Source: Anadara kagoshimensis
Taxonomy: Eukaryota > Mollusca > Bivalvia > Arcoida > Arcidae
Reading direction: 5' to 3'
Assembly: GCA_021292105.1 (NCBI GenBank)
Contig: CM037871.1
Span: forward strand, 22,626,057 to 22,690,056
DNA: 64,000 bases
The position numbers and the translations under genes were made by a program. The notes beneath the pieces are model-generated. The model was not told where the DNA came from. It did no database searches and saw only the letters and a program-made list of their open reading frames with translations. Positions 1-64,000 of this stretch are shown piece by piece (position 1 is the first letter of the stretch; the number at the start of each line of letters is the position of its first letter).

Positions 1-16
1 ATAGTTTAAAATATAC

Positions 17-259
17 CTCTCTATGTACATGGTAACTTGTGAACTGTCAGCAAAGTGACCAGGAAAAGCATATTGTCTCCAGTTGGTATTTGAAAATGCT
101 GCTGCTATGCTGTTTATAAGTGAAGATTTTCCAGCACCCTCAGTACCAATAATAGCCACATTCTTGCTCCTCTTACCGTCACTCTCCCTTCCAACTACTG
201 ACTTTAAATATTCTATTATCTCGTATTTTTTTTCTTCGTAATCCGTTGAATCTTCATTT
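17..259 (-). CDS. Internal exon of a P-loop GTPase-like protein (possibly IFI44-like)
   Basis: Seen: on the minus strand a pyrimidine-rich tract ending TTTTTTTTCAG precedes base 259, and a donor (AG|GTATAT) follows base 17. The 243 bp between them are open in one frame (phase 1 at both ends, about 80 codons). The peptide contains VAIIGTEGAGKSSLINSIA, a Walker A/G1 loop (GxxxxGKS) preceded by a hydrophobic beta strand, then an aromatic-rich stretch NTNWRQYAFPGHF. Known: this spacing and the GAGKSS(F/L)xNSI signature occur in interferon-induced protein 44-like and other dynamin/septin-like GTPases, which are expanded in bivalves. Inference: one exon of such a gene that continues off the left edge. 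AIG1/GIMAP or another GTPase family is possible, because no G3 or G4 motif is in view. A dispersed repeat (271-350) lies only 11 bp upstream of the acceptor. Confidence 0.6.
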
Positions 260-270
260 CTGAAAAAAAA

Positions 271-350
271 ATCATTCAACGAGTTTAACAAATTCAATAT
301 TGCATAAACACGAATGTAAGATTCTATTTATTATATAATCAAAAGAAAAT
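271..350. repeat. Dispersed repeat fragment (TTTATTATATAATC terminus)
   Basis: The stretch from CAACGAGTTTAA through TTTATTATATAATC is nearly identical to 53,130-53,192, and a diverged version lies at about 51,310-51,432. It is probably a fragment of the MITE-like family described at 53,046-53,578. It abuts the splice acceptor of the 17-259 exon. Confidence 0.6.
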
Positions 351-589
351 ACATTTTCGTGAAATGTGTATGTGTGTGTGTATGTAAATGTTATGATTAT
401 ATATAAATATATATATTTAAATATTCTTATGTGCTTAATAATATATAAATTGTATTATGTTCTAAGTTATACATGTATAAGCTGTTTTTCGGTTGCATAC
501 TTGTTACTTTATTTCAAATTTTATTTTATTTGTATTTTATTATTAAAATTTAAAAAAAATGGTGTATGGTAATTTCATAGTGTGATGAA
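351..589. other. AT-rich non-coding stretch
   Basis: Contains a short (TG)n run around 367-385 and (TA)-rich sequence. The 68-codon open frame here is low-complexity and has no recognisable domain. Confidence 0.5.
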
Positions 590-745
590 AAACCCAAATT
601 GTAGGAGATGCTTACCCTTCCAGAGCACCCGGTCTCACTTCATTGGTGGAAGTTCACGTGTTTACCCTAACTTGTCAGTTTTTACTTTGCTTCTGGATTG
701 TGATTTGGACATGGATTAGTATGTTAGTATTTTATTATTATTTCA
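590..745. repeat. Dispersed repeat, copy 1 (second copy about 30,160-30,315)
   Basis: The sequence running from GGAGATGCTTACCC through CGGTCTCACTTC, GAAGTTCACGTGT, TTGTCAGTTTT and GGACATGGATTAGTA recurs in the same order and orientation at about 30,160-30,315. I read it as two copies of one interspersed family. The class is unknown; no ORF or terminal repeats were recognised. Confidence 0.6.
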
Positions 746-2149
746 CATTTGGAAAGTCACACAGTAAGTCAATGAACTCATGCCTAGGTTGATAGAATAT
801 GCATGTATAATTATTTGACCTTATTATTTACGTCTTGTTACGTCCTAGTAACACCTTGAATTACATTATAATCCAGCCCCCAGTTTCACAATAATTCAAG
901 ATTTTCTAAGATTTTAAATTTAATTTTTTTAAATCTTTATATTTTTGTTGATTCTTGTAACAATCTAATACAGAAACTGAAAGTACAGTCCAAAGACCCT
1001 TTGATGCTGATGCAGTTGTTCTAAAATGGCATACAAAAGGTCACATGGCCAGGGGTCAAATGTCAACTTATATCAAAATTTATGAGAATTTTTCTTTTAT
1101 TGTTTTAGTGTGTAATAATAAGGTAAGGTTGCCATTGGATATTGAATTATGATATTTTGATGATAACACGTTTTGGCTACTATTGCAACCATAAAGTCAA
1201 AGGTTAAAAAAATCCCCTTTGATATCTTTTAATCTTCACCACAAAATTTCCCTTCAATTTATGTCATTATTATTTGACTGACTTGTACATTCTAAATAAA
1301 TTACAAAGATTACCAAAAAACCTAAAAAATTGTTCTCCATAGTTACCTTGATACAACTAAGAATACAATGCAATTATAAGTATTAAAACAAGCAGACAAT
1401 ACAAGACAATAAGACAAACACATGTGAACATTTTGGTTTTTTTTCAAAATGAAACTTGTATAGCAAAACTGTACAAGTTGTTGTAACCTATATGAAATGC
1501 ATCGTACAAGTTATAACTTGTTTGATTACTTTATACAAGTCATAATTAAAATCATAACATGTACACGTTACGAGTTATATTTTTGATGCAATGCCATGTC
1601 TCATTGATGACAATTGATGCTAAAGGCTAAAAAGTAATTCGGTTAAACATAATATGAGTTAAAGTTTTTGAGTGCACCATATCTACCTGCGGCATACTAA
1701 CATTTCTGTGGCTGTACTGCTTGCAGTGTAGCTATGTACTTCTTTATCCATATTGATGCTTCTAGGCTTCTTTAGCTTCTAATTTAATCTGGAATATATT
1801 TAAAAGTTAAGCTTTGCATATTGATTTTTCCCGAATTAGTGAGAACAGGCAGGATGAAGAAACAATACCAAACAAACTGATCCACTTTTCAGATTTTGAG
1901 CATTACGTAATTATATATCCACGATTGTAAACGAATGATGTTCGATATGTAACGTGTATTGTACCCGTGTATTGTACCACAACGCGATAACATGTTGCAC
2001 GATTCCATTGATGAGCATACGTTCAATACCTTTACAACAGAATAAACGTGTCTTGAGCTCACAAAGTTTTAAAAGTATCGTCATTTCAAAAGAGCCAACC
2101 GTTGACCTCTGTCGTGAAATGGTTTGGAAACAGGTTGGGAATATTGAAG
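746..2149. other. Non-coding AT-rich DNA
   Basis: No gene recognised. It holds a perfect 16 bp palindrome, ACAAGTTATAACTTGT, at 1,506-1,521, amid several other imperfect ACAAGTT/AACTTGT motifs (about 1,450-1,580). The open frame beginning at 1,954 becomes recognisable only near its 3' end (see the mariner relic). Confidence 0.5.
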
Positions 2150-2697
2150 AAAAAAGTTCGCAAAAAAACTCGAGTCATTCGGTAATACAAATTTTATTGA
2201 TTTTGGGGAAGTTTATGGGTCTGATAAGGAATCTTATGGGACAGTTCGTAGGTGAAGTAAGAAATTTCTGACTGGCACAGAGTTCGTCTACAATGCCGTA
2301 AAATCTGGCCGATTTGTGACTGTAACAGGAAAGGCAAATGTCTCAAAAGTCAAGGTAATATTTGAAAGTGATGGCAGATACAGGATTCGTCATATTGCCA
2401 AAGCTGTTGGCAGATCGGAATCGCGTTTGCATTTTATTTTGAAGTGTATTTTGAAATACGTCAGATTTTTGCCACATTGAACCCGCAAATATTGACAAAT
2501 GACCAAAATCGGGTATGAGTACAAAGCACTAAAATTGCACAAAATGTCTCCAAAATTCAATCATAGACAATTTGCAAACATTGTTCACTATTTGAGGCGA
2601 ATGTATTTGAGATATCGTACAATTACAAATCGAACAACCCTCGTGTCTTACATCATAATTCTTCTCGAAAATCAATCCCTTCTGTCCTTTAACTTCT
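2150..2697 (+). pseudogene. Decayed mariner-family transposase fragment
   Basis: Read across several frames, the plus strand gives, in order: TVTGKANVSKVKVIFESDG, then RIRHIAKAVGRSES followed by LHFILK (a helix-turn-helix), then a stretch resembling the linker around a WIPH motif, then KFNHRQFANIV just before the position of the family's GDETWVHY block. This order matches the N-terminal half of Tc1/mariner transposases, where paired helix-turn-helix domains bind the terminal inverted repeats. Stop codons and frame changes at about 2,270, 2,480-2,500 and 2,600 break it. The catalytic DD(D) region is not recognisable and no terminal inverted repeats were found. Inference: an old, immobile copy. 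Family assignment rests on motif memory, not a search. Confidence 0.65.
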
Positions 2698-3029
2698 AAT
2701 CGGAAACGGTCTTCGCTCAGATAAGTTTAAATAATATCATTTGAAAACCCTATCCTAATAATATTTTACTACACAAATGTACTGCACGTTTTTCCCGCTG
2801 AAATATGCATTTTGTTATACTTTTAATAGAATTATCTGCCCTTACTATGAACTATACAGAAGTTGCACATTCCATGTGAATGTGAAAAAGATAAAATCGG
2901 AATACAAAATATCCGGAGCAGAACGTTGACAACCCGATTAATGTCGTGTTTGTTATACTTGTAATTCAGATTAGAGATACCAGACAGAATATAAACATTA
3001 AATATGTCCTTTGTGAGGGCAATAACTTT
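2698..3029. other. Unannotated spacer before the satellite
   Basis: AT-rich with no recognisable gene or repeat. The first satellite monomer starts near 3,030, directly after TTTGTGAGGGCAATAACTTTG. Confidence 0.5.
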
Positions 3030-6000
3030 GAAACATTACATCGCAGACTTCAAAACACAACAATCTTGATACATTACATCGCAGACTTCAAACACAATTA
3101 GATTGATACATTACATCGCAGACTTCCAAACACAATTAGATTGATACATTAAATCGCAGAATTCAAACACAAAAAGCTTGATACATTACATCACAGACTT
3201 CAAAACACAATAAGATTGATACATCACATCGCAGACTTCAAAACACAATAAGATTGATACCTCACATCACAGACTTCAAAACACAATAAGATTGATACAT
3301 CACATCGCAGACTTCCAAACACAATAAGCTTCATACATTACATCGCAGACTTCAAAACATAATAAGCTTCATACATTACATCGCAGACTTCAAAACACAA
3401 TAAGCTTAATACATTACATCGCAGGCTTCAAAACACAAAAAGATTGATACATTACATCGCAGACTTCAAAACACAAAAAGATTGATACATTACATCGGAG
3501 ACTTCAAAACACAATAAGCTTGATACATCACATCGCAGACTTCAAAACACAATAAGATTGATACATCACATCGCAGACTTCAAAACACAATAAGATTGAT
3601 ACCTCACATCACAGACTTCAAAACACAATAAGATTGATACATCACATCGCAGACTTCCAAACACAATAAGCTTAATACATTACATCGCAGGCTTCAAAAC
3701 ACAAAAAGATTGATACATTACATCGCAGACTTCAAAACACAAAAAGATTGATACATTACATCGGAGACTTTTAAACACAATAACCTTGATACATTCTATC
3801 GCAGACTTCAAAACACAATAATCTTGATTCATTACATCGCAGACTTAAAAACACAATTATCTTGAGACATTACATCGCAGACATCCAAACACAAAAAGCT
3901 TGATACATCATTTCGCAGACATCAAACACAATAAGCTTGATACATTACATCGCAGACTTCAAAACACAATAGGCTTGAGACATTACATCGCAGACTTCAA
4001 ACACAAAAAGCTTGAGACATTACATCGCAGACTTCAAACACAAAAAGCTTGATACATTACATCGCAGACTTCAAAACACAATAAGCTTCATTATACATTA
4101 CATCGCAGACTTCAAAACCAATAAGCTTGATGCATTACGTCGCAGACTTCAAAACACATTAAGCTTCATACATTACATCGCAGACTTCAAACACAATAAG
4201 CTTCATACATTACATCGCAGACTTCAAAACACAATAAGCTTGATACATTACATCACAGGCTTCAAAACACAAAAAGATTGATAATTACATCGCAGACTTC
4301 AAAACACGAAAAGATTGATACATTACATCGGAGACTTTTAAACACAATAACCTTGATACATTCTATCGCAGACTTCAAAAAACAATAATCTTGATTCATT
4401 ACATCGCAGACTTAAAAACACAATTAGATTGATACATTACATCGCAGACTTCAAAACACAAAAAGCTTGATACATTACATCGCAGACTTCAAACACAAAA
4501 AGCTTGATACATCATATCGCAGACTTCAAACACAATAAGCTTGATACATTACATCGGAGACTTTTATACACAATAACCTTGATACATTCTATCGCAGACT
4601 TCAAAACACAATAATCTTGATTGATTACATTGCAGACTTAAAAACACAATTATCTTGAGACATTACATTGCAGACATCCAAACACAAAAAGCTTGATACA
4701 TTACATCGCAGACTTCAAACACAAAAAGCTTGAGACATTACATTGCAGACTTCAAAACACAATAAGCTTGATACATCACATCGCAGACTTCAAACACAAA
4801 AAACTTGAGACATTACATTGCAGACTTCAAAACACAATAAGCTTGATACATCACATCGCAGACTTCAAACACAAAAAACTTGATGCATTTCATCGCAGAC
4901 TTCAAAACACAAAAGGCTTGATACATTACATAGCAGATTTCAAAACGCGATAAGCTTGAGACATTACATCGCAGACTTAAAAACACAAAGAGCTTGATGC
5001 ATTACATCGCAGACTACAAACACAAACAGCTTGATGCATTACATCGCAGACTACAAACACAAACAGCTTGATGCATTACATCGCAGATTTGAAAACGCAA
5101 ACAGCTGGATGCATTACATCGCAGACTACAAACACAAACAGCTTGATACATCATATCGCAGACATCAAACACAATAAGCTTGATACATTCTATCGCAGAC
5201 TTCAAAACACAATAGGCTTGAGACATTACATCGCAGATTTCAAACACAAAAAGCTTGAGACCACATCGCAGACTTCAAACACAAAAAGCTTGATACATTA
5301 CATCGCAGACTTCAAAACACAATAAGCTTGATACATTACATCGCAGACTTCAAAACACAATAGATTTCATACATTACATCGCAGACTTCAAAACACAATA
5401 AGCTTCATTATACATTACATCGCAGACTTCAAACACAAAAAGCTTGATACATTACATGGCAGACTTCAAAGCACAATAGGCTTGATACATTACATAGCAG
5501 ATTTCAAAACGCGATAAGCTTGAGACATTACATCGCAGACTTAAAAACACAAAGAGCTTGATGCATTACATCGCAGACTACAAACACAAACAGCTTGATG
5601 CATTACATCGCAGACTACAATCACAAACAGCTTGATGCATTACATCGCAGATTTGAAAACGCAAACAGCTGGATGCATTACATCGCAGACTACAAACACA
5701 AACAGCTTGATACATCATATCGCAGACATCAAACACAATAAGCTTGATACATTCTATCGCAGACTTCAAAACACAATAGGCTTGAGACATTACATCGCAG
5801 ATTTCAAACACAAAAAGCTTGAGACATCACATCGCAGACTTCAAACACAAAAAGCTTGATACATTACATCGCAGACTTCAAAACACAATAAGCTTGATAC
5901 ATTACATCGCAGACTTCAAAACACAATAGATTTCATACATTACATCGCAGACTTCAAAACACAATAAGCTTCATTATACATTACATCGCAGACTTCAAAC

Positions 6001-9000
6001 ACAAAAAGCTTGATACATTACATGGCAGACTTCAAAGCACAATAGGCTTGAGACATTACATCGCAGACTTCAAACACAAAAAGCTTGAGACATTACATTG
6101 CAGACTTCAAAACACAATTAGCTTGATACATTACATAGCAGACTTTAAAAAACAATAGGCTTGAGACATCACATCGCAGACTACAAACACAAAAAGCTTG
6201 ATACATTACATCGCAGACTTTAAAACACAATAATCTTGAGACATTACATCGCAGACTTCAAAACACAATAGGCTTGAGACATTACATCGCAGACTTCAAT
6301 ACACAATAAGCTTGAGAGATCACATCGCAGACTTCAAACACAAAAAGCTTGATACATTACATCGCAGACTTCAAAACACAATAAGCTTGAGACATCACAT
6401 CGCAGACTTCAAAACACAATAGGCTTAATACATCACATCGCAGACTTCAAAACACAATAGGATTGATGCATTACATCGCACACTTCAAAACACAATAAGC
6501 TTGAGACATCACATCGCAGACTTCAAACACAAAAAGCTTGATACATTACATCGCAGACTTCAAAACACAATAATCTTGATACATTACATCGCAGACTTCA
6601 AAACACAATAGGCTTGAGACATTACATCGCAGACTTCAAAACACAATAAATTTCATACATTACATCGCAGACTTCAAAACAACATAAGCTTCATTATACA
6701 TTACATCGCAGACTTCAAACACAAAAAGCTTGATACATTACATCGCAGACTTTAAAACACAATAATCTTGAGACATTACATCGCAGACTTCAAAACACAA
6801 TAGGCTTGAGACATTACATCGCAGACTTCAATACACAATACGCTTAATACATTACATCGCAGACTTCAAAACACAATAAGCTTGAGAGATCACATCGCAG
6901 ACTTCAAACACAAAAAGCTTGATACATTACATCGCAGACTTCAAAACACAATAAGCTTGAGACATCACATCGCAGACTTCAAAACACAATAGGCTTAATA
7001 CATCACATCGCAGACTTCAAAACACAATAAGATTGATGCATTACATCGCACACTTCAAAACACAATAAGCTTGAGACATCACATCGCAGACTTCAAACAC
7101 AAAAAGCTTGATACATTACATCGCAGACTTCAAAACACAATAATCTTGATACATTACATCGCAGACTTCAAAACACAATAGGCTTGAGACATTACATCGC
7201 AGACTTCAAAACACAATAGGCTTGATACATCACATCGCAGACTTCAAAACACAATAAGATTGATGCATTACATCGCAAACTTCAAAACAGAATAAGATTG
7301 GTGCATTACATCGCAGACTTCAAAACACAATAAGATTGGTGCATTATATAGCAGACTTCAAAACACAATTAGCTTCATACATTACATCGCAGACTTCAAA
7401 ATACAATAAGCTTGAGACATAACATCGCAGACTTCAAAACACAAAAAGCTTGAGACATTACATCGCAGACTTCAAAACACAATTAGATTCATACATTACA
7501 TCGCAGACTTCAAACACAATCAGCTTGACACATCATATCGCAGACTTCAAAACACAATAAGATTGATACATCACATCGCAGACTTCAAAACACAATCAGC
7601 TTGATACATCACATCGCAGACTTCAAACACAATAGGCTTGATACATTACATCGCAGACTTCAAAACGCAATTTGCTTGAGACATTACATCGCAGACTTCA
7701 AAACACAAACAGCTTGATGCATTACATCAGATTTGAAAACACAAACAGCTGGATGCATTACATCGCAGACTACAAACACAAACAGCTTGATATATCATAT
7801 CGCAGACATCAAACACAATATGCTTGAGACATTACATCGCAGACTTCAAAACACAATAGGCTAAAGACATTACATCGCAGACTTCAAACACAAAAAGCTT
7901 GAGACATCACCGCAGACTTCAAACACAAAAAGCTTGATACATTACATCTCAGACTTCAAAACACAATAATCTTGAGATAATACATCGCAGACTTCAAACA
8001 AAAAGCTTGATACATTACATCGCAGACTTCAAACACAAAAAGCTTGAGACATACATTGCAGACTTCAAAACACAATTAGCTTGATACATTACATCGCAGA
8101 CTTAAAAAACATAGGCTTGAGACATTACATCGCAGACTACAAACACAATAAGCTTGATACATTACATCGCAGACTTCAAACACAAAAAGCTTGATACATT
8201 ACATCGCAGACTTCAAAACACAATAAGATTGATACATCACATCGCAGACTTCCAAACACAATAAGATTGATACATTACATCGCAGACTTCCAAACACAAC
8301 AAGCTTCATACATTACATCGCAGACTTCAAAACACAATAAGCTTCATACATTACATCGCAGACTTCAAAACACAATAAGCTTGATACATTACATCGCAGA
8401 CTTCAAAACACAATAAGATTGATACATCACATCGCAGACTTCCAAACACAATAAGATTGATACATTACATCGCAGACTTCCAAACACAACAAGCTTCATA
8501 CATTACATCGCAGACTTCAAAACACAATAAGCTTCATACATTACATCGCAGACTTCAAAACACAATAAGCTTGATGCATTACATCGCAGACTTCAAAACA
8601 CAATAAGATTGATACATTACATCGGAGACTTTTAAACACAATAACCTTGATACATTCTATCGCAGACTTCAAAAAACAATAATCTTGATTCATTACATCG
8701 CAGACTTAAAAACACAATTACATTGATACATTACATCGCAGACATCCAAACACAAAAAGCTTAATACATTACATCGCAGACTTCAAACACAAAAAGCTTG
8801 ATACATCATATCGCAGACTTTAAACACAATAAGCTTGATACATTACATCGGAGACTTTTATACACAATAACCTTGATACATTCTATCGCAGACATCCAAA
8901 CACAAAAAGCTTGATACATTACATCGCAGACTTCAAACACAAAAGCTTGATACATCATATCGCAGACATCAAACACAATAAGCTTGATACATTACATCGC

Positions 9001-12000
9001 AGACTTCAAAACACAATAAGCTTGATACATTACATCGCAGACTTCAAAACACAATAGGCTTGAGACATTACATCGCAGACTTCAAACACAAAAAGTTTGA
9101 GACATCACATCGCAGACTTCAAACACAAAAAGCTTGATACATTACATCTCAGACTTCAAAACACAATAATCTTGAGATAATACATCGCAGACTTCAAACA
9201 CAAAAAGCTTGATACATTACATCGCAGACTTCAAACACAAAAAGCTTGAGACATTACATTGCAGACTTCAAAACACAATTAGCTTGATACATTACATCGC
9301 AAACTTAAAAAAACAATAGGCTTGAGACATCACATCGCAGACTACAAACACAATAAGCTTAATACATTACATCGCAGACTTCAAACACAAAAAGCTTGAT
9401 ACATTACATCGCAGACTTCAAAACACAATAAGATTGATACATCACATCGCAGACTTCCAAACACAATAAGATTGATACATTACATCGCAGACTTCCAAAC
9501 ACAACAAGCTTCATACATTACATCGCAGACTTCAAAACACAATAAGCTTCATACATTACATCGCAGACTTCAAAACACAATAATCTTGATGCATTACATC
9601 GCAGACTTCAAAACACAATAAGCTTGATACATCACATCGCAGACTTCAAAACACAATAAGCTTCATACATTACATCGCAGACTTCAAAACACAATAAGCT
9701 TCATTATACATTACATCGCAGACTTCAAAACACAATAAGCTTGATGCATTACGTCGCAGACTTCAAAACACATTAAGCTTCATACATTACATCGCAGACT
9801 TCAAAACACAATAAGCTTCATACATTACATCGCAGACTTCAAAACACAATAAGCTTGATACATTACATCGCAGGCTTCAAAACACAAAAAGATTGATACA
9901 TTACATCGCAGACTTCAAAACACGAAAAGATTGATACATTACATCGGAGACTTTTAAACACAATAACCTTGATACATTCTATCGCAGACTTCAAAAAACA
10001 ATAATCTTGATTCATTACATTGCAGACTTAAAAACACAATTAGATTGATACATTACATCGCAGACTTCAAAACACAAAAAGCTTGATACATTACATCGCA
10101 GACTTCAAACACAAAAAGCTTGATACATCATATCGCAGACTTCAAAACACAATAAGCTTGATACATTACATTGGAGACTTTTATACACAATAACCTTGAT
10201 ACATTCTATCGCAGACTTCAAACACAATAATCTTGATTGATTACATTGCAGACTTAAAAACACAATTATCTTGAGACATTACATTGCAGACATCCAAACA
10301 CAAAAAGCTTGATACATTACATCGCAGACTTCAAACACAAAAAGCTTGATACATCATATCGCAGACTTCAAACACAATAAGCTTCATACATTACATCGCA
10401 GACTTCAAAACACAATAGGCTTGAGACATTACATCGCAGACTTCAAACACAAAAAGCTTGAGACATTACATTGCAGACTTCAAAACACAATAAGCTTGAT
10501 ACATCACATCGCAGACTTCAAACACAAAAAACTTGAGACATTACATTGCAGACTTCAAAACACAATAAGCTTGATACATCACATCGCAGACTTCAAACAC
10601 AAAAAACTTGATGCATTTCATCGCAGACTTCAAAACACAAAAGGCTTGATACATTACATAACAGATTTCAAAACGCGATAAGCTTGAGACATTACATCGC
10701 AGACTTAAAAACACAAAGAGCTTGATGCATTACATCGCAGACTACAAACACAAACAGCTTGATGCATTACATCGCAGACTACAAACACAAACAGCTGGAT
10801 GCATTACATCGCAGACTACAAACACAAACAGCTTGATACATCATATCGCAGACATCAAACACAATAAGCTTGATACATTCTATCGCAGACTTCAAAACAC
10901 AATAGGCTTGAGACATTACATTGCAGATTTCAAACACAAAAAGCTTGAGACATCACATCGCAGACTTCAAACACAAAAAGCTTGATACATTCTATCGCAG
11001 ACTTCAAAACACAATAGGCTTGAGAAATTACATCGCAGACTTCAAACACAAAAAGCTTGAGACATCACATCGCAGACTTCAAACACAAAATGCTTGATAC
11101 ATTACATCGCAGACTTCAAACACAAAAGGCTTGAGACATTACATTGCAGACTTCAAAACACAATTAGCTTGATACATTACATCGTAGACTTAAAAAAACA
11201 ATAGGCTTGAGACATCACTTCGCAGACAGACATACACAGAAAAAGCTGATACATTACATCGCAGACTTCAAAACACAATAAGCTTGATACATTACATCGC
11301 AGACTTCAAAACACAATAGGCTTGATACATCACATCGCAGACTTCAAAACACAATAAGATTGATGCATTACATCGCAGACTTCAAAACACAATAAGCTTG
11401 AGACATTACATCGCAGACTTCAAACACAAAAAGCTTGATACATTACATCGCAGACTTCAAAACACAATAATCTTGATACATTACATCGCAGAATTCAAAA
11501 CACAATAGTCTTGAGACATTACATCGCAGACTTCAAAACACAATATGGCTTGATACATCACATCGCAGACTTCAAAACACAATAAGATTGATGCATTACA
11601 TCGCAGACTTCAAACACAATAAGATTGGTGCATTACATGCAGACTTCAAACACAATAGATTGGTGCATTACATAGCAGACTTCAAAACACAATTAGCTTC
11701 ATACATTACATCGCAAACTTCAAAATACAATAATCTTGAGACATAACATCGCAGACTTCAAACACAATAATCTTGAGACATTACATCGGAGACTTTTAAA
11801 CACAATAACCTTGATACATTCTATCGTAGACTTCAAAACACAATAATCTGATTTTACATTGCAGACTTAAAAACACAATTATCTTGAGACATCACATCGC
11901 AGACTTCAAAACACAATTAGCTTCATACATTACATCGCAGACACCCAAACACAAAAAGCTTGATACATTACATCGCAGACTTCAAACACAATAGCTTGAT

Positions 12001-13499
12001 ACATCACATCGCAGACTTCAAAACACAATTAGCTTCATACATTACATCGCAGACTTCAAACACAATTAGCTTTGACACATCACATCGCAGACATTCAAAA
12101 CACAATAAGATTGATACATCACATCGCAGACTTCAAACACAATAAGCTTGATACATCACATCGCGACTTCAACACAAAAAACTTGATGCATTACATCGCA
12201 GACTTCAAAACACAATAGGCTTGATACATCACATCGCAGACTTCAACACAATACGCTTGATACATTACTCGCAGACTTCCAAAACACAAAATCTTGAAAC
12301 ATCACATCGCAGACTTCAAAACACAATAGCTTCATACTTACATCGCAGACTTCAAACACAATTAGCTTGACACATCACATCGCAGACTTCAAACACAATA
12401 AGATTGATACATCACATCGCAGACTTCAAAACACATAAGCTTGATACATCACATGGCAGACTTCAACACCAAAAACTTGATGCATTACATTGCAGACTTC
12501 AAACACAATAGGCTTTGATACATTACATCGCAGACTTCAAACAACATACTTGATACATTACATCGCAGACTTCAAAACACAATAGGCTTGAGACATTACA
12601 TTGCAGACTTCAAAACACAATAGGCTTGATACATCACATCGCAGACTTCAAACACAATAAGATTGATGCATTACATCGCGACTTTAAAACACAATAGATT
12701 GTGGTGCATTACAATCGCAGACTTCAAATCACAATAAGATTGGTGCATTACTAGCAGACTTCAAACACAATTAGCTTCATACATTACATCGCAGACTTCA
12801 AAACACAATAAGATTGATACATCACATCGCAGACTTCAACAACAAAAAAGCTTGAGACTTACATCGGAGACTTCAAAACACAAAAAGCCTGAGACATTAC
12901 ATCGCAGACTTCAAAACACAATTAGTTTCATACATTACATCGCAGACTTCAACCAATCAGCTTGACACATCACATCGCGACTTCAAAACACAATAAGATT
13001 GATACATCACATCGCAGACTTCGAAACACAATAAGCTTGATACATCACATCGCAGACTAAAAACACAAACAGCTTGATGCATTACATCACAGACTACAAC
13101 ACAACGCTTGATGCATTACATCGCAGATTTGAAAACACAAACGGCTGGATGCATTACATCGCAGACTACAAACACAAACAGCTTGATACATCATATCGCA
13201 ACATCAAACACAATAAGCTTGATACATTCTATCGCAGACTTCAAAACACATAGGCTTGAGACATTACATCGCAGACTTCAAACACAAAAAGCTTGATACA
13301 TTACATCGCAACTTCAAACACAATAGGCTTGAGACATTACATCGCGCAGCTTCAAACACAAAAAGCTTGATATATTATATCGCAGACTTCAAAACACAAT
13401 AATCTTGAGACTTCCATCGCAGACTTTAAAACAATAGGCTTGAGACCTCACATCACAGACTACAACACAATACGCTTGATACATTACATCGCAACTTCA
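3030..13499. repeat. Satellite array, left block (~38 bp monomer)
   Basis: Head-to-tail copies of a ~38 bp monomer: GATACATTACATCGCAGACT followed by TCAAAACACAATAAGCTT. Most carry AAGCTT (HindIII); common alternatives at that position are AGATT, ATCTT and GGCTT. A 37 bp form reads CAAACACAAAAAGCTT, and where 37 and 38 bp forms alternate the 75 bp dimer keeps a frame open. That explains the many 60-110 codon frames, which I do not call genes. Local higher-order repeats are visible: 5,014-5,247 recurs at 5,578-5,811 (offset 564), and 8,221 onward recurs at 8,411 (offset 190, five monomers). Variant monomers at 4,301 and 4,621 recur at 9,917 and 10,237 (offset 5,616 in both cases). From about 11,600 on, many monomers lose single bases. 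Confidence 0.97.
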
Positions 13500-14499
13500 N
13501 NNNNNNNNNNNNNNNNNNNNNNNNNNNNNNNNNNNNNNNNNNNNNNNNNNNNNNNNNNNNNNNNNNNNNNNNNNNNNNNNNNNNNNNNNNNNNNNNNNNN
13601 NNNNNNNNNNNNNNNNNNNNNNNNNNNNNNNNNNNNNNNNNNNNNNNNNNNNNNNNNNNNNNNNNNNNNNNNNNNNNNNNNNNNNNNNNNNNNNNNNNNN
13701 NNNNNNNNNNNNNNNNNNNNNNNNNNNNNNNNNNNNNNNNNNNNNNNNNNNNNNNNNNNNNNNNNNNNNNNNNNNNNNNNNNNNNNNNNNNNNNNNNNNN
13801 NNNNNNNNNNNNNNNNNNNNNNNNNNNNNNNNNNNNNNNNNNNNNNNNNNNNNNNNNNNNNNNNNNNNNNNNNNNNNNNNNNNNNNNNNNNNNNNNNNNN
13901 NNNNNNNNNNNNNNNNNNNNNNNNNNNNNNNNNNNNNNNNNNNNNNNNNNNNNNNNNNNNNNNNNNNNNNNNNNNNNNNNNNNNNNNNNNNNNNNNNNNN
14001 NNNNNNNNNNNNNNNNNNNNNNNNNNNNNNNNNNNNNNNNNNNNNNNNNNNNNNNNNNNNNNNNNNNNNNNNNNNNNNNNNNNNNNNNNNNNNNNNNNNN
14101 NNNNNNNNNNNNNNNNNNNNNNNNNNNNNNNNNNNNNNNNNNNNNNNNNNNNNNNNNNNNNNNNNNNNNNNNNNNNNNNNNNNNNNNNNNNNNNNNNNNN
14201 NNNNNNNNNNNNNNNNNNNNNNNNNNNNNNNNNNNNNNNNNNNNNNNNNNNNNNNNNNNNNNNNNNNNNNNNNNNNNNNNNNNNNNNNNNNNNNNNNNNN
14301 NNNNNNNNNNNNNNNNNNNNNNNNNNNNNNNNNNNNNNNNNNNNNNNNNNNNNNNNNNNNNNNNNNNNNNNNNNNNNNNNNNNNNNNNNNNNNNNNNNNN
14401 NNNNNNNNNNNNNNNNNNNNNNNNNNNNNNNNNNNNNNNNNNNNNNNNNNNNNNNNNNNNNNNNNNNNNNNNNNNNNNNNNNNNNNNNNNNNNNNNNNN
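13500..14499. other. Assembly gap (1,000 Ns)
   Basis: Exactly 1,000 N bases inside the satellite, the nominal size used for unresolved joins. Long open frames drawn across it are artefacts. Confidence 0.99.
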
Positions 14500-17400
14500 T
14501 ACATTACATCGCAGACTTCAAAACACAATAGGCTTGATACATCACATCGCAGACTTCAATACACAATACGCCTTGATACATTACATCGCAGACTTCAAAA
14601 CACAATAAGCTTGAGACATCACATCGCAGACTTCAAACACAAAAGCTTGATACATTACATCGCAGACTTCAACACAATAAGTTTTGAGACATCCCATCGC
14701 AAACTTCAAAACACAATAGGCTTGATACATCACATTCGCAGACTTCAAAACACAATAAGATTGATGCATTACATCGCAGACTTCAAACACAAAAAGCTTG
14801 ATACATTACATCGCAGACTTCAAACACAATAATCTTGATACATTACATCGCAGAATTCAAAACACAAAGTCTTGAGACATACATCGCAGACTTCAAAACA
14901 CAATAGGCTTGATACATCACATCGCAGACTTCAAACACAATAAGATTGATGCATTACATCGCAGACTTCAAAACACAATATCTTGGACATAACTCGCAGA
15001 CTTCAAAACACAATAATCTTGAGACATTACATCGGAGACTTTTAAACACAATAACCTTGATGACATTCTATTGTAGACTTCAAAACACAATAATCTTGAT
15101 TGATTACATTGCAGACTTAAAAACACAATTATCTTGAGACATCACATTGCAGACTTCAAACACAATAGGCTTGATACATCACATCGCAGACTTCAAAACA
15201 ATTACTTCATACATTACATCGCAGACTTCAAACACAATTAGCTTGACACATCACATCGCAGACTTCAAACACAATAAGATTGATAATCACATCGTAGACT
15301 TCAAACACATAAGCTTGATACATCACATCGCAGACTTCAACACAAAAAACTTGATGCATTACATCGCAGACTTCAAAACACAATAGGCTTGATACATCAC
15401 ATCGCAGACTTCAATACACAATACGCTTGATACATTACATCGCAGGCTTCAAAACACAAAAAGATTGATACATTACATCGCAGACTTCAAAACACGAAAA
15501 GATTGATACTATTACATCGGAGACTTTTAAACACAATAACCTTGATACATTCTATCTCAGACTTCAAAAAACATAATCTTGATTCATTACATCGCAGACT
15601 TAAAAACACAATTAGATTGATACATTACATCGCAGACTTCAAAACACAAAAAGCTTGATACATTACATCGCAGACTTCAAACCAAAAAGCTTGATACATC
15701 ATATCGCAGACTTCAACACAATAACTTGATACATTACATCGAGACTTTTATACACAATAACCTTGATACATTCTATCGCAGACTTCAAAACACAATAATC
15801 TTGATTGATTACATTGCAGACTTAAAAACACAATTATCTTGAGACATTACATTGCAGACATCCAAACACAAAAAGCTTGATACATTACATCGCAGACTTC
15901 AAACACAAAAGCTTGATACATCATATCGCAGACTTCAACACAATAAGCTTCATACATTACATCGCAGACTTCAAAACACAATAGGCTTGAGACATTACAT
16001 CGGAGACTTCAAACACAAAAGCTTGAGACATTACATCGCAGACTTCAAAACACAATAAGCTTGATACATCACATCGCAGACTTCAAACACAAAAAACTTG
16101 AGACATTACATTGCAGACTTCAAAACACAATAAGCTTGATACATCACATCGCAGACTTCAAACACAAAAAACTTGATGCATTTCATCGCAGACTTCAAAA
16201 CACAATAGGCTTGATACATCACATAGCAGATTTCAAACGCGATAAAGCTTGAGACATTACATCGCAGACTTAAAAACACAAAGAGCTTGATGCATTACAT
16301 CGCAGACTACAAACACAAACAGCTTGATGCATTACATCGCAGACTACAAACACAAACAGCTTGATGCATTACATCGCAGATTTGAAAACGCAAAACAGCT
16401 GGATGCATTACATCGCAGACTACAAACACAAACAGCTTGATACATCATATCGCAGACATCAAACACAATAAGCTTGATACATTTCTATCGCAGACTTCAA
16501 AACACAATAGGCTTGAGACATTACATCGCAGATTTCAAACACAAAAAGCTTGAGACCTCACATCGCACTTCAAACACAAAAAGCTTGATACATCTATCGC
16601 AGACTTCAAACCCAACAGGCTTGAGAAATTACATCGCAGACTTCAAACACAAAAGCTTGAGCATCACTCGCAGACTTCAAACACAAAATGCTTGATACAT
16701 TACATCGCAGACTTCAAACACAAAGGCTTGAGACATTACATTGCAAGACTTCAAAACACAATTAGCTTGATACATTACATCGCAGACTTAACAATAGCTT
16801 GAGACATCACATCGCAGACTACAAACACAAAAGCTTGATACATTACATCGCAGACTTAAAAAAACAATAGGCTTGAGACATCACATCGCAGACTACAAAC
16901 ACAAAAAGCTTGATACATTACATCGCAGACTTTAAAACACATAAGCTTGATACATTACATCGCAGACTTCAACACAATATGTTGATACATCACATCGCAG
17001 ACTTCAATACACAATACGCTTGATACATTACATCGCAGACTTCAAAACACAATAAGCTTGAGACATCACATCGCAGACTTCAACACAAAAGCTTGATACA
17101 TTACATCCAGACTTCAAAAACAATAAGTTTGAGACATCCCATCGCAAACTTCAAAACACAATAGGCTTTGATACATCACATCGCAGACTTCAAAACACAA
17201 TAAGATTGATGCATTACATCGCAGGACTTCAAAACACAATAAGCTTGAGACATTACATCGCAGACTTCAAACACAAAAAGCTTGATACATTACATCGCAG
17301 ACTTCAAAACACAATAATCTTGATACATTACTCGCAGAATTCAAAACACAATAGTCTTGAGACCATTACATCGCAGACTTCAAAACACAATAGGCTTGTA

Positions 17401-20400
17401 CATCACATCGCAGACTTCAAAACACAATAAGATTGATGCATTACATCGCAGACTTCAAACACAATAAGATTGGTGCATTACATCGCAGACTTCAAAACAC
17501 AATAGATTGGTGCATTACATAGCAGACTTCAAAAACAATTAGCTTCTACATTACATCGCAAACTTCAAAATACAATAATCTTGAGACTAACATCGCAGAC
17601 TTCAAAACACAATAATCTTGAGACATTACATCGGAGACTTTTAAACACAATAACCTTGATACATTCTATCGTAGACTTCAAAAACACAATAATCTTGATT
17701 GATTACATTGCAGACTTAAAAACACAATTATCTTGAGACATCACCATAGCAGACTTCAAAACCAATTAGCTTCATACATTACATCGCAGACACCCAAACA
17801 CAAAAAGCTTGATACATTACATCGCAGACTTCAAACACAATAGGCTTGATACATCACATCGCAGACTTCAAAACACAATTAGCTTCATACATTCATCGCA
17901 GACTTCAAACACAATTAGCTTGAACACATCACATCGCAGACTTCAAAACACAATAAGATTGATACATCACATCGCAGACTTAAACACCATAAGCTTGATA
18001 CATCACATCGCAGACTTCAAACACAAAAACTTGATGCATTACATCGCAGACTTCAAAACACAATAGGCTTGATACATCACATCGCAGACTTCAATACACA
18101 ATACGCCTTGAACATTAACATCGCAGACTTCAAAACACAATAATCTTGAAACATCCATCGCAGACTTCAAACACAAAAGCTTGATACATTACATCGCAGA
18201 CTTCAAAACACAATAATCTTGATACATTACATCGCAGACTTCAAACACAATAGGCTTGAGACATTACATCGCAGACTTCAAACACAATAGGCTTGATACA
18301 TCACATCGCAGACTTCAAAAACACAATAAGATTGATGCTTACATCGCAGACTTTAAAACACAATAGATTGGTGCATTACATCGCAGACTTTCAAATCACA
18401 ATAAGATTGTGCATTACATAGCAGACTTCAAACACAATTAGCTTCATACATTACATCGCAGACTTCAAAACACAATAAGATTGATACATCACATCTCAGA
18501 CTTTCAAAACACAAAAAGCTTGAGACTTATCGCAGACTTCAAAACACAAAAGCTTCAGACATTACATCGCAGACTTCAAAACACAATTAGCTTCATACAT
18601 ACATCGCAGACTTCAACACAATCAGCTTGACACATCACATCGCAGACTTCAAAACACAATAAGATTGTGCATTACATCGCAGACTCAACACAATTGCTTC
18701 ATACATTACTCGCAGACTTCAAAACACAATAAGATTGATACATCACATCGCAGACTTCAAAACACAATAAGCTTGATACATCACATCGCAGACACTAAAA
18801 ACACAAACCTGATGCATTACATCACAGACTACAAACACAAACAGCTTGATGCTTACATCGCAGATTTGAAAACACAAACAGCTGGATGCATTACATCGCA
18901 GGACTACAAACACAAACAGCTTGATACATCATATCGCAGACATCAAACACAATAAGCTTGATACATTCTATCGCAGACTTCAAAACACAATAGCTTGAGA
19001 CATTACATCGCAGACTTCAAACACAAAAAGCTTGATACATCACATCGCAGACTTCAAACACAAAAAAGCTTGATACATTACATCGCAGACTTTAAAAACA
19101 ATAGGCTTGAGACATTACTCGCAGACTTCAAACACAAAAAGCTTGAATACATTACATCGCAAACTTCAAACACAATAGGCTTGAGACTTACATGCAGACT
19201 TCAAACACAAAAAGCTTGATACATTATATCGCAGACTTCAAAACACAATAATCTTGAGACATTCCATCGCAGACTTTAAAAAACAATAGGCTTGAGACAT
19301 CACATCACAGACTACAACACATACGCTCGATACATTACATCGCAGACTTCAAACACATAAGCTTGAGGACATCACATCGCAGACTTCAAAACACATAGGC
19401 TTGATACATCACATCGCAGACTTCAAACACAATAAGATTGATGCATTACATCGCACACTTCAAAACACAATAGATTGATACATCACATCGCAGACTTCAA
19501 AACACAATAAGATTGATACATCACATCGTAGACTTCAAAACACAATAAGCTTGAGACATCACATCGCAGACTTCAAAATACAATCAGCTTGACACATCAC
19601 ATCGCAGACTTCAAAACACAATAAGATTGATACATCACATCGCAGACTTCAAACACAATAAGCTTGATACAACATCGCAGACTAAAAACACAAACAGCTT
19701 GATGCATTACATCACAGACTTCAAAATACAATCAGCTTGAGACATAACATCGCAGACTTCAAAACACAAAAAGCTTGAGCTATTACATCGCAGACTTCAA
19801 AACACAATTGCTTCATACATTACATCGCAGACTTCAAACACAATCAGCTTGACACATCACATCGCAGACTTCAAACACAATAAGCTTGATACATTACATC
19901 GCAGACTAAAAACACAAACAGCTTGATGCATTACATCACAGACTTCAAATACAATCAGCTTGAGACATAACATCGCAGACTTCAAAACAAAAAGCTTGAG
20001 ACATTACATCGCAGACTTCAAAACACAATTAGCTTCATACATTACATCGCAGACTTCAAACACAATCAGCTTGACACATCACATCGCAGACTTCAAAACA
20101 CAATAAGATTGCTACATCACATCGCAGACTTCAAAACACAATAAGCTTGATACATCACATCGCAGACTAAAAACACAAACAGCTTGATGCATTACTCACA
20201 GACTACAACACAAACAGCTTGATGCATTACATCGCAGATTTGAAACACAACAGCTGGATGCATTACATCGCAGACTACAAACACAAACAGCTTGATACAT
20301 CATATCGCAGACATCAAACACAATAAGTTTGATACATTCTATCGCAGACTTCAAAACACAATAAGATTGATGCATTACATCGAAGACTTCAAAACACAAT

Positions 20401-21852
20401 AAGCTTGAGACATTACATCGCAGACTTCAAACACAAAAAGCTTGATACATTACATCGCAGACTTCAAAACACAATAATCTTGATACATTACATCGCAGAA
20501 TTCAAAACACAATAGTCTTGAGACATTACATCGCAGACTTCAAAACACAATAGGCTTGATACATCACATCGCAGACTTCAAAACACAATAAGATTGATGC
20601 ATTACATCGCAGACTTCAAAACACAATAAGATTGGTGCATTACATCGCAGACTTCAAAACACAATAGATTGTGCATTACATAGCAGACTTCAAAACACAA
20701 TTAGCTTCATACATTACATCGCAAACTTCAAAATACAATAATCTTGAGACATAACATCGCAGACTTCAAACACAATAATGTTGAGACATTACATCGAGAC
20801 TTTTAAACACAATAACCTTGATACATTTCTATCGCAGACTTCAAAACACAATAATCTTGATTGATTACATTGCAGACTTAAAAACACAATTTCTTGAGAC
20901 ATCACATCGCAGACTTCAAACACATACGCTTCATACATTACATCGCAGACACCCAAACACAAAAGCTTGATACATTACATCGCAGACTTCAACACAATAG
21001 GCTTGATACATCACATCGCAGACTTCAAAAACATTAGCTTCATACATTACATCGCAGACTTCAAACACAATTACTTGACACATCACATCGCAGACTTCAA
21101 AACACAATAAGATTGATACCTCACATCGCAGACTTCAAAACACAATAAGCTTGATACATCACATCGCAGACTTCAAACACAAAAACTTGATGCATTACAT
21201 CGCAGACTTCAAAACACAATAGGCTTGATACATCACATCGCAGACTTCAATACACAATACGCTTGATACATTACATCGCAGACTTCAAAACACAATCTCT
21301 TGAAACATCACATCGCAGACTTCAAAACAAAAAGCTTGATACATTACATCGCAACTTCAAAACACAATAATCTTGAAACATCACATCGCAGACTTCAAAC
21401 ACAAAAGCTTGATACATTACATCGCAGACTTCAAAACACAATAATCTTGATACATTACATCGCAGACTTCAAAACACAATAGGCTTGAGACATTACATCG
21501 CAGACTTCAAACACAATAGGCTTGATACATCACATCGCAGACTTCAAAACACAATAAGATTGATGCTTACATCGCAGACTTTAAACACAATAAGATTGGT
21601 GCATTACATCGCAGACTTCAATCACAATAAGATTGGTGCATTACATAGCAGACTTCAAAACACAATTAGCTTCATACATTACATCGCAGACTTCAAAACA
21701 CAATAAGATTGATACATCACATCGCAGACTTCAAAACACAATAACCTTGAGACATCACATCGCAGACTAAAACACAAACAGATTGATGCATTACATCACA
21801 GACTTCAAAATACAATCAGCTTGAGACATAACATCGCAGACTTCAAAACACA
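14500..21852. repeat. Satellite array, middle block (indel-rich)
   Basis: The same ~38 bp monomer as the left block, but with many isolated one-base losses or gains (for example TTACTCGCAGAC, TTCAACACAA, TACATGCAGAC). The variant monomers seen at 4,301 and 9,917 recur at about 15,489 (offset about 5,570), giving a third copy of the long higher-order unit. Another variant family centred on TTGATTGATTACATTGCAG recurs at about 15,095, 15,805, 17,697 and 20,861. Confidence 0.95.
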
Positions 21853-23417
21853 ACAAGAGGCCCATGGGCCTTAACGCTCACCTGTGACCTTTGAAGCCAT
21901 GAGCTTCATTCAAATATCAAAATGATAATTTGGCCAATATTCTAATATACATCCCTATACAAAAAGTTTTATAGTTTTTGAGATAATAATCATCTCAGTA
22001 CTTGTTTGTATCTGTGATCTTGACATTTGAACCCATGCTCTTCATTCATCTATCAAATGACCACTGTGCCAGTACCAACAATATTCTAATATACATGCCT
22101 ATACAAAAGTTAATAGTTTTTAAGATAATTAACCATTTATGTTTCATTCGCATCTGTGACCTTGACCTTTGAACCCATGACCTTCATTCATATATCAAAA
22201 TGATCATTAGGATAATACCTAAATAGTCTAATATACATGCCTATACAAAAGTTCATAGTTTTTGAGATAAATAATCATTTCAGATCTTGTTCACATCTGT
22301 GACCTTGACCTTTGAACCCATAACCTTCATTCATATATCAAAATGGTTGTTAGGCTAATACCTACAATATTCTAATATACATGCATATCCAAAAAGTTAA
22401 CAGTTTTCAAGATAATTAACCATTCAGGTATTCATTCACATCTGTGACCTTGACCTTTGAACCCATGACCTTCATTCATATATCGAAATGATCGTTAGGA
22501 TAATACCTAAAATATTCTAATATACATGCCTATACAAAAAGTTCATAGTTTTTGAGATAAATAATCATTTCAGTACTTGTTTACATCTGTGACCTTGACC
22601 TTTGAACTGATGACCTTTATTTATATATCAAAATAACCATTGGGCCATTACCTACAATATTTTAATATATATGCCTATACAAAAAGTTCATAGTTTTGCA
22701 GATAATTAACTATTTTGGTAAACTTGTACATCTGTGACCTTGACCTTTGAACCCATGAACTTAATCGATATATCAAAATGATCGTCATGTCAATACCTAC
22801 AATTAACCAAAATCCTAAGTCATTATCACCAGAAATGTTTAAAAAATAGCAATTTTTATCAAAGGTCAAAAACTGGACATGACCTTGACCTTTGACCTTG
22901 ACATCAATCGGAAGAAAATCGCAAGACAAGATCAACAGTGAAAACTCCATACAATTATCTTCAGCCATTATGAAGTTATAACAATAAATGTCTCATTTTA
23001 AAAATTACATAATTTTACGCAAAAAACGCGTAACCTATTTTTCGTCCAATTTTCATGAAAAACACAATTTTAGTGTATCTAGGTATCCTGAATCCAAATA
23101 TCCAATCAAAATTTGCCTGCACCTTTTGGTTTCAGAGAAGAAGATTTTTTTGTCTTTTAGCTATTTATAGTAAAGGCAGCCATATTGTTGGGCGTGGTCA
23201 AACCCCAAACACAATTTTGAAAGCCTGTTACCCAGGCATAATAATCACCAAGTTTAATCAAATTTGGCTCAGTAGTTTTGGAGAAGAAGATTAAAATGTA
23301 AAGTTTACGCACGACGCACGACGCACGACGGACGACGAACGACGAACGACGGACGACGGACGACGGACGGTGATAGATAGCAATAGCTCATCTGAGCCTT
23401 TCGGCTCAGGTGAGCTA
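21853..23417 (+). mobile_element. Helitron-like non-autonomous element A, inserted in the satellite
   Basis: It starts with ACAAGAGGCCCATGGGCC (holding the palindrome GGCCCATGGGCC) and then CGCTCACCTG. About seven ~145 bp direct repeats follow, each with CTGTGACCTTGACCTTTGAA, then a ~620 bp unique arm, then the hairpin CTGAGCC-TTTC-GGCTCAG and the terminus GTGAGCTAA. The inner CGCTCACCTG is the inverted complement of the 3' terminal CAGGTGAGC, so the terminal repeats are asymmetric. The satellite on both sides reconstructs an intact monomer with at most an A-run ambiguity, so there is no obvious target-site duplication. Known: a 3' hairpin about 10 nt before CTRR, asymmetric inverted ends and internal tandem repeats mark Helitron2/helentron (HINE/DINE-like) elements. 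No Rep/helicase gene is present. Confidence 0.8.
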
Positions 23418-26400
23418 AAAAGCTTGAGACATTACATCGCAGACTTCAAAACACAATTAGCTTCATACATTACATCGCAGACTAAAAACACAAACAGCTT
23501 GATGCATTACATCACAGACTACAAACACAAACAGCTTGATGCATTACATCGCAGATTTGAAAACACAAACAGCTGGATGCATTACATCGCAGACTACAAA
23601 CACAAACAGCTTGATACATCATATCGCAGACATCAAACACAATATGCTTGAGACATTACATCGCAGACTTCAAAACACAATAAGCTTGAGACATCAAATC
23701 GCAGACTTCAAAACACAATAGGCTTGATACATCACATCGCAGACTTCAAAACACAATAAGATTGATGCATCACATCGCAGACTTCAAAATACAATCAGCT
23801 TGACACATCACATCGCAGACTTCAAAACACAATAAGATTGATACATCACATCGCAGACTTCAAAACACAATAAGCTTGATACATCACATCGCAGACTAAA
23901 AACACAAACAGCTTGATGCATTACATCACAGACTTCAAAATACAATCAGCTTGAGACATAACATCGCAGACTTCAAAACACAAAAAGCTTGAGACATTAC
24001 ATCGCAGACTTCAAAACACAATTAGCTTCATACATTACATCGCAGACTTCAAACACAATCAGCTTGACACATCACATCGCAGACTTCAAAACACAATAAG
24101 ATTGATACATCACATCGCAGACTTCAAAACACAATAAGCTTGATACATCACATCGCAGACTAAAAACACAAACAGCTTGATGCATTACATCACAGACTAC
24201 AAACACAAACAGCTTGATGCATTACATCGCAGATTTGAAAACACAAACAGCTGGATGCATTACATCGCAGACTACAAACACAAACAGCTTGATACATCAT
24301 ATCGCAGACATCAAACACAATAAGCTTGATACATGCTATCGCAGACTTCAAAACACAATAGGCTTGAGACATTACATCGCAGACTTCAAACACAAAAAGC
24401 TTGATACATCACATCGCAGACTTCAAACACAAAAAGCTTGATACATTACATCGCAGACTTTAAAAAACAATAGGCTTGAGACATTACATCGCAGACTTCA
24501 AACACAAAAAGCTTGATACATTATATCGCAGACTTCAAAACACAATAATCTTGAGACATTCCATCGCAGACTTTAAAAAACAATAGGCTTGAGACATCAC
24601 ATCACAGACTACAAACACAATACGCTTGATACATTACATCGCAGACTTCAAAACACAATAAGCTTGAGACATCACATCGCAGACTTTAAAAAACAATAGG
24701 CTTGAGACATTACATCGCAGACTTCAAACACAAAAAGCTTGATACATTACATCGCAAACTTCAAAAAACAATAGGCTTGAGACATTACATCGCAGACTTC
24801 AAACACAAAAAGCTTTAGACATTACATTGCAGACTTCATAACACAATTAGCTTGATACATTCCATCGCAGACTTTATAAAACAATAGGCTTGAGACATCA
24901 CATCACAGACTACAAACACAATACGCTTGATACATTACATCGCAGACTTCAAAACACAATAAACTTGAGACATCACATCGCAGACTTCAAAACACAATAA
25001 GCTTGATACATCACATCGCAGACTTCAAAACACAATAAGATTGATGCATTACATCGCAGACTTCAAAATACAATAAGCTTGAGACATTACATCGCAGACT
25101 TCAAACAAAAAAAACTTGATACATTACATCGCAGACTTCAAAACACAATAGGCTTGAGACATAACATCGCAGACTTCAAAACACAATAGGCTTGATACAT
25201 CACATCGCAGACTTCAAAACACAATAAGATTGATGCATTACATCGCAGACTTCAACACACAATAAGATTGGTGCATTACATCGCAGACTTCAAAACACAA
25301 TAAGATTGACGCATTACATAGCAGACTTCAAAACACAATTAGCTTCATACATTACATCGCAGACTTCAAAACAGAATAAGCTTAAGACATCACATCGCAG
25401 ACTTCAAACACAAAAAGCTTGATACATTACATCGCAGACTTTATACACAATAATCTTGAGACATTACATCGCAGACTTCAAAACACAATAGGCTTGATAC
25501 ATCACATCGCAGACTTCAAACACAAAAAGCTTGATACATTACATCGCAGACTTTAAAAAACAATAGGCTTGAGACATTACACCGCAGACTTCAAACACAA
25601 AAAGCTTGATACATTATATCGCAGACTTCAAAACACAATAATCTTGAGACATTCCATCGCAGACTTTAAAAAACAATAGGCTTGAGACATCACATCACAG
25701 ACTACAAACACAATACGCTGATACATTACATCGCAGACTTCAAAACACAATAAGCTTGAGACATCACATCGCAGACTTTAAAAAACAATAGGCTTGAGAC
25801 ATTACATCGCAGACTTCAAACACAAAAAGCTTGATACATTACATCGCAAACTTCAAAAAACAATAGGCTTGAGACATTACATCGCAGACTTCAAACACAA
25901 AATGCTTTAGACATTACATTGAAGACTTCATAACACAATTAGCTTGATACATTCCATCGCAGACTTTATAAAACAATAGGCTTGAGACATCACATCACAG
26001 ACTACAAACACAATACGCTTGATACATTACATCGCAGACTTCAAAACACAATAAGCTTGAGACATCACATCGCAGACTTCAAAACACAATAAGCTTGATA
26101 CATCACATCGCAGACTTCAAAACACAATAAGATTGATGCATTACATCGCAGACTTCAAAATACAATAAGCTTGAGACATCATATCGCAGACTTCAAACAA
26201 AAAAAACTTGATACATTACATCGCAGACTTCAAAACACAATAGGCTTGAGACATTACATCGCAGACTTCAAAACACAATAGGCTTGATACATCACATCGC
26301 AGACTTCAAAACACAATAAGATTGATGCATTACATCGCAGACTTCAAAACACAATAAGATTGGTGCATTACATCGCAGACTTCAAAACACAATAAGATTG

Positions 26401-27925
26401 ATGCATTACATAGCAGACTTCAAAACACAATTAGCTTCATACATTACATCGCAGACTTCAAAACAGAATAAGCTTAAGACATCACATCGCAGACTTCAAA
26501 CACAAAAAGCTTGATACATTACATCGCAGACTTTATACACAATAATCTTGAGACATTACATCGCAGACTTCAAAACACAATAGGCTTGATACATCACATC
26601 GCAGACTTCAATACACAAAAAGCTTGATACATTACATCGCAGACTTCAAAACACAATAAGCTTGAGACATCCCATCGCAGACTTCAAAACACAATAGGCT
26701 TGATGCATTACATCGCAGACTTCAAAACACAATAAGCTTGAGAGATCACATCGCAGACTTCAAACACAAAAAGCTTGATACATTACATCGCAGACTTCAA
26801 AACACAATAAACTTAATACATTACATCACAGACTTCAAAACACAATAGGCTTGAGACATTACATCGCATACTTCAAAACACAATAGGGTTGATACATCAC
26901 ATCGCAGACTTCAAAACACAATAAGATTGATGCATTACATCGCAGACTTCAAAACACAACAAGATTGGTGCATTACATTGCAGACTTCAAAACACAATAA
27001 GATTGATGCATTACATCGCAGACTTCAAAACACAATAAGCTTGAGACATTACATCGCAGACTTTATACACAATAATCTTGAGACATTACATCGCAGACTT
27101 CAAAACACAATAGGCTTGATACATCACATCGCAGACTTCAATACACAAAAAGCTTGATACATTACATCGCAGACTTCAAAACACAATAAGCTTGAGACAT
27201 CCCATCGCAGACTTCAAAACACAATAGGCTTGATGCATTACATCGCAGACTTCAAAACACAATAATCTTGAGAGATCACATCGCAGACTTCAAACACAAA
27301 AAGCTTGATACATTACATCGCAGACTTCAAAACACAATAAACTTAATACATTACATCACAGACTTCAAAACACAATAGGCTTGAGACATTACATCGCAGA
27401 CTTCAAAACACAATAGGCTTGATACATCACATCGCAGACTTCAAAACACAATAAGATTGATGCATTACATCGCAGACTTCAAAACACAACAAGATTGGTG
27501 CATTACATTGCAGACTTCAAAACACAATAAGATTGATGCATTACATCGCAGACTTCAAAACACAATAAGCTTGAGACATTACATCGCAGACTTCAAAACA
27601 CAATAGGCTTGAGACATTCCATCGCAGACTTCAAAACACAATAAGATTGATGCATTACATCGCAGACTTCAAAACACAATAAGATTGATGCATTACATCG
27701 CAGACTTCAAACACAAAAAGCTTGATACATTACATCGCAGACTCCAAACACAATAAGCTTGAGACATTACATCGCAGACTTCAAACGCAATAAGCTTTAG
27801 ACATTACATCGCAGACTTCAAAACACAATAGGCTTGATACATTACATCGCAGACTTCAAAACGCAATAACCTTGAGACATTACATCGCAGACTTCAAAAC
27901 ACAATAAGATTGATGCATTACATCG
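23418..27925. repeat. Satellite array, right block
   Basis: Clean monomers without the indel noise of the middle block. A ~1,080 bp higher-order repeat is visible: the variant CAGACTACAAACACAATACG at about 24,606 and 24,906 recurs at about 25,686 and 25,986. A ~530 bp repeat follows: the CTTGAGACATCCCATCG monomer at about 26,660 recurs at about 27,190. The array ends abruptly inside a monomer at ...GCATTACATCG (27,925), followed by unrelated AT-rich DNA. Confidence 0.97.
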
Positions 27926-28908
27926 TGTGATATGTGTATTTTTGTATTTTATTACATAGTATTATGTAATTTGTTCAGGTTGTATGTTACAGTAGTAACT
28001 TTGATTTTTATGTTTTTCTGACATTTCAATAAATGCACATTTTCAGTTCTATTTATTCTGTTTGTTTTTATTTTATGTATACAAACAACCTTTATTGGTT
28101 TGCCAAACTGAGCTTCCATAACCTTGGTTCGTTATTATATAAGGGGGGGGGGGGCTGTACATAAATCCGTGTTGTATCATGTGAGATTCAATGGTTACGG
28201 GTTACCATTTTAGCCAATGATAAAAATTATATAAAACAATAATAACCATCCAAAAAATTGCGATTTATGATGTTAGGGCAACTTAGGTGAGAGATCGAGT
28301 ACATCCGGTTTCGGTCACGGTCATGTGCACAAAATCGAGAAAAAAGACGAATATGTATCGACGATACACAAATGAAACTTTTGTAGTTCATCTTTGTTTG
28401 GAATTTCATAATTCCTTACACATATTGTGTTCAGAAAACTACATACCTACCTGTTGTGTTGATCAGGGTTTATCTCTAGGCTAGTACTTACAGACGTTTT
28501 CGGAAAATCCATAGCCATAGCCTTGACCTAAAATAGAGCATGTTTTATAAATGTAACGTTACTTCTGAATTCATGTATTTTTTGGGGGGGGGGGGGGATA
28601 TATTATTGATATAATTATATTTTTTTACAAATGATTTTTTTTTTTCAAAAATGTAAAAGATATGTAATATTTATTACATTTCATATAGCGACTGAGACTG
28701 TATAAGGTACAAAGGGGAACAATTCTTGAATTTGCTTAACTCTTTACTTACTCTGAGACTTTCCATAGTGCTACATCCTTTAATTTAGAATTTTTAAATA
28801 CTTACTAATAAAGTAAAAGAATTTTGGTATTTGGTTAGAGAACTTGTTTTAACCAAATGTGAATATGTTTTAGGTTTCGAAGCATTAGCATTATTTCATT
28901 TTTAGCGA
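27926..28908. other. Right flank of satellite, non-coding
   Basis: No gene recognised. An AATAAA hexamer sits at about 28,029 with GT-rich sequence downstream. G homopolymers occur at 28,143-28,154 and 28,584-28,597. The two opposing open frames around 28,227-28,484 have no recognisable domain. Confidence 0.5.
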
Positions 28909-28974
28909 TACGGCATCCGACATGTGTTGGTACGGCATCCGTTGAACTTTAAATTGCACCTGATACGGCATCCG
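28909..28974. repeat. Three spaced copies of TACGGCATCCG
   Basis: TACGGCATCCG occurs at about 28,909, 28,931 and 28,964, spaced 22 and ~33 bp, in otherwise AT-rich sequence. It is too short and local to classify. Confidence 0.5.
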
Positions 28975-29068
28975 TTATATCATACACACTTGGATTTTTT
29001 ACATGTTTAATTTGGTAAATATATTTTTAAAACATCTTGAAATAAATTGCTTTTACACTTTTCGTCCA

Positions 29069-29114
29069 AGCACCACTGATGAGGAATTGCATTCTGAAAT
29101 GACAGTCTAGTACT
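29069..29114 (+). ncRNA. Hammerhead-ribozyme-like motif, copy 1
   Basis: Seen, in order: stem I 5' strand AGCACCA (29,069-29,075); core CTGATGA (29,076-29,082); stem II GGAAT/ATTCT with loop TGC (29,083-29,095); core GAAA (29,096-29,099); a minimal stem III in which six nucleotides (TGACAG) separate GAAA from TC; cleavage triplet GTC (predicted cut after 29,107); stem I 3' strand TAGTACT with 5 of 7 pairs. Known: Penelope-like elements and animal retrozymes carry type I hammerheads with just such a tiny stem III. Inference: a slightly decayed ribozyme from such an element; two stem I mismatches may weaken it. Confidence 0.6.
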
Positions 29115-29374
29115 ATAAAATTAAAATTAGTATAATATGTAATTAAAGCCATTGAGCAGATATCTCTAGATCTGCTGGTGAATGATATCACAAACTCAGT
29201 AGGTAATAGTTGTGCATTAAAGTCAGAAATATACTATTGTCTAAATTTGCTGCTAGTAAAAATATGAAATTTCTTAAAAACTAAAGTATACTAAGTATTT
29301 CCAAAAAATATATTTTGGTCCTTTGAATATTTTTGTAACATCTTGAAAAAAATATGTTTCACAATTTTGATCCA

Positions 29375-29420
29375 AGCACTACTGATGAGGAATCGCGGCG
29401 TTCCGAAACGAGTATACCTT
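29375..29420 (+). ncRNA. Hammerhead-ribozyme-like motif, copy 2 (degenerate)
   Basis: AGCACTA then CTGATGA (29,382-29,388), stem II GGAA/TTCC (29,389-29,404) and GAAA (29,405-29,408) are intact. The 3' side reads CGAGTATACC instead of a six-nucleotide loop, GTC and TAGTGCT, so the cleavage triplet and stem I 3' strand are lost. It lies 306 bp downstream of copy 1 in direct repeat. The upstream flank (ACATCTTGAAA...TCCAAGCAC) and a downstream block (TTTGCTGCTAGTA) are shared by both units. Confidence 0.55.
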
Positions 29421-29424
29421 AATG

Positions 29425-29505
29425 GACAAATATGGCAGATTGGTAGTACTGTGACTGGCTTTCGAAGTCAAGGGTTGTGGGTTCGAACCTCACTCGTGAT
29501 CTGGA
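29425..29505 (+). repeat. tRNA-like (SINE-type) segment
   Basis: It has a box-A-like TGGCAGATTGGTAGTAC and a perfect box-B-type GGTTCGAACC (29,480-29,489) at tRNA-like spacing, but the outer ends do not pair as an acceptor stem and the anticodon arm is weak. So it reads as a tRNA-derived SINE head or relic rather than a functional tRNA. It lies between the copy 2 hammerhead motif and the shared TTTGCTGCTAGTA block. Confidence 0.5.
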
Positions 29506-29559
29506 AATTTTCTGAGAAGATTTTCATCTACTGTCCATACTAGAGTGTCTCAATTTGCT

Positions 29560-30159
29560 GCTAGTATGCGCGTTACGGAAGCTAGGATCGAAGTGGTATT
29601 AACGGTTACGCTGTCGTCCTGTTGCAGTTTTTTTAGTTGCAAGTAGGTTTTCTTGTAAACTTTTACTGCAACCATTAAAATGAAACTAGTCGCGGATAAC
29701 AGCGGAGTTAGTTTTGATTAGCATTTAATTAAGGTAAAATTGAATCTTACACTGAGGGTATTGGTGATTTTCCACTGGGTGTCGGTGATAAATTGTGGGA
29801 TCTGAATTCTTTTATTGTATTGAATCTTCCAATCCAAGTCTACCATGAATTTTCCTGTATAAATTGACAGCTTGTGTGTGTTTGACTTTCGTCCATGGAA
29901 TCGTACTAATCTACTGTTAATTCTGATAGAATTTATGGTAGAGCTTGTTCCCTTTACAACGAAGCAGGCTGCTTGCAAATAAATTGTTGACACAGGGACA
30001 CTGCAAGTCTAGCCTTATAAAGACCCTCAAAAAGTGTTATGGCCGTCATCGCAGTATTGTTGATAAGTTTGATGTCTCTGTGTCCAGGATTGCCCTGGAT
30101 ATATTTAACGTCCCGTGTTCCTTTCACACAATTTTGAGTACACGCGTGGTAGGTGTAAC
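29560..30159. other. Intergenic, no gene recognised
   Basis: Both strands have open frames of 70-90 codons here, overlapping each other without a recognisable domain or splice structure. I treat them as chance. Confidence 0.45.
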
Positions 30160-30315
30160 TAGCTAAACAGGAGGTGCTAACCTTTTCGAAACACTCGGTC
30201 TCACTTCCTTGGCTGAAGTTCACGTGTCTAACCTGATTTGTCAGTTTTCAAAGATTTTACTCTGTAATTGCTTCTGGATTGTGATTCGGACATGGATTAG
30301 TAGGTTTTTTTTTAT
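30160..30315. repeat. Dispersed repeat, copy 2 (first copy 590-745)
   Basis: It shares with 590-745 the ordered blocks CGGTCTCACTTCC, GAAGTTCACGTGTCTAACC, TTTGTCAGTTTT and GGACATGGATTAGTA. Confidence 0.6.
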
Positions 30316-30317
30316 TA

Positions 30318-30410
30318 TGAGTTGAGTAATGGTGTTTAACGTCCCAGTCAAGAATATTTCACTTATATCGAGACGTGGTCAGCTATAGGCAAAGGTGCAG
30401 AAATTTTGCC
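30318..30410. repeat. SINE/LINE tail-like fragment
   Basis: GGTGTTTAACGTCCCAGTCA followed by AGAATATTTCACTTATA resembles a 3' tail common in molluscan SINEs (from memory). There is no box A/B head in front of it. Confidence 0.4.
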
Positions 30411-30430
30411 TGTTTGCATGTTCAGCTTTT

Positions 30431-30713
30431 ATAAAATACAAAGTTGGTTGATGTAGCTGCTTCTATGTTGTCACCATGACGTCATAAACACAAATTTTGA
30501 GGAAAAACGCTATAAAATCGTGTCAATTTATCCTTTATAAAATTATTTCTGTACAGCATAATAAAACACATTAAGACAAAGTATGTGTTCCATTTACTTA
30601 ATGAATTGTAGTTATAAATGATCATATATTCTCATCTTCGATAAAAGACACCACTCTATTAGAAAAAATATATTAAAGCCATTTTTAAAAAAAACGATCG
30701 AAACGGTGTAGGG
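30431..30713. repeat. Extra copy of an inverted-repeat segment
   Basis: It is nearly identical to 31,086-31,380 inside the adjacent inverted-repeat element, from TCAGCTTTTATAAAATACAA through GATCGAAACGG and GTAGGGG. It has no counterpart outside the right arm, so the left side carries an additional, truncated unit. Confidence 0.75.
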
Positions 30714-31803
30714 GGCGCCAGTACAATGATACAGGACGGTTTAATCTACGACATAGTGTGTGTTCCATAAATACATAATTATTATATACACAGTGTGTAT
30801 ATACAACCCTTCGTATTAGTCCGTGGGCTAGGTGGACCCACCGTGCACCCCCCCCCCAGGATCCTCCGACACCACTTTTTTCTGGTACCTTAGGGTGTCT
30901 AGTAATGGAATCGGGATGTTTCCCAGAAATAAGTTGGGATGCTCTTCATGAAAAACTTCAATATTTAAGAGTACCTGAAAGTTTTCAGTAAATTTCTCTA
31001 TTAGGGGTAGGGGAACGTTTTTATCTTTGTTTTCAATATTATTATGCAGATACAGATATATTTGGTACCATTGTAAAGGGAACATGTTCAGCTTTTATAA
31101 AATACAAAGTTGGTTGATGTAGCTGCTTCTATGTCGTCACCATGACGTCATAAACACAAGTTTTGAGGAAAAACGCTATAAAATCGTGTCAATTTATCCT
31201 TTATAAAATTATTTCTGTACAGCATAATAAAACACATTAAGACAAAGTATGTTTTCCATTTACTTAATGAATTGTAGTTATAAATGATCATATATTCTCA
31301 TCTTCGATAAAAGACACCACTCTATTAGAAAAAATATATTAAAGATAGCCATTTTTAAAAAATGATCGAAACGGGGTAGGGGAACGTTTTTATCTTTGTT
31401 GTCGATGATATTATGTAGATATAGATCATATTTGGTATCATTGTAAAGGGAACAGCTTCAGCTTTTATAAAGTACAAACTTGATTGGTGTAGCTATTACT
31501 GTGACGTTTCTATGACGTCATAAACTCAATTTTTGAAAAAAACGCTATAGAATCATTTGAAATTATACTATATGAATTTATTTCTGTACCACCCAATAAA
31601 ACACATTGAGACACTGTATGCTTTTCATTTACTTCATAAATTGTGTTATAGATGATCATAATTCTCATTTTAAAGAAAAGACGCCACTCTGTTATGAAAA
31701 ATATATTGATTTAAAGATACCCTTTTATTTAAAGTTGATCGAATCTTAAGATTAATAGTTTTCACGATTAAAGTGACCCAGTATGTTTCTTTGTATAAAT
31801 AAT

Positions 31804-31888
<85 letters not shown>

Positions 31889-34595
31889 ATTTTTTATACA
31901 TTCATGACAATACAAATTTACAAAAATGCCCAACATCATCACCCATTATTCTATAGCTAACAAAAAGCTTAATTAATAATCTTAGTTTGAGAATGACTTT
32001 AGTTCTTATCATTGCCATAGTGATTTAGCAGTTGTTTTAATGGTGGAGATATGCCACAGGGTTGTTATTTGCATCTAGAGCAGTGGAAACCTAACATACG
32101 TGTGATTTCTACCGTAGGCTAGATGTAGCGAAAATGAAACATATAGAATATTTCTTTTGCCTCACTATCAAGACTCTTGCAGTGCCTCCTCTTAGCAACA
32201 TTCAGAAACTGTACAGGTGAATTTTTGGGAGGTTTCACAGCAGCTACAGTCCCAGAGATGCAGTTCCGTCATGTTTTCAAACATTCATAAGCAAAATCAT
32301 AGAATTTTTAATATTATCATCCATTATCCTTATAACATATGCTTTACCAGTACAATGCATTATAAAGATATAGTTCAAATAGTTCCTTGAACTATATATG
32401 GCCATCAGAGTATTTTTTTCAATTGAAGCGATTCTGTTCTGTCTCTTTTATTTCTCACCAAAAGCTTTGACCTTCTACTCTAACACTTGCCCTTTGGTGG
32501 TTTTCTGGGCGTATGTCTAATTCAGTTCCGCCGTTTCTACACCATATAAGAGGGACGATTTTACATTTGAGTTGAACATTTGATTTTTGTTTTTAGTGGC
32601 AGACTAGCTTTCCATATGTTTCTTTATAATTTTGAATGCTTTTCTGGATATTTTCATTCTTTTCTTGATGCCCCGTTCTGTTATTTCTTCAGCAACAATC
32701 ATGCTCCCCAAGTAAAAGAGCTCAAGTACCTCTTTAAGTTATAACTATCTTAATTTATACCTTTTGTTGTATTGTTGTTCAACATTTTGTTTCGTTTGAG
32801 TTGATCTTCAGTCCAGTTTTTAAAACTGTTTCGTTTAGTAGAGTGGTCTTTATCTACATTTGATTTAATGTGAGGGTCAATAGCGTATATCAGCGAAGCC
32901 CATATATTCTATCTCGGGTGTTAGTGTCCATTGTATTCCATTTATTGCAATTAAAGATGATTTGTGTTTGTATACAGCTTTGACATACTCCTGTATTCAC
33001 ATGAAATGCTTGGGATAGTTTTCTCTTTTGAGACCTTAACAAATGTACACTTAGTATTTATAAAGGTATAATGCATAGTGTCATTCTACTGACTGTTCTA
33101 TACCTGGGCATGGCAATTTGGTCTAAGATTTTTTTCCTAAAACCAGCTTGTTTTGTTCAGAGCACCTAGTACCTCTTCTATTCCATCTTTTAGTCTATGA
33201 AGGATGATCTTTGACAGTATTTTCTCAGCTACATTGGGTAGTATGGTGCCTCCAGTTCTTACATCTCCATTATCTACCCTCTTGAGTAGTTTAATGAGAT
33301 AGTCCATCTCCCATTGTGTTGGAATAATTTCTCTTATCCAGATGATGCACAGTAATTTAGATATTTATTTAGGTCCTATAGCTTTTCCTTTTTCAAGTTG
33401 ATTTATACTTTTTTATTTCTTTTTGTTGGCACCCCTTCCTTATTTTATTATCAAAGGTATGTGGTGTTATGTCCAATATTTCTTATGGAGGTGGTCTTTT
33501 GGTATATAGTTAAAATGTTCAGCCCATCTTTCCTCTGTTGTGATCTTTTTTTCATCCTTACACGGTCTGTCTGTGTTTGCTGGTTTACCTGTGTGTTTCT
33601 TTGTTTTTAGGTATAGATTTTCTAAGTTTCATTAGCTACTACTTTCTTGTGCGGTTACAATATTTTCCATCCATCACTTGTTTGTGTTCCTTTAAATTTC
33701 TTCCTTTGCCTCCTCATACTCCCTTCATACTAATATTTTGCTAATCTGGTTCTGTTATTTGTTATTTTCTCTTGTATTTCCTTGGGATATTTTGTCCCGT
33801 GTTTCTGACAACCATATTCTCTGTGTCGATATACCGGTATGCCCTTTTTATGACATCCCAGCTCTCATTATTATCACCCATAGCTGTTAAAGCATAAAAC
33901 CTGTTCTTCAGACTAATCTTTTCTAGTTGTTTCAATTGTTCTGTTTTTCTCAGGATTTGTTTGGCTGCTTTTATTTTAATCTTTGTCATAATAAATTGGT
34001 GTTTCGAGATGACATCTGCTCCATGCATTGCCTCGACAATGAATAGACTCCTCCTACATTTGTTCTATAGTTGTATGGTCAATAATTTTTCTGGTGATAC
34101 CGATGTTACTTTATGGCAATCTTTGTGTCGAAATAATGTACCTCATTGTAGTGATAAAGCATAAAGATTTAGAAAATTTCTATGATTTTGCTCATAACTG
34201 TTTGAAAAATGATGGAACTGCATCTCTGGGACTATAGCTGCTCCGAAATCTAGCACAATTTCACCCTGGGTTAGTAAGATATACAGTTGGCAGTAAAGTA
34301 AAAGATTAATTCTTGATGTTTTCTATTCGCTACAACTAGTCAACGGCAGAAATCGCATTTTAGATTTCCACTGCTCTAGCTGCATATAATAATCCTGTGG
34401 CATATGACTACCATTTAAACACCTACTAAATCACCATTGGTAATACTTTGAACTAAAAGTCATTCTCAAACTAAGATTATTAATTAAGCTTTTTGTTAGC
34501 TATAGAATAATGGGTGATGATGTTGGACATTTTTTTAAATTTGTATCGTTAAGAATGTATGAAAAATTGATGATGATGATGATGATGATGATGCC

Positions 34596-34636
<41 letters not shown>

Positions 34637-35772
34637 TGATGACGATGATGATGAGATGATGATGATGATGATATACAAAGAAACATACTGGGTCACTTAA
34701 ATCGTGAAAACTATTAATCTTAAGATTCGATCAACTTTAAATAAAAGGGTATCTTTAAATCAATATATTTTTCATAACAGAGTGGCATCTTTTCTTTAAA
34801 ATGAGAATTATGATCATCTATAACAACGATTTATGAAGTAAATGAAAAGCATACAGTGTCTCAATGTGTTTTATTGGGTGGTACAGAAATAAATTCATAT
34901 AGTATAATTTCAAATGATTCTATAGCGTTTTTCTTAAAAAATTGAGTTTATGACGTCATAGAAACGTCACAGTAATAGCTACACCAATCAAATTTGTACT
35001 TTATAAAAGCTGAAGCTGTTTCCTTTACAATGATACCAAATATGATCTATATCTACATAATATCATCGACAACAAAGATAAAAACGTTCCCCTACCCCGT
35101 TTCGATCGTTTTTTCAAAAATGGCTATCTTTAATATATTTTTTTTAATAGAGTGGTGTCTTTTATCGAAGATGAGAATATATGATCATTTATAACTACAA
35201 TTCATTAAGTAAATGGAAAACATACTTTGTCTTAATGTGTTTTATTATGCTGTACAGAAATAATTTTATAAAGGATAAATTGACACGATTTTATAGCGTT
35301 TTTCCTCAAAACTTGTGTTTATGACGTCATGGTGACAACATAGAAGCAGCTACATCAACCAACTTTGTATTTTATAAAAGCTGAACATGTTCCCTTTACA
35401 ATGATACCAAAATATCATCTGTATCTGCATAATAATATTGAAAACAATGATAGAAACGTTCCCCTACCCCTAATAGAGAAATTTACTGAAAACTTTCAGG
35501 TACTCTTAAATATTGAAGTTTTTCATAAAGAGCATCCCAACTTATATCTGGGAAACATCCCGATTCCGTTACTAGACACCCTAAGGTACCAGAAAAAAGT
35601 GGTGTCGGAGGATCCTGGGGGGGGGGGGGGGGGGGGGGTGCACGGTGGGTCCACCTAGCCCACGGACTAATACGAAGGGTTGTATATACACACTGTGTAT
35701 ATAATAATTATGTATTTATAGAACACACACTATGTCGTAGATTAAACCGTCCTGTATCATTGTACTGGCGCC
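30714..35772. mobile_element. 5.06 kb element with ~1.6 kb inverted-repeat arms
   Basis: The left arm starts GGCGCCAGTACAATGATACA and the right arm ends with its complement (TGTATCATTGTACTGGCGCC, ending 35,772). Complementarity continues through a C/G homopolymer, the GGATCCTCCGACACC block, CCATGACGTCATAAACAC, and an (ATC)n/(GAT)n microsatellite (31,804-31,889 and 34,569-34,673). It ends at about 32,330 and 34,165. Arms differ in details: a C run of about 10 against a G run of about 20, microsatellite length and scattered substitutions. The ~1.8 kb centre holds a decayed LINE. No transposase and no target-site duplication were recognised. It may be a foldback-type transposon or an inverted segmental duplication around a LINE. 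Confidence 0.75.
32450..34030 (-). pseudogene. Decayed LINE (endonuclease end + reverse transcriptase)
   Basis: Minus strand, read across frames from 34,030 down: HGADVISKHQFIMTKIKIK (end of an endonuclease domain, usually RGAD..SDHxLV), then RNRF and WDVIKRAY as in the EN-RT linker, then IREIIPTQWEM and SKIILHRLKDGI (the reverse transcriptase block usually written PxxWkxG...KVLxRIIL). Next comes GIQWTLTP followed by GFADIRY (about 32,890), where the catalytic FADD has become FADI, then LGSMIV and KISRKAF of the thumb. Several stops and frameshifts break it. Known: this block order is that of non-LTR retrotransposons. Inference: an old immobile copy enclosed by the inverted arms; the clade is unresolved. 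Confidence 0.75.
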
Positions 35773-35939
35773 AAATCAATCAGGAATACCCCAAGAAAGA
35801 TTATTTGCGGTCGAATGGGATCGTCTCGGAGGCACTTTGGTTGAATGTTAACACCGTTAACCATACATTCGGTTACCGTAGGTTTATACATGTATGCATA
35901 TATTAATTTTTCCGTTCTTCCAGATTTTCATACTAGGGT

Positions 35940-36334
35940 TGGTTGGTTGAATGTTGCTTAACGTCGATTCAGCAATTTTTCAGCTATTCGCGACGAGAAT
36001 TATTTTATTAATCTCTATGGATCAATCTATGAACAATTTTGTGTATGCATGTGAAGTGCGAATGTGTTGTATGGTCTGCCTTGTACTAGCGCGCACTCAG
36101 GGCGACTTTAACGTGCTAGCTCACAGAGTCAGTGCGCCGCAGACAAGCGTACCACTCCCCCAGTCCATTATTCTGACACCAGGTGAATCAGTAAAGGCCA
36201 ACGGCAAGGAATATTCACTTTCAAAAAGAAAATTCACTTTCCCACATGTGGTCCGAGCGGGACTCGAACTCACAGCGGTGAGAGATCCTGGATTTGAAGA
36301 CTGACGTCTAATCCATTAGGCCACCGCGGCCTCT
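35940..36334 (-). mobile_element. Complete tRNA-Arg-like SINE with 15 bp target-site duplication
   Basis: On the minus strand it begins GGCCGCGGTGGCCTAATGGA (box A region, very like tRNA-Arg), has the box B motif GAGTTCGAGTCCC about 50 nt on, a ~280 bp body, and ends with GTTAAGCAACATTCAACC and (CAAC)n. It is flanked by a perfect direct repeat TTTTCATACTAGGGT at 35,925-35,939 and 36,335-36,349. That is the hallmark of LINE-driven retroposition, and its integrity implies a fairly recent insertion. The 117-codon open frame on the opposite strand is incidental. Confidence 0.9.
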
Positions 36335-36436
36335 TTTTCATACTAGGGTGACGTACAGTTCAATATTCTAAATATTCAAATAGGAGTACAGCTAAACTTG
36401 AATTTATACATGCTCTGACCAAAATCGACACTCACT

Positions 36437-36649
36437 TTAATGGGGTTCGCCGCCGTACCACGTGATCAATACCTCAAAGAGTCTTAACGTTTGTGCGGAA
36501 CATTTTGGAAAACGTCAACGTCATAAGTTCCCGGAATAACGTCGTTTTTACGGGAAAACGTCATACTGTGCGATTCCATGTCTTTTGGAAACAAGCGTTT
36601 TACAGACACGTTAGAAGGTATCACGTTGTACAGCGGCGAACCCCATTAA
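36437..36649. mobile_element. MITE with TTAATGGGGTTCGCCGC inverted ends
   Basis: TTAATGGGGTTCGCCGC at 36,437 and its complement GCGGCGAACCCCATTAA ending 36,649 bound 213 bp. The arms continue (with a small indel) through CACGTGATACCT. Both ends carry TTAA, which would fit a TTAA (piggyBac-type) or TA target. There is no coding capacity. Confidence 0.75.
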
Positions 36650-37339
36650 GTGGCTGTGATCAGAGTGACAAATGGACAAATATCAACTTTTGGGAACACA
36701 TTGTGGAGTATGTTCAACCTCAAATTATCTAAAATTATGCATTGTAGGTCATATTTATGGTCGAATGTTTACGGCGAAAGTCGCGGTGAAAACATACCCG
36801 TGTGGAGGTGTTGCCGACGATTTGCAATAAATATCGGGAGGCATTTACTGGATTTGTGCAGTTACGCAAATAAACCCAAGTTTACTACTTTTATTGGTGT
36901 AATTAGATTTGGTTATATTGAAGCTGGTTTATCACAATTACTAAAAAAAACAATATCCTCCCTCCCAATGTGTGAAGAAATCTCTCGCTTCGAAGATGAA
37001 AACGACTAAATTACACCGGAAGTTCTTTGCTTTTATACACTGTGTATTCAGGTGCGGGACAATCCTCGTTAATTGATCACTTTTTCCTACTGATTTCGAA
37101 GTGTATCCCGGCACCGACTGTCGCTTCGTCACCTGGTCAATTACGGTAGGTAGAAAACGTATGTCAATTAATCACATGTAAACCGAAACACTAATTAACT
37201 TTATTTGCTCATTAATGCAGAGATGTAGCTGTCCAGTACTATATCTGAAGAACTGCTCCATTATATATAATATTGTGTACACCGCAGTTAAATCTGCAAT
37301 ACTTGTACTATACTAGGGTAATACCAATGTTAAATGTAC
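36650..37339. other. Intergenic, upstream of nicalin
   Basis: Open frames at 36,650-37,009 (plus) and 36,941-37,132 (minus) overlap, and neither has a recognisable domain. No other feature is seen. Confidence 0.4.
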
Positions 37340-37375
37340 AGCACTAGACGATAATTCCTCCGCATCAGTAGTGCT
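37340..37375 (-). ncRNA. Hammerhead-ribozyme-like motif, copy 3 (stem II eroded)
   Basis: Minus strand: stem I 5' AGCACTA (37,375-37,369), CTGATG, a 13 nt remnant CGGAGGAATTATC, triplet GTC (37,349-37,347), stem I 3' TAGTGCT (37,346-37,340). All seven stem I base pairs and the GTC cleavage triplet are intact, but the last core A and most of stem II are lost. The upstream flank (GTTTCACAATTTTGG...CAAGCACTACTGATG) matches copy 2. Together the three copies rebuild every part of a type I hammerhead. Confidence 0.5.
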
Positions 37376-37473
37376 TGAACCAAAATTGTGAAACCAAATA
37401 TTTTCGAGGTGTTTAAAAAATATAAGAACCAAACTATATTTAAACAAATTTAGGGTAGGAAATACTTTGCATG

Positions 37474-37590
37474 AGGGAGTTAACCTTAGTTTTCGAGGAC
37501 TCACTTCGAAAGTCTGCCGAGGTTTGCCAAACACGCAAGAAACTACAGAGAATGCAAACCAAAGGACCACTCGTCAGTAGTTAACTCCCT
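37474..37590. mobile_element. 117 bp MITE-like element just upstream of nicalin
   Basis: Perfect 11 bp inverted ends AGGGAGTTAAC (37,474) and GTTAACTCCCT (ending 37,590). It ends 108 bp before the nicalin start codon, so it lies in the likely promoter or 5' UTR. Confidence 0.6.
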
Positions 37591-37698
37591 TAGAAAAGCT
37601 CTTCACTCAAGCGTGGTTCTGAATTATTATTACATGTGATAAGTACTCGCGTCTTTGACCAATATATTACTTGTGCAGTACCGTTAATAACCTCGAAG

Positions 37699-37873
37699 AT
37701 GGTGTTAGACGGTATAGGAGAGATAATTGAGATGTTCAAAAGCAGTTTTCCTTTATCGTTTTTGTTTTTTGTCCCGATATTTATCATAATGTCGCCAGTT
37801 AGTCCTGTTAACGGTGCTCATGAATTTTCTGTATTTCGGATGCAGCAGTATGACCTTCATGGTTCACATTATG
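37699..37873 (+). CDS. NCLN: Nicalin, exon 1 (start codon, signal anchor)
   Basis: Nicalin is an ER membrane glycoprotein that binds NOMO and TMEM147 (the BOS complex of the multipass translocon). Its luminal domain is related to M28/nicastrin-type peptidases but is thought not to be catalytic. This exon gives 58 codons plus one base. An N-terminal hydrophobic stretch (about residues 17-33, FPLSFLFFVPIFIIM) is followed by NGAHEFSVFRMQQYDLHG, which closely follows the vertebrate HEFTVYRMQQYDLQG block. The ATG at 37,699 is chosen because it sits in a good context (A at -3, G at +4) and aligns with the vertebrate start; an in-frame ATG at 37,636 is an unlikely alternative. The donor is G|GTAAGA. 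Confidence 0.92.
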
Positions 37874-38590
37874 GTAAGATTAATGATACAGAGGAAAATA
37901 TGATTAATTCTTTCAACATGCAGAAATAAAAAAAAATCTATCAACTTCTTGGGACATAATAGATCAAACTTCTTCCTAATTTGGCTAAATTCATTGAATC
38001 CATGTTTTATGCTACTGCACACACTTCTGGGTATGGTATGGAGGTGTAACACAGGCACTTGTTTCTGATATTAAAAAAATATCATTATAGTTAAACATAA
38101 CACATGGTATCCATCTTCATGCTATCCAAATCGTTGACCCCCCTTGGTTTTTGTACGGCATTTCACGACAGTTAACACATACTTTGCTATCGCTTTCTGC
38201 CAAGATCGGGCTTCTTTTCTATCTATGAGATTAGTACACATGGAAATAGTGTGCCTGGTAAATGAACGTGAAGGAAATGTATCTGTTTTATCGTGGGCAT
38301 GGCCAGACAAATACAGGGTGTAACAAAAGACAAGTGCAGTGTATGACAAACAAGCTGGAAAAATAAAAGCATCGTATTAACTGTCTGTATATATGGTACG
38401 ACAAGATGAACTGAACCAGTCAGATCTTGAAATTCTCAGTTCTTTCACAAAACCCTTTTCTTTATTTTTTTTTTTTAAAAATTGTAAAAATGATTGTATC
38501 AAAAATAACACACTTAAAATCAAGCTGTGGCATTCATAAAAATCATTAGAAATGCACTGACTGGAGAAAACACTGACTATGTACAGTTAA

Positions 38591-39279
38591 GGGTATTAGA
38601 CCTCAGTCGTGATAAGGCCAGATGTGGGACGGTCAAAAGTAGTGCATAAAACAAACCCAGATGCCCTTCCTTAGACCATGCTCATTTAAATTTGTTAATA
38701 GGTAGTACTTTGCAATATTGCCAAGGTGAGAGGTTCTTAGGTTTGCAAAAATTTAAACCTGAATTGATTGACTATAGCACTATATTTCCGGCGTAAGGAC
38801 TTCCGCCCCACCATACACTTCCTATGGCAAGACCACATTTTGGGTGTAAACATTGCCATGTGCTTTTAGCATGGTTGGCACATTTCCCAAATTTCTGAAA
38901 AAATGAATCCAACAAGACCCTGGTTTTCCTTCACAAAGAAAAAGTAGAATATTTAAGGATTCAGGAAAAATGTGTGCCATTGTATGTAGTTCGAGGTTTG
39001 TTTACCATCTGATTCTATGAACATGGCCTACTTAGGGATAATATTTTGCAATTTTCTGTGTGGTTGCCATGGAAACAAAATGTTTTCCAAAATTGTGAAA
39101 ATTTGCACTTGGGTCATAAATACAGAATAGAAATATTGTTTTAATTCTCCTGAATTGAAAAAGTATCAACATTCATGTTGTTTTAGCAAAATTATTGAAA
39201 TATGGGTGCATAACACTAAATGTGTTAAGGCAAAAATTAGCTAATTTTGTGTGTCAAGTCACAACTGAGGTCTGTTACC
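38591..39279. repeat. Possible ~690 bp element with imperfect inverted ends
   Basis: GGTATTAGACCTCAGTCGTGA (38,592) is an imperfect inverse of TCACAACTGAGGTCTGTTACC (ending 39,279), 18 of 21 positions. No target-site duplication is evident and nothing between is recognisable. Confidence 0.4.
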
Positions 39280-39831
39280 AAGAGACATTGCTATTGTGTC
39301 ACCTGAGGTACCTTTTACATGAAACCGTAGTGCACTCGTTTTACAAAAAAGACAACCTAGATTCCCGGGGTCAGGCAAGGACTTTCATTTTAACTATTAT
39401 TATCATGCCAGAAATCAATCTAGTAAAAATAATGTGTAAGTAATTAAGTCCATAAAACATTTACTATCTATTTTTTCTACAGCGTCGCACTGAGTGTAGC
39501 TTAACGATAGTTAAGCGGAGCCAGCGTGAACACTGTAGTATGTCATCGCCTAGCATTTGAAGAACGGGCGGTTTGCTATGAAATAAGTACGCATCAGATT
39601 ATATAGTGCGCACCGGGGATTCCTAGATCTGGATACATTTTGCGAGAGTTGTTTGTGCATGAAACAGTTTGCATAAAATTCACATTAGACCCGTTAAGAT
39701 AACATTTACATAGGTGATTGACGATTGCGTATGGCAATAATAAACCTAAGAGAAAGTAGTCCGTCCATTCAAACTTTGTCTATATCAGAAAGTACTGCGC
39801 CCATTCAAACTGAAAGAGTGAATTCGGTGAC

Positions 39832-40648
39832 TAAATAGTAGTTTTCGTCAACGGATGTGTACGTTTAATTAAAATGATCACGACACCCTGTCCTTTTTGT
39901 AATCAGTTAAATGTCAAAGCTTTTATTCTTTATTCTCGGATCTTCGCCTCGATTTCAATCACTTTGAGATATCTAGTCAACAGTCTCGGAGGATAGACAG
40001 GATTTTCCCATATTCAAAATTTTCATATTTTCATTTTCATAATAAAATCGTCCGTGAAAATTAAAACTGCTTTCAACACTGATAGCTGTGAATATATTTG
40101 TGTTGATTATAAACTTTATTCAACTTAAAATGCTATATAAAGAGCATATTTTGTGTTTATTTATCGATATCACTTAGCGTAAATTTAAAAATCCAATATG
40201 GCGACGACAGTAAATAACCACATAGTAGGTCAAAAAGACCTAAATAGTAGTTTTCGTCAACGGATGTGTACGTTTAATTAAAATGATCACGACACCCTGT
40301 CCTTTTTGTAATCAGTTAAATGTCAAAGCTTTTATTCTTTATTCTCGGATCTTCGCCTCGATTTCAATCACTTTGAGATATCTAGTCAACATTCTCGGAG
40401 GATAGACAGGATTTTCCCATATTCAAAATTTTCATATTTTCATTTTCATAATAAAATCGTGCGTGAAAATTAAAACTGCTTTCAACACTGATAGCTGTGA
40501 ATATATTTGTGTTGATTATAAACTTTATTCAACTTAAAATGCTATATAAAGAGCATATTTTGTGTTTATTTATCGATATCACTTAGCGTAAATTTAAAAA
40601 TCCAATATGGCGACGACAGTAAATAACCACATAGTAGGTCAAAAAGAA
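39832..40648. repeat. 409 bp tandem duplication, two near-identical copies
   Basis: Unit 1 at 39,832-40,240 and unit 2 at 40,241-40,648, each starting TAAATAGTAGTTTTCGTCAA and ending CATAGTAGGTCAAAAAGA. By eye only a few substitutions separate them (for example CAGTCTCGG/CATTCTCGG and CGTCCGTG/CGTGCGTG). This is a recent duplication in intron 1, or possibly a haplotype-merge artefact. Confidence 0.9.
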
Positions 40649-41481
40649 GAACGTTGGTGTGAACTGACAATATAGTCTTTTTTGTTGGGTTTTCGGAGGG
40701 GCTTTTACTTAATGAATTTTTATGATTTTTATCTTAAAATAATCATATTAAAATATATATATGCAGCAAATAAAAATTACCAAATATTTTTGCACAATCG
40801 TCGATCAACTTTTTGGTGTTATAACTTTTTTTCTACCACAGATAAAAGGAAGCTGCAAACGATGGATAATAGATAATTTTTTTTCTGATTGGTCCTAAAA
40901 ATCAGGGTCCTGGATTAATTGCAGTCCCTTCGGAAATAAAAACTTATTTACCCCTTTCTAAAATGATTTACCCGAAAATCGGCCCTTAAGTGTATTACAC
41001 TTTTTACCTGGAATTTTTACAATTAATACACAATATCTCAGGTGTAAAAATCTCATAACAAAACTATTGTATTTCATTTTGTTTTCAATGATATAACTCT
41101 TTATTAAGAAAAATAAAAACAACACCTAACAAAATAGAATTAAATGAATTTAAATGAAAAGCAGTCACAGGTAATGACCTGGCCATGGGGTTGCTACAGT
41201 ATGTTTGAAAACTTTCCTATAAAGTTTTATTTACCTTGTAATCACGATGATAACTTGCACAGATGTCCAAAAGTGCATATTTCTTACTGATTTGATTCAT
41301 AACAGTACTGGTTGTCACTTGATAATGAATCCGTTAATTAGAAGCTGATAATAATAAAATCCTCAGACACTTACAATGTGTTCAGTAATTTGTAACAGTT
41401 AAAATCCAGGTAGATTAATTCACTGTCAAAAACTATAAATAGAGCGGTGTCTGGTTCTTTTGAAGTACATGTATTGATTTT

Positions 41482-42107
41482 TATACGCCCGTCATATGAC
41501 GGGACGTATTATGTTACGGTGCTGTTCGTCCGGGCGGGCGTCTGTTAACAATTTGTATTCCGTTCAATAGAGACCACAAACATTTATGGATTCAAATGAA
41601 ATTTGGTATACAGCTTTACCATGGTAATACCTTGTGCAAGTTCGAATTACAACTTTTTCAGATTATTTTTGGAGGAGTTATGCCCCTTTTTTAACTTAGA
41701 AATTTTTGTATGTATGACCATGTGGTTTCCGATCATTAGAGCCTACAACTATTTATGGATTCAAATGAAATTTGGTATACACATTTACGATGTTAATATC
41801 TGGTGCAAGTTCGAATTACAACTTTTTCAGATTATTTTTGGAGGAGTTATGCCCCTTTTTTAACTTAGAAATTTTTGTATGTATGACCATGTGGTTTGTA
41901 TTCCATTCAGTAGACAATACAAACATGGATTTAAATGAAATTTGTTATACATTTACATCTTAATCATGGTAATATCTCGTGCAAATTTGAATTACAACTT
42001 TTTTGGGTTACGAGTTATGGCCCGAACACGGAGTTGGTCTCAGTAAATAGTACTACTCGATCAATATAACACGGGCGTATAATGCTACGCTCGGCGGTGC
42101 TCTTGTT
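41482..42107 (-). mobile_element. Second Helitron-like family (AACAAGAGCACC... ends)
   Basis: Read on the minus strand it starts ACAAGAGCACCGCCGAGC, has an inner CATTATACGCCCGT about 24 nt in, a core of ~169 bp direct repeats (starts near 41,591, 41,760 and 41,930), and ends with the 16 bp palindrome CCCGTCATATGACGGG followed by CGTATAA and an A-run. The inner TTATACGCCCGT is the inverse of the terminal ACGGGCGTATAA, an asymmetric terminal inverted repeat. The layout matches the AACAAGAGG family, although internal sequences are unrelated. The two 60-90 codon frames here are repeat by-products. Confidence 0.7.
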
Positions 42108-42367
42108 TTATCACCTTTCAGTGGGGCTCACAGCGGAATTAAATTACCTGGACATTTAAAATCAGTAAAAAATAATATTATCAGACCGCTTAATAATACT
42201 TAAATTCAAAGTAATTTAATTGTTGCAGAGGATTATGTTGGACATTTCAGTTGTCCAAAAATTATCAATTAATTATCAATCAATCCATATTAAGAAATAT
42301 TTCCCCTTTTGTACAACCATTCTCGTCAACCGTCTGTAGTTGGGAGATGTAAATTATTAGAACAACA

Positions 42368-42545
42368 AGTTGTGCAAGAATGGTTTATACCAATTCAGGC
42401 CTTTTAAGTTCACTTGGTCAATTTATATATATCCATCAATAATTTAACATTTAAATTAGCACTGAAAGATGTAAAAACAACGATTTTATTTTATTTTTAT
42501 TCAAATTAATTGTGAATTAAATCAATGACTTTAACAATGGAGAGT
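42368..42545. repeat. Dispersed repeat (partner 53,815-54,690)
   Basis: It shares TTGTGCAAGAATGGTTTAYACCA, CACTTGGTC, CATCAATAATTTAAC and GGTTTTATTTTATTT-type blocks in order with 53,815-53,880 plus 54,560-54,690. The partner is split by a ~680 bp insertion. Confidence 0.5.
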
Positions 42546-42654
42546 AATACAGCTTAACTCAAACGAAGTAAATGGTCATAGTGCAGGGTTTAAATACATG
42601 TGTATATGTTTTTCATTTAATGACAACACCAGTTGATAATGTGTCATGAGGAGT

Positions 42655-43920
42655 TCTGATGATATGATGATGATGATAACGATGGTGGTTGTGGTGGTGA
42701 TGAAATTGAGTTCTGCAGATGATGTCACCATGTTAATGTAATGCGACATGGTGATTGTGGTGGTGACACGAGTTCTGATGTTGATGATGATGATGGTAAT
42801 TCATTATAAAAATGATGTCACCATGTTGATGATGATGTGACAAAGATTTTTGACATGTAGATTTGTGATGATGATGATGATGTCTTCATGTTGATGATGG
42901 CGTGACATGAGTAAATCTGATGATGATGACAATGTTTTCATGTTAATGATGACATGAGTAAATATGATGATGATGATGATGATGATAGTTTATCATGATG
43001 GTGACATGAGTTCTGTTGCTGCCAATGATGATGATGATAATGTGACATGAGGATTTCTGATTATGATGATGATAGTGGAGATGACATTAAGTTCTGCTGC
43101 TGCTTATAATTTTTATTTGATGTTGATTCATGATAATGTCACCATGTTGATCTTGATATGACATGAGTTATTATGAATTTGATGTGATGATGATGATGAT
43201 GATGATGGTGGTGGTGTGGTATGAGTAAATGTGATGATGATGATGACAATGTCCTTATGTTGATGATGACATGAGTAAATCTGATTATGGTGATGATCTG
43301 ATGATGGTGGTGGTGACATTGATTTCTGCTTCTGCAGATAATGATGATGATTCATAATAATAATGACGTCACCATGTTGATGATGATGTGTCATGAAGAT
43401 TTGTGATGATGATGATGATGTCATGTTGATGATGACATGAGTAAATCTGATGATAAAGTTGGTGATTATCTGATGAAGATGATGATGATAATGATGGTAG
43501 TGATGACATTATGTTCTGCTTCTGCCAATAATGATAAAGACGATGATGATTTGACATGAGTTATGATGATGGTTTATGATGACGGTGACATGAATTCTGT
43601 TGCTGCCAATGATGATGATGATGTGACATGAGGATTTCTGATAATGATGATGGTGTGGATGACATTGAGTTCTCCTGCTGCTTATAATGATGCCGATTCA
43701 TGATGATGATATGACATGAGGAATGATGATGATGATGATGATGATGATGGTGGTGGTGACATGTCAGTTCTGTTGCTGCTACTGCTGATGATGATGATAC
43801 TGTTACAATCATGTGACATGAGGATTTCTGATAGTGAAGAATTTGATAATGATTATGGAGATGGTTGTGACGTGACACAAGTTCTACTGTTGCTGCTCAT
43901 GTCACATCATCATCAACATG
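42655..43920. repeat. GAT-rich complex minisatellite
   Basis: Degenerate (GAT)n punctuated by GTGACATGAG, TTCTGTTGCTGC and ACCATGTTGATGATG motifs. A long-range copy is visible: TTCTGTTGCTGCCAATGATG at about 43,011 recurs at about 43,595 with similar flanks (~584 bp period). His-rich (minus strand) and Asp-rich (plus strand) frames are repeat by-products. Confidence 0.9.
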
Positions 43921-44637
43921 GAGAAATCATCTTCATCAAAAGAAAATTGTAGTGCTTTCTGAAGTCCTTCCGATTTTCAGAGTACAGTCCATCAATACAT
44001 TTCTTTGTATTTGACGAATGTAAGATCTAATACACTTTGAATACAAAATATCATATTGATAATGCATGTATGTGAACATCATTTGATCAATCATGAGTGT
44101 GTTTAAAAGTTTACACAAGTCCTATAAAAATCTGACAGTTACTGAAATATGCTGGTATATTTTCCTTCAACTTCTATGTAATATGCCAGTCACAACTTTC
44201 AAAACCCCCATATCTGTATGAATGGGTAGATTACAATTTTCTTCCCTTTTACAGCATATTTGCAACTACGCTGTAGATCAGCACTGCAGTGCTATGTTTT
44301 TCGTTTTCTAGCAATAATGGTAGTTTTCATTTTATAAAGAAAAAGTAACAAAATCTTTTATTTCAGTATAGCTTGTGTCTTTATAATAACCCACATATAG
44401 ACATTCAGTTATCTGTATTCAAATAATATTATTACAAGTAAATCAACCTATCTTTTGTTGCAGTATAATACATGTATTAAAGTATCTTATAAAATCACAA
44501 TACTGCAAGATTATCTTTTTCCAATAATGTGGATTTTGTCGATTTTTCGCAATTTCATTCCAAGGTTTAATCACAAAGCAGCAATAGTATTCAGTTTGTT
44601 GTGTACATGTTGAGTATATATATTGTATATTATACAG

Positions 44638-44828
44638 GATGTAGAAGTTCTGCTGTTAATATGGAAGCCAGACCAGCTGACGCTAAGATGATCACACGTA
44701 GATGCATCGTTGCTAGGTTACAGGAGATGTCTATATCTAAATATAGAGATTTGATACAGGAGAATGCAGGAGCACTGCTGATATTGCTTCCTCAGAATCT
44801 GTCTCAGATATCAGATATTGATAGAAAG
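44638..44828 (+). CDS. NCLN: Nicalin, exon 2
   Basis: The acceptor TATACAG precedes base 44,638 and the donor AAG|GTTGGT follows 44,828. Joining exon 1 rebuilds a GGA codon and reads on as CRSSAVNMEARP, matching the vertebrate NAVLNTEAR region. It continues with RRCIVARLQEM and GALLILLPQNLSQI (vertebrate GAVVIILP). These 191 bases run from phase 1 to phase 0. The domain is the luminal, apical-type N-terminal part of nicalin. Upstream in-frame codons from 44,601 are intronic. Confidence 0.9.
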
Positions 44829-44919
44829 GTTGGTGCTAATATTTTTGTTGCTTTTCACTTTTGATTTAAGTTAAATTGTAGTTTTAAGTATTGTTGCTTT
44901 CCCTAAAATCTGTGATACC

Positions 44920-46843
44920 CAGGGCTCAAAATAAGGGTGAAGTTTGGCGATATCGTGAACAAAATAGTAGATCGTTTGTTTTGTATGAAAATTCAATAAC
45001 ATAACAGACCTTCTCAGAATGTTGCTTTTTTAAAAAGGAATCCATAAATAAAAGCATTTTCCAATTGAATGATTGAAAATGAGTAAAATCATCTCTAGAA
45101 ATTTGGAGTCAGGCTGACATTTGGTTTTAAACAAGGGGGATAACTCAATCAGAAAATAAGTGCACATAGTGGGCCTATACATTTATGAATCCTAGTCATT
45201 TCGGCACCGGGTCATTTTGGCACTTGGCAAGTCATTTCGGCACCTGTCCTGAGTCATTTCGGCACCTTGCTAATACACTTACTATTAATGGCTGATTAAT
45301 CGTTAGTATTGTAAATTATTGGTTATCTATGACTTTGTCATAATTCTGAGAACATAATTATAATAATCGCACTATCGACGTTTTCCCTCTACACAACCCA
45401 GTACACATATCATTTTTATCAAATTTATACAATGTTTATATGTAACACTCAAAATTTACTTCTTTAATTCTGTTGAATTAAGTTTAAAAAATACAAAATT
45501 CCATTATTTTTATGGTATCAAATGACAAAATATTGGCAGAAATTCATTTTCATTTTCTTTTGCAATGAAGTTAAATATTGTTCTATAAAAATTTATAGAT
45601 ATACAGAAATCATTAAAATCTGAGTATAAGACATTGGTCTTAGTATATGATTCTATTATTGTATTTTGTAAATAAAACGTCATTTAAATTAAAATCTGTG
45701 TGCAAACAATTTTTTCACAAATTTCTGCAGAAATTGGTGTTTTCAATGAAAAAAAAAAATAAAAATAAATTGTATATTGTTGCAATACTTTTGTCTTGTT
45801 ATTGTATTTCATTTTAAGTAAATATTCTCGATTGGCTACTCAATCAAAATATTGAAAAACATGAAAAGAAGCATATGAAACACTTTTAAAAACATTTTGG
45901 CAACAACAATCAATCCACGCTCCCCGGACTCTTCAAAACATTTCCCACTCTAATCAACCAGTCATTTCTTTATTATTACATACACCTAAATAATTTGTAA
46001 AAGTAAATAACCACAGTACTGCTGATACACGGGTAATTATTATTATTATTATTTTTTAATTTTATTAATTTTAAAGTATTGCTACTAAAATGCATTCTCT
46101 AGTAATTTTATTGAAATGATTTAAATTTAAAAAAATTTGGAGGTGCCGAAGTGACCGATCGTAGATGCCGAAGTGACCTATTGTAGATGGTGAAACAACC
46201 TGGTGCCGAATTGACTCGGTGCCGAAATGACTTTTTGTACAGGTGCCAAAATGACCTGGTGCCGAAATGACTTGCACCCATATTTATGATAAGATTTCTT
46301 TTTTTTTTTATGTTTATAATCATTGTATTTTTAAAATTAATTATTAAAACAAATTGTACATTTACTTCACATTTACATTGTATATTTAGACAGTGTTAGT
46401 GATGTGACAATGTAATATTATTAGGACATGTTTATATGACCAATGTGTTTTGTTTTAATAAAATAGCCTTCAAATTACAATAAACATCAGAACAATATTT
46501 TTATTAAATTATTATCAGTATGGCTGCACTGAGCTTGTACATATATAATTCTACAAAAAAAAAAAAAAAATAGAAAAAGGGGAAAATAATTAAGAAGAAT
46601 TTTACATCTTGGTTTATTTGATAAATAATTAATATTACATTTATGTAATATGCAAGTCCTAAATAATAGGGATGCTCCCGTTTATAAAGACAAATAGCTT
46701 GGAACATGCGTCGCCACATATTAAATTTCTCGGCGGAAAAACTTCTCCCTGTTTTGAAAAACTTCTCCCTAATCTTGGCTGAAGGAGAAGTCACTTCTCC
46801 CTGTTGTCACTTCTCCCTGTTTAAAAATCTAATTTGAGCCCTG
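44920..46843. mobile_element. hAT-like non-autonomous element, host of a nested element
   Basis: Inverted ends CAGGGCTCAAA (44,920) and TTTGAGCCCTG (ending 46,843), flanked by the direct repeat GATACC (44,914-44,919 and 46,844-46,849). CAGGG ends are typical of hAT transposons, although the duplication here is 6 bp rather than the usual 8. Subterminal ACTTCTCCCTG repeats lie at the right end. It has no transposase. Confidence 0.75.
45189..46281. mobile_element. Nested 1.09 kb element with GTGCCGAAATGAC repeat ends
   Basis: Both ends are built from short repeats: AGTCATTTCGGCACC and variants at 45,194-45,267, and the inverse GGTGCCGAAATGACT and variants at about 46,140-46,272. A direct repeat ATTTATGA flanks it (45,181-45,188 and 46,282-46,289), an 8 bp target-site duplication. 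It is inserted into the element at 44,920-46,843. It is non-coding. Confidence 0.75.
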
Positions 46844-47028
46844 GATACCTCCCTGTTGTTAAGAATGGGGTCCCTCAAGGCAGCATCCTCAGGTTCAGTT
46901 TGATTCCTAATCTACATGAATCAATGATGTGTTTAGCTAATATGTGGATTCTGTTTTGTGAAAGTTTTTTTTTTGGTTGTGCATTACATGTACTTTTGTA
47001 AATAATGTGATTTTTTCTTTGTTGGTAG

Positions 47029-47170
47029 AATTTGCAGACTATTGAGAGAGAACTTGGTGAAGAAACCAGTATCCCTGTCTACTTTGCTACAGAGACTGAT
47101 GAGCTGTCTCAGATACATGATGATATTGTAGCAGGCAATTCTGCAAATGAAGCCAGTACAGCCATGGATG
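47029..47170 (+). CDS. NCLN: Nicalin, exon 3
   Basis: The acceptor TTGGTAG precedes 47,029 and the donor GATG|GTATGT follows 47,170. In phase 0 it reads NLQTIERELGEETSIPVYFA, matching the vertebrate ETAVPVYFA segment, then a divergent polar linker ending STAMD. It is 142 bases long, ending in phase 1. A GT/GA microsatellite starts immediately after the donor (47,171-47,201). Confidence 0.9.
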
Positions 47171-47201
47171 GTATGTGTGTGTGAGAGAGAGAGAGAGAGA
47201 G
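47171..47201. repeat. (GT)n(GA)n microsatellite at the exon 3 donor
   Basis: GTATGTGTGTGTGAGAGAGA and further GA units. The first bases form the 5' splice site. Confidence 0.85.
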
Positions 47202-47589
47202 CAGGGGGGTATTGGTAGTTCATACCGGTATATAATATGACATTGTAAATTTATGGAAAGCAAATCTGTTAAGGAAGCCAATATATCCATGGAAGGATGG
47301 TGAGTTGAAGGGAAGCAGACAGTAATTGACAATTCTCTCCAAATAGCTCTATAAATTGCACTACAACTCAAGTTGGCTATAGTACTAGTTTAAAGTGTCA
47401 ATTCCTACTACCACAGTCTAAATTAAACATCTTCTGGACTGGATATTTTATTCTTGTAAGACAATGATTCAGTTTACACAGGTTACTTTACATAACTATG
47501 TTAATGATATCTTTTAAAAAGTTCATTAGTTTGTACACATAGTAAATAGTAAACTTTATTTATCTTATTTTTATATAATTTTATGATAG

Positions 47590-47684
47590 CTTTAATGGGA
47601 GCAGCCACAGCTAATGGGTTTCAGATGGTGATAAATGGTGCTAACTCCAAACCCCTGCCAGATTTTCAGATAAGTAATTTACAG
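47590..47684 (+). CDS. NCLN: Nicalin, exon 4
   Basis: The acceptor TTATGATAG precedes 47,590 and the donor ACAG|GTAACA follows 47,684. Phase 1 in, phase 0 out (95 bases). It reads ALMGAATANGFQMVINGANS, matching vertebrate TATANGFQMV, then KPLPDFQISNLQ. Vertebrate nicalins have the same order of blocks before the LTGLGG segment of exon 5. Confidence 0.9.
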
Positions 47685-48060
47685 GTAACATATAATAAAG
47701 ATATTGTAGATAAGTGTTAAAATGTTCAAGGATTTTCCTGGCCATTTTGGGAAAGGGGCCTCGGAATAAAATTGGGAAAAATTGATCATCAAAATCCACA
47801 TTTTAGAAAAATGGAAAAAAGAAGATACCATACTTTGATTTACTCATTTTTACAACTTCTGATAATAATCTTACAGTACTGTGTGTATAAATTTGTTTTA
47901 AACGAGTTTCATTCCTTGTACCAGACATACGTTGAATACACATCACCATATGTGTAGATGCAGATTATTAAAAAGATATACAAAAAAAAGACCAGAATTT
48001 TGTCACCTTTTCCCGTTGTTTTTTTTTTTTTTTTTTTTTTGCAGAGGCCATGAAATTAGG
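47685..48060 (+). other. Start of nicalin intron 4 (intron spans 47,685-51,634)
   Basis: Phase 0 intron from GTAACA to TTTGTAG. A T-run (about 48,019-48,040) precedes element B. No other feature is seen in this part. Confidence 0.7.
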
Positions 48061-50111
48061 AACAAGAGGCCCATGGGCCTGATACGCTCACCTGACAACT
48101 AATGGCTAGCTGATAGATTTAAAGAAAACATAAATACTAAACCCCAATGACTTTTTTCTTTAAATCATGATAACTGTTGTATCAATACCTACAACATTCT
48201 AATATAAATGCCTATACAAAAAGTTAATAGTTTTCAAGATAGTTAACCATTTCAGTGTTGTTTCACATCTGTGACCTTGACCTTTGAACTCATGACCTTT
48301 TTCTATACATCAATATGATCGTTGTATCAATACCTACAACATTCTAATATACATGCCTATACAAAAAGTTTATAGTTTTCGAGATAATTAACCATTTCGG
48401 TATTGTTTCGCATATGTGACCTTGACCTTTGAACCCATGACCTTTTTCTATACATCAAAATGATCGTTGTATCAATACTTACAACATTCTAATATACATG
48501 CCTATACAAAAAGTTTATAGTTTTTGAGATAATTAACCATTTGGGTATTGTTTTGCATCTGGGACCTTGACCTTTGAACCCATGACCTTTTTCTATACAT
48601 TAAAATCATTGTTGTATCAATACCTACAACATTCTAATATACATGCCTATACAAAAAATTTATAGTTTTCGAGATAATTAACCATTTTGGTATTGTTTCA
48701 CATCTGTGACCTTGACCTTTGAACCCATGACCTTTTTCTATACATCAAAATGATCATTGTATCAATACCTACAACATTCTAATATACATGCCTATACAAA
48801 ATGTTAATAGTTTTCGAGATAATTAACCATTTCTGTATTGTTTCGCATCTGTGACCTTGACCTTTGAACCCATGACCTTTTCTATACATCAAAATGATCG
48901 TTGTATCAATACCTACAACATTCTAATATACATGCCTATACAAAAAGTTTATAGTTTTCGAGATAATTAACCATTTTGGTATTGTTTCGCATCTGTGACC
49001 TTGACCTTTGAACCCATGACCTTTTTCTATACATCAAAATGATCGTTGTATCAATACCTACAACATTCTAATATACATCCCTATACAAAATGTTTATAGT
49101 TTTCGAGATAATTAACCATTTGGGTATTGTTTCACATCTGTGACCTTGACCTTTAAACCCATGACCTTTTTCTATACATCAAAATGATCGTTGTATCAAT
49201 ACCTACAACATTCTAATATACATGCCTATACAAAAAGTTTATAGTTTTCGAGATAATTAACCATTTCGGTATTGTTTCACATCTGTGACCTTGACCTTTG
49301 AACCCATGACCTTTTTCTATACATCAAAATGATCGTTGTATCAATACCTACAACATTCTAATATATATGCCTATACAAAAAGTTTATAGTTTTCAAGATA
49401 ATTAACCATTTCGGTATTGTTTCACATCTGTGACCTTGACCTTTGAACCCATGACCTTTTTCTATACATCAAAATGATCGTTGTATCAATACCTACAACA
49501 TTCTAATATACATGCCTATACAAAAAGTTTATAGTTTTCGAGATAATAATTATAATCAGAGGTAAAAAAAATTAGGTCACGACCTTCACAATTGACCTTG
49601 ACCTCAATTTGAAGATACTAACAAGAAGATGTCAAAACTGAAAACCCCATGTCATTATCTGGTCAAATAGTCAAGTTATAACAATTTGAAGCTATTTTAC
49701 GATTTTTTCAAAATTAAACGCAAAAACGCGTAACCTATTTTTTATCCGAATTTCACAAAATGAACAAACTATAGGCTTAAGACCCTAGAGAAGCCAAATA
49801 TCACATCAGATTTTTTCTCCAATCAGTACTTTCGGAGAAGAAGATTTTTTAAGATTTTTGCACCCCTAGGTCACCTTGACCTAGTTATGGTAGCCATGGC
49901 AACGCCACGAACAAATCTGAATTGCACCGGCCCATATATACTTCTGACAAAGTTTCATTAAAAACTGTCCAGTAGTTTCAGAGGAGAAGTCGAAAATAGG
50001 TGTTAACGACGCACACACGCACACACGCACACACGCACACACACCACACACGCACATACACACACGCTGCGCTATGCCATAAGCTCACATGACCTTCGGT
50101 CAGGTGAGCTA
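48061..50111 (+). mobile_element. Helitron-like non-autonomous element B
   Basis: Same family as element A: AACAAGAGGCCCATGGGCC, then CGCTCACCTGA, then about nine ~145 bp direct repeats (48,190-49,540) each holding CTGTGACCTTGACCTTTGAA, then a ~560 bp unique arm with an (AC)n/(CG) tract (50,009-50,065), the hairpin TGACC-TTC-GGTCA and the terminus GGTGAGCTAA. It sits in nicalin intron 4 in the same orientation as the gene. Confidence 0.8.
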
Positions 50112-50394
50112 AAAATGAATGCTTTTGGCATTTGGAATAGTTTGTTTTAGTGGATCTCGTGAATGACCAGAAAAATTCCTAATGTATTGATTTATTGATA
50201 AGTTATGAGTCTCTTTTAAGTACATCTGGATTTAAGTTTTCTTGAGAAATAATGATGTATCAGAAACTGAACATGTCTTTGTGTACATCTTATTGGGAAA
50301 AAACTTTCATCAGTTATTTCTCAGAAAATGTAGGATAGTTATGATTTATGTGACAAACTACCTTTAACTGCTGTGGTTGTTAACAGTTTATTAT

Positions 50395-51305
50395 CCCTCT
50401 GCCAATAGTGGTGAGGGGATATAGTAATACTCCTGTCCGTGTGTGTGTGTGTTTGTAGACATATCCAATATGGCCACCATTACTATAAATAGCTAAAATC
50501 CATAAATGGCCATTAGGCTCATTACAGCCTTATTTATGTACTGATTTTGTTGAATTTTAAACATAGAAAAAAGAACTAAGGTTTTAAGCTCACTTGAGCC
50601 ATAGGCTCAGATGAACTATTGCTATCTATCTTCGTCCGTCGTCCGTCGTGTGTAAACTTTTTACATTTTAATCAACTCCGCCAAATTGGATGATATTTGG
50701 CAGTAATGAAGTCTGGGTGAGGGGCTTTTAGATTTGCACAAATAAAAGGATTATGTCCCCTTTGGGCCCCAAAAAAAATTTTTTTGTATAGGCATGTATA
50801 TTAGAAGAATAGGTGGTGGTCTCACGAACATCTTGATATATTAATAAATGTCATATGTTCAAAAATCAAGGTCACAGATGCCAACAAATCCCAAAATGGC
50901 CTAGATTTTTGATTTGTGCTTTTGCTTTGACTATTTTAGCCTCAAGTGGTTACTATTATAAAAGATTTTGACATTGTGGTTTCAGTATTTATGTTTTCTT
51001 CAAATGTATCCCCTAGTCATTATTTATCAGGTGAGCGTATCAGGTCCAATGGGCCTCTTGTTATATACAGATAAAGGTCATGGGTTCAAAGGTCAAGGTC
51101 ACAGATGCAAAGGTTTAATGAAATTGTTAATTATCTGGAAAACCATAACTTTTTGTATAGGTATATATATTGCAATATTATATAGGTATTGGTCTAAGAA
51201 TCATTTTGATATCTAGATGAAGGTGGTGGGATCAAAGGTCAAGGTGATAAATACCAAAAGTGTTAGTTATCTGGAAAACTAAAAACTTTTTGTATAGGCA
51301 TATAT
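50395..51305 (-). mobile_element. Diverged Helitron-like element split by element D
   Basis: The left piece (50,395-50,585, with a GTGTGTGT tract and ATATCCAATATGGCCACC) and the right piece (51,062-51,305, with AAAGGTCAAGGTCACAGATG) are both typical of this superfamily in reverse orientation. They are separated by the short element at 50,586-51,061. The outer termini are too eroded to place exactly. Confidence 0.5.
50586..51061 (-). mobile_element. Helitron-like element D, short deletion derivative
   Basis: Reverse orientation: TAAGCTCACTTGAGCC-ATA-GGCTCA hairpin at the left, CAGGTGAGCGTATCAGG with GGGCCTCTTGT at the right end (51,061). At 476 bp it lacks the internal tandem array, keeping one repeat fragment. 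Confidence 0.65.
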
Positions 51306-51440
51306 AGAGAGGTTCTTACACGAGTGTTCATGTAATATTGAATTTATTAAAAGAGTGGAATAATTTTTTATCCACAGGCCTTGGCGAGTTGCATTAATAA
51401 ATTATTTGATGATTCTTTTTATTATATAATCAAGGGAAAT
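51306..51440. repeat. Diverged copy of the TTTATTATATAATC family
   Basis: It shares GTAATATTGAATTTATTAAA, CCTTGGCGAGTTGCAT and TTATTATATAATC with 53,046-53,192. Confidence 0.55.
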
Positions 51441-51634
51441 TTTTTTTTATGAAGATACAAACTGTCTTCATTATAAACAAAGAGCTGATGGACAGAGAGC
51501 TCCTTGGTAACAAGCATACCACATTCCTGTTATATATGTATGTGTCAGAGTAGTGAAAACTTTCACAATGTTGATTACATAATGTACTAGCCTTGAGCTG
51601 AATCATTTTGTCATTTAAATATCTTATTTTGTAG

Positions 51635-51718
51635 GGACATTTATCTGGATATGGTATAGAAGAACAGTTAACTACCGTAGCCATTGTAGCGCATTATGAT
51701 GCTTTTGGTGTAGCACCT
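51635..51718 (+). CDS. NCLN: Nicalin, exon 5 (last exon in window)
   Basis: The acceptor TATTTTGTAG precedes 51,635 and the donor CCT|GTAAGT follows 51,718. It is 84 bases, phase 0 on both sides. It reads GHLSGYGIEEQLTTVAIVAH then YDAFGVAP. Vertebrate nicalin has TIVIVAHYDAFGVAP at the same place, inside the M28-peptidase-like fold where active enzymes would bind metal. The next expected segment (WLSLGADSNGSG) was not found in the remaining 12 kb, so intron 5 runs past the right edge. In total 229 codons are in the window; the vertebrate protein is about 560. Confidence 0.92.
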
Positions 51719-52324
51719 GTAAGTATCAAGTGATTTTCAAACAAAATATCTAACACGTCTTATATAATTTAATTCATTTGATTCAACTTAATTGCATAAT
51801 TTTTCTCTGCACTGATCAGAAAAAATCCCAAATATTGGTTAATTGCATACAAAAAAATCCTAAAATTATGCCATCTTGGACTGAAATTGTTTGATGTAAA
51901 AATAAAATTGTCGAAAAATAAACTGTAGATTTTTAGCCTAGTGAGTTTTTGCGCTAAGTAAACAAAGTGCATACCAGTTGTGAAGCCAATTAATTCAACC
52001 TTATTGATCTGTTTATATGGTGGTCATAGTTGTGCACAAAAGTTCCTGTATATTTTAATATGTTCAACAACAAAATATGACTGGAAAACTATAAACTTTT
52101 TGTATACGCATGTATTATTAGTTACACATTGATTTATTGATCATTAAAATTTATATTGGGCTACACGATAGAATTTATCCCACCGAAGATCTTGATCTTC
52201 AAGATGTCAAAACATTAGTACATCTGCAGAAACAGCAACCGCTTTAACGATGTCATTGTGGCTGCATTGGTTACAGGGGACGTAATTTTTACTGACCGAT
52301 TAGTTTTTGGGGCAAGTGAGATAA
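51719..52324 (+). other. Start of nicalin intron 5 (continues past 64,000)
   Basis: A GTAAGT donor opens it. A small Helitron-repeat fragment lies at about 52,080-52,115 (AAAACTATAAACTTTTTGTA). Otherwise there is nothing recognisable. Confidence 0.6.
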
Positions 52325-53004
52325 CAGGGCTCCAAGTAGGTTTCAGAATTTGGTAGCCATATGGCGACCAAGGTCAAAATTTTGGTTGCCATTTACAGAA
52401 CACTACTCGTCACAACCTTTAAGAGTAGTTATCACGAATCGAACAGTGGCGTTTGCTTTTCGAGTGTATTGTAAGTGACTCTTTCTTGAAACTTGTGCAA
52501 CCTGATGAAAACAAAGTCTGTCTTCCCCGCCATCGACGGTGCTGATTCACACACAGTACAAAACATTCGTTGGGTTTCCTTGTCGAATCTCAACCATGGA
52601 AATTCAGATAACCATTTAGTTGCAAACGATCGTTTTGATGTTTCGTCTATCTCGACTTTGGACGAGGATACCTCGTCTGTTTTTCGTACTTTGGAAGTGG
52701 AAGCATCACTTGGTTTGCCGAATCCAAATTTATTTAAAGACGATTGCCTTTTGGCGGAGGCCATGCCGATATATACATCCGAGTCAAGAAAGCGATTGTC
52801 ACAGTCATTAAAAAAAACGGTACATTTACAAACACTCTGATAACCTAGATTATAAAAGTAATGTCCGGAACAGAAAACGATTTTGACAAAGTCGGAACCG
52901 GTAATTTGTACAGTCGCCGCGAGGCGACTGAGGCCTAAATTTTGATCGCCCTTTCAGCATTTTGGTCGCATTTTCGAGTAAATTACTCGCAACTTGGAGC
53001 CCTG
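52325..53004 (-). mobile_element. 680 bp hAT-like element carrying a transposase-type N-terminus
   Basis: Perfect 13 bp inverted ends CAGGGCTCCAAGT (52,325) and ACTTGGAGCCCTG (ending 53,004), flanked by GATAA (52,320-52,324 and 53,005-53,009). Inside, on the minus strand, a 110-codon frame (52,432-52,764) starts MASAKRQSSLNKFG and contains ATKWLSEFPWLRFD followed by MFCTVCES. That resembles the TTF/BED-type zinc-finger start of hAT-derived proteins such as the KIAA1586/ZNF862 group. Only the first Cys pair is evident, and the frame then diverges and stops. It is a deletion derivative that captured or kept only the 5' end of the gene. It has no catalytic domain. Confidence 0.75.
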
Positions 53005-53045
53005 GATAATCACTATTGACCTAATATATAGAGGATCTTGCATGA

Positions 53046-53163
53046 GTGTTTATGTAATATTGAATTTATTAAACGAGTTGAATAATTTTTTATGCAACGA
53101 GCCTTGGCGAGTTGCATAAAACATTATTCAACGAGTTTAATAAATTCAATATTGCATAAACAC
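53046..53163. repeat. 118 bp near-perfect inverted repeat (hairpin)
   Basis: GTGTTTATGTAATATTGAAT and onward to TTTTATGCAAC (53,046-53,098) is almost exactly complementary to GTTGCATAAAAC...ATTGCATAAACAC (53,111-53,163), with the ~12 bp loop GAGCCTTGGCGA. Transcribed, it would fold into a ~50 bp stem. Confidence 0.8.
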
Positions 53164-53178
53164 GAATGCAAGATTCTA

Positions 53179-53578
53179 TTTATTATATAATCCATTAAAA
53201 AACGGGTTTTTCATAGATTTAAAACTTTTCTTCTCATTATAAGAAAACAGCTGATTGACCGAAACACAAGTTCACGTAAATGTGTACATCCTGCTGAAAT
53301 ATTAAAAGCAAACAATAGTCTATTCGCAGGATACAAAAACAAAACAAACAATTTCAATTTAAATACAATGTATCTTCTTTTCAGAAGAAAAGTACAAAAG
53401 TATCAGCTTAAATTAGAATCAACAAACAGTGTCAAATGAAACAAACAACTGTGAACTAGGTTAATTGTGTGACGTCACTCTGGAATGACTTGTATGCTTT
53501 TATGACGTCACACTCATTCAATACGATTTTTATTGTATGACCGTATTACATGGATTATTGAGTAGATTATATAATAAA
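53179..53578. mobile_element. 400 bp MITE-like element with TTTATTATATAATC ends
   Basis: Perfect 14 bp inverted ends TTTATTATATAATC (53,179-53,192) and GATTATATAATAAA (53,565-53,578). An inner pair GTGTGACGTCA/TGACGTCACAC lies at about 53,470-53,510. It directly follows the 118 bp hairpin, which may belong to the same unit because 271-350 shares both parts. Confidence 0.55.
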
Positions 53579-53639
53579 ACCCCATATTAGGCTACTTACT
53601 AATTGACCAATGTGAACAAAGGATTTTTATTTGTGGAGG

Positions 53640-53800
53640 GTTAAATTAGAATATTGTGTAGGTATTGGCCTAACAATCATTTTAATATATAGGTGAAGGT
53701 AATGAGTTCAAAGGTCAAGGTCACATGCAAAAAATACCGAAATTCTTAATATCTGCAAAACTATTAACTTTTGTAGATGGGAAATGTAAATATTAGGTTA
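53640..53800 (-). repeat. Helitron-repeat fragment
   Basis: About one unit of the ~145 bp repeat (AGTTCAAAGGTCAAGGTCAC), diverged and without termini. Confidence 0.6.
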
Positions 53801-53814
53801 GGGGCTATAGCTTG

Positions 53815-54690
53815 TGCAAGAATGGTTTCTACCATAGAAAATTATGGAGTCTGGACTTTGAAACTCACTTGGTCCATTTCAGGGTTGCTGCGTTTTTCCG
53901 CATTTATATCATAAATGTCCCGTAAAAAATCATTAAATGGGCCCATGATGGGGCAAACTTGATCCAACAGGAGATTCGGAAATATTCCGTTCCTGTCTGT
54001 TTTGTTTTAGGCAAACGAAAGTATATGCATAGCATTTTCAGTGATCGTCTGTGCAAATACTGTCATGTCTTTCAAAAAACTATTCAGTATTTTTGACCAA
54101 AAATCACACAAACATAAAGCTAGTGACAATTCGGATGGTGAAAAATCAGATCTGAAACATCTGTAAATCCAGCTGACCCAAAACAAAGTCAATATTTCAA
54201 AGTTCTAGGCTTCAGAGTTACACATGGATGAGGGCCTGATGCAGTGATGAGTTATGATTTTTGTTTGCAAACAAAAACAAAACAAAATTCCTTCGTGTGT
54301 GACTGCAAGAATTTTCAGAGCTCCACACTTTCAAGACATGGGTCTTCTAAATCTCATTCATAGACAAGCAGTATTAGACTTTAACTGCAGTTGGATTTCA
54401 AAAGGGGCGGGCACATCAGTCATCTCTGGTAACTTTTCTGGCAAGTTCCACTTCATTTTGCTGTTAACAACGCTATTAAAATTACACGTTGATTAACTTT
54501 TGAAAAAAATTTATTGTCCCTAAAATTTTATGGTAAGGGGACATGAGGAAAACTCTGTGGTCAACTGATACATATTCATCAATAATTTAACTTCATTTAA
54601 ATACCCATAATTCTTATTCATATAAAAACAATGGTTTTATTTTATTTGATTTAATTAAAATTAATTGTTAAGTTAATAAATGAATATGAA
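53815..54690. repeat. Dispersed repeat interrupted by a ~680 bp insertion
   Basis: Outer parts (53,815-53,880 and 54,560-54,690) match 42,368-42,545 in order. The inner ~53,881-54,559 has no match and may be a separate insertion; TGGTC occurs at both junctions and a CAGGGTTGCTGCG motif lies near the left one. The plus-strand frame at 54,254-54,496 has no recognised domain. Confidence 0.4.
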
Positions 54691-56570
54691 TGAATGGAAA
54701 ATTTTTCCCAAAATGACTGGAAAGGTTGCTAATTTCCCTTTCTATGGGCCTGGACCCATTAATAGTAGTGTGACTGCTGTGTGAATTTTGCTGATTAAGA
54801 AGTAAAATTTACCTGAAACGAGATATTGTGAATGATTATCAGCACTTTATTAAATACCAAACTAAACAATAAATGCTCCAGTTACATACAAACGCTAGAA
54901 TGAATCTCATAGCAGTGGTCTGCTATAAAAGTCTACCTTCTCTCTATCCAAACATGACAAAAAATGATTAAGTAGATTTATGAAACTTCATTAAATTTAA
55001 ACTAATGATCATCTTTTTCATATTCTTATATTATCTCTCTTTGATGAAAACTTTCAGAAGCAATTGTATTGTAATTCCCGTTGAAAGTTAATAAGGGCCA
55101 TGACCCCTTGATGCATATGAGTACAACATTTTTATAATTGTTGGACCAAATTATTACTACTCAAATCAGTTACTTGACTTCTCATTATTTTGTAATACAA
55201 CTGTGATGTTAACAAATTCAACTTTTATTAATTGAATGTATAAACTAGAAAACAAAATTAATATTCTAAAATCCGAGAATGAAAATTTGAACGCAGTGAA
55301 AATTTCAGAATTTTGAAGACTCGGGTGTCATTTTCCCACAAGGTGGCATCATGTCCCCCACATTATGACATTTTGTGATTGTCTTTTGATTATGACATCA
55401 CTCAAGGTCACATGATTGAAAAAATAGTGTCAAGAGTTGAAGCGAATATGGGTATAAAATATTTATTGAAAGGAAAATTGTAAATATAAGAAATGACATT
55501 CGGCTCATGGTATTTCAAGAGGTAATGCAAGAGCTTTGCCCTTCAATGCAGTGATTTTGTTTGCTTAAAATTTCTACCGAATAACGGTAGTTTCCCCTAG
55601 GGAAAAATGACTAAAATTTCCCAATTTGTTCACTAAAATTCTCCAAAAAAGTGATGCAATGAAAAATTATCCAGTTTGCTAGATTTCAGAACTTCAATTT
55701 TCCCAATCTTAAAGGCAGATGGTAGTTTTAAAAAAATGTAACAAGTTCACTGTATTGCATATTTCACACTCAGATATATTTTTATCATCCCCATACTACT
55801 TAAAAACAGTACATTGCTGAAGCATTTTTATAACCCCTGTAAACTAATTTGAGGGGGATATATAGGAATTATTATACTCCTCCTCCACAAACTAGTTTGA
55901 GGTGGTATGTAGGAATCACCATGTCTGTCCATCTACCTCTGCATGTAAAATTGTGTTAGGGCCATATCTCTTTATTGCTTTGGATGACTGTCATAAAACT
56001 TCACATGAATAATCTTCATGGTCCAAAGGTGTGAACCAAGATCATATCGAAAAGGTCAAGTTGGCAGGAAAACAATAAACCCTTGTAGATGTTGGGGGCA
56101 GGGACATTTGGCTCTCAAAAGACAGTTCTAGTTTAACTTGAATGGCAGGTCAATGTTGATGTATGCGCTATCTTTTTATAAGTGGAGACTTAAAGACAAA
56201 TCAGACCGAAACTGAACCAAATTCCGGAAACGTGATCGTTGAACTTAACTGAGCAAAAAAAAATTGTGGTTAATCATTCTAGCCATAATTATCAATAATA
56301 ATTTGATACATAAATCTAGGAAAATGAGCGGCAATATTATTTATCGCAATTGGCAACAAGACCCATACCGCTATGATATTGTCGCTAAAATTTGACATCG
56401 TTGGGAGACCGTCGGGCAATGTTTTAAACTTGGGCTACAGATCATGATCAGAAATAATAGTACAGTGTGATTAAAAGTAATTAAATAAAAATATGTATAT
56501 AATGTAATAAAATAATAAAAATAAATGGGTAATTACAGTCTAAAGGCTAGCTTCAAATATGGCTGATTTT
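54691..56570. other. Intronic DNA with one diverged repeat fragment
   Basis: No gene seen. About 55,840-56,140 (AATTTGAGGGGGATATATAG, GTCTGTCCATC, CATAAAACTTCACATG) resembles an eroded arm of a Helitron-like element. The rest is unclassified AT-rich sequence. Confidence 0.4.
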
Positions 56571-57709
56571 TAGCCCAACTGGCTTTAGCCAGATGAGCTA
56601 TTGGCATGATGCGTGTGTGTGTGCGTGTGTGCGTGCATCTTTGCGTCCGTGCATGTGTGTGTCTGTTAACAGCAAAAAGTCTGAAACTACCAGGCCATTT
56701 GAAACCTAATTTGCTGTGCAAGGTCCTTGCTAGAGTCTGACTGTAGATTATACAAATCATGGCAATAAGGTATCCAAGATGGCTGCCGTTACTAAAAATA
56801 GAAAAAAACTAAAAAAATCCTTTTCCAGAACCAGTCATTGGAGGCAAAATCTGATTTGATATTTGGCTTCTAGATGGTCTTAACCTCTAAGTTTGTACAT
56901 TTCGTACAATTTTGACAACAAATAGGCAACACGTTTTTGCGTTTAATTTTGCAAAAATCGTAAAATAGCATTCAATTGTTTTAAATTGTTATAACTTGAC
57001 TATTAAATCAGATAATGACATGGGGTTTTCAGTTTTGACATATTCTTGTAATTACTTTTAAAACGGGTTGAAGGTCAATTGTGAAGGTCATGACCTAATT
57101 TTTAGCTCACCTGAGCCAAAGGCTCAGATGAGCTATTGCAATCTATCACCGTCCGTCGTGTGTCGTCCGTCGTCCGTTGTGTGTAAACTTTACATTTTAA
57201 TCTTCTCCTCCAAAACTACTGGGGCAAATTTGATGAAACTTGGTAAATATCATGCTTGGGTAACAGCCTTTAAAAACTGTGTTCGGGTTTGACCACGCCT
57301 AACAAGATGGACGCCATTACAAAAAATAGCAAAAAGACAAAAAAATCTTCTCTGAAACCAAAAGGTGCAGGCAAATATTGATTACCTATTTAGATTCAGC
57401 ATACCTGGGAACATTAAAATTTTGTTGTTCATGAAAATTGAACGAAAAATAGGTTACGCGTTTTTTGCCTAAAATTACGTAATTTTGAAAAAGAGACATT
57501 TATTGTTATAACTCAATAACGGCTGAAGATAATTGTATGGAGTTTTTACTATTGATCTTGTCTTGCAATTTTCTTCCAATTGATTCAAGGTCAAAGGTCG
57601 AGGTCGTGTCCCAGATTTTGACCTTTGATAAAAAATGCTATTTTTTTAAACATTTCTGGTGATAATGGCATAGGATTTTTAGTTATTTGTAGGTATTGAC
57701 ATGACGATC

Positions 57710-60700
57710 CAGGGTTCAACACAATGTTTTTTAGCTCACCTGACCGAAGGTCATGTGAGCTTATGGCATAGCGCAGCGTGTGTATGTGCGTGTGTGCGTG
57801 TGTGCGTGTGTGCGTGTGTGCGTCGTTAACACCTATTTTCGACTTCTCCTCTGAAACTACTGGACAGTTTTTAATGAAACTTTGTCAGAAGTATATATGG
57901 GCTGGTGCAATTCAGATTTGTTCGTGGCGTTGCTATGGCTACCATAACTAGGTCAAGGTGACCTAGGGGTGCAAAAATCTTAAAAAATCTTCTTCTCCGA
58001 AAGTACTGATTGGAGAAAAAATCTGATGTGATATTTGGCTTCTCTAGGGTCTTAAGCCTATAGTTTGTTCATTTTGTGAAATTCGGATAAAAAATAGGTT
58101 ACGCGTTTTTGCGTTTAATTTTGAAAAAAATCGTAAAATAGCTTCAAATTGTTATAACTTGACTATTTGACCAGATAATGACATGGGGTTTTCAGTTTTG
58201 ACATCTTCTTGTTAATATCTTCAAAATGAGGTCAAGGTCGATTGTGAAGGTCGTGACCTAATTTTTTGTACCTCTGATTATAATTATTATCTCGAAAACT
58301 ATAAACTTTTTGTATAGGCATGTATATTAGAATGTTGTAGGTATCGATACAACGATCATTTTGATGTATAGAAAAAGGTCATGGGTTCAAAGGTCAAGGT
58401 CACAGATGCGAAACAATACCGAAATGGTTAATTATCTCGAAAACTATAAACATTTTGTATAGGCATGTATATTAGAATGTTGTAGGTATTGATACAACGA
58501 TCATTTTGGTGTATAGAAAAAGGTCATAGGTTCAAAGGTCAAGGTCACAGATGCGAAACAATACTGAAATGGTTAATTATCTCGAAAAGTATAAACTTTT
58601 TGTATAGGCTTGTATATTAGAATGTTGTAGGTATTGATACAACGATCATTTTGATGTATAGAAAAAGGTCATAGGTTCAAAGGTCAAGGTCACAGATGTG
58701 AAACAATACTGAAATGGTTAATTATCTCGAAAACTATAAACTTTTTGTATAGGCATGTATATTAGAATGTTGTAGGTATTGATACAACGATCATTTTGAT
58801 GTATAGAAAAAGGTCATAGGTTCAAAGGTCAAGGTCACAGATGTGAAACAATACTGAAATGGTTAATTATCTCGAAAACTATAAACTTTTTGTATAGGCA
58901 TGTATATTAGAATGTTGTAGGTATTAATACAACGATCATTTTGATGTATAGAAAAAGGTCATGGGTTCAAAGGTAAAGGTCACAGATGTGAAACAATACT
59001 GAAATGGTTAATTATCTCGAAAACTATAAACTTTTTGTATAGGCATGTATATTAGAATGTTGTAGGTATTGATACAACGATCATTTTGATGTATAGAAAA
59101 AGGTCATGGGTTCAAAGGTCAAGGTCACAGATGCGAAACAATACCAAAATGGTTAATTATCTCGAAAACTATAAATATTTTGTATAGGCATATATATTAG
59201 AATGTTGTAGGTATCGATACAACGATCATTTTGATGTATAGAAAAAGGTCTTGGGTTCAAAGGTCAAGGTCACAGATTCGAAACAATACCGAAATGGTTA
59301 ATTATCTCGAAAACTATAAACATTTTGTATAGGCATATATATTAGAATGTTGTAGGTATCGATACAACGATCATTTTGATGTATAGAAAAAGGTCATGGG
59401 TTCAAAGGCCAAGGTCACAGATGCGAAACAATACCGAAATGGTTAATTATCTCGAAAACTATAAACATTTTGTATAGGCATGTATATTAGAATGTTGTAG
59501 GTATTGATACAACGATCATTTTGGTGTATAGAAAAAGGTTATGGGTTCAAAGGTCAAGGTCACATATGCGAAACAATAAGGAAATGTTTAATTATCTCAA
59601 AAACTATAAACTTTTTGTATAGGCATGTATATTAGAATGTTGTATGTATCGATACAACGATCATGTTGATGTATAGAAAAAGGACATGAATTCAAAGGTC
59701 AAGGTCACAGATGTGAAACAATACCAAAATGGTTAATTATTTCGAAAACTATAAACTTTTTGTATAGGCATGTATATTAGAATGTTGTAGGTATTGATAC
59801 AACGATCATTTTGATGTATAGAAAAAGGTCATGGGTTCAAAGGTCAAGGTCACAGAAGCAAAACAATACCAAAAGGGTTAATTATCTTTTTGTATAGGCA
59901 TGTATATTAGAATGTTGTAGGTATTGATACAATGGTTATCATGATGTAAAGAAAAAAGTCATTGGGGTTTAGTTTTTATGTGTTCTTTAAATCTATCAGC
60001 TAGCCATTAGTTATCAGGTGAGCGTATCAGGCCCATGGGCCTCTTGTTTAAGACTAGACCAGTCGGGCTAGTTCTGAGAATTTTTACTAGCCCTGAACTA
60101 AATTCTACTAGCCCGAAAATAGTCATGATAAATGTGTTTTATCTCATCATTTTTCATCCTGTCGATGTCATCTTTAACCCATTTAAACCATTTTTCTGTC
60201 TCTTTTCATTGTCATACTTCTTTTAGTTTCTTCCCTATCCTTTACTTACAATATTTCTTTGCCTGACCGGTAAAACCAAAATTGAAGAGAGTCGTCATCG
60301 ATGCAGGGCTCTCTTGAGTCTCTTCTATATAATGAAACCTGCAATGCAGGTCATGACCTGCATAGAGCCCCTTTTCAAGTTTAAAATGATAAATTTCAAA
60401 CAAACATACTTTATCGTGCATTACATTACTAGTAATTAAGTTTATGTAAATGATGGACTAGTAACAACACTGTCAACACTGTTAAATACAGTAATATCTT
60501 TAAGAAAGAAGTTAACAAAGTTTAAAAGAAAAGCTACTGTTATATCAATGTTGCTTCCTCATAGTAGTCCACATTGGGGTGCTCTACTTGTATGCAGGAT
60601 ATCCGAAAAGACCAAGTTTTTTTTTTTTTTTTTTTTTTAATAGGTATTAATAAATTACTTTTAACAGTGAAAAAATTACACGTGATAGTTTTCTTACAAA

Positions 60701-61412
60701 TTATCTTATAAACTTGGGTTGTTAATGAAACAGGAAGCACATGTCCACGGTAGCCGCGATTTTGTTTTTTTGAAAACTGACTGTAGACTGATCAAGGATA
60801 TTTAGTCTACACCTAAGTTTTACTGCTCTGATATACATTATTTGACAAATCCAGGTTATTTTTAAAAATCCTTTGTAATTAATTGAATTAAAACGGGAGG
60901 ACTTTGACACCTGTCTTTCAACAAGATGTGAGTACAGTATTATTACCAGTGTCATTAAGTTGTAGATAGGTCTCTAAAATGACTATATTTTAAAGCATTT
61001 GTTATTTAATCACTTCATGTATTAAAAGTCATATGCAAGTCGGCACAAAATTTGTTGCCTAATTTTTAAATTGTAAAATCACATTGGACGATGTTGCTAA
61101 TGTAAATACCAGAAAACATGTGCTTGCATCTTAATCATATCTGCGCTTGAGTAGATAATGGATTTGAGTAAAGCGCCAAAATGACTTGATCTGATTACCG
61201 GTAATTTTTATTTTCAACTTCCTGTTTTACGACTGTTTTATTAAGGTAAAGACGACACAGTCTTTGTTCAGAAATAAAAAAAAATCGATGTGAAATTAAT
61301 TTATCCCCAGACTAACACACGACCAGTCGGGCTAGTCAGCAAAATTTTCACACGCCTGGACCAAGATTTTACTAGACATTGTCTGTCGGACGTGAGCTAA
61401 TGTCGAACCCTG
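57710..61412. mobile_element. hAT-like element L3, inserted in L2
   Basis: CAGGGTTCAACA (57,710) and the inverse TGTCGAACCCTG (ending 61,412), flanked by CGATC (57,705-57,709 and 61,413-61,417). Sister repeats elsewhere read GACGATCATTTTGAT, confirming the empty site. Its own sequence is about 22 bp plus 60,048-61,412. Subterminal repeats ACCAGTCGGGCTAGT lie at both ends (60,059 and 61,323). It is non-coding apart from short chance frames. Confidence 0.75.
57732..60047 (-). mobile_element. Helitron-like element L4 (C), innermost
   Basis: Intact ends: TAGCTCACCTGACC-GAA-GGTCA at 57,732 and GGCCCATGGGCCTCTTGT ending 60,047. About eleven ~145 bp repeats (58,300-59,930). It is inserted about 20 bp inside the left end of L3. 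Its arms are nearly identical to those of element B, so it is young. Confidence 0.8.
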
Positions 61413-62871
61413 CGATCATTTTGATACATAGATCAGGTTCATGTGTTCAAAGGTCAAGGTCACAGATGTCCAAGTATACCAAAATAGTTAATTATCTGCA
61501 AAACTATGAATTTTTTGTACAGGCATGTATATTAGAATATTGTAGGTAATGGCACAATGGTCATTTTTATATATGAATAAAGGTCATGGGTTCAAAGGTC
61601 AAGGTCACAGATGTAAACAAGTACTGAAATGGTTAATTATCTCAAAAACTATAAACTTTTTGTATAGGCATGTATATTAAAATATTGTAGGTATTATCCT
61701 AACGATCATTTTGATATATGAATAAAGCTTGTGGGTTCAAAGGTCAAGGTCACAGATGGGAATAAATACCTAAATAGTTTATTATCTGCAAAACTATTAA
61801 CTTTTTGTATATGCATGTATATTAGAATATTATAGGAGTTAGCCTTGCAACCATTTTTATATATGAATGAAGATTATTGGTTCAAAGGTCATGGTCACAG
61901 ATGCAAATGGATACTGAAATAGTTAATTATCTGCAAAACTATTAACTTTTTGTATAGGCATGTATACTAGAATATTGTAGGTAATAGCACAATGGTCAAT
62001 AGGATATATGAATGAAGGTCATGGGTTCAAAGGTCAAGGCCATAGATACAAACAACTACTGAAATGATTATTTATCTATATGAATGAACCTCATTGTTTC
62101 AAAGGTCAAGGTCACAGGTGAGCGTTAAGGCCCATGGGCCTCTTGTTCTAAGGCATGTATATTAGAATATTGTTGGTATTGATGTAACGATCATTTTGAT
62201 GTATAGGTTAAGGTCATGTGTTCAAAGGTCAAGGTCACAGTAGCAAAACAATACCAAAATGGTCAATTATCTTTAAAACTTTTAACATTTTCTATAGGCA
62301 TATATATTAGAATATTGTAGATATTAATTCAACTACTATTTTGATATATAGAAAAAGGTTATGGGTTCAAATGTCAAGGTCACAGATGCAAAAAATTGCT
62401 GAAATTGTTATTTCTTCACTATTTGATAATGACTTGGGGTTTTCAGTTTTGAAATATTCTTGTAATTGCCTTCTAAATGAGATCAAGGTCAATTGTGAAG
62501 GTTATGACCTAATGTTTTCCCTTATCTGAAAAAAAATTGTTGACCCAATTTTTAGGTAGTTTTGTTTCAACCAAATCATTGAAAATTTTCTCCTGAATTT
62601 ATCAATTCTAACCCAATACAGCATTAAAAGTTCTTTAGTAACAGTAATCCAAAAGTTGTGTCTGGCATATCAGCCAAAATCCAAGGTGGCTTCTGTTCCT
62701 ATACATAGCAAAAACATGAAAGACCAATGCAGATTTGTTTTCCAGCCACTTTAGTTCCAGTTGCAATTGTAAAAAGGAGTGGGAATGCCATTTCACTAGA
62801 TTTGCATGTTTTTTATCAAAAATGTAAATTACCTGTCAATTGAGCATCACAGGCCCTATTGGGCCTCTTGT

Positions 62872-64000
62872 TAATCACTTTGGTCACGTTACTTTCAGTT
62901 CCAATTGTTGTTATGTGATTGGAAATGGTAGTAGGTCTCGAAAATTTAAGTATACTATTAAATGAGATCGTTATTACTTGAAATGATCAAATATTTTAAA
63001 CAATAAATATTTTTTCCTTTAATGTATCTAAAAAATGTATCTAAAAAAGAACCAAATATATACAGCAAATTACGAGAAATACATCTTGAAAGTGGGGATT
63101 ACTTCACAGCTATCTGCCGACATTCCTGCTTCAGACACAAATTATTAAAGCGTACCTGTAACAATTTTTTATTTTTACATATTTTATTCTCCATACTTAA
63201 ATATGACTTAATGCAAAAATTTTATAAAAATCCATGCCGAAATAAGGGCAAGTTTATAATACACTCCCTGTTAATCCAAATCAAAAAGCTCGGTTTTGGG
63301 GACCCTGTGCAGTGACATCACTTAAGTAAGCAGCCCCCACAGAATACTATTTATCCACATTACTTAATAATGGACTATCTAAAAAAATCTTTTTATATTT
63401 CATGATAAATTCATTTGATGAAGTGGAATTTACATCCGAATGACACCTAACCGTAATTAAGCAAATTATTATTAGTCCACCTTGATAAAAAGTTTGCTTA
63501 TTAGACATTCCTTAGATTTAGACCCGTACGTTTAATCAACAGGATGTGTTCTTACAATTAACAAAATTGATTGACAGGTGTTCGGATAGAGTAATTTAAT
63601 GACACCTGTAAATATACTATCTGAATCGTTTGATGTTGTCTTGGATTTAGAATTTCACATACTAGTAAACTGATTGTGAAAAGATAATTATGTATAAAAA
63701 ACTAGAGTTACGGGAGTATGAATAAACAGATAACTGACAATATGATCTAATTTTGAAAAATAACATTTTAAATAAAATTTTACCACCAGTCATTTAATTT
63801 TTAATGTTTAATAATAAACAAATAAATAAATGATTTAATTTAAAATTTTTAATAAATAAATAAATTAATAATGGTACATCATAAGCCACTTCAGGATCGT
63901 AGGAACTTGATAGGTATTGATGTTTGATTTATATTATTTGAATACGGACAGCCAGACGGGTATTTTTAAATGTATGTATGAATTTAATTACAGCATTTAC
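62872..64000 (+). other. Nicalin intron 5, unannotated right end
   Basis: No nicalin exon or other gene recognised. A 97-codon frame at 63,022-63,315 has no recognisable domain. An (AAAT)n-rich tract spans about 63,800-63,875. Confidence 0.5.

What the first reader, a model, noticed from the sequence alone, without database searches (positions are those of the whole stretch)
29069..29420. Two hammerhead-ribozyme-like motifs in a 306 bp direct repeat (retrozyme or Penelope-type)
Copy 1 has the full core (CTGATGA, stem II GGAAT/ATTCT, GAAA), exactly six nucleotides between GAAA and TC (minimal stem III), and a GTC cleavage triplet. Copy 2 keeps CTGATGA, stem II and GAAA. Established: Penelope-like elements and metazoan retrozymes carry type I hammerheads with tiny stem III, often as tandem units of a few hundred bp. 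Two direct units 306 bp apart with shared flanks fit that pattern. A self-cleaving, circRNA-forming element is an inference.
Basis: partly seen in the sequence, partly recalled or inferred. Interest (0 to 1): 0.85.

Follow-up and report, generated by a model that had tools for sequence, protein, structure and literature searches.

The report
Decayed copies of an animal retrozyme
The two motifs are worn-out copies of a small, very numerous mobile RNA element that carries a self-cutting ribozyme, and other copies of it show a fixed start point for copying back into DNA, next to a signal that it seems to share with a Penelope-type retrotransposon of the same genome.

Summary
In detail: two hammerhead-like cores lie 306 bp apart on the + strand. 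Rfam does not recognise them (none at E<=10), but they belong to a family of about 339-bp tandem units in this 1.1-Gb genome, whose hammerhead 40-mer (<=3 mismatches) occurs 11,430 times. The window copies are decayed: copy 1 has two mismatches in stem I, copy 2 lacks its cleavage half, and a third wreck lies at 37,321-37,493.

New here is how copies end. 48 of 60 mapped elements stop 35-41 nt downstream of the cleavage site while their 5' ends are spread around the unit; 26-mer counts fall from 16,217 to 3,458 across that point. The sequence just beyond it resembles the terminus of an abundant co-resident Penelope-like element (PLE) with N-terminal GIY-YIG, whose own copies end at the matching place. 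Best reading: uncut, probably circular retrozyme RNA is reverse-transcribed from an internal start by this PLE's machinery. The end structure is shown; self-cleavage, circles and the enzyme are inferred. Against: copies show no compensatory changes, and the module match is modest (2 to 12 of 1000 shuffles reach it).

The parts
28982..29421 (+). decayed retrozyme element: partial unit, one complete unit of 306 bp (shortened by deletions) and start of a further unit; both ends approximate
   Evidence: Local alignment to one family unit from 28982, 82% over 554 aligned bases (that alignment also runs through the SINE to 29565); the BLAST match that is safe by itself is 29024-29410
29066..29116 (+). 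hammerhead copy 1 (type I core; cleavage would be after 29107); stem I has two C-A mismatches, the palindrome of stem III is lost
   Evidence: 52.3 bits with the family model
29108..29143 (+). unit positions 1-36: the tail between the cleavage site and the point where family copies end
29149..29195 (+). degraded counterpart of the module beyond the 3' end point that resembles the PLE terminus
   Evidence: alignment; letters; module
29372..29410 (+). hammerhead copy 2: stem I 5' arm, CTGATGA, stem II, GAAA; cleavage half missing
29423..29547 (+). tRNA-like SINE directly after copy 2 (not part of the retrozyme)
   Evidence: Rfam tRNA 20.1 bits at 29432-29494, under its cut-off of 29; 40 other genome matches of 84-92% identity
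37321..37493 (-). second, older retrozyme copy: stem I arms kept, stem II 3' half, GAAA and stem III region deleted
   Evidence: 37338-37378, 32.9 bits
29934..30317 (+). 3' fragment of the candidate partner PLE, about 0.5 kb downstream of the retrozyme
   Evidence: 83%, E 2.5e-122
603..737 (+). another 3' fragment of the same PLE
   Evidence: 85%, E 4.5e-43

Best explanation
The window holds dead copies of a metazoan non-LTR retrozyme. Working members are 339-nt units with a type I hammerhead (stem I AGCACTA/TAGTGCT, stem II GGAAT/ATTCC, a six-base stem III region CGGCCG). Transcripts of tandem units would be cut by the ribozyme, probably acting as a dimer through the palindrome ACGGCCGU, and religated to 339-nt circles (inferred, as shown experimentally for mussel, coral and axolotl retrozymes). 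A Penelope-like element (PLE) with an N-terminal GIY-YIG endonuclease then nicks AT-rich DNA and starts reverse transcription inside the RNA, 35-36 nt downstream of the cleavage site, next to a module that the retrozyme shares with the PLE's own terminus. Synthesis runs for less than one to more than eight turns, which gives copies with one fixed 3' end, random 5' ends and tandem units. Shown: family, fixed 3' end across an unbroken cleavage site, dispersed 5' ends, similar module in a co-resident PLE at the matching place. Inferred: self-cleavage, circle as template, identity of the enzyme.
For: 11,430 hammerhead 40-mers at <=3 mismatches, reversed-pattern control 0. 48 of 60 de-duplicated complete elements end at unit position 35-41, in every case across an unbroken cleavage site; the base after position 35 is T in 43 of 48; 5' ends fit a uniform spread (KS p 0.39, n 48), 3' ends do not (3e-41, n 60). 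Genome-wide 26-mers at <=2 mismatches: positions 10-35, 16,217; 18-43 (across the point), 3,458; 46-71, 2,649; controls 0. Units of one array are alike: 52 pairs in 8 arrays, median 0.6% different, against 4.1% in 509 pairs between arrays. Predicted best dimer is a two-hammerhead fold, -36.7 kcal/mol against -13.4 for each monomer. PLE: RT and N-terminal GIY-YIG in one frame (94-numbered locus); its 5' motif matches unit positions 53-88 (blastn E 2.3e-4), lies 2,000-2,014 nt before RT hits at six places that I paired by eye, and begins at one base in 43 of 50 listed places. 37 of 64 PLE match ends held in the loci fall within 10 nt of one 3' end, which in tandem PLE pieces lies 7 nt before the shared module (8 nt in the retrozyme). 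Published PLE behaviour: internal start of reverse transcription, AT-rich cleavage of both strands (PMC11167929); optional 31-bp tail, head-to-head inverted terminal repeats, mobilisation in trans by terminal repeats (PMC3846280, passages).
Against: No compensatory changes in the hammerhead copies. The monomer's predicted best fold is not the hammerhead (-13.4 against -8.9), and the 339-nt circle is no more stable than shuffles (z -0.24), unlike the highly self-paired circles in the literature. The module match is modest by sequence alone: 2 of 1000 dinucleotide shuffles reach the best unit-PLE score; for the tandem junction 12 of 1000 with the reference unit and 1 of 1000 with the L025-type unit; it was found after looking, and the PLE was met because a retrozyme lies inside a copy of it. 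One scoring scheme gave no signal at all (gap costs too low to be a fair test). No hammerhead was found in the PLE pieces then held (L091-L093). RT and GIY-YIG Pfam scores lie just under the curated cut-offs. 12 of 60 elements do not end at 35-41: seven at 17-30, five elsewhere. Three of eight arrays have units that differ by more than 1.5% (L012 3.5-5.3%, L018 about 3%, L026 1.2-3.5%). No pile-up and no depletion of 5' ends at the cleavage site, so a long uncut linear RNA serves as well as a circle.
Confidence: 0.72

Rival explanations
1. Same retrozyme, but the reverse-transcription template is a long uncut tandem transcript rather than a circle; the ribozyme matters for something else.
For: Each of the 48 elements crosses an unbroken cleavage site, which an uncut linear multimer provides as well. 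In the anole PLE, ribozyme mutants did not change insertion and unprocessed RNA was the main substrate (PMC11167929).
Against: Units within most arrays are nearly identical, which one circle gives directly, though a homogeneous source array would too. The longest array held has 8.5 units (2,896 bp).
Confidence: 0.35
2. The mobilising enzyme is another retroelement (a LINE, or a classical PLE that has its own hammerhead), and the likeness to the N-terminal-GIY-YIG PLE is chance or a shared general motif.
For: Sequence significance of the module is modest; no hammerhead in the PLE parts held. Only this one RT family was searched; the genome search with GIY-YIG (PF01541) never got an answer.
Against: The likeness falls exactly where both element kinds have their fixed 3' ends, with 7 and 8 nt of spacing.
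Confidence: 0.27
3. An ordinary satellite that spreads as DNA (unequal crossing-over, extrachromosomal circles) and merely contains a hammerhead-like word.
For: Tandem arrays with homogeneous units; no constant target-site duplication: only a weak excess of short shared words between flanks (mean 5.5 against 4.9, sd 0.15).
Against: Most copies near exact hammerheads on contig C1 are shorter than one unit and end at the same point with scattered 5' ends; one insert sits in a PLE gene of which an uninterrupted relative is held, with no duplication or loss and three extra bases.
Confidence: 0.03
4. The two motifs are chance look-alikes.
For: No Rfam match; stem I is broken.
Against: Family matches with E down to 1.9e-86 elsewhere in the genome with complete stems and core.
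Confidence: 0.01

Closest known systems
Metazoan non-LTR retrozymes, above all those of the mussel Mytilus galloprovincialis (Cervera and de la Pena 2020, PMC7229834)
   Same: Type I hammerhead in tandem units of a few hundred bp (mussel about 350-390, here about 339), low GC (0.33 here), no long frame (longest 43 aa), thousands of copies.
   Different: Here the hammerhead core 40-mer has 11,430 near matches (mussel about 5000 copies reported). A fixed 3' end 35-36 nt past the cleavage site and a PLE-like module beyond it are described here; the sections and passages of that paper that I saw do not describe end points beyond TSD size. Circles and cleavage were measured there, not here.
Penelope-like elements with internal initiation of reverse transcription (Poseidon of the green anole, PMC11167929; Adineta vaga Penelope, PMC3846280)
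   Same: Tandem or partial-tandem copies, a short tail past the hammerhead, 5' truncation, head-to-head inverted copies, AT-rich targets, irregular or no TSD.
   Different: The retrozyme has no protein gene. In the anole element the start sites lie 85-92 nt past the hammerhead cut (from the published 26 and 111-118), here 35-36 nt.
PLEs with N-terminal GIY-YIG ('permuted' PLEs; the name Naiad and the clade definition are recalled, the paper PMC8557442 is not held)
   Same: The co-resident PLE has GIY-YIG before the RT in one frame and shares the module at the 3' end point.
   Different: It is autonomous and no hammerhead was seen in the parts held.

Membership tests
Metazoan non-LTR retrozyme | Type I hammerhead with conserved core and cleavage triplet | tested here: met
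   Family copies: complete core, 7-bp stem I, 5-bp stem II, GTC. Rfam Hammerhead_1 at three places in 5 family loci, 19.0-21.1 bits, under its cut-off of 34 and, in the alignment shown, out of register. Window copies themselves fail stem I.
Metazoan non-LTR retrozyme | Tandem units of 150-450 bp, low GC | tested here: met
   About 339 bp, GC 0.33; arrays up to 8.5 units in the loci held
Metazoan non-LTR retrozyme | No protein gene and no LTR, primer site or polypurine tract | tested here: inconclusive
   Longest stop-to-stop frame in the tandem unit 43 aa; primer site and polypurine tract not searched for
Metazoan non-LTR retrozyme | TSD longer than 4 bp when present | tested here: inconclusive
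   No constant TSD; weak excess of short shared words in 48 flank pairs; one insert without TSD against a related empty site; a 30-nt repeat at L067 may be local repeat
Metazoan non-LTR retrozyme | Expressed as linear and circular RNA; self-cleaves | not testable with these tools
   No RNA data or bench work
Metazoan non-LTR retrozyme | Highly self-paired circle | tested here: not met
   Circular fold -59.6 kcal/mol, shuffles -58.3, sd 5.3. A descriptive feature of published circles, not one I take as defining
Penelope-like element | Encodes RT, canonically with GIY-YIG endonuclease | tested here: not met
   The unit has no frame over 43 aa. So it is not a PLE; it may work with one
Penelope-like element | Fixed internal start of reverse transcription, seen as a tail past the hammerhead | tested here: met
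N-terminal-GIY-YIG PLE (for the candidate partner L092, L093, L094) | GIY-YIG before RT in one frame | tested here: met
   GIY-YIG 21.6 bits (cut-off 22.6), RVT_1 23.5-27.2 bits (cut-off 29.6); C10 copy has a 1067-aa open frame holding both places
N-terminal-GIY-YIG PLE (for the candidate partner L092, L093, L094) | Placement in that clade in an RT tree | not tested
   No reference PLE proteins at hand

The most novel reading that the evidence does not exclude
This retrozyme is a cis-acting parasite of one identified host element: it carries the initiation module of a co-resident N-terminal-GIY-YIG PLE just beyond the point where its own copies end, and each insertion is rolling-circle reverse transcription of a ribozyme-made RNA circle that starts internally at that point. 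This would name the machinery that moves metazoan retrozymes, by a PLE without a hammerhead of its own.
Probability: 0.42. Interest if true: 0.85.

Novelty: new member of a known kind. Interest (0 to 1): 0.62.

Why it matters
A 2020 review states that metazoan retrozyme repeats show no conserved motif that would help deduce the autonomous partner (PMC7761336, passage), and names PLEs as likely candidates. A fixed start point inside the RNA and a module shared with a PLE of the same genome turn that open question into two direct tests: an in vitro initiation assay, and a comparison of end points across species. If right, it also gives a natural case of circular RNA as template for genome insertion.

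Tried and rejected
Hammerhead in a SINE: the tRNA-like sequence after copy 2 recurs elsewhere (40 other matches), and the upstream letters printed for 29 other copies show no hammerhead by eye; so it is a neighbour. The 21-nt repeat at 29238 and 29546 suggests that unit 2 once ran on past the SINE place; I did not resolve how SINE and unit 2 were combined.

Rfam Hammerhead_1 over the whole genome: nothing, but its 14 control genomes gave nothing either, so it says nothing. Phage records: no match. PDB sequences with the PLE RT: no match. Pfam accession PF26215 does not exist in the library.

Constant TSD: not found. Head-to-head pairs as sign of two-sided priming: 4 loci with 5'-to-5' neighbours under 120 bp (L026 gap 16, L029 82, L068 overlap 6, L084/L085 102; both partners end at 35-41), against one 3'-to-3' and one tandem neighbour pair under 120 bp, both at L068; suggestive, numbers too small.

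Alignment scoring with cheap gaps put all 300 shuffles above the observed score; I replaced it by BLAST-like costs. A first module pattern had a spacer one base too long (5 matches); the corrected one did not complete.

Sampling limits: L002-L030 came by likeness to the window's two units, L061-L090 by exact hammerheads on contig C1; 83 rows became 63 after removing repeats, 3 of them cut by a locus end were dropped, leaving 60. The alignment for pair counts included window copy 1.

Full report
What is there. The window is G000:C15:22626057-22690056 of an unnamed 1.115-Gb genome of 36 contigs; the species is not established here. At 29076 and 29382 lie two hammerhead cores on the + strand, 306 bp apart, within a 70-nt direct repeat of 83% identity. 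Rfam sees no hammerhead there. A descriptor scan shows the reason: stem II and the core are present, but stem I is down to one contiguous pair in copy 1 and copy 2 has no proper cleavage half; shuffled windows gave 0-3 equally relaxed rows, in 2 of 10 cases any at all.

The family. A genome search with 29021-29590 returned 73 matches, the best outside the window at E 1.9e-86, 77% identity, over the two-unit part only. The fetched copies are tandem arrays of about 339 bp with a complete type I hammerhead: AGCACTA-CTGATGA-GGAATTGTATTCC-GAAA-CGGCCG-TC-TAGTGCT. The 40-mer from CTGATGA on has 11,430 matches at up to 3 mismatches (5,760 and 5,670 on the two strands), the reversed control none. Rfam's Hammerhead_1 scores 19.0-21.1 bits at three places in five family loci, under its cut-off of 34. 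A covariance model from 35 family copies finds both window sites and a third at 37338-37378 on the - strand, where a deletion has removed part of stem II, GAAA and stem III. Among 36 copies, window copy 1 included, 92.1% of stem cells are paired (21-48% with the partner slid by 1-3 columns), but no pair has changed on both sides: the differences are decay, not covariation.

How copies end. I mapped one natural unit, numbered from the base after the cleavage site, onto the fetched loci. After removing repeats, 60 elements had both ends inside their locus; 48 end at positions 35-41, seven at 17-30 and five elsewhere. Position 35 is the last base shared by these copies; the next is T in 43 of 48. 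Their 5' ends fit a uniform spread (KS p 0.39), one of 48 lying at position 1; lengths of all 60 run from 42 to 2,896 bp. Genome-wide 26-mers at up to 2 mismatches agree: 16,217 for positions 10-35, 3,458 for 18-43, 2,649 for 46-71, controls 0, so nearly four in five copies that reach position 35 do not go on. One insert lies in a PLE gene; against an uninterrupted relative there is no duplication or loss, only three extra bases at the 5' junction. Flanks of the 48 show a weak excess of short shared words but no constant TSD. Within 8 arrays the units differ by a median of 0.6% (52 pairs), between arrays by 4.1% (509 pairs); L012, L018 and L026 are more mixed.

What this implies. Each of the 48 copies crosses an unbroken cleavage site and stops about 35 nt later. 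A cut linear unit cannot serve as template for that; an RNA circle or an uncut multimer can. Internal initiation that leaves a short tail is what purified anole PLE protein does in vitro, with AT-rich cleavage of both strands (PMC11167929; parts 1-3 of 4 of the text read); passages of PMC3846280 describe an optional 31-bp tail, head-to-head inverted terminal repeats and mobilisation in trans by terminal repeats. Here 4 loci have 5'-to-5' neighbours under 120 bp apart, which fits but is few.

The candidate partner. An RT fragment beside a retrozyme (RVT_1 E 3.9e-06, under the curated cut-off) has 150 scored relatives in the genome. In one copy on C10 a 1067-aa open frame holds the RT place and, upstream in the same frame, a GIY-YIG domain (E 2.8e-4, 21.6 bits, cut-off 22.6). 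So this is a PLE with N-terminal endonuclease; its clade name is recalled, not tested. Its 5' end motif matches retrozyme positions 53-88 (blastn E 2.3e-4). In a genome search with that region 43 of 50 listed matches begin at the same base, and six could be paired by eye with RT places 2,000-2,014 nt downstream. In L008, tandem pieces join the PLE's 3' end, 16 further bases and the PLE's 5' end; the order is 3' end, 7 nt, CTGGGTCGGTGTCTCTGCTGGTGG, against 3' end, 8 nt, CTGAGCCGATATCTCTGCTGGTGG in the retrozyme. An L025-type retrozyme unit matches that PLE junction at 44 of 58 positions without gaps (identity worked out from the printed alignment and score). PLE copies in the held loci also end at one place: 37 of 64 match ends within 10 nt.

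How strong the link is. By sequence alone it is modest: 2 of 1000 dinucleotide shuffles of the PLE reach the best score, 12 of 1000 for the junction with the reference unit and 1 of 1000 with the L025 type. Mononucleotide shuffles gave 26 against a highest of 20.5 in 500, and 27.5 against a highest of 27.5 in 1000. What raises it is position: the match lies at the end point of both elements. It was found after the fact, in the only RT family looked at.

Ribozyme. The predicted best fold of two copies is a double hammerhead sharing the palindrome ACGGCCGU (-36.7 kcal/mol); the monomer's best fold is another (-13.4, against -8.9 for the hammerhead); window copy 1 in hammerhead fold has -0.6. That fits hammerheads that act as dimers, reported for axolotl retrozymes (PMC7229834, passages). 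The unit circle is no more stable than shuffles. Nothing here shows cleavage or circles.

Known or new. Retrozymes of mussels, with units of about 350-390 bp, some 5000 hammerheads, measured cleavage and circles, are published (PMC7229834, sections on cnidarians, mussels and discussion read). The element is therefore a new member of a known kind. I did not find a description of a fixed 3' end or of a PLE module for metazoan retrozymes in eight searches of the held open-access library or in the sections and passages seen; subscription papers, supplements and the papers were not seen.

Noticed in passing
3020-27925: A 25-kb array of a 38-bp (75-bp) repeat, about 663 copies, with strong base skew; 1000 N at 13500-14499 lie inside it.
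   Followed up: no
48147-49547, 58286-59887, 61414-62077: Three arrays of a 145-bp satellite, one inverted relative to the others; a retrozyme at L010 seems to be inserted in the same satellite.
   Followed up: no
39831-40647: Two 409-bp units in tandem, 99% alike.
   Followed up: no
29423-29547: tRNA-like SINE joined directly to hammerhead copy 2; a 21-nt stretch of unit 1 recurs just after it at the spacing expected for a second unit.
   Followed up: partly
L008 1-540 (- strand) and G000:C4:52466358-52467434: Tandem arrays of about 141 and 125 bp; in L008 they consist of the PLE's 3' end joined through 16 bases to its 5' end, a possible mini-PLE without a hammerhead; on C4 only the 5' motif was seen.
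   Followed up: partly
28906-28976: Three copies of TACGGCATCCG within 70 bp, just upstream of the retrozyme.
   Followed up: no
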